From a virus: DNA of 23,513 nucleotides. Positions 1-23,513 of this stretch are shown here, piece by piece (the first letter of the stretch is position 1; every line of letters starts with the position of its first letter). The position numbers and the translations under genes were made by a program. The stretch is from the IMG/VR virus record IMGVR_UViG_3300037507_000049, positions 1 to 23,513 of that record, one strand, 5' to 3'. The notes beneath the pieces were generated by a model. The model was not told the DNA's origin, made no database searches, and saw only the letters and a list, made by a program, of their open reading frames with translations.

Positions 1-104
1 TGTGCAATGTCACGGATGCGCGACTCGGTCTTGCCTTGCTGATAACCAACGTCGCGGAGGGATTGCAATTTTAAGTCTTGCTCGACTTTCACTGGCTTAG
101 CCAT
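1..104 (-). CDS. Small hypothetical protein, C-terminus cut by window edge
   Basis: This is a leftward open frame starting at the ATG complementary to 102-104 and running off the window. The 34 visible codons begin MAKPVKVEQDL and are hydrophilic, with no recognisable domain, signal peptide or membrane segment. An AAGGGG Shine-Dalgarno lies about 8 bases upstream of the ATG. The upstream region carries a near-consensus sigma-70-type promoter and a hairpin also found before the next leftward gene (307-534), which supports expression and common control. The function is unknown. I infer an early or accessory phage gene from its orientation opposite to the structural genes. Confidence 0.7.
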   Translation of the reverse strand, partial: MAKPVKVEQDLKLQSLRDVGYQQGKTESRIRDIA

Positions 105-127
105 AGTGTTACCCCTTGGGATTGAAT

Positions 128-144
128 GTCAGAATCCGTCTGAC
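128..144 (-). repeat. Leader hairpin GTCAGA-N5-TCTGAC, copy 1
   Basis: A perfect 6-bp inverted repeat (128-133 with 139-144) encloses 5 bases. It lies between the leftward promoter and the ATG at 104, so it would sit in the 5' untranslated RNA. The same element, with 18 of 20 bases identical including flanks, occurs at 551-567 before the other leftward gene. It could be a repressor site or an RNA hairpin. Confidence 0.7.
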
Positions 145-156
145 TCGGTACTAATA

Positions 157-200
157 CTTATACGCTTGCGCTATGACATTGTCGAGGATTTCACGGTAAC
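157..200 (-). promoter_or_regulatory. Leftward sigma-70-type promoter P1
   Basis: On the minus strand TCGACA (180-185) is followed after exactly 17 bases by TATAAG (157-162). Each hexamer is one base off consensus. Six bases upstream of the -35 is the box GTTACCGTG (192-200), which is found at the same distance in the second leftward promoter (598-641). The expected start of transcription is near 150, giving a leader of about 45 bases to the ATG at 104. Confidence 0.72.
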
Positions 201-205
201 GTGAA
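190..205. promoter_or_regulatory. Palindromic operator-like site
   Basis: TTCACG (190-195) and CGTGAA (200-205) form a 6-bp inverted repeat around GTAA, just upstream of the P1 -35 hexamer. Its core overlaps the GTTACCGTG box shared with P2. It has the geometry of a dimeric regulator site; the binding protein is unknown. Confidence 0.4.
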
Positions 206-273
206 CCCCTAATTAGCGACGCGCACACACAGCACGCGCACGGACACATAACTGGCATCAAAGATGATGGGCC

Positions 274-303
274 AAAAAAAGAGCAGGGGCCGAAGCCCCT
301 GCT
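274..303 (-). terminator. Intrinsic terminator of the leftward 75-aa gene
   Basis: Read leftward, a 9-bp GC-rich stem (303-295 with 290-282) is closed by a TTCG tetraloop and followed by a run of T residues (the A-tract at 274-280). It starts only four bases beyond the stop codon of the gene at 307-534. This is a classic rho-independent terminator. Confidence 0.92.
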
Positions 304-306
304 TGG

Positions 307-534
307 TTATGCTAGCGTTGCTCTGCTAGCTACTAACCGACCGAACCGCGTCGTGATCCTCACGATGTGGGGGCCGAAATCCCTGCCATAACAGCGCATC
401 CACTCCATCGCGTCGGCTTGTGTCCAAGCGCGGTGGGTGATCTTGATGTCACGTTCAAGGTCGATGACCTCGACGCGGTAGGGTTTAGCGGCGGCGCGGA
501 ATGCTTGCTTGAGCAAGCTAGTGACTTTGACCAT
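307..534 (-). CDS. 75-aa basic hypothetical protein
   Basis: This leftward gene starts with ATG at 534 and has a strong AGGAGG Shine-Dalgarno six bases upstream. It is bracketed by its own promoter (598-641) and an intrinsic terminator (274-303), so it forms a complete transcription unit. The protein is rich in Arg and aromatic residues and starts MVKVTSLLKQAF. A central stretch around residues 22-50 (VEVIDLERDIKITHRAW, then WMRCYGRDF) suggests a small alpha/beta fold. It has no membrane segment, and I recognise no family. It may be an early phage gene. A longer open frame on the opposite strand lacks a start signal and is not believed. Confidence 0.75.
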   Translation of the reverse strand: MVKVTSLLKQAFRAAAKPYRVEVIDLERDIKITHRAWTQADAMEWMRCYGRDFGPHIVRITTRFGRLVASRATLA

Positions 535-550
535 GATGGCCTCCTGTCAT

Positions 551-567
551 GTCAGACTCCCTCTGAC
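551..567 (-). repeat. Leader hairpin GTCAGA-N5-TCTGAC, copy 2
   Basis: This is a perfect 6-bp inverted repeat (551-556 with 562-567) with a 5-base spacer, immediately upstream of the AGGAGG of the 75-aa gene. It is the second copy of the element at 128-144. A further 5-bp inverted repeat (575-579 with 586-590) lies between it and the promoter. Confidence 0.7.
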
Positions 568-597
568 TTGGGTTATGGGTTGCTTCCCATGACTTTA

Positions 598-641
598 CTT
601 ATACCAACCCCGACGGCCTTTGTCACGTATCCCACGGTAAC
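598..641 (-). promoter_or_regulatory. Leftward sigma-70-type promoter P2
   Basis: On the minus strand GTGACA (621-626) and TATAAG (598-603) are separated by exactly 17 bases, each one mismatch from consensus. The GTTACCGTG box (633-641) lies six bases upstream of the -35, the same spacing as in P1. The promoter should drive the 75-aa gene from a start near 591. Confidence 0.75.
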
Positions 642-661
642 CCCACCCGCCCCCCACCCCC
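641..661 (-). other. G-quadruplex motif upstream of P2
   Basis: The plus strand is a C-rich run. The minus strand reads as four G-tracts of 5, 6, 3 and 4 bases separated by single-base loops, which fits the consensus for a very stable parallel G-quadruplex. It directly abuts the GTTACCGTG box of P2, in the 249-base gap between the leftward and rightward units. Confidence 0.6.
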
Positions 662-702
662 TGGATCGGCCGCCTCGCTCGCACCCCCCTACACCCCATA
701 AT

Positions 703-738
703 TTGCACAAACGATTTATAATTTTCCAAATATAAAAA
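703..738 (+). promoter_or_regulatory. Weak candidate promoter for the packaging operon
   Basis: This AT-rich stretch before the rightward genes contains a perfect -10-like TATAAT (717-722) and a second TATAAA (731-736). Neither has a convincing -35 at 16-18 bases; TTGCAC (703-708) is wrongly spaced for both. A phage-modified polymerase or an activator may be needed. Confidence 0.3.
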
Positions 739-783
739 CACCCCCCTTGTCTTTTAGGTACCATACGTTTACATTACGAACCT

Positions 784-1374
784 ATGCCAACATATATGTT
801 AGACATAGACCCAAATATCCCCCTGCCTGCCAACGCAGCAGAAGCCCTACCCCCTATGACTCCAAAAGAAGAATTGGAAGTCAGGGCAAGAACTATAAAA
901 CTTATATCAGACCTCCAAGGCAAACCAATACATCCCAGCGATAAAGACAAAGACGAAGCTCGCGCATTAGCTAAGAAAATGGTTGAAGACCCCAGAGGAC
1001 ATATTCAATTTAGTAACTACAAGAATGAAACTCTTGCGTATTTAGCTGGGATGGTGTCCCAATACGATCAAATGATTGTTAAGGATCTAGCTGATCTAAA
1101 GGTATTCGTCGTTAATAAACTTGTTGAGCAAACTGAATCTGGAAATGCCAAGGATGTTATTGCTGCATTGAAAGCATTAGGCGAAGTTGACGGCGTGGAT
1201 GCCTTCAAACGCAGGTCAGAAGTGACGGTGCAGGTCAAACCCATCGATCAGGTGGAGAAAGATCTGTTGGCTAAGCTGGAAAAACTTGAGCGACTCACCA
1301 AATACGCCGATGCTCAAGACATAATTGATGTCGAACCAACTGAAACTAACACCTCAGAAGATAGCGGCCCTTAA
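784..1374 (+). CDS. Putative terminase small subunit
   Basis: This 196-aa protein sits directly upstream of, and overlaps, the large terminase gene, the usual place for the small terminase that recognises phage DNA for packaging. The sequence shows an acidic, Pro-rich N-terminus, helical segments through residues 30-125, and a segment KALGEVDGVDAFKRR (about residues 136-150) followed by a charged helix. That part resembles small-terminase-like proteins I know from other phages. No helix-turn-helix is obvious by eye. The ATG at 784 has no clear Shine-Dalgarno; an in-frame ATG at 796 is an alternative. The call rests on position plus partial resemblance. Confidence 0.65.
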   Translation: MPTYMLDIDPNIPLPANAAEALPPMTPKEELEVRARTIKLISDLQGKPIHPSDKDKDEARALAKKMVEDPRGHIQFSNYKNETLAYLAGMVSQYDQMIVKDLADLKVFVVNKLVEQTESGNAKDVIAALKALGEVDGVDAFKRRSEVTVQVKPIDQVEKDLLAKLEKLERLTKYADAQDIIDVEPTETNTSEDSGP

Positions 1375-2851
1375 AAAACTACTCCCCCATGCTTCTCCAG
1401 ACGAAAAACGGGAGATTTTGCGGGATTTAGAGTTTTGGGAGTCACAGCAAGCCCAATCGCTAGGGCAAAAGAAGCTATTAGCCTTCGCAGACCACGTATA
1501 CCCAGGCTATAAAGTAGGCCCCCACCACAAAAGGCTGGCTAAAATCTTTGAAGATATAGCCAACGGAGTCAAAAAACGGGTAGTTGTAAACATTGCACCC
1601 CGCCACGGCAAGTCAGAACTCATTTCTTACCTAGCTCCAGCTTGGTTTTTAGGTAAGTACCCACATAAAAAGGTCATTATGGCTTCCCATACGGCTGATT
1701 TAGCCGTAAATTTCGGTAGAAGAGTGCGAAATTTGGTGGCAAGTGACCCGTATAAGCAAATTTTCCCGCAGATCGAGTTACAACAAGACTCAAAATCGGC
1801 TTCTAGATGGGGTACTAACTTTAATGGCGAATATTTTGCTATTGGTGTTGGGGGTGCTCTTGCTGGTAGGGGGGCTGACCTTTTTATTATTGACGATCCT
1901 CATTCCGAACAAGAGGCTAAGCAGGGGCGAGCAGACGTTTTTCTTCCCGCTTGGGAGTGGTTTCAGTCTGGTCCTATTCAGCGTCTTATGCCTGGGGGCG
2001 CTATTATTATTGTGATGACTAGATGGTCGAAACTTGATCTAACCGGTCAGGTTATTAATCACATGTCTAAGAATGAGGATGCAGAACAGTGGGAGATCGT
2101 TGAATTTCCTGCCATTTTGCCAAGTGGCAACCCACTTTGGCCTGAATTTTGGCCGGTTGAAGAATTAAATGCCAAGAAAGCCTCACTTGATCCACGATAC
2201 TGGCAAGCCCAGTATATGCAGGACCCGACGGCTGAAGAAGGCGCGTTAATTAAGCGTGAATGGTGGAATATTTGGGAGAAAGACGACCCTCCCCAGTGCG
2301 AATACATCATTATGTCCCTGGATGCAGCACAAGAAACTAATAATAGAGCTGACTACAACGCTTTGACTATATGGGGCGTGTTCTTAAACGAAGAAGTCAA
2401 CAACTACAACATCATATTACTTAATGCTATTAAGAAGCGGATGGAGTATCCCGAGCTAAAGAAAATGGTGTTTGAAGAGTACAAAGAATGGCAGCCGGAT
2501 ACTTTTATTGTTGAGAAGAAGTCCAACGGGTCTGCGCTTTACCAAGAAATCCGACGCATGGGCGTGCCTGTACAAGAGTTCACGCCAAGCAAAGGACAGG
2601 ATAAGATTGCTAGGGTCAATTCGGTAACCGATTTATTTTCATCTGGGATTGTCTGGGCACCTGATAAACGATGGGCCAAGGAAGTTATGGAAGAATGCAA
2701 CGACTTCCCCAGCGGTACAAACGATGACTTAGTTGACTCCACGACCCAGGCTTTGATGCGTTTTCGTAACGGTGGATTTATTAGACTGCCGTCTGATGAG
2801 CCTGAAGAACCAGCAATGTTTAGGCGTAAAAACCAATACGCCTACTATTAA
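1328..2851 (+). CDS. terL: Terminase large subunit (packaging ATPase and nuclease)
   Basis: This is the motor subunit that pumps DNA through the portal and cuts the concatemer. The 507-aa protein shows the complete two-domain plan. The N-terminal ATPase has a Walker A-type motif at residues 89-97 (IAPRHGKSE), Walker B at 185-190 (LFIIDD) followed by PHSE, and a coupling motif near 230-233 (MTRW). The C-terminal RNase H-like nuclease has acidic residues at D332 (SLDAA), E396 (VEKKSNG) and D466/D467 (NDDLVDS). The length is typical. I take the ATG at 1328 rather than the TTG one codon upstream. The first 47 bases overlap the small terminase in another frame, which suggests coupled translation. 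All key residues are present, so the gene looks functional. Confidence 0.96.
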   Translation: MSNQLKLTPQKIAALKKLLPHASPDEKREILRDLEFWESQQAQSLGQKKLLAFADHVYPGYKVGPHHKRLAKIFEDIANGVKKRVVVNIAPRHGKSELISYLAPAWFLGKYPHKKVIMASHTADLAVNFGRRVRNLVASDPYKQIFPQIELQQDSKSASRWGTNFNGEYFAIGVGGALAGRGADLFIIDDPHSEQEAKQGRADVFLPAWEWFQSGPIQRLMPGGAIIIVMTRWSKLDLTGQVINHMSKNEDAEQWEIVEFPAILPSGNPLWPEFWPVEELNAKKASLDPRYWQAQYMQDPTAEEGALIKREWWNIWEKDDPPQCEYIIMSLDAAQETNNRADYNALTIWGVFLNEEVNNYNIILLNAIKKRMEYPELKKMVFEEYKEWQPDTFIVEKKSNGSALYQEIRRMGVPVQEFTPSKGQDKIARVNSVTDLFSSGIVWAPDKRWAKEVMEECNDFPSGTNDDLVDSTTQALMRFRNGGFIRLPSDEPEEPAMFRRKNQYAYY

Positions 2852-2860
2852 GGATAGATC

Positions 2861-5371
2861 ATGGCTACAAGCTTTTTTGACAAAGCACTAAATCAAGCAC
2901 CCCTTGGGTTGCAGAACGAGAATCTGGTCATGGAGCCAGACATCGAGATTGAGATCGAAGACCCTGAGTCAGTATCAGTAGGTCTTGGTGGTCTAGAGAT
3001 TGTGATCGGCAAAGAAAAAGAAGAGGAAGGGTTTAACGACAACCTTGCCGAAGACATGGACCCCAAGGAGCTAGCCACCCTTGCTGAAGATCTGTGTAGT
3101 GATTTTGAAGATGACATTTCATCCCGCAAAGACTGGATGCAGACCTACGTCGATGGGTTGGATCTGTTAGGACTTAAGGTTGAGGATCGCACAGAGCCTT
3201 GGCCGGGGGCTTGTGGTGTGTACCACCCCTTGCTGACAGAAGCTGTGGTGAAGTTTCAGGCCGAGACCATCATGGAGACATTTCCAGCACAAGGTCCGGT
3301 GCGTACCAAGATCATTGGTGAAGAAACTAAAGAGAAGAAAGAGTCTGCTATGCGTGTGCAGGCAGATATGAACCACCAGCTCACTGATGTGATGATTGAG
3401 TACAGACCTGAGCACGAGAAGATGCTGTGGGGACTGGGGCTGGCGGGTAATGCGTTTAAGAAAATCTACTTTGACCCAGGGCTTGATAGACAGACGGCGA
3501 TGTATGTGTCGGCTGATGATCTTGTGGTGCCATACGGTGCTGCGAATATTGAGACAGCCGAGCGTGTTACGCATGTTATGCGTAAGACTAAAAATGAGCT
3601 AGAGCGGCTAATGGATAGTGGGTTCTACGTTGATGTAGAGCTTGAAGATCCTAGCGATTCGCTTGATGAAGTAGAGAAAAAGATCGCAGAAAAGATGGGG
3701 TTCAGGGCAACTACTGATAACCGGTACAAGTTGCTTGAGATGCACGTAACCCTTGATCTTCCAGGCTTTCCTGACAAAGACGAAGATGGCAAAGAGACTG
3801 GACTGGCTGTTCCGTACGTCATTACGATTGAGAAATCAAACAGTAAGATCTTAGCGATTAGACGCAACTGGAACCCAGACGATGAGTTAAAGAAGAAGCG
3901 TCAGCACTTTGTCCACTACCCCTATATCCCAGGCTTTGGCTTTTATGCTTTCGGGCTTATCCACTTGATTGGTGGGTTTGCTAAATCGGGAACGTCGATT
4001 CTCCGTCAGCTTGTTGATGCAGGCTCACTTGCCAATCTCCCAGGTGGATTTAAAACCAAGGGGATGCGGACTAAGGGTGATGACACGCCGTTTGCTCCGG
4101 CTGAATGGCGCGATGTGGACATAGCCTCGGGTGCTCTCAAAGACAACATCATGCCGCTTCCGTACAAGGAGCCGTCGCAGGTGTTGGCTGCACTCATGGA
4201 CAAGATCATCGACGAGGGTCGCAGGTTCGCCTCTGCTGCTGATCTTAAAGTCTCTGATATGTCGGCTCAGTCTCCAGTTGGGACGACGTTAGCGATCCTA
4301 GAGCGCACACTGAAGGTGATGTCGGCTGTTCAGGCGCGGATTCACTATTCGATGAAGCAGGAGTTCCGGCTCTTAAAAACCATCATCGCTGATTACACGC
4401 CTGAGTCTTACGACTACGAGCCAGTGGATGGTCGCCCCAGAGCTAAGAAATCAGACTATGAGAATGTCGATGTAATACCGGTCAGTGATCCGAACGCAGC
4501 GACAATGAGTCAGAAGGTTGTGCAGTACCAAGCAGTTATGCAGTTGGCTGCTACTGCGCCGCAGTTATACGACTTACCCTATCTTCATAGGCAGATGTTA
4601 GAGGTTCTTGGTATCAAAAACGCCGAGAAGCTCGTGCCGATGGAAGATGATATGAAACCGACCGACCCAGTATCTGAGAACATGGACATGTTCCAAGGCA
4701 AACCGGTCAAGGCGTTTATCTATCAAGATCACGCCGCACACATCACAGTGCATATGTCAGCACTGCAAGATCCAATCACTGCTCAAGTTCTTGGTCAGAG
4801 TCCAAACGCTCAGGCTATGCAAGCAGCATTTATGGCGCACATTGCCCAACACTTTGCCTTTCAATACCGTAAAAACATCGAAGACAAACTCGGGGTTCCC
4901 TACCCTGCACCCAACGAAGAACTGCCCGAAGAGATGGAGGTCGAGATCTCCAGACTCGCTGCCGCAGGAGCACAGAAACTCTTGCAATCTAATCAGGCGA
5001 TGGTTCAACAAGCCCAGGCTCAACAGCAAGCACAAGATCCAATTGTGCAGATGCAGCAGCAAGAACTTCAGCTCCAAGCTCAAGAACTGCAACGCAAAAC
5101 CGCTAAAGATCAGATGGACGCTCAACTCAAAGCAGCCCAGATTGATACCGAGCGTATGCGGATTCAGAACCAGTCTGAGATCGACGGTGCCCGATTGGGT
5201 GCTCAGATCGCAAAAGATCAGATGGAGCAGGAGTTCCAAGCAGGCGTTGAAGCCGTTCGCAATGAAATAGAGGGCACGCGGATTGGTGCTGATATAGCTC
5301 GGAATATTGCTGCGATGCAGCAACAACGTGAATCAGTAACTAAAAAAGCTGTTGGGGAAAGTAAAGAATGA
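2861..5371 (+). CDS. Portal protein, large P22-like type
   Basis: The portal is the dodecameric ring at one head vertex through which DNA enters and leaves. At 836 aa it belongs to the large podovirus class. An acidic N-terminus (residues 24-90) precedes the portal core. The core includes a YHPLLTEAVVKFQAETIME region at about 121-139, a GLGLAGNAFKKIYFDP region at about 191-206, and a long stretch to about 600. From about residue 690 to the end the chain is strongly Gln/Ala-rich with heptad character, consistent with the long helical barrel of P22-type portals that projects into the head. AGGA precedes the ATG at 2861, nine bases after terL stops. The last four bases (ATGA) overlap the next gene. 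Confidence 0.9.
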   Translation: MATSFFDKALNQAPLGLQNENLVMEPDIEIEIEDPESVSVGLGGLEIVIGKEKEEEGFNDNLAEDMDPKELATLAEDLCSDFEDDISSRKDWMQTYVDGLDLLGLKVEDRTEPWPGACGVYHPLLTEAVVKFQAETIMETFPAQGPVRTKIIGEETKEKKESAMRVQADMNHQLTDVMIEYRPEHEKMLWGLGLAGNAFKKIYFDPGLDRQTAMYVSADDLVVPYGAANIETAERVTHVMRKTKNELERLMDSGFYVDVELEDPSDSLDEVEKKIAEKMGFRATTDNRYKLLEMHVTLDLPGFPDKDEDGKETGLAVPYVITIEKSNSKILAIRRNWNPDDELKKKRQHFVHYPYIPGFGFYAFGLIHLIGGFAKSGTSILRQLVDAGSLANLPGGFKTKGMRTKGDDTPFAPAEWRDVDIASGALKDNIMPLPYKEPSQVLAALMDKIIDEGRRFASAADLKVSDMSAQSPVGTTLAILERTLKVMSAVQARIHYSMKQEFRLLKTIIADYTPESYDYEPVDGRPRAKKSDYENVDVIPVSDPNAATMSQKVVQYQAVMQLAATAPQLYDLPYLHRQMLEVLGIKNAEKLVPMEDDMKPTDPVSENMDMFQGKPVKAFIYQDHAAHITVHMSALQDPITAQVLGQSPNAQAMQAAFMAHIAQHFAFQYRKNIEDKLGVPYPAPNEELPEEMEVEISRLAAAGAQKLLQSNQAMVQQAQAQQQAQDPIVQMQQQELQLQAQELQRKTAKDQMDAQLKAAQIDTERMRIQNQSEIDGARLGAQIAKDQMEQEFQAGVEAVRNEIEGTRIGADIARNIAAMQQQRESVTKKAVGESKE

Positions 5372-5568
5372 ACGAAACCGAGAAAGTTTTACGACATTTG
5401 ATTAGTCGTTGTGTCGATGAACAGAAGCATTTAGCCGAAGTTCTAGCGCAAGGGCTGGCAAAGGACCACGCGGATTATCGCTTTCAGTGCGGTGTGATGC
5501 GTGGAATTTCAGTGGCGCAAGGATATCTTGCCGATATGTTAGAAAGGATGAGTGACGACGATGAGTGA
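5368..5568 (+). CDS. 66-aa hypothetical protein after the portal
   Basis: This small acidic-ended protein (MNETEKVLRHLISR at the N-terminus, MSDDDE at the C-terminus) starts inside the portal stop by an ATGA overlap and overlaps the next gene by eight bases. Translation is therefore almost certainly coupled. It is predicted to be mostly helical, with two amphipathic helices around residues 4-32 and 38-60. It has no membrane segment and no motif I can name. Its position between portal and head-assembly genes suggests a role in head assembly, but no function can be assigned. Confidence 0.8.
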   Translation: MNETEKVLRHLISRCVDEQKHLAEVLAQGLAKDHADYRFQCGVMRGISVAQGYLADMLERMSDDDE

Positions 5569-5962
5569 ACTCCTAGTAGGGTCTACAAGCGGCTCTGCGA
5601 CGGTATTGCCTGAAACCGCCGAAGAAAAAGCGCGACAACTCCCTGATCCATCAGGTTATCGAATCTTATGCACGATCCCCGAGATTGACGATAAGTTTGA
5701 TAATGGCTTGATTAAAGCCGATGTCACGATGCACCACGAAGAATTACTGACGACGGTGCTTTTTGTCATCAAGATGGGGCCGGATGCGTACAAAGATGAG
5801 AAGCGATTCCCGTCTGGGCCGTATTGCAAAGTGGGTGATTTTGTATTGGTACGTCCGCACGCGGGCACACGACTGAAGATTCACGGTCGTGACTTTCGCA
5901 TCATTAACGATGACTCTGTCGAGGGGGTTGTAGAAGATCCTCGCGGTATTAGTCGCGCATAA
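5561..5962 (+). CDS. GroES-like co-chaperonin
   Basis: The 133-aa protein follows the GroES/Cpn10 plan along most of its length. A first strand region occurs at residues 30-40 (PSGYRILCTIPE). A mobile-loop-like segment at 42-64 contains G49-L50-I51, at the place of the GroEL-contacting Gly-Ile-Val-Leu of GroES. A strand VLFVIKMGPDAY lies at 66-77. A C-terminal half KVGDFVLVRPHAGTRLKIHG at 90-109 leads into RIINDDSVEGVVE, which matches the GroES ending KVGDIV...ESDILAIVE. GroES caps host GroEL during folding, and phage versions (T4 gp31 is the classic case) adapt GroEL to fold the capsid protein. The gene lies in the head operon, three genes upstream of the decoration-type and capsid genes, as that role would predict. 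A GTG at 5552 could add three residues. Confidence 0.85.
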   Translation: MSELLVGSTSGSATVLPETAEEKARQLPDPSGYRILCTIPEIDDKFDNGLIKADVTMHHEELLTTVLFVIKMGPDAYKDEKRFPSGPYCKVGDFVLVRPHAGTRLKIHGRDFRIINDDSVEGVVEDPRGISRA

Positions 5963-5973
5963 GGGGTTTAAAA

Positions 5974-6891
5974 ATGGCTGAGCAAGAAAACGCCAACACC
6001 GAGTTTGAAATCGAGATCGAAGACGACACTCCTCCCGAAGATCGTGGGCGGGAACCCTTACCCAAAGAGCTAGTTAAAGAGCTTGAGGAAGACGAACTCG
6101 AAGAGTATTCCGAGAAAGTCAAAACTCGCCTCAAGCAGATGAAGAAAGTCTGGCACGACGAGCGTCGTGAGAAAGAACGTGCGTTGCGTGAGCAGCAAAC
6201 TGCGATTGAAATGGCGCAGCAGTTGCAAAACGAGATTAAAACGTTACGTTCTAAAGTGACTGAAAATGAAGGGCATCTAGTAAATACAGCTAAAAATGCT
6301 GTGGAGTTAGAACTCAAAAACGCTGAGAAAGCCTACAAAGAAGCTTATGAAGCGGGAGATTCTGATAAATTATTAGAAGCCCAAAAGCAATTAACTGAAG
6401 CATCTTATAAACTTGAGCGGTTAAAAGGATACAAACCCCCTGTACAACCGCAAGAAACTGAAGTAAATTTACCAAATTCGCAGCCACAGGCTCCGAGGTT
6501 GGACCCAAAAACTGATTCATGGCGTAGACAAAATACGTGGTTTGGATCAGATGACGAAATGACCGCTGCCGCACTTGGCCTAAACAACAAACTGCTTAGG
6601 GAACGCGGTGCAGCATTTGAGGGTTCTGACGAGTACTGGGAAATCGTTGATAAGACGATGCGTAAAAGATTCCCCGAGTATGAATGGGGCGATGAACCTG
6701 CTGAGCCTGAGACAAAATCACCTCCAGCACGTACAGAAAGACCAGCTACGATTGTGGCTCCCGTTTCTCGTAGTACGACTTCCAAAAAAGTCAAACTTAA
6801 TCAATCCCAGCTTAACGTCATCAAAAAGATGGGAATAACTCCTGAACAGTATGTGAGGGAACAAATGAAATTGGAGCGTGCAAATGGCTGA
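5974..6891 (+). CDS. Putative scaffolding protein
   Basis: The 305-aa protein is highly charged. It has an acidic N-terminus (residues 8-45), a long predicted coiled coil rich in Lys, Glu and Gln (about 40-150), a Pro/Gln linker (about 153-185), and a basic C-terminal tail (about 268-305, with SKKVKLNQSQLNVIKK). An acidic or coiled front and a basic helical end are typical of phage scaffolds, which bind the inside of the capsid shell and leave on maturation. Its position between portal and major capsid gene is also the usual scaffold slot. AAGGGG lies eight bases before the ATG. The assignment is by architecture and context, not by a recognised sequence family. Confidence 0.75.
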   Translation: MAEQENANTEFEIEIEDDTPPEDRGREPLPKELVKELEEDELEEYSEKVKTRLKQMKKVWHDERREKERALREQQTAIEMAQQLQNEIKTLRSKVTENEGHLVNTAKNAVELELKNAEKAYKEAYEAGDSDKLLEAQKQLTEASYKLERLKGYKPPVQPQETEVNLPNSQPQAPRLDPKTDSWRRQNTWFGSDDEMTAAALGLNNKLLRERGAAFEGSDEYWEIVDKTMRKRFPEYEWGDEPAEPETKSPPARTERPATIVAPVSRSTTSKKVKLNQSQLNVIKKMGITPEQYVREQMKLERANG

Positions 6892-7333
6892 AAATCGTTT
6901 ATCCAGAGAAGTTGAGAACCGTGAGAAGTTAGCTCGCCCTAAACAGTGGAAGCGTGCGGATGTCCTACCTGAAGTCGATCCAATGCCTGGATATGTACCC
7001 CGCTGGGTGCGTGTGTCCTCGCTTGGTAAGGCTGACCCCAAGAATATCTCTGCCAAACTCAGAGAAGGTTGGGAGCCGGTAAGGGTTGAAGAGCAGCCAA
7101 ACCTTATGTTTATGCGCGATGAGAACAGCCGGTTCAAAGACAACATCGAGATTGACGGATTGTTGCTCTGCAAGATGCCTGAAGAGTTCGTTAAACAACG
7201 TACCGATCACTTCAACAATGTTGCCAAATCCAACATGGACGCTGTAGACAACAACTTTATGAAAGAGAGCGATTCCCGTATGCCACTCTTCGCAGAGAAG
7301 CGTACCAAGGTTTCGTTTGGTAAAGGAACTTAA
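6884..7333 (+). CDS. Conserved head-region protein, 149 aa
   Basis: I place the start at ATG 6884, seven bases after GGAG and overlapping the scaffold gene by eight bases; an upstream GTG at 6878 is less likely. The protein is basic, with a conserved-looking core PGYVPRWVRVSSLGKADPKN (residues 35-54) followed by a W-containing strand region and LMFMRDENSRFKDNIEIDG. I recognise this type from the same position, between scaffold and capsid genes, in other uncultured phages, but know no biochemical role. It has no membrane segment or catalytic motif. A minor head protein or assembly factor is the best inference. Confidence 0.7.
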   Translation: MAENRLSREVENREKLARPKQWKRADVLPEVDPMPGYVPRWVRVSSLGKADPKNISAKLREGWEPVRVEEQPNLMFMRDENSRFKDNIEIDGLLLCKMPEEFVKQRTDHFNNVAKSNMDAVDNNFMKESDSRMPLFAEKRTKVSFGKGT

Positions 7334-7350
7334 CTTAAACGAGGTCAAAA

Positions 7351-8241
7351 ATGGCATATCCTGTTGTTGACGCTCCTTACGGTTTTAAAGCGGTTAATGA
7401 ACTTAACGGCCTACCGTACGCTGGAGCAACGCGACAGTTCCCGATTGCCCGAAGCTACAACACTAATATCTTCTACGGAGATTTGGTGCAGCTAACGACA
7501 GACGGAACTCTTATTAAAACGTCCTACTCCGCCGATTCCAGCCCCACTTCGGTGATCGCTGGTGCGATTGGCGTGTTTGTTGGCTGTCAGTTTACGAACC
7601 CAACGACTAAACAACTTCAGTTCTCGCAGTACTATCCTGCTAGCACTGCTGCAAACGACATCTTGGCATTTGTCATCGATGATCCGTCTGCTGTGTTTAA
7701 AGTTGCTGTAGTTGGGCAAGCGTACAACACGATTTCTAATTCCGTGTCTGCAATTGGCTACGCCAATCAGTCGCTTATTGGAACCAACGTGTATGCAATT
7801 ACTGGCGTTGCTGGTAGTACGACCACAGGTAATTCCAAGATGGCTGTATCAGGCACTTATCCTGCTACTAGCGGTACTGGTGTTAAACGTGTCGCTTCAA
7901 CTAGTTTACCCTTCCGTGTAGTTGCACTTGTTCCTGAAACTGCTTATACCGTAACCGGTACAGGCGGTACGTCGGGTTCATCTACAACTGCTTTGGTTTT
8001 GGATGCGGCTATTACCGGCCTTCAAGCTGGTATGGCAGTTGTTGCTCCAGACGCTTCGGCTGGCGCTTACTTTCCGGGCAGTTTTAACTACGTTACTAAC
8101 GTTAACGGTACTGCGGTTACGCTCGCTTCTGCAATTACACTTGCAAACGGTTCACCGGTTTCCTTTGTTGGATTCCCTGAAGTGCTTGTTAAGTGGAATC
8201 AGGGCTGGCATAGCTATCAGTACGCTACTGCGCTTGCGTAA
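7351..8241 (+). CDS. Putative capsid decoration (cement) protein with inserted beta domain
   Basis: This 296-aa beta-rich protein lies immediately upstream of the major capsid gene. Residues 9-45 (PYGFKAVNELNG, then FYGDLVQL), the GVFVGC strand (74-79) and the final FPEVLVKWNQGWHSYQYAT (275-293) match a family I recall beside capsid genes in uncultured aquatic phages. It is usually thought to coat the capsid. Between these parts, residues about 202-274 form a Gly/Thr/Ser-rich module (STTALVLDAAITGLQAGM) that looks like an inserted Ig-like or adhesion fold. A related module occurs in the adhesin at 17347-19218. GAGGT precedes the ATG. The exact role is inferred. Confidence 0.7.
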   Translation: MAYPVVDAPYGFKAVNELNGLPYAGATRQFPIARSYNTNIFYGDLVQLTTDGTLIKTSYSADSSPTSVIAGAIGVFVGCQFTNPTTKQLQFSQYYPASTAANDILAFVIDDPSAVFKVAVVGQAYNTISNSVSAIGYANQSLIGTNVYAITGVAGSTTTGNSKMAVSGTYPATSGTGVKRVASTSLPFRVVALVPETAYTVTGTGGTSGSSTTALVLDAAITGLQAGMAVVAPDASAGAYFPGSFNYVTNVNGTAVTLASAITLANGSPVSFVGFPEVLVKWNQGWHSYQYATALA

Positions 8242-8253
8242 AGGGGAAACTAA

Positions 8254-9162
8254 ATGGCTATTTCACGCGCACAACTATTGAAAGAGCTTCTCCCCGGCCT
8301 GAACGCATTGTTCGGCTTGGAGTACGCTCGCTATGGCGAAGAGCACAAGGAAATCTACGAAACCGAGACTTCCGAGCGTTCGTTTGAAGAGGAAACCAAA
8401 CTGTCTGGATTCTCGGCCGCACCGGTCAAGAACGAAGGCAGCGCGATGGCCTACGATAACGCGCAAGAAGCTTGGACCGCTCGTTACGTCCATGAGACTA
8501 TCGTCTTAGGATTCTCGCTAACCGAAGAGGCTATCGAGGACAACCTGTACGACACTCTGGCTAATCGCTACACCAAGTCCTTAGCTCGCGCTATGGCATA
8601 CACCAAGCAGACCAAAGCTGCTGCGGTTCTGAACAACGGCTTCAATACTGCCTACACGGGTGGTGACGGAGTTGCTCTGTTCTCGACAGCACATCCTTTG
8701 ATCTCTGGTGGCACCAACAGCAACACGCCCGCAGTTGCGGCTGACCTTTCTGAAACATCGTTGGAAGCAGCGGTTATTCAGATTGCAGCTTGGACTGACG
8801 AACGTGGTCTGTTGATTGCAGCTAAGCCGAAGAAGCTGATCATCCCGTCTGCATTGCAGTTCGTTGCAACTCGTATTCTGGAAACGGAACTGCGCGTTGA
8901 CACGGCAGACAACACGATCAACGCCTTGAAGAACAATGGCTCGATCCCCGAGGGTTACGCCATTAACCACTTCTTGACGGATACCGACGCTTGGTTCCTT
9001 ACGACTGACGTGCCCAATGGTATGAAACACTTTGTCCGCGCACCTTTGACACAGGGAATGGATGGTGATTTCGACACCGGAAACGTTCGGTACAAGAGCC
9101 GCGAGCGCTATTCGTTTGGCTGGTCCGATCCGCTCGGAATGTTTGGAAGCCCTGGCGCTTGA
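8254..9162 (+). CDS. Major capsid protein, HK97 fold
   Basis: The 302-aa protein has the features of a Mu gpT-like HK97-fold capsid subunit. A helical N-arm is followed by an E-loop-like region (residues 35-65). Then come a spine-helix region with YTKSLARAMAYTKQTKAAA (107-125), the conserved segment ALFSTAHPLISGG (141-153), and a strand-turn region with KPKKLIIPSALQFVATRILE (191-210). The end SDPLGMFGSPGA is also characteristic. It assembles the icosahedral shell around the scaffold. It has a strong AAGGGG ribosome site and is the last gene before a terminator, fitting high expression of a capsid message. Confidence 0.9.
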   Translation: MAISRAQLLKELLPGLNALFGLEYARYGEEHKEIYETETSERSFEEETKLSGFSAAPVKNEGSAMAYDNAQEAWTARYVHETIVLGFSLTEEAIEDNLYDTLANRYTKSLARAMAYTKQTKAAAVLNNGFNTAYTGGDGVALFSTAHPLISGGTNSNTPAVAADLSETSLEAAVIQIAAWTDERGLLIAAKPKKLIIPSALQFVATRILETELRVDTADNTINALKNNGSIPEGYAINHFLTDTDAWFLTTDVPNGMKHFVRAPLTQGMDGDFDTGNVRYKSRERYSFGWSDPLGMFGSPGA

Positions 9163-9187
9163 TATAAATCAAGCACTTAGCGCAGAG

Positions 9188-9211
9188 AACCCCGCTTCGG
9201 CGGGGTTTTTT
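9188..9211 (+). terminator. Intrinsic terminator after the capsid gene
   Basis: AACCCCGC (9188-9195), loop TTCG, GCGGGGTT (9200-9207) and then a T-tract form a strong rho-independent terminator 25 bases after the capsid stop. It ends the packaging and head operon. The stem is symmetric, but the T-run points to rightward use. Confidence 0.95.
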
Positions 9212-9237
9212 GTTTTTTCAAACTTCTGTGATACATT
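9210..9237 (+). promoter_or_regulatory. Candidate promoter of the HNH gene
   Basis: TTGTTT (9210-9215) and TACATT (9232-9237) are 16 bases apart, between the capsid terminator and the HNH gene. The match is modest. Some promoter is needed here if the preceding terminator is efficient. Confidence 0.35.
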
Positions 9238-9265
9238 ACCCGTTACTAAGTCACAGGAGAGATAA

Positions 9266-9868
9266 ATGGATACTACAAACCTACCCAAGACCCGTCAAGA
9301 AGCCAAAGCAACAGGCGCTAAGTATTACTTCACGGGAGAACCCTGCAAGCACGGACACGTTGCCCCACGTAAAACTAAGGGTGCATGTGTTGAGTGTTTG
9401 AAGGTAGAGTGGCAAGAAGCGGCAGAAAAACGTGCTGATTATTTCCGCGAGTACAACAAACGGGAAGACGTTAAAGACCGCAAAAACGAATGGTATGAAG
9501 CGCACAAAGATCAAGTGATACAAACGGCTGCAACTAGACCGCCTGAAGTTTTAAGGCAATATAGGAACGCTTGGAAAGAAAATAACAAAACACAAGTCCG
9601 CGCAGATACCAAAGCTCGGCGGAGAAAACATCGCTTAGCAACACCAAAATGGTTAACCCGCCAACAGAAGTCAGAAATACGCCAGCTATATCAAATAGCC
9701 ATCACTATGACAAAGACTACGGGAGAGCAGTATGTTGTCGATCATATCGTTCCTCTACGTTCTGAATTTGTATGTGGCCTACACGTACCTTGGAACCTTC
9801 GGGTTATTCCTCGTCAGGAGAATTTATTGAAGTCCAACAAGCTTATTGACACACCCATCACAACCTGA
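9266..9868 (+). CDS. HNH homing endonuclease-like protein
   Basis: The 200-aa protein has a putative N-terminal zinc site (C27, H29 or H31, C41, C44) and a long basic helical middle. It ends in a C-terminal HNH nuclease with D159-H160 (YVVDHIVPL), H173 in GLHVPWN, N177 and NLLKSNK at 186-192. This layout is common in free-standing phage HNH proteins, which nick or cut DNA and often spread by homing. The gene is preceded by the capsid terminator and its own weak promoter, with AGGAGA before the ATG. By eye it is more AT-rich than the capsid gene. It interrupts an otherwise structural region, so I read it as a mobile insertion rather than a virion gene. Confidence 0.88.
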   Translation: MDTTNLPKTRQEAKATGAKYYFTGEPCKHGHVAPRKTKGACVECLKVEWQEAAEKRADYFREYNKREDVKDRKNEWYEAHKDQVIQTAATRPPEVLRQYRNAWKENNKTQVRADTKARRRKHRLATPKWLTRQQKSEIRQLYQIAITMTKTTGEQYVVDHIVPLRSEFVCGLHVPWNLRVIPRQENLLKSNKLIDTPITT

Positions 9869-9874
9869 TAAAAC
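9846..9874 (+). promoter_or_regulatory. Candidate promoter of the tail operon
   Basis: A perfect TTGACA (9846-9851) lies 17 bases before TAAAAC (9869-9874), which has an extended -10 TG at 9866-9867. It overlaps the end of the HNH gene. The predicted transcription start, near 9880, coincides with the first bases of the structured leader. Confidence 0.55.
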
Positions 9875-9877
9875 ACT

Positions 9878-9953
9878 GATATTCCGGGGTTAGCCCGGTG
9901 TATTAGACAGTCCCGGCTGACGACATGCAGACTAATACACCGATATCGCATGT
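9878..9953 (+). promoter_or_regulatory. Structured leader RNA with competing helices
   Basis: An 11-bp perfect inverted repeat (CGGTGTATTAG at 9896-9906, CTAATACACCG at 9932-9942) forms the main stem. GATAT (9878-9882) can extend it by pairing with 9943-9947. ACATGC (9923-9928) in the loop is fully complementary to GCATGT (9948-9953), directly before the GAGGA ribosome site of the gene at 9963. A small hairpin CCGGG/CCCGG (9884-9898) competes with the base of the stem. The pairings cannot all coexist easily, so a pseudoknot or a two-state switch is possible. It matches no riboswitch class I know. A role in translation control is inferred. Confidence 0.55.
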
Positions 9954-9962
9954 GAGGATTAC

Positions 9963-10565
9963 ATGGCACGTACAACCTTCTCCGGGCCAGTAAAGTCGGA
10001 TAACGGCTTTGAGGGCAGCTTCATCGGCACCCTTGCTATTACTGAATCCGGTAATACCATCACCACCACGAATACTGCAACCAGCGGCACGTATCAGCCT
10101 TTGGTCGTTGACACCACGATGTCTGGCGCAGGCGCAGACGGTGGTCGTACTAAATTTTCGATGTCTACCAACGTGGCGTTGGGGTCGTTTTCCAATGCTC
10201 TTAAAGCTGAAGTTACTTATGGTGCTTCGGGCCGCACGACCGGTCTTGGATCGGCGTTTGTTGCCGAGTTGAGCCTTTCGGCAGGTACTTCGTCTGGTAC
10301 TTATGCACCCCTAGAGCTTGAACTTAACTGTGCTTCTGGTGCGTCTACTGGTACGACAACGTCGCTTATCTACGCTTCGGTCAACGGTACTGGCGCGGGC
10401 ACGGTTGATACCAACGGTGTGTTTATGAATATCCAAGGTTTGACGGCTGGGGCAGGAAAAATGCTGGTAGCTGGTACGACCTTGGGCACTGCTTACGGCG
10501 GTCTTCGCGTTAGGGTTGGTGCTACCAACTACTGGATTCCGCTCTACGCTGCTCAGCCCACCTAA
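9963..10565 (+). CDS. Beta-rich virion structural protein, 200 aa
   Basis: The protein starts MARTTFSGPVKSDNGFEG. It is rich in Gly, Thr, Ser and Ala throughout, with alternating short strands and no membrane segment or catalytic motif. It ends AYGGLRVRVGATNYWIPLYA, a terminal beta strand pattern. I recall similar proteins beginning with SGPV...NGF in structural regions of uncultured phages, where they are called virion proteins. It is the first gene of the second rightward unit, preceded by the structured leader and GAGGA six bases before the ATG. A head-decoration or tail-decoration role is possible. Confidence 0.75.
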   Translation: MARTTFSGPVKSDNGFEGSFIGTLAITESGNTITTTNTATSGTYQPLVVDTTMSGAGADGGRTKFSMSTNVALGSFSNALKAEVTYGASGRTTGLGSAFVAELSLSAGTSSGTYAPLELELNCASGASTGTTTSLIYASVNGTGAGTVDTNGVFMNIQGLTAGAGKMLVAGTTLGTAYGGLRVRVGATNYWIPLYAAQPT

Positions 10566-10738
10566 TGGAACTAACCAAAGAAACCTTGCTGGAAGTCAGA
10601 CAACAAGCCATAGCCAAACGGCAAAACTTGTTTGAGATGCTCCAGCAAGCTAACGGTGCAATAGATATGGTCGATTACTTGCTTCAGAAGATGGAGCAAG
10701 AAAAACCGGAGCAGCAGAATGGCGACGATGCAATATGA
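10565..10738 (+). CDS. 57-aa helical microprotein
   Basis: This short gene begins in a TAATG overlap with the previous stop and ends 20 bases inside the next gene. The product, MELTKETLLEVRQQAIAK followed by an amphipathic helix up to KMEQEKPEQQ, has heptad spacing of Leu, Ile and Met and is probably a small coiled coil. Gap-free packing between two structural genes, and similar short helical proteins recalled from the same place in related phages, support it as real. The function is unknown; an assembly factor or minor structural component is plausible. Confidence 0.75.
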   Translation: MELTKETLLEVRQQAIAKRQNLFEMLQQANGAIDMVDYLLQKMEQEKPEQQNGDDAI

Positions 10739-11030
10739 TGTCTTTGCGACTAAACCGCTTACATCGACTGGGGATTTTTTAAACCAGAATAACCTAGCGG
10801 TTCCACGCGCAAGGATCAAAACAATTTATGCAGTGAACGGTGCATCTGCGGGGTCTGTCGTTATTCGTGATGGCAGCGACACAGGTCCAATTCTGTTGAC
10901 AGTTAACACGTCCGCAGTAGCTAACGCTGGGTACACCATCATTCCTCTCCCTGGTGAAGGTATTCTCGCTTCTAATGGGTTGCATGGCACTGTTACAAAC
11001 ACTGCGTCAATGGTGATCTTCTATGGCTAA
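10719..11030 (+). CDS. Small beta-rich virion protein, 103 aa
   Basis: The ATG at 10719 has GGAG seven bases upstream and lies within the end of the 57-aa gene. The protein has a pattern of short strands (YDVFATKPL, ARIKTIYAV, GSVVIRDG, TIIPLPGEG, SMVIFYG) typical of a single beta-sandwich domain. It has no signal peptide or enzyme motif. Similar roughly 100-aa proteins are common in structural modules of uncultured phages, where they are regarded as virion components. Its stop overlaps the next start by eight bases. Confidence 0.75.
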   Translation: MATMQYDVFATKPLTSTGDFLNQNNLAVPRARIKTIYAVNGASAGSVVIRDGSDTGPILLTVNTSAVANAGYTIIPLPGEGILASNGLHGTVTNTASMVIFYG

Positions 11031-11277
11031 GACTCCGGCATGGCAGCGCAAAGAAGGTAAATCTGAAAAAGGCGGACTTAACGCCAAAGGCAGAGCTTCA
11101 TATAACGCAGCTAATCCGGGTAAGCCTGGGCTTAAACCTCCGCAACCGGAAGGCGGTGCTCGTAAAAAGTCATTCTGTGCCCGGATGTCAGGCATGAAGA
11201 AGAAGTTGACGAGTGCTAAAACAGCCAACGACCCTAACAGTCGTATCAACAAGTCTCTAAGGGCGTGGAAGTGCTAA
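11023..11277 (+). CDS. Small basic protein, DUF6321-like
   Basis: The 84-aa protein is very basic (pI clearly high) and starts MAKTPAWQRKEGKSEKGGLN. The segments WQRKEGKSEKGGLNAKGRAS, GLKPP and KSFCARMSGM match a small phage family I remember as DUF6321; this name is from memory and unchecked. No function is known. The Lys/Arg/Gly composition suggests nucleic-acid binding or a packaged head protein. The ATG overlaps the previous gene by eight bases, and the next gene starts immediately after the stop. Confidence 0.8.
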   Translation: MAKTPAWQRKEGKSEKGGLNAKGRASYNAANPGKPGLKPPQPEGGARKKSFCARMSGMKKKLTSAKTANDPNSRINKSLRAWKC

Positions 11278-11526
11278 ATGGATCCGATTATTCTTTGGAA
11301 TCTCATTACGTCTATCTTAGTAGGGCTTGTGATGTTCATGCTTAAGAACTCGCATGAAGAACAGCAGCGCATCCAGATCCTACTGAACAAAACGAGGGAG
11401 GAAATCGCTCGTGATCACATCACTCGTGCAGAAGTTAGGCAAGACCTTGAAAAGATTATGGAACGCTTTGATTCAGGCTTTGAACGGCTTGAAGCAAAGA
11501 TTGATGCCCTCGCTAAAAAAGGATAG
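11278..11526 (+). CDS. Single-pass membrane protein with coiled coil, 82 aa
   Basis: Residues 4-22 (IILWNLITSILVGLVMFML) form one clear transmembrane segment at the N-terminus. It is followed by a charged cytoplasmic-type helix from about residue 24 to the end with heptad spacing (LLNKTREEIARDHITRAEV, then RFDSGFERLEAKIDAL). The start directly abuts the previous stop. Such short membrane-anchored coiled coils occur near phage structural genes. A lysis accessory or membrane-anchoring role is possible, but there is no holin or spanin signature that I can name. Confidence 0.78.
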   Translation: MDPIILWNLITSILVGLVMFMLKNSHEEQQRIQILLNKTREEIARDHITRAEVRQDLEKIMERFDSGFERLEAKIDALAKKG

Positions 11527-11528
11527 TG

Positions 11529-11819
11529 ATGCCAGCAGTCAGCGAGAAGCAGAGAAGGTTCATGCAGGCAGTAGCGAACAATCCGAAGTTCGCAAAGAAA
11601 GTTGATGTCCCTCAATCCGTTGGAAAGGAATTTACGATGAAAAAGATGCAATCAGGTGGTATGGCCGCAAGCAAGATGGGCGCAGTTAAGACCGCAGCTC
11701 CTAGCCGTGATGGTGTTGCTATGAAAGGCAAGACCAAAGGCAAAATGATCTCGATGGCTGGTAGCGGCATGAAAAAAGGCGGCAAAGTCAAGAAGATGGC
11801 CTACGGCGGTAAGTGCTGA
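11529..11819 (+). CDS. Small Lys/Gly/Met-rich protein, 96 aa
   Basis: I use the ATG at 11529; the GTG one codon earlier overlaps the previous TAG. The N-terminus (MPAVSEKQRRFMQAVANNP, then FAKKVDVPQSVGKEF) is a compact helical motif that I recall in many uncultured phage proteins. The rest is low complexity with repeated Lys-Gly-Met units, ending KKGGKVKKMAYGGKC. The net charge is strongly positive. It may be a DNA-associated or internal head protein, but no activity is known for the family. Confidence 0.75.
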   Translation: MPAVSEKQRRFMQAVANNPKFAKKVDVPQSVGKEFTMKKMQSGGMAASKMGAVKTAAPSRDGVAMKGKTKGKMISMAGSGMKKGGKVKKMAYGGKC

Positions 11820-11820
11820 G

Positions 11821-12099
11821 ATGATGGCCTCACGCGGGATGGGGGCGATCCGCGCCTCCAAGATGCCCAAGCCGGTTACTAAAGCTCGGCGGGATGACAC
11901 CGATTTCACGGCGTTTTCTAAAGGTGGCGAGTCCCGTGTGAACGAAGCTGGCAACTACACCAAACCAAGTATGCGTAAAGCATTGTTCAACAGCATCAAA
12001 GCTGGTGGTAAAGGTGGGTCGCCGGGGCAGTGGTCAGCCCGTAAAGCTCAGATGCTTGCTATGAAGTACAAGCAAAAGGGCGGGGGTTATCGAGATTGA
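11821..12099 (+). CDS. Small basic conserved phage protein, 92 aa
   Basis: The protein starts two bases after the previous stop; a second ATG follows immediately and may be the true start. The C-terminal half contains a conserved-looking motif, SIKAGGKGGSPGQWSARKA followed by KYKQKGGGYRD (residues about 58-92). I recognise it from small proteins of phages and bacteria, though I cannot name the family with certainty. It is basic, with no membrane segment. Its TGA lies inside the TTG start of the next gene (TTGA overlap), which argues for coupled translation. Confidence 0.75.
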   Translation: MMASRGMGAIRASKMPKPVTKARRDDTDFTAFSKGGESRVNEAGNYTKPSMRKALFNSIKAGGKGGSPGQWSARKAQMLAMKYKQKGGGYRD

Positions 12100-12341
12100 A
12101 AGCACCTCAGCAGAGTCTGAAGAATTGGACTGACCAGAAATGGAGAACCAAGAGTGGCAAACCTAGCACACAGGGTTCAAAAGCAACTGGCGAGCGGTAT
12201 CTCCCAGAGGCGGCAATCAATGCTCTTACACCTGCTGAGTACGCTGCGACAACAAGAGCTAAACGCGCTGGAAAACGCTCGGGAAAGCAATTCGTCAAAC
12301 AACCAAAAGGCGTTGCTGCTAAGACCGCGAGGTACAGATAA
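12096..12341 (+). CDS. Small basic conserved protein with TTG start, 81 aa
   Basis: No ATG is available in this frame, so the likely start is the TTG at 12096, overlapping the previous TGA by four bases. The product contains SLKNWTDQKWRTKSGKPS, ATGERYLPEAAINAL, EYAATTRAKRAGKRSGKQF and VAAKTARYR. These match a widespread small family in phages and bacteria (possibly DUF5872; name from memory). It is very basic and its function is unknown. Its TAA overlaps the following ATG. Confidence 0.78.
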   Translation: MKAPQQSLKNWTDQKWRTKSGKPSTQGSKATGERYLPEAAINALTPAEYAATTRAKRAGKRSGKQFVKQPKGVAAKTARYR

Positions 12342-12514
12342 TGGCTGAGAAATGGATTCAAGCTGCGGTCAAAAAACCGGGAGCGCTTCGTGAACAGCTT
12401 GGTATTAAAGGTAAAAAGCCGATTCCTGCGAAGATGCTTGATAAAGCTACTAAGGCTCCTGGGAAGATGGGACAGAGGGCTAGGCTCGCTAAAACGCTTC
12501 GAGGGATGAAGTGA
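12341..12514 (+). CDS. 57-aa basic microprotein (KWIQ...KKPGALR type)
   Basis: The frame starts at a TAATG junction and ends with a GTGA overlap into the next gene. The product begins MAEKWIQAAVKKPGALREQL and ends RARLAKTLRGMK. This pattern (KWIQ, KKPGALR, RARLA-TL) recurs in many phage microproteins I have seen, so I regard it as a genuine conserved gene despite its size. It is basic and helical with no cysteines. A DNA-binding or head-internal role is a guess. Confidence 0.8.
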   Translation: MAEKWIQAAVKKPGALREQLGIKGKKPIPAKMLDKATKAPGKMGQRARLAKTLRGMK

Positions 12515-13221
12515 CAACAACTTCAGGTACGACAGCCTTTAATCTCGATCTAAACGAGATTATTGAAGAGGCATTTGAGCGGTGCGGGATTGAAGTGCGT
12601 ACTGGGTACGAACACCGTACGGCACGTCGTTCTATGAACTTGATGTTTACTGAGTGGGCTAACCGAGGTATCAACCTGTGGACGATTGAGCAGGGTCAGA
12701 TTGCCATGACCACGGGCACAATTGTTTACAACTTGCCGGTAGATACAGTAGATCTCATCGAACAGGTTATTCGTACGCAGACTGGAATTCCTCAAACAGA
12801 CATCAATATCAGTCGCATTTCAGTCGATACCTATGCCACGATACCAAACAAGAACGCCCAAGGTAGGCCCATTCAAGTTTGGATCAACAGGCAGTCAGGG
12901 GTACTGACACCCATTGGATTAGCATCCCCTACAATCAATGTCTGGCCTGCGCCAGATCAAGACAACTACTACACCTTTGTGTATTGGCGACTACGTCGTA
13001 TGCAGGATGCTGGTAGTGGTGCGAATATTCAGGATGTGCCGTTTAGGTTCATCAATTGCTTGGCTGCTGGGCTGGCGTACTACTTGTCGTTAAAGATTCC
13101 CGAGGCCGCGCAGCGCATACCGATGCTGAAAGACATGTACGACGAGCAGTTAAGGCTTGCGCTAGACGAAGACCGCGAGAAAGCACCGTTGCGCCTCGCA
13201 CCACGACAGTTGTTCTACTGA
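12511..13221 (+). CDS. Head-tail adaptor, P22 gp4-like (putative)
   Basis: The GTG at 12511 overlaps the previous TGA. The 236-aa protein has an N-terminal helical part (NLDLNEIIEEAFERCGIEVR, residues 11-30, then ARRSMNLMFTEWANRGINLW, 38-57). A beta region with VYNLPVDTVDLIEQV follows, then a C-terminal helical part (FRFINCLAAGLAYYLSLKIP at about 179-198). This layout is common in podovirus connector proteins, placed after P22 gp4 or T7 gp11 and binding under the portal to seal the DNA-filled head. The short-tail context and the similar second adaptor at 14004 support it. The exact equivalence to gp4 is inferred. Confidence 0.7.
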   Translation: MTTTSGTTAFNLDLNEIIEEAFERCGIEVRTGYEHRTARRSMNLMFTEWANRGINLWTIEQGQIAMTTGTIVYNLPVDTVDLIEQVIRTQTGIPQTDINISRISVDTYATIPNKNAQGRPIQVWINRQSGVLTPIGLASPTINVWPAPDQDNYYTFVYWRLRRMQDAGSGANIQDVPFRFINCLAAGLAYYLSLKIPEAAQRIPMLKDMYDEQLRLALDEDREKAPLRLAPRQLFY

Positions 13222-13222
13222 A

Positions 13223-13645
13223 ATGCCTAATCGGTTTGCATCAGGTAAGTGGGCCATATCGCAGTGCGATAGGTGCGGCTTTCGGTACAAACTGAAAGAA
13301 CTTCGTGAGATTGTTATTAAGACTAAGAACGTTAATATCTTAGTTTGTCCTACGTGTTGGGAACCCGATCAACCGCAGTTGCAGCTTGGTATGTATCCTG
13401 TGGACGACCCACAGGCATTGCGTAATCCCCGTCCTGATACAACGTATCGCGTTGGCGGGCTAAATGGGTTGCAGATCAATACAACGACGACGCAACTAGG
13501 TAGCGGAGATCCCTCTGGAGGTAGTAGAATCATTCAGTGGGGATGGGCACCTGTGGGTGGGGCAAGATCTTATGACACAGGTCTAACGCCGAACAATCTT
13601 GTGCTGGGCATCACGCTAGGCACTGTTACTGTAAATGTTACATAG
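13223..13645 (+). CDS. Zn-ribbon protein with beta-rich tail, 140 aa
   Basis: The N-terminal 50 residues contain two CxxC knuckles, C15-C18 and C42-C45, spaced as in a zinc ribbon. The remainder (about 85-140: IIQWGWAPVGG, then NNLVLGITLGTVTVNVT) is beta-rich and Gly/Thr-rich, like a virion protein. It starts one base after the adaptor stop, within the connector gene cluster. I recall zinc-ribbon proteins of this sort in uncultured phage structural modules but know no function. It could stabilise the connector or bind the DNA end. Confidence 0.75.
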   Translation: MPNRFASGKWAISQCDRCGFRYKLKELREIVIKTKNVNILVCPTCWEPDQPQLQLGMYPVDDPQALRNPRPDTTYRVGGLNGLQINTTTTQLGSGDPSGGSRIIQWGWAPVGGARSYDTGLTPNNLVLGITLGTVTVNVT

Positions 13646-13654
13646 GAGTCTATG

Positions 13655-13861
13655 ATGGACAAGAAAGACTTAGCCCAAGACAAGAAAATGATTGCTGGTG
13701 CAGTACACAAGCATGAGAAAGCCAAGCACAAAGGTGCGCCGCTGACTAAGCTTCGTAAGGGTGGTAAGACTAACGCCGAAATGAAGACGCTAGGTCGGAA
13801 CATGGCTAAGATTGCTAACCAGAAATCACCTTCTTTTAAGTACAAGATGGGGGCGAAATGA
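13655..13861 (+). CDS. Small Lys-rich protein, 68 aa
   Basis: Of two adjacent ATG codons I choose 13655, six bases after AGGAG. The product begins MDKKDLAQDKKMIAGAVHKH and is extremely Lys-rich, with His and Gly. It is predicted to be two helices with a KLRKGGKTNAEM linker. A related pattern (DxKQDKKMI, HKHEK, TKLKKGG) is familiar from other phage microproteins. It ends in an ATGA overlap with the next gene. The function is unknown; the composition suggests DNA or RNA contact. Confidence 0.75.
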   Translation: MDKKDLAQDKKMIAGAVHKHEKAKHKGAPLTKLRKGGKTNAEMKTLGRNMAKIANQKSPSFKYKMGAK

Positions 13862-14004
13862 AACACAGCAAAATGCCAACGCCGGTGCCCGTTAAAAACA
13901 CAAATAACGGTTACCCAAACAACATACCCAACACCCAGACTGTAAAGATCCGGGGAACCGGATGCGCCACGAAGGGCACAGGTGCTTCTAAGAAGATGGG
14001 CTAA
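13858..14004 (+). CDS. 48-aa microprotein (RGTG motif)
   Basis: This very short gene is tied to its neighbours by ATGA at the start and TAATG at the end. The product starts MKHSKMPTPVPVKNTNNGYP and ends RGTGCATKGTGASKKMG. The Pro-rich front, the middle IPNTQTVKIRGTG and the Gly/Lys end resemble short proteins I recall from the same region of other phages. It is basic and probably unfolded in isolation. No function is known, but zero-gap packing on both sides argues strongly for translation. Confidence 0.75.
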   Translation: MKHSKMPTPVPVKNTNNGYPNNIPNTQTVKIRGTGCATKGTGASKKMG

Positions 14005-14687
14005 TGAACTACGCTACCCTTTTCAAAACGATTCAAGGTTATCTGGAGAACGACTTTCCGTCGTTTACTGGCGCTGATTCGTCTGGATCGGGTACAGCGA
14101 CATTGACTGCCAAACAGCAGATTGATACGTTCATTACTCAAGCTGAGCAGCGCATTTACAACTCAGTACAGTTCCCGCAGTTTAGGAAAAATCAGACAGG
14201 TACGATGACAGGTGGGAACAAATACCTCGCTATGCCTTCTGATTTTTTAGCTGTATATGAGTTGGCGGTAACTAACCCAACAACAAGTGAATACGAATAC
14301 TTGTTGAACAAAGATGTTAGCTACATCCGCGCTTCGTATTCCAATCCGGCAACGACTGGAATTCCTAAGTATTACGCGCTTTTTGACGAAAATACGTTAA
14401 TTCTTGGGCCTACACCCACTTCAAATTACGCTGTAGAGATTCACTACTTCTACTATCCCGAGTCCATTACCACGGCGAACACAACTTGGCTTGGTGATAA
14501 CTTTGATTCGGTACTTCTCTACGGTTCCTTGATTGAAGGCTATACCTTCATGAAGGGTGAAGCTGATGTGATTGCCGGTTATGCCAAACGATACGAAGAA
14601 GCCATGATTCTTGCCAAACGTCTTGGTGATGGTATGGACCGCCGCGATGCTTACAGGTCTGGTCAGGTCAGGATGTCGGTGAACTAA
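14004..14687 (+). CDS. T7 gp11-like tail adaptor (putative)
   Basis: The 227-aa protein has an N-terminal helical bundle with a long disordered loop (residues 1-60: IDTFITQAEQRIYNSVQFP at about 40-58). A beta region follows (KYLAMPSDFLAVYELAV, LILGPTPTSNYAVEIHYFYY). The helical C-terminus (SVLLYGSLIEGYTFMKGEAD, about 169-188) ends in an Arg-rich DRRDAYRSGQVRM. This pattern is frequent in uncultured podovirus-like phages, where it is annotated as a tail tubular A or gateway-type adaptor linking portal and tail. TAATG overlaps on both sides tie it to its neighbours. The family placement is from memory; the structural role is fairly secure. Confidence 0.75.
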   Translation: MNYATLFKTIQGYLENDFPSFTGADSSGSGTATLTAKQQIDTFITQAEQRIYNSVQFPQFRKNQTGTMTGGNKYLAMPSDFLAVYELAVTNPTTSEYEYLLNKDVSYIRASYSNPATTGIPKYYALFDENTLILGPTPTSNYAVEIHYFYYPESITTANTTWLGDNFDSVLLYGSLIEGYTFMKGEADVIAGYAKRYEEAMILAKRLGDGMDRRDAYRSGQVRMSVN

Positions 14688-15118
14688 TGGCTTTTACTGG
14701 CAACTACACATGTAACTCCTTCAAGCAGCAATTGTTTGAGGGAGACTTTGATTTTTCTTCGAGCACGACACAGACTTTTAAAATCGCGCTGTACACCAAC
14801 GATGCCACGCTCGATCAGACTACTACGACTTACACGGGTACGACTGGCGAGGTTGTGGCTACGGGGTACACGGCGGGTGGAGAAGCCATCACTCCTTCAC
14901 TTGCTATTGATAGTTCCACAGGTATTGCTTATATTGACTTTTCTAATGCTTCTTGGAGTGGTGCTTTCACTGCTAGGGGTGCTTTGATTTATCGGGTTAC
15001 GACTGGTAACCCTGCAATCTGCGTACTTGATTTTGGTTCAGATAAGATTTCAACGACTACATTTGTGGTTGAGTTTCCTCCCAATACCAGCACCGGCGCA
15101 TTGATAAGGCTTTCATAA
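14687..15118 (+). CDS. Beta-rich virion protein, paralogue A
   Basis: The 143-aa protein has no enzyme motif and an alternating strand pattern: TFKIALYT (about 29-36), TGEVVATGYTAGGEAI (51-66), GIAYIDFSNASWSG and ARGALIYR (about 96-103). The landmarks FK-AL, GEV-ATGY--GG-A, -W- and R-A-IY are shared in the same order with the 150-aa product at 15998-16450, so the two are paralogues. The family is common in phage tail regions as an uncharacterised structural protein. Its start and stop overlap the flanking genes. Confidence 0.75.
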   Translation: MAFTGNYTCNSFKQQLFEGDFDFSSSTTQTFKIALYTNDATLDQTTTTYTGTTGEVVATGYTAGGEAITPSLAIDSSTGIAYIDFSNASWSGAFTARGALIYRVTTGNPAICVLDFGSDKISTTTFVVEFPPNTSTGALIRLS

Positions 15119-15996
15119 TGGGCACTCCTGTTGGATTCTTTTCTGAACCCCCAAGCGTTGTAATTGCTCCTATTCCGCCCAAGGATGACGATATTTGGAT
15201 GGCCTACGAAGAGTTTGAGATTCGTGGGGAACTAAACGTACCCATAGATATTATTAAAAGCCACGTATCTACTGGGTTGACCTATGGGTTTCATGATGTG
15301 GTGCCCCACCCCACGAATGATGTTGAAGTGATGTTAGTAGGGGGTGGACCCTCACTTGCCGAACACATAGGCACAATCAAACGGTTGCGCCAAGAGGGTG
15401 TAAAACTCATCACGATGAATAACGCGTATAGATACTGTATTGACCACGGGTTGATACCTTCTGCGCTTGTGATGGTTGATAGCAGAGACTTCAATGCTCG
15501 GTTTGTAGAGCCGATCATTCCTACATGCAAATACTTTCTCGCTTCTCAGTGCCATCCTTCAGTGTTTGAGAAAGTTCCCAAAGAACAGACATACATATGG
15601 CATACAAGTGCGGAAGAGATTCAAGGCGTTCTTAAAGATCATTACAAAGATAAGCAGTGGTATCACGTACCCGGAGGCTCTACGGTCTTGTTAAGAGCTA
15701 TTCCGCTGTTTAGAATGTTAGGGTTTAAACGGTTTCACATCTTCGGATGTGATTCGTGTCTGGAAGATGGTAAACATCATGCTTATTCACAGACAGAAAA
15801 CGACGGGCATCCTGTACTTTCAGTCAAAGTAGGGGACAAGGTGTTTCAGTGCCATCCTTGGATGTTGTCGCAGGCTAGAGAGTTCATCGACTTGATTAAA
15901 TACATGGGCGATGAAATGGAGCTTCAGATCTACGGTGGGCTTCTCCATCAAATTTTAGTGACTGGGGCGTCAAACGCCGATATCAAGGAGTATTGA
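15118..15996 (+). CDS. DUF115/Maf-like putative sugar transferase
   Basis: The 292-aa protein carries a Rossmann-like core. Landmarks are MLVGGGPSL (72-80), ITMNNAYRYCIDHGLIP (98-114), ALVMVDSRD (117-124), a VPGGSTVLL loop (184-192), and FKRFHIFGCDSC (203-214) followed by H220/H221. These match the DUF115 group, which includes bacterial Maf proteins that load nonulosonic sugars onto flagellin and the archaeal pterin enzyme MptE. A nucleotide-linked substrate is therefore likely; the actual reaction is not known here. The first 60 residues are extra. It shares TAATG overlaps with structural genes, so it is expressed with the tail. Virion glycosylation is my inference, and modification of host surface sugars is an alternative. 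Confidence 0.75.
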   Translation: MGTPVGFFSEPPSVVIAPIPPKDDDIWMAYEEFEIRGELNVPIDIIKSHVSTGLTYGFHDVVPHPTNDVEVMLVGGGPSLAEHIGTIKRLRQEGVKLITMNNAYRYCIDHGLIPSALVMVDSRDFNARFVEPIIPTCKYFLASQCHPSVFEKVPKEQTYIWHTSAEEIQGVLKDHYKDKQWYHVPGGSTVLLRAIPLFRMLGFKRFHIFGCDSCLEDGKHHAYSQTENDGHPVLSVKVGDKVFQCHPWMLSQAREFIDLIKYMGDEMELQIYGGLLHQILVTGASNADIKEY

Positions 15997-15997
15997 A

Positions 15998-16450
15998 ATG
16001 GCTGCATCAGCATGGGCACTTTATAACAAGGCTAAACGTTATATCGGTAACGGTACAATTCAGCTTGGTGTTGATAACTTTAAAATGGCGTTATTTAGAA
16101 CTGCTAGTAACGCAGCGACAGTGGGGCTAAGCACATATGCGTCACTTACCAGTGAGGTGTCTGCCACGGGCAGATATGTAACAGGTGGTTTTGCATTACC
16201 CCCGGCCACAGGGCAGTGGACAACAGGTGCTTCTGCGGGGCAAATGAAGTTCACTTACACGACTACTGGACTAACATTTACTGCATCCGGTGCGTCTATT
16301 AACGATATTCGTTATGCAGTGATTTACGAATCAAATTCTGCGGGTAAGCTGGTTTGCTATTGCGCGTTATCTAGTACTCAATTCACGGTGGCTTCACCCA
16401 ACACGTTGACGGTTCTACCTGCGACAAGCGGCGTATTTACGCTTACGTAA
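15998..16450 (+). CDS. Beta-rich virion protein, paralogue B
   Basis: The 150-aa protein begins MAASAWALYNKAKRYIGNG and continues with the same strand order as the product of 14687-15118: NFKMALFR (27-34), SEVSATGRYVTGGFALP, a QW strand and IRYAVIYES. The two genes flank the DUF115 gene. A tandem duplication followed by divergence is the simplest explanation. It starts one base after the previous stop and probably forms a small beta sandwich in the tail or head surface. No enzyme motif is present. Confidence 0.75.
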   Translation: MAASAWALYNKAKRYIGNGTIQLGVDNFKMALFRTASNAATVGLSTYASLTSEVSATGRYVTGGFALPPATGQWTTGASAGQMKFTYTTTGLTFTASGASINDIRYAVIYESNSAGKLVCYCALSSTQFTVASPNTLTVLPATSGVFTLT

Positions 16451-16459
16451 GAGTCTATA

Positions 16460-16906
16460 ATGGCTTTCGTCCTTGCTGATCGGGTTCAAGAAACCACGAC
16501 AACCACTGGCACGGGGACGGTAACCCTTGCCGGTGCATCAACCGGCTTTCAATCCTTCGCTGCGGTAGGTAACGGCAATACGACGTTTTATACGATTGCT
16601 GATTCGTCAGGTTCTAATTGGGAAATTGGGGTCGGCACTTACACCTCAAGCGGAACCACTCTTTCACGAGACACGGTGCTGTCTTCCAGTAACTCTGGAA
16701 GTTTGGTGGATTTCCCAGCAGGGACCAAGAATGTTTTTGTGACGTTTCCTGCTTCAAGTACTTTGTATGCGCTCAATAACACAACCATAGCCACGAATGG
16801 CGTCATACCATCAGGCGCTAATGCAACTGCTTTGGGGCCAATTACGATTAACACAAGCAAGTCAGTCACGGTGCCTACAGGTCAGGCGTGGCTTATTTGG
16901 GGGTAG
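16460..16906 (+). CDS. Beta-rich virion protein, 148 aa
   Basis: The product starts MAFVLADRVQETTTTTGTG and contains GFQSFAAVGNGNTTFYTIAD, GTYTSSGTTLSRDTVL and FPAGTKNVFVTFPA. I know this pattern as one of the commonest structural proteins in uncultured aquatic phages. It is nearly all beta with Thr/Ser/Gly repeats and ends VPTGQAWLIWG, a hydrophobic strand that may cap a trimer or join another protein. It could be the base of a tail fibre. It has no catalytic residues. Confidence 0.8.
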   Translation: MAFVLADRVQETTTTTGTGTVTLAGASTGFQSFAAVGNGNTTFYTIADSSGSNWEIGVGTYTSSGTTLSRDTVLSSSNSGSLVDFPAGTKNVFVTFPASSTLYALNNTTIATNGVIPSGANATALGPITINTSKSVTVPTGQAWLIWG

Positions 16907-16909
16907 AGT

Positions 16910-17347
16910 ATGAGTAATATCAAAGTCCAAGGTAATGCTTCCGGTTCAGGGACGCATACGCTCCAATCAGCTAATACAAGCAGTAATCGGACTGCGACGC
17001 TACCTGATGCCGACGAAACGCTAGGGTTTCTTGGCGCACCTCAAAATAGCCAAACGGGTTCAACCTACACGCTTGTTCTTACGGATGCTGGTGATCATGT
17101 TTACTTTACCGGTGGCTCTACAGCAACGCTTACAGTACCAACCAACGCTTCTGTAGCATTTCCTACAGGAACTGTTCTTCTTGTTGTAAATAACAACTCT
17201 GGTAACTTGACCATATCCGGTGCTGGTGTAACGTTTCAGCTAGCAAATGGTGCAACAGGTAACAGGACGGTGGCGACAAAAGGGATGGCTACGTTGTTAA
17301 AAGTAGCTACTGATACTTGGTACGTTTCTGGTGCGGGGGTAACCTAA
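16910..17347 (+). CDS. Beta-rich tail or fibre protein, 145 aa
   Basis: The N-terminus ([20 protein letters not shown], then [20 protein letters not shown]) is the type found at the front of many phage fibre proteins. It is followed by an all-beta domain ([17 protein letters not shown], then [17 protein letters not shown]) and a final [20 protein letters not shown]. Thr, Gly and Asn dominate. The gene overlaps the ATG of the polyglycine adhesin by one base (TAATG), so the two may be made together as parts of one fibre. Assignment to the tail is inferred from order and composition. Confidence 0.75.
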
Positions 17348-19218
17348 TGGCTGGCGCATTATCGGCAATGATTGCCGCTGCCTTTTCTGGTGGCGGCGGA
17401 GGTGGCTACACAGTCGTCCAAACCTTTACCGCTACGTCTACTTGGACTTGCCCTGCTGGTGTTACAGAGGTTGAGTATTTGGTTGTGGCTGGTGGTGGTG
17501 GGAGTGGTGGGGATGGAGGTGGAGGTGGTGGAGCAGGTGGGTTTCGTACTGGAGCAGGTTTAAGCGTTACAGCAGGAACGGATTACACAGTAACCGTTGG
17601 AGGTGGCGGTGGAGGCGGTTTAGGTAGTGGAGGTGGTGCAACAGGAACATCTGGATCAAACTCAATTTTTAGCACCATTACGTCAGCCGGAGGAGGGGGT
17701 GGTGGTGGCTTTGATAAAGTCGGCGCTAACGGAGGTTCTGGCGGCGGGGCTGGCCCTGGTTATACTGGTTCAAAAGCCGGTGGGTCTGGTAACACGCCAT
17801 CTGTAAGTCCATCTCAAGGCAATAATGGTGGAACGTCCCCATCTAATCCTTCAACTCCTTTTAACGGTTCTGGTGGTGGCGGCGCAAGTCAAGTGGGTGT
17901 TAATGCCACAACCAGCGTTGCTGGTGGTGGTGGTAATGGGACAGCATCAACAATTAGCGGTTCATCAGTTACTTATGCCGGAGGCGGCGGTGGTGGGGTT
18001 GGTGGCGGCCCTAATTCAGGCGGTGCTGGAGGGTCAGGTGGTGGAGGTGCTGGTTCTACTGGTATCGGAGTAACTGGAACTGCTGGTACGGTTAATACTG
18101 GTGGAGGTGGCGGCGCTGGGAGCGGCAATGCTGGTAACGGCGCAGCAGGCGGCTCCGGCATTGTTATCCTCAAGTACACCGTAGCAAGCCAAACCGTATT
18201 TACGTTCAAAGGCACTACCAAATGGACATGTCCGACAGGTGTGACCAGCGTTGACTATCTTGTGGTTGCTGGTGGGGGTGGTGGTGGTGCAGGTGCAGGA
18301 GGTGGCGGTGGGGCCGGCGGATTTAGAACGGGTACTGGTTTATCTGTAACTGCTGGTAATGACTACACGGTTGTAGTTGGTGGTGGTGGAGCTGCGGTTA
18401 CAGCCAATCCACCAAAAGCTGGAATCAATGGATCTAACTCATCATTTTACGGCTCTCCTATATCTAACGACCCATCTATTTCCAATGCTTCTGGAACGGC
18501 GTCTTCAATTTCTGGAACAACGCTTACTGTAGGTGGAACAGTAACTAATACGTTTTATGCTGGTATGGCGCTGTCTGGAACAGGCGTAACCACAGGAACA
18601 TTTATTACTGCTTATGGGACAGGAACTGGTGGTGCTGGCACATATACGGTCAATGTAAGTCAGACTGTTTCAAGCACAACTATTACGGGAGCACTTAGCG
18701 GTATTAATGCTTTTGGTGGAGGTGGTGGAGGTGTATACCCTAGCACCGCTGGAAAATCAGGCGGTTCTGGCGGTGGCGGTGCTTGGGGTACTTCAGGTGG
18801 TTCTGGAATTTATCCAGGTTCACCATTTATATCAGGCACACTACAAGGAAATAATGGCGGCGGTTCATCAGGTTCTGCTCCTGCTTATGGTGGCGGTGGT
18901 GGTGGTGGAGCAAACCCTTTAACTGGGACGGGTTCAAATGGCACATCGTCTGCCGGTGGAAATGGTGGCAACGGAACCGCATCTTCTATTTCTGGCCCAT
19001 TAGTAACATATTCAGGTGGTGGTGGAGGCGGCGCAGCTACCGGCCCTGCTGGTTCAGGTGGGTCTGGAGGAGGCGGCGCAGGCGCTCCAGCAAGCGCATC
19101 TGCTACAGATGGAACAGCTAACAGCGGTGGAGGAGGAGGCGGTGAATGGTCGGATGCTTCCCCTTATGTATCCGGTAAAGGCGGCTCCGGTATCGTAATC
19201 ATCAAAATTAATCAATAA
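17347..19218 (+). CDS. Polyglycine tail adhesin with two tandem domains
   Basis: The 623-aa protein is dominated by Gly runs. Two homologous halves each start with a strand pattern, [20 protein letters not shown] (about 26-45) and [20 protein letters not shown] (about 286-305). Each then reads LVVAGGGG and GGFRTG-GLSVTAG-DYTV-VGGGG, and each ends GGSGIVI(L/I)K. This is the glycine-rich domain seen in phage host-recognition proteins; in phage S16 gp38 such segments pack as polyglycine-II helices. Only the second half has an extra Thr/Ser-rich beta module, roughly residues 375-452. I start at ATG 17347; an upstream frame extension to 17317 lies inside the previous gene. It is probably a receptor-binding tip. 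Confidence 0.82.
18469..18700 (+). other. Inserted beta module in the polyglycine adhesin
   Basis: This coding segment interrupts the second glycine-rich half. The encoded stretch carries [20 protein letters not shown] and [18 protein letters not shown], a module type found scattered through phage structural proteins. The first half lacks it at the matching place ([14 protein letters not shown]). It looks like a late domain insertion. Confidence 0.6.
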
Positions 19219-19219
19219 C

Positions 19220-19474
19220 ATGACTACAAAAGTTTACAAATTTCTAGGCATTGATACAGCCATGCACTTGCTTCGTCCAGGTGCTAAATGGGAAATCAGT
19301 AACAACGTCTTTACTCGGTGGGATGATCCACGGCCATGCCCAAGCATTGAAGAAGTGTATTGGGTCATTGACAAGATCAGAGAGTTTGAGGACAGCATCC
19401 CTACTATTTACACCGACGAGCAACTGAAAGAGATGGGCATAGCCCGTGAGGAATTTGAACGTGCAGTTGCATAA
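19220..19474 (+). CDS. 84-aa protein downstream of the adhesin
   Basis: The product starts MTTKVYKFLGIDTAMHLLRP. It contains LRPGAKWEISNNVFTRWDDP (residues 18-37) followed by PSIEEVYWVIDKIREFE and an acidic helical end. It starts one base after the adhesin stop and overlaps the next gene by 14 bases. The pattern (a GA-W strand, a W-D-P turn, then a helix) recalls small proteins after tail-fibre genes that act as assembly helpers, such as XkdW-like proteins. This resemblance is weak. A fibre chaperone is therefore only a suggestion. Confidence 0.65.
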   Translation: MTTKVYKFLGIDTAMHLLRPGAKWEISNNVFTRWDDPRPCPSIEEVYWVIDKIREFEDSIPTIYTDEQLKEMGIAREEFERAVA

Positions 19475-20063
19475 CCTATTCCCCATCCCTGTAGGCTTTG
19501 CAGAGCTTGGCAGACCCTTAAGCGATGAGGAGTTGTTCTTCATCCGTGAGCTTGAGACTCGGCCAAACATGGGTAACACCACAAGTACAGATAACTTCGT
19601 ACTGCGTAACCCTGCGCTGACAAGCCTACGTTCGTTCATTGAAGATGCGGTATCGGATTACTTCAAAAGCACAGTCAATCCAAAGCACAACGTAAGCCTA
19701 AGAGTCACCCAAAGCTGGTGCAATTACTCAGAACCTGGGCAATACCATCACAAACACGCACACCCTAATAGCTACATCTCAGGTGTGTTTTATGTGCAGA
19801 CTAATGCCAACGACAGGATTTACTTCTACCGTGATGGTTGGCAGCAGATCAAGTTCCCACCTGAGACGTGGAACCCGTACAACTCAGAGTCATGGTGGTT
19901 TGAAGCTACAGCAGGAAAGCTGATTCTGTTCCCATCATCACTGACGCATATGGTTCCTGAAGTCAAAGGCGATGACACAAGAATCTCACTATCGTTTAAC
20001 ACCTTCCCAGTCGGTGTCGTCGGGGAAGAAATGGACTTAACTGGATTAAAGCTGGAGGCGTAG
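19461..20063 (+). CDS. 2-oxoglutarate/Fe(II)-dependent oxygenase
   Basis: I choose GTG 19461, seven bases after GAGGAA, giving 200 aa that start MQLHNLFPIPVGFAEL as usual for this family; GTG 19446 would add five residues. The double-stranded beta-helix core shows W87, a Y95-H-H-K-H99-A-H101 cluster in QYHHKHAHPNSYISGVFYVQ (H99 and H101 as likely metal ligands), distal H163 in LTHMVPE and R174 in DTRISLSFN for 2-oxoglutarate. Related proteins are frequent in cyanophage and other aquatic phage genomes, with unproven substrates. The position next to adhesin and fibre genes suggests hydroxylation of a tail protein, but a nucleic-acid or host target cannot be excluded. Confidence 0.85.
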   Translation: MQLHNLFPIPVGFAELGRPLSDEELFFIRELETRPNMGNTTSTDNFVLRNPALTSLRSFIEDAVSDYFKSTVNPKHNVSLRVTQSWCNYSEPGQYHHKHAHPNSYISGVFYVQTNANDRIYFYRDGWQQIKFPPETWNPYNSESWWFEATAGKLILFPSSLTHMVPEVKGDDTRISLSFNTFPVGVVGEEMDLTGLKLEA

Positions 20064-20426
20064 ATGGCTCACTTTGCCCGTATTGATGAAAATGGTGTGG
20101 TGCAACAAGTTGTCGTGGTGGACAACAAAGACACCTCTGATGCTTCTGGCGTAGAGAAAGAACATATCGGCGCAGCGCATCTTGAGAAGATTCTTGGCGG
20201 CACTTGGAAGCAGACAAGCTACAACGGCAACATCAGAAAGAACTACGCCGGGATCGGCTACACATACAGATCTGACATTGATGCCTTCGTGCCGCCACAG
20301 CCTTTTGCCAGTTGGATTTTGAACAACAACACGGCACAATGGGAGCCGCCCACACCCATGCCGACAGATGGAAAGATGTATAGCTGGGATGAAGCAACAA
20401 CTAACTGGATTGAGATTCTAGGATAA
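20064..20426 (+). CDS. Conserved tail-region protein, 120 aa
   Basis: The product begins MAHFARIDENGVVQQVVVVD and contains GGTWKQTSYNGNIRKNYAGI, FVPPQPFASWILN, and PMPTDGKMYSWDEATTNWIE. I recognise this arrangement from many cyanophage and other aquatic phage genomes, where it is an uncharacterised protein near tail fibres. The segments with W and conserved Pro look like a small beta fold ending in a short strand. GGAGG precedes the ATG, which follows the oxygenase stop directly. A structural or fibre-attachment role is inferred. Confidence 0.82.
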   Translation: MAHFARIDENGVVQQVVVVDNKDTSDASGVEKEHIGAAHLEKILGGTWKQTSYNGNIRKNYAGIGYTYRSDIDAFVPPQPFASWILNNNTAQWEPPTPMPTDGKMYSWDEATTNWIEILG

Positions 20427-20430
20427 CAAT

Positions 20431-21333
20431 GTGTTCGGCTTCTCAGCATTTGGTGGCGCAGCACTTGGTGCGACAGGCGAGAGCGGGTCTCCTCCCGTTA
20501 CCGAAGGCTGGGGGTATGACACTTGGGGTAGTAATCCTTGGGGCGGACTTAGTAATGCGGTAATCACACCCGCAACGGCAGCGCTAACAGCCACAGGTGC
20601 GGCTCCTACTTTATTAGTTGGTGAAAATATTACTCCTACAACAGGAGTAGTTAGCCTTAACGGGCAAACACCAATAATAAGCACCAATACGTTTATAACC
20701 CCAGCGACAGGCGCAATAGTTGCTACAGGTGCGGCCCCAGTCGTACAAACAGATTTCTTTATAACCCCTGCGGCTAATGATTTAACCTTTACTGGTTATG
20801 CTCCGAACGTTGAGCGAAGTGCGATTATTACTCCTCAGACGGGGGCGCTTTCGTTTACTGGCGCAGCACCTACCGTACTTGAAGGACGAGTAGCTATTCC
20901 TGGTACAGCGGATCTTATTGCCGCAGGTGTTGCTCCAAGTTTAAATTCAACTATCCAGCCAACTTCGGGAACGGTAACAACACAAGGGTATGCCCCAGCA
21001 GTAAGCACAGGACAAGTTGTAACACCAACCGGTGGGGCAGTCATTGTTGGTTCGGCACCTAGTGTTGTTGTTTCTGGGCTTGTCATTACGCCATCGACCG
21101 GAGCAGTAAGTGCGGTAGGGGCGGCACCTTCAGTTATAAGAGGGGTTGCTGTACAACCAGCCTCTGGCGCATTGAGTTTAGTAGGTAATGCGCCTACAAT
21201 TAACAATCCAAACTGGACACCAATTGATGATTCCCAGACCCCGAACTGGGGGAATATTGATGATTCTCAAACCCCGAACTGGGGCAGCGTTAATACTTCG
21301 CAGACACCGAATTGGTTGCCTGTTGCAGCATAG
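20431..21333 (+). CDS. Repeat protein with ten 22-aa units
   Basis: GTG 20431 has AGGA seven bases upstream. After a short N-terminus (MFGFSAFGGAALGATG) and a Trp/Gly-rich segment, residues 45-257 form about ten degenerate repeats of 22 aa with consensus ITPxTGAlsxtGaAPtv. The last 40 residues hold three 11-aa repeats of (I/V)(D/N)(D/T)SQTPNW(G/L)x. The regular spacing suggests a solenoid or a shaft with stacked strands. The C-terminal SQ-PNW motif is common at the ends of phage structural proteins. No enzyme motif is present. It is probably part of a tail fibre or spike, directly before the large fibre gene. Confidence 0.78.
   Translation: MFGFSAFGGAALGATGESGSPPVTEGWGYDTWGSNPWGGLSNAVITPATAALTATGAAPTLLVGENITPTTGVVSLNGQTPIISTNTFITPATGAIVATGAAPVVQTDFFITPAANDLTFTGYAPNVERSAIITPQTGALSFTGAAPTVLEGRVAIPGTADLIAAGVAPSLNSTIQPTSGTVTTQGYAPAVSTGQVVTPTGGAVIVGSAPSVVVSGLVITPSTGAVSAVGAAPSVIRGVAVQPASGALSLVGNAPTINNPNWTPIDDSQTPNWGNIDDSQTPNWGSVNTSQTPNWLPVAA
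20563..21201 (+). repeat. Coding array of about ten 66-base repeats
   Basis: The coding region of the repeat protein carries about ten 22-codon units starting ITP, IQP, VQP or similar. The DNA copies have diverged strongly while the protein pattern is kept, which indicates an old array under selection. Confidence 0.7.
21223..21315 (+). repeat. Three 33-base coding repeats
   Basis: Units start at 21223, 21256 and 21289 and encode DDSQTPNWG-type peptides. The first two are nearly identical in DNA and the third is more diverged. This suggests recent duplication of the C-terminal motif. Confidence 0.8.
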
Positions 21334-21342
21334 GAGCATTTC

Positions 21343-23472
21343 ATGACTGTTAATCGTACAACCCTTTTGGATCTTCCCCTTCCGGTCACGGGGACTGAGT
21401 CTAATACTTGGGGGGATATCACTAATAACGGTTTGACTGAATACATGGACATTGCTATCGCGGGCATGTCTAATCTCACGAGTGCTGACTTCACAGCCGG
21501 TGCGTTAACGATTGAGACTACCGAAGGTAATGCTGCGGGGACAAGTATTTCGGCAACTAGCGCACAGTACGCAGGCTTCAGGGTCACCTCACTTGCTGCT
21601 AACTCCACGATCACGGTGGGCAATACGGGTACAAGCCCTGCTCGGTCTTACCGACTGATTAACGCAGACGCTACCTACAACCTGACGTTTAAGGCCACAG
21701 GCCAGACGGGTGTGACATTGCTCCCCGGACAGTCGGCTGTTGTTGCTTTTAACGGTACGGACTATGTGATTGTTGGCACAGTAGGCGCGGGTACTGCAAC
21801 GGATAATGCTGTTGCTCGGTTTGACGGTACGACGGGTGAGATTCTTCAGAACAGTGCAGCAACGATTGATGACACAGGGGCAGCGACGTTTGTAGGTTCG
21901 GTCAATGTCAGTGGTACGTCAGCCAGTGCTGCGGATCTAAAGCTTTATGAAGATACCGACAACGGCACAAATTATGTGGCGTTTAAATCTCCGGCTTCGG
22001 TTGCTTCTAACGTCACTTGGACACTCCCCTCGACTGACGGTTCTGCCAATCAAGCAATTGTTACAAATGGTTCAGGAACACTTTCATTTGCCTCAGTAAC
22101 AACCTCTCCCGGTGGCTCCACCACGCAAGTCCAGTACAACAATGCTGGTGCGTTTGGTGGGTCTGCGAACTTCGTTTGGGACAACAGTAACGTAAGGCTC
22201 GGGATTGGGACGAGTTCGCCGGCAGTTCCTCTTGACGTTGTTGCTCAAACTTCTGCAAGTATTGCCCGATTCAGAGGACGAAGCTCTGACAATATTGCCA
22301 CTCTTGAGTGGTATGACAACACAAACGCTACCCGATACACATACATTTCTAGCGGACCTTCCTCAAGCTCGTTTTGGAATCAGGCTAATACACCAATGGC
22401 ATTTGGTACGAACGACACCGAGCGGATGCGTATCACCTCCGGTGGTGTTGTTATGGTCGGCGCAACTTCTGCACATGGTAGCGAAAAGGTGCTCATCAAT
22501 GGCGGAGGTACTAGCCCTACAGGCGATGGTTATCTAACTCTGAGGCGAGGAAGTGACGCATCAAGCGGTTCTGGGGTTGGTGTTATTGACTTTGCAGATA
22601 CACGAACATCAAGCATCTATGCAAAAATTCAAGCAATCGCTGACGCAACACCCGGAACAAATGATTTTCCTGGCGCTCTTGTTTTTTACACCACAGCAGA
22701 CGGGGCTTCATCAACCACCGAGCGGATGCGTATCGACTCCTCCGGAAGCGTAGGGGTTGGGGTAACACCTTCCACATGGAACACCGTTACTGCGGTTCAA
22801 GTCAAAAACGCAAGTTTTGCAGGGTATTCAACAACCAATGCCTACATGCTGCAAAACGCTTATTACGCTTCTGGTTGGAAATATATTTCTAACGGTGGGG
22901 CAGCTAGGTTTGAAATAAACGGTAGTTCCTACGAGTGGTCAGGAGCGGCATCAGGAACGGCAGGAAATGCAATTACATTCACCCCTTTTCTTACTATAGA
23001 CAAAGATAAAACACTTGCCCTGCAAGGTGCTACATCAGCCACTGGCACAGGTATAGCCTTCCCCGCCACGCAATCTGCATCCTCAGACGCTAATACGCTG
23101 GATGATTATGAGGAGGGGACGTTTACGCCTACCGATGCAAGTGGGGCAGGGTTAACGCTAACCACGGCAAGAGGACGTTATACAAAAATAGGTAGAGAAG
23201 TTACTTGTTATATTGTGGTTACGTTTCCATCAACAGCAAGCGGAAGTGGGGTTGCTATTGGCGGTCTTCCTTTTACATCTGCAAATCCTTATGGTAGTGG
23301 TGATGCAGGATTTGGTGGTTCAATAAGTTACACAAATACAAGCTCAACTTTTAGTTCGTTTTTGGCTCAAAACAGTACAACTGCAACTTTTTATACCAAT
23401 GCTGGCGGGGCTGTTGTCAATTCAACATTTTCAACGAAAGAAACTCAATTTATTTTGAGGTATTTCACTTAA
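21343..23472 (+). CDS. Tail fibre protein, 709 aa
   Basis: The N-terminus (MTVNRTTLLDLPLPVTGTES, then TWGDITNNGL) is a virion-attachment type common in phage fibres. It is followed by beta-rich domains up to about residue 345. Then come two units of a fibre motif, TERMRI(T/D)S-G-V-(V/G)G (near residues 359 and 459, 100 residues apart). The C-terminal domain from about residue 584 (LDDYEEGTFTPT, then GRYTKIGREVTCYIVV) resembles receptor-facing tips of other phages. No peptidase-type intramolecular chaperone catalytic motif is evident, and there is no lectin-like variable region. AGGAG precedes the ATG. It should bind the host surface. Confidence 0.85.
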   Translation: MTVNRTTLLDLPLPVTGTESNTWGDITNNGLTEYMDIAIAGMSNLTSADFTAGALTIETTEGNAAGTSISATSAQYAGFRVTSLAANSTITVGNTGTSPARSYRLINADATYNLTFKATGQTGVTLLPGQSAVVAFNGTDYVIVGTVGAGTATDNAVARFDGTTGEILQNSAATIDDTGAATFVGSVNVSGTSASAADLKLYEDTDNGTNYVAFKSPASVASNVTWTLPSTDGSANQAIVTNGSGTLSFASVTTSPGGSTTQVQYNNAGAFGGSANFVWDNSNVRLGIGTSSPAVPLDVVAQTSASIARFRGRSSDNIATLEWYDNTNATRYTYISSGPSSSSFWNQANTPMAFGTNDTERMRITSGGVVMVGATSAHGSEKVLINGGGTSPTGDGYLTLRRGSDASSGSGVGVIDFADTRTSSIYAKIQAIADATPGTNDFPGALVFYTTADGASSTTERMRIDSSGSVGVGVTPSTWNTVTAVQVKNASFAGYSTTNAYMLQNAYYASGWKYISNGGAARFEINGSSYEWSGAASGTAGNAITFTPFLTIDKDKTLALQGATSATGTGIAFPATQSASSDANTLDDYEEGTFTPTDASGAGLTLTTARGRYTKIGREVTCYIVVTFPSTASGSGVAIGGLPFTSANPYGSGDAGFGGSISYTNTSSTFSSFLAQNSTTATFYTNAGGAVVNSTFSTKETQFILRYFT
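22416..22734 (+). repeat. 19-base direct repeat pair in the fibre gene
   Basis: CACCGAGCGGATGCGTATC occurs at 22416-22434 and 22716-22734, exactly 300 bases apart and in frame, encoding the TERMRI motif. It reflects a duplicated 100-aa fibre unit and could be a recombination point between fibres. Confidence 0.85.
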
Positions 23473-23492
23473 TCACACCAGATTAGTGTGAT
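23472..23492 (+). other. Inverted repeat after the fibre gene
   Basis: ATCACAC (23472-23478) and GTGTGAT (23486-23492) form a perfect 7-bp hairpin with a 7-base loop, starting at the last base of the fibre stop codon. No T-tract follows, so it is a poor terminator. AAAGGA (about 23503-23508) close to the window end looks like the ribosome site of a next rightward gene outside the window. Confidence 0.5.
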
Positions 23493-23513
23493 CGGACTAA
23501 CGAAAGGAACTTA

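Follow-up and report, generated by a model that had tools for sequence, protein, structure and literature searches.

Repeated putative promoter-terminator cassettes with palindromic operator-like sites and structured leaders, proposed recombination nodes in uncultivated water phages

The two leftward genes at the left end of a 23.5-kb virus contig (the window, i.e., the whole stretch of 23,513 nucleotides analyzed) stand behind repeated modules, which are probably insulated promoter cassettes under operator control, with structured leaders and a second role as recombination nodes. The parts of the cassette, their fixed spacing, their recurrence in relatives, the covariation of leader stems, and a crossover-like junction are directly visible in the compared sequences. 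In the proposed organization, intergenic cassette copies would divide the leftward gene block into separate transcription units, each running from the intrinsic terminator of the preceding gene through a CCAGTTATNTNTC...GTGCGCG element to a composite palindromic operator (CGCTAATTAGCG, then ATTCACG-N4-CGTGAA). A promoter, TNGACA-N17-TATAAGTA, phased to that operator, would then lead into one or more 5'-proximal hairpins, a ribosome site, and a single small gene.

Results

The terminase, portal, and capsid module of the window runs rightward; to the left of that gene row, and divergent from it, are the two leftward genes. The duplicated arrangement described in the original prediction is real: two minus-strand modules, at 596-641 and 155-200, share GTTACCGTG, a -35-like GACA, a 17-base spacer, TATAAGTA, and a leader hairpin. 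The pattern GTTACCGTG-N6-NNGACA-N17-TATAAG has two exact matches on the minus strand (157-200 and 598-641), compared with 0 in 100 dinucleotide shuffles, and in each module TA comes directly after TATAAG. The 17-base spacers of the two modules are unrelated to each other, as had been noted. GTCAGA-N5-TCTGAC occurs exactly at 128-144 and 551-567, and the claimed identity of the hairpin regions (AGTCAGAGGGAGTCTGACAT and AGTCAGACGGATTCTGACAT) in 18 of 20 bases is correct.

All features of the two units lie on the minus strand. Module 1 opens with the GTTACCGTG box (633-641), an operator right half whose left half is replaced by G-rich sequence, and continues with a core promoter (596-626; GTGACA at 626-621, a 17-bp spacer, and TATAAGTA at 603-596) that is kept in 12 relatives. 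Its leader contains hairpin 1a (ATGGG...CCCAT, 575-590; predicted fold and covariation), which starts approximately at the predicted transcript start some 7 nt past TATAAG, and hairpin 1b (GTCAGA GGGAG TCTGAC, 551-567; exact match and covariation). The sequence AGGAGG (540-545) is the putative ribosome-binding site of gene 1 (307-534), an open reading frame of 75 aa that starts at 534 and has no family match. Unit 1 ends in a predicted intrinsic terminator, AGCAGGGGC TTCG GCCCCTGCT CTTTTTTT (274-303; 282-303 in the terminator scan), and relatives look alike before the element that follows. This conserved element, CCAGTTATGTGTC CGTGCGCGTGC TGTGTGTGCGCG (220-255), was delimited by comparison of its copies in relatives and is the proposed recombination node. 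Comparison with relatives also identified CGCTAATTAG (209-218) as a degenerate version of their CGCTAATTAGCG palindrome. In module 2, palindrome scans located the operator-like site TTCACG-TTAC-CGTGAA (190-205), centered at about -47.5, ahead of a core promoter found by pattern match (155-185; TCGACA at 185-180, a 17-bp spacer, and TATAAGTA at 162-155) and a leader hairpin, GTCAGA CGGAT TCTGAC (128-144; exact match and predicted fold). A weak second hairpin overlaps the putative ribosome-binding site AAGGGG (112-117) of gene 2 (1-104), which starts at 104, continues past the left window end, and belongs to family X (~218 aa in relatives). The terminator, the CCAGTTAT element, the left half of the module 2 palindrome, and hairpin 1a had been missed in the earlier description.

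By terminase and portal, the nearest annotated relatives are phage DSL-LC04, Pelagibacter phages HTVC027P/HTVC023P, and Planktothrix phage Pag-Yong1; the phage family carrying the cassettes is an uncultivated one of water phages. An exact-pattern scan of IMG/VR returned 13 contigs, 12 of which are true relatives with the module; the remaining contig (L009) was set aside as probably a chance match, with TTGACA/TATAAT, an unlike leader, and the other cassette parts absent. Conservation in close relatives, by which the original prediction proposed to stand or fall, is thus seen in 12 relatives, and its expectation of further copies to the left was borne out by a third module 860-1140 bp further left in 9 of the 12 (mismatches allowed). 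Two of the other three contigs end short of the site, and G002 is without it. Contigs carry 2-4 cassette copies, and an extra ORF between modules 1 and 2 is present in some relatives and absent in others. Also supported is the view that the shared parts are selected functional parts, and that the genes form a small regulon with one common upstream box. The cassette had no match in 50,697 annotated phage records, nor did the GTDB genome collection match the CCAGTTAT pattern. A genome scan for the host with the family X paralogue alignment also found no match.

The shared upstream box is common to both modules, as predicted, but it is not the whole site: GTTACCGTG makes up the right half of TTCACG-N4-CGTGAA, a 16-bp palindrome whose distance from the -35 is constant, and in modules 2 and 3 the box region reads GCGATTCACG-N4-CGTGAA. 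Module 1 retains the promoter-proximal half only and has no CCAGTTAT element. Well-covered relatives have about five palindrome copies each, mostly in the leftward block (reversed-pattern control, 0-1), and a 14.2-kb block holds 11 sites with at most two mismatches, compared with 0.7 expected. The second palindrome, CGCTAATTAGCG, often lies upstream of the main one. Across 14 non-redundant cassettes, a set gathered at the fixed spacing and to which a looser scan added L059 only (with a 16-bp spacer reading), the consensus holds for both distances, palindrome to -35 and -35 to -10, and divergent contigs keep the same spacing. Because two or three promoterless copies lie in the region past the last gene, the palindrome is not merely a promoter part. 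After the last family X gene, there is a largely non-coding AT-rich region with repeated GTTCCAATGTTCCA / ACGTTCCAACGTTCCA iterons (L018:3329-3950; L016:10390-11090, minus strand; L054:3100-3620; L055:2118-2650; L051:3860-4500). Operator palindrome copies also occur in most of these iteron regions, and the region is a possible replication origin. The whole genome of Pag-Yong1 (OL906435.1) contains 33 copies of a different 15-bp palindrome, GGTTCAGNCTGAACC (at most one mismatch; reversed-pattern control, 0), seen in locus L047 mostly between leftward genes and possibly representing a parallel operator or cassette system.

The core promoter consensus is TNGACA-N17-TATAAGTA. In a 65-kb relative, it was found at the modules only, plus one site with three mismatches, compared with two control matches. 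Sigma-70 promoters have a -35/-10 spacing of 16-18 bp and need T at position 6 of the -10 (TAnnnT). The cassette promoters have the 17-bp spacing and GACA, and TATAAG is without that T, so they do not qualify; a sigma-70 promoter scan found none at the modules. Neither G001, G007, nor the window yielded a sigma-70 region 2 or region 4 domain; a search for T7-like RNA polymerase was uninformative, as none of the control genomes gave a match. Pelagibacter phage HTVC027P has a duplicated promoter-like module of its own, TTGACA-N17-TAGGAT (L049:4671-4739 and 5221-5291), with an inverted repeat and a shared ribosome site, ahead of two small genes.

Every unit after the first starts behind an intrinsic terminator and the conserved element, which reads TTGAWRCCAGTTATNTNTC-N-GTGCGCG. 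Scanning IMG/VR with the CCAGTTAT element alone retrieved 21 stretches, divergent contigs among them, in which nearly all copies lay behind a terminator and most lay ahead of paralogues 28-52% identical. In most of these stretches the full series recurs, from terminator and element through palindrome and promoter to the hairpin leader and a family X paralogue; in L050 and L051 the palindrome is absent, with element and paralogue both present. The GTGCGCGTGC-TGTGTGCGCG part of the elements (e.g., 220-242, minus strand), an alternating purine-pyrimidine stretch between terminator and promoter, is prone to Z-DNA. One gene unit (~830 bp) is missing from G002, and the junction falls inside the CCAGTTAT element. 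Relative to the best-matching relatives, the left flank of the G002 element after gene 2 is 97-98% identical to copy 3 and the right flank 97-99% identical to copy 4, with an overlap of 46 bp within the element; this deletion is seen in a single metagenomic contig, for which a short-read assembly join at the repeat is the main alternative. Across genomes, copies 2 and 3 also show exchanged variants immediately downstream of the element. Both the junction and the exchanged variants fit homologous recombination between cassettes.

Leader stems differ between relatives. Modules 1 and 2 carry GCCAAA/TTTGGC with GTCAGA/TCTGAC, or GTCAGA/TCTGAC with GTCGG/CCGAC, the module 2 stem being GTCGG/CCGAC in five relatives. 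In the module 1 leader, 95.8% of cells were paired with 11 double-changed cells (0/500 shuffles as high), and its count of three double-changed pairs was not above shuffles (312/500). In the module 3 leader, 93.1% of cells were paired with four double-changed pairs. Slid controls dropped to 16-45%, and the covariation draws on few lineages. Hairpin 1a has one G-C to A-U double change and a G-U; hairpin 1b has two double-changed pairs with 100% of cells paired, and its loop GGGAG stays constant while the stem shifts from GTCAGA/TCTGAC to GCCAAA/TTTGGC. In the cassettes examined, the predicted leader folds have a stem close to the predicted start. Folding energy averaged z = -1.58 over 39 leaders, single leaders often not being significant; the window leaders gave -2.1 and -0.9, or about -0.5 with longer ends. 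Rfam searches of the leaders returned no model at gathering score and nothing credible. Because the stems change with compensation, it is the RNA fold that appears conserved and not the hairpin sequence, and the 18-of-20-base match is not a shared recognition sequence, since modules 1 and 2 have different stems in most relatives. The sharing of GTCAGA by the two window hairpins is partly coincidental. Of the "RNA or operator" hairpin in the original prediction, the RNA part is favored, and the differing stems argue against a DNA operator or a common sequence-read hairpin. The loop GGGTT is common to wholly different 7-bp stems in L053/L054 and L055, with CCC directly upstream of the stem, possibly reflecting a short loop-upstream pairing or a loop-binding protein; GGG-CCC pairing was dropped as a claim for being too short.

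The genes driven by modules 2 and 3 encode paralogues of ~210 aa (family X) that are 52% identical, and module 1 drives the 75-aa gene, unrelated to family X. Tandem family X paralogues (L018:1511-2170, L018:2644-3270, and homologues; alignment A3) are ~210 aa and 28-52% identical. Gene 1 and family X had no match in PHROGs or Pfam, and the confident family X model (mean pLDDT 89) had no structural match in the libraries searched; family X is possibly a new fold.

Discussion

A dimeric phage regulator would bind the palindrome just upstream of the -35 and is most likely an activator, given the center at about -47.5, the strict phasing, and the retention of the promoter-proximal half when the other half is lost. 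An activator would also explain polymerase recruitment, since TATAAGTA is not canonical for sigma-70 and no sigma domain was found in three genomes; host RNA polymerase would then transcribe the cassettes, perhaps early in infection. Candidate winged-helix proteins for the regulator role are encoded at L016:1690-2118 and L016:2476-2904. It is unlikely that the palindrome is instead a repressor operator, through which a phage repressor jointly silences otherwise constitutive promoters, as lysogeny or early shut-off circuits do. One block does hold multiple identical palindromes, some promoterless, much like those of dispersed-operator phages, but the site lies strictly phased upstream of the -35, not over the promoter, and no integrase or repressor context was seen in the stretches read. 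We hold it rather doubtful that the cassettes define a phage-specific promoter class (CGCTAATTAGCGATTCACG-N4-CGTGAA plus TNGACA-N17-TATAAGTA) at which host polymerase needs a phage activator, which would also bind the palindromes of the GTTCCA-rich region past the last gene and link transcription of the paralogue array to replication, with the repeats keeping the array evolving.

For the leaders, we favor hairpins that would protect the 5' end of a short mRNA and shape translation. Loops GGGAG and CGGAT, with AGGAGG/AAGGA downstream, recall sites of a CsrA/Rsm-type translational repressor (GGA in the loop, a second GGA at the ribosome site), as does the invariance of the module 1 loop despite the stem change; such a role is nonetheless very unlikely, as the loop is CGGGTT in five relatives and GGGTT, ACTC, or AACG in others, and module 3 is without a GGA loop. 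HK022 put RNAs, ~70 nt with two stem-loops at the 5' end of a phage transcript (PMC9378689), resemble the module 1 leader with its two 5'-end stem-loops followed by a terminator. Yet put RNA keeps RNAP-contacting sequence features (PMC9378689), whereas cassette leaders keep the fold only, are shorter, vary freely in sequence, and are laid out differently in modules 2 and 3. Read-through of the inter-unit terminators would be unnecessary because every gene has its own promoter, and put-like antitermination is thus highly improbable. Simple descent, with units that arose by recent tandem duplication and shared parts that persist without selection, is barely credible, and conservation across divergent contigs already refutes it in large part. 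The paralogy of genes 2 and 3 does imply that their cassettes share ancestry, but the palindrome, spacing, and TATAAGTA persist while genes have diverged to 28-52% identity, stems change compensatorily, and in module 1 the same box and core stand ahead of an unrelated gene.

Activators of the Mor/C type of phage Mu are dimeric and bind a dyad just upstream of the -35; the cassette dyad is placed alike, its sequence differs, and no Mor/C homologue was identified. PeSLs, as cited in PMC4503421, are composite motifs of T4-type phages that unite promoter and terminator (Arbiol et al. 2010; Comeau et al. 2014). As cited there, they resemble the cassettes in setting a promoter and a stem-loop terminator between small genes, with repeats across a plastic region, and were proposed to mediate gene shuffling. 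Here too, promoter and terminator lie together intergenically (terminator 282-303, promoter 155-185; repeated in relatives) in multiple copies within a plastic small-gene region. Compared with PeSLs as cited there, the cassettes sit in a different phage lineage, have the promoter TNGACA-N17-TATAAGTA, and add a palindromic operator, a CCAGTTAT/GTGCGCG element, and a structured 5' leader. Neither T4-type myovirus affiliation nor PeSL sequence was found, terminase and portal being nearest to HTVC027P, DSL-LC04, and Pag-Yong1. The two work alike, yet no tested sequence or lineage is common to both, and we therefore do not file the cassette as a PeSL. In cluster K mycobacteriophages, SAS/ESAS repeats likewise stand ahead of many small genes, and their imperfect inverted repeats were suggested as protein-binding sites or promoters (PMC3203893). 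The 17-bp ESAS arms adjoin the start codon and vary in ways that give no support to an RNA hairpin (PMC3203893); in the cassette, by contrast, the palindrome lies upstream of the promoter and the leader stems covary. The 17-bp inverted repeats by the start codon and the SAS 13-mer were not found; site, position, and sequence differ.

The cassettes may both control genes and permit their gain and loss, since G002 looks to have lost a gene between copies; through homologous recombination, the repeats would allow the loss, gain, or duplication of gene units. If this is right, promoter-terminator cassettes that act as regulators and recombination nodes have arisen outside the T4-type phages, in an uncultivated group and with an added palindromic operator. 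The motif gives a concrete handle for finding further members, and the fast-diverging paralogue array of unknown fold would itself be an object of study.
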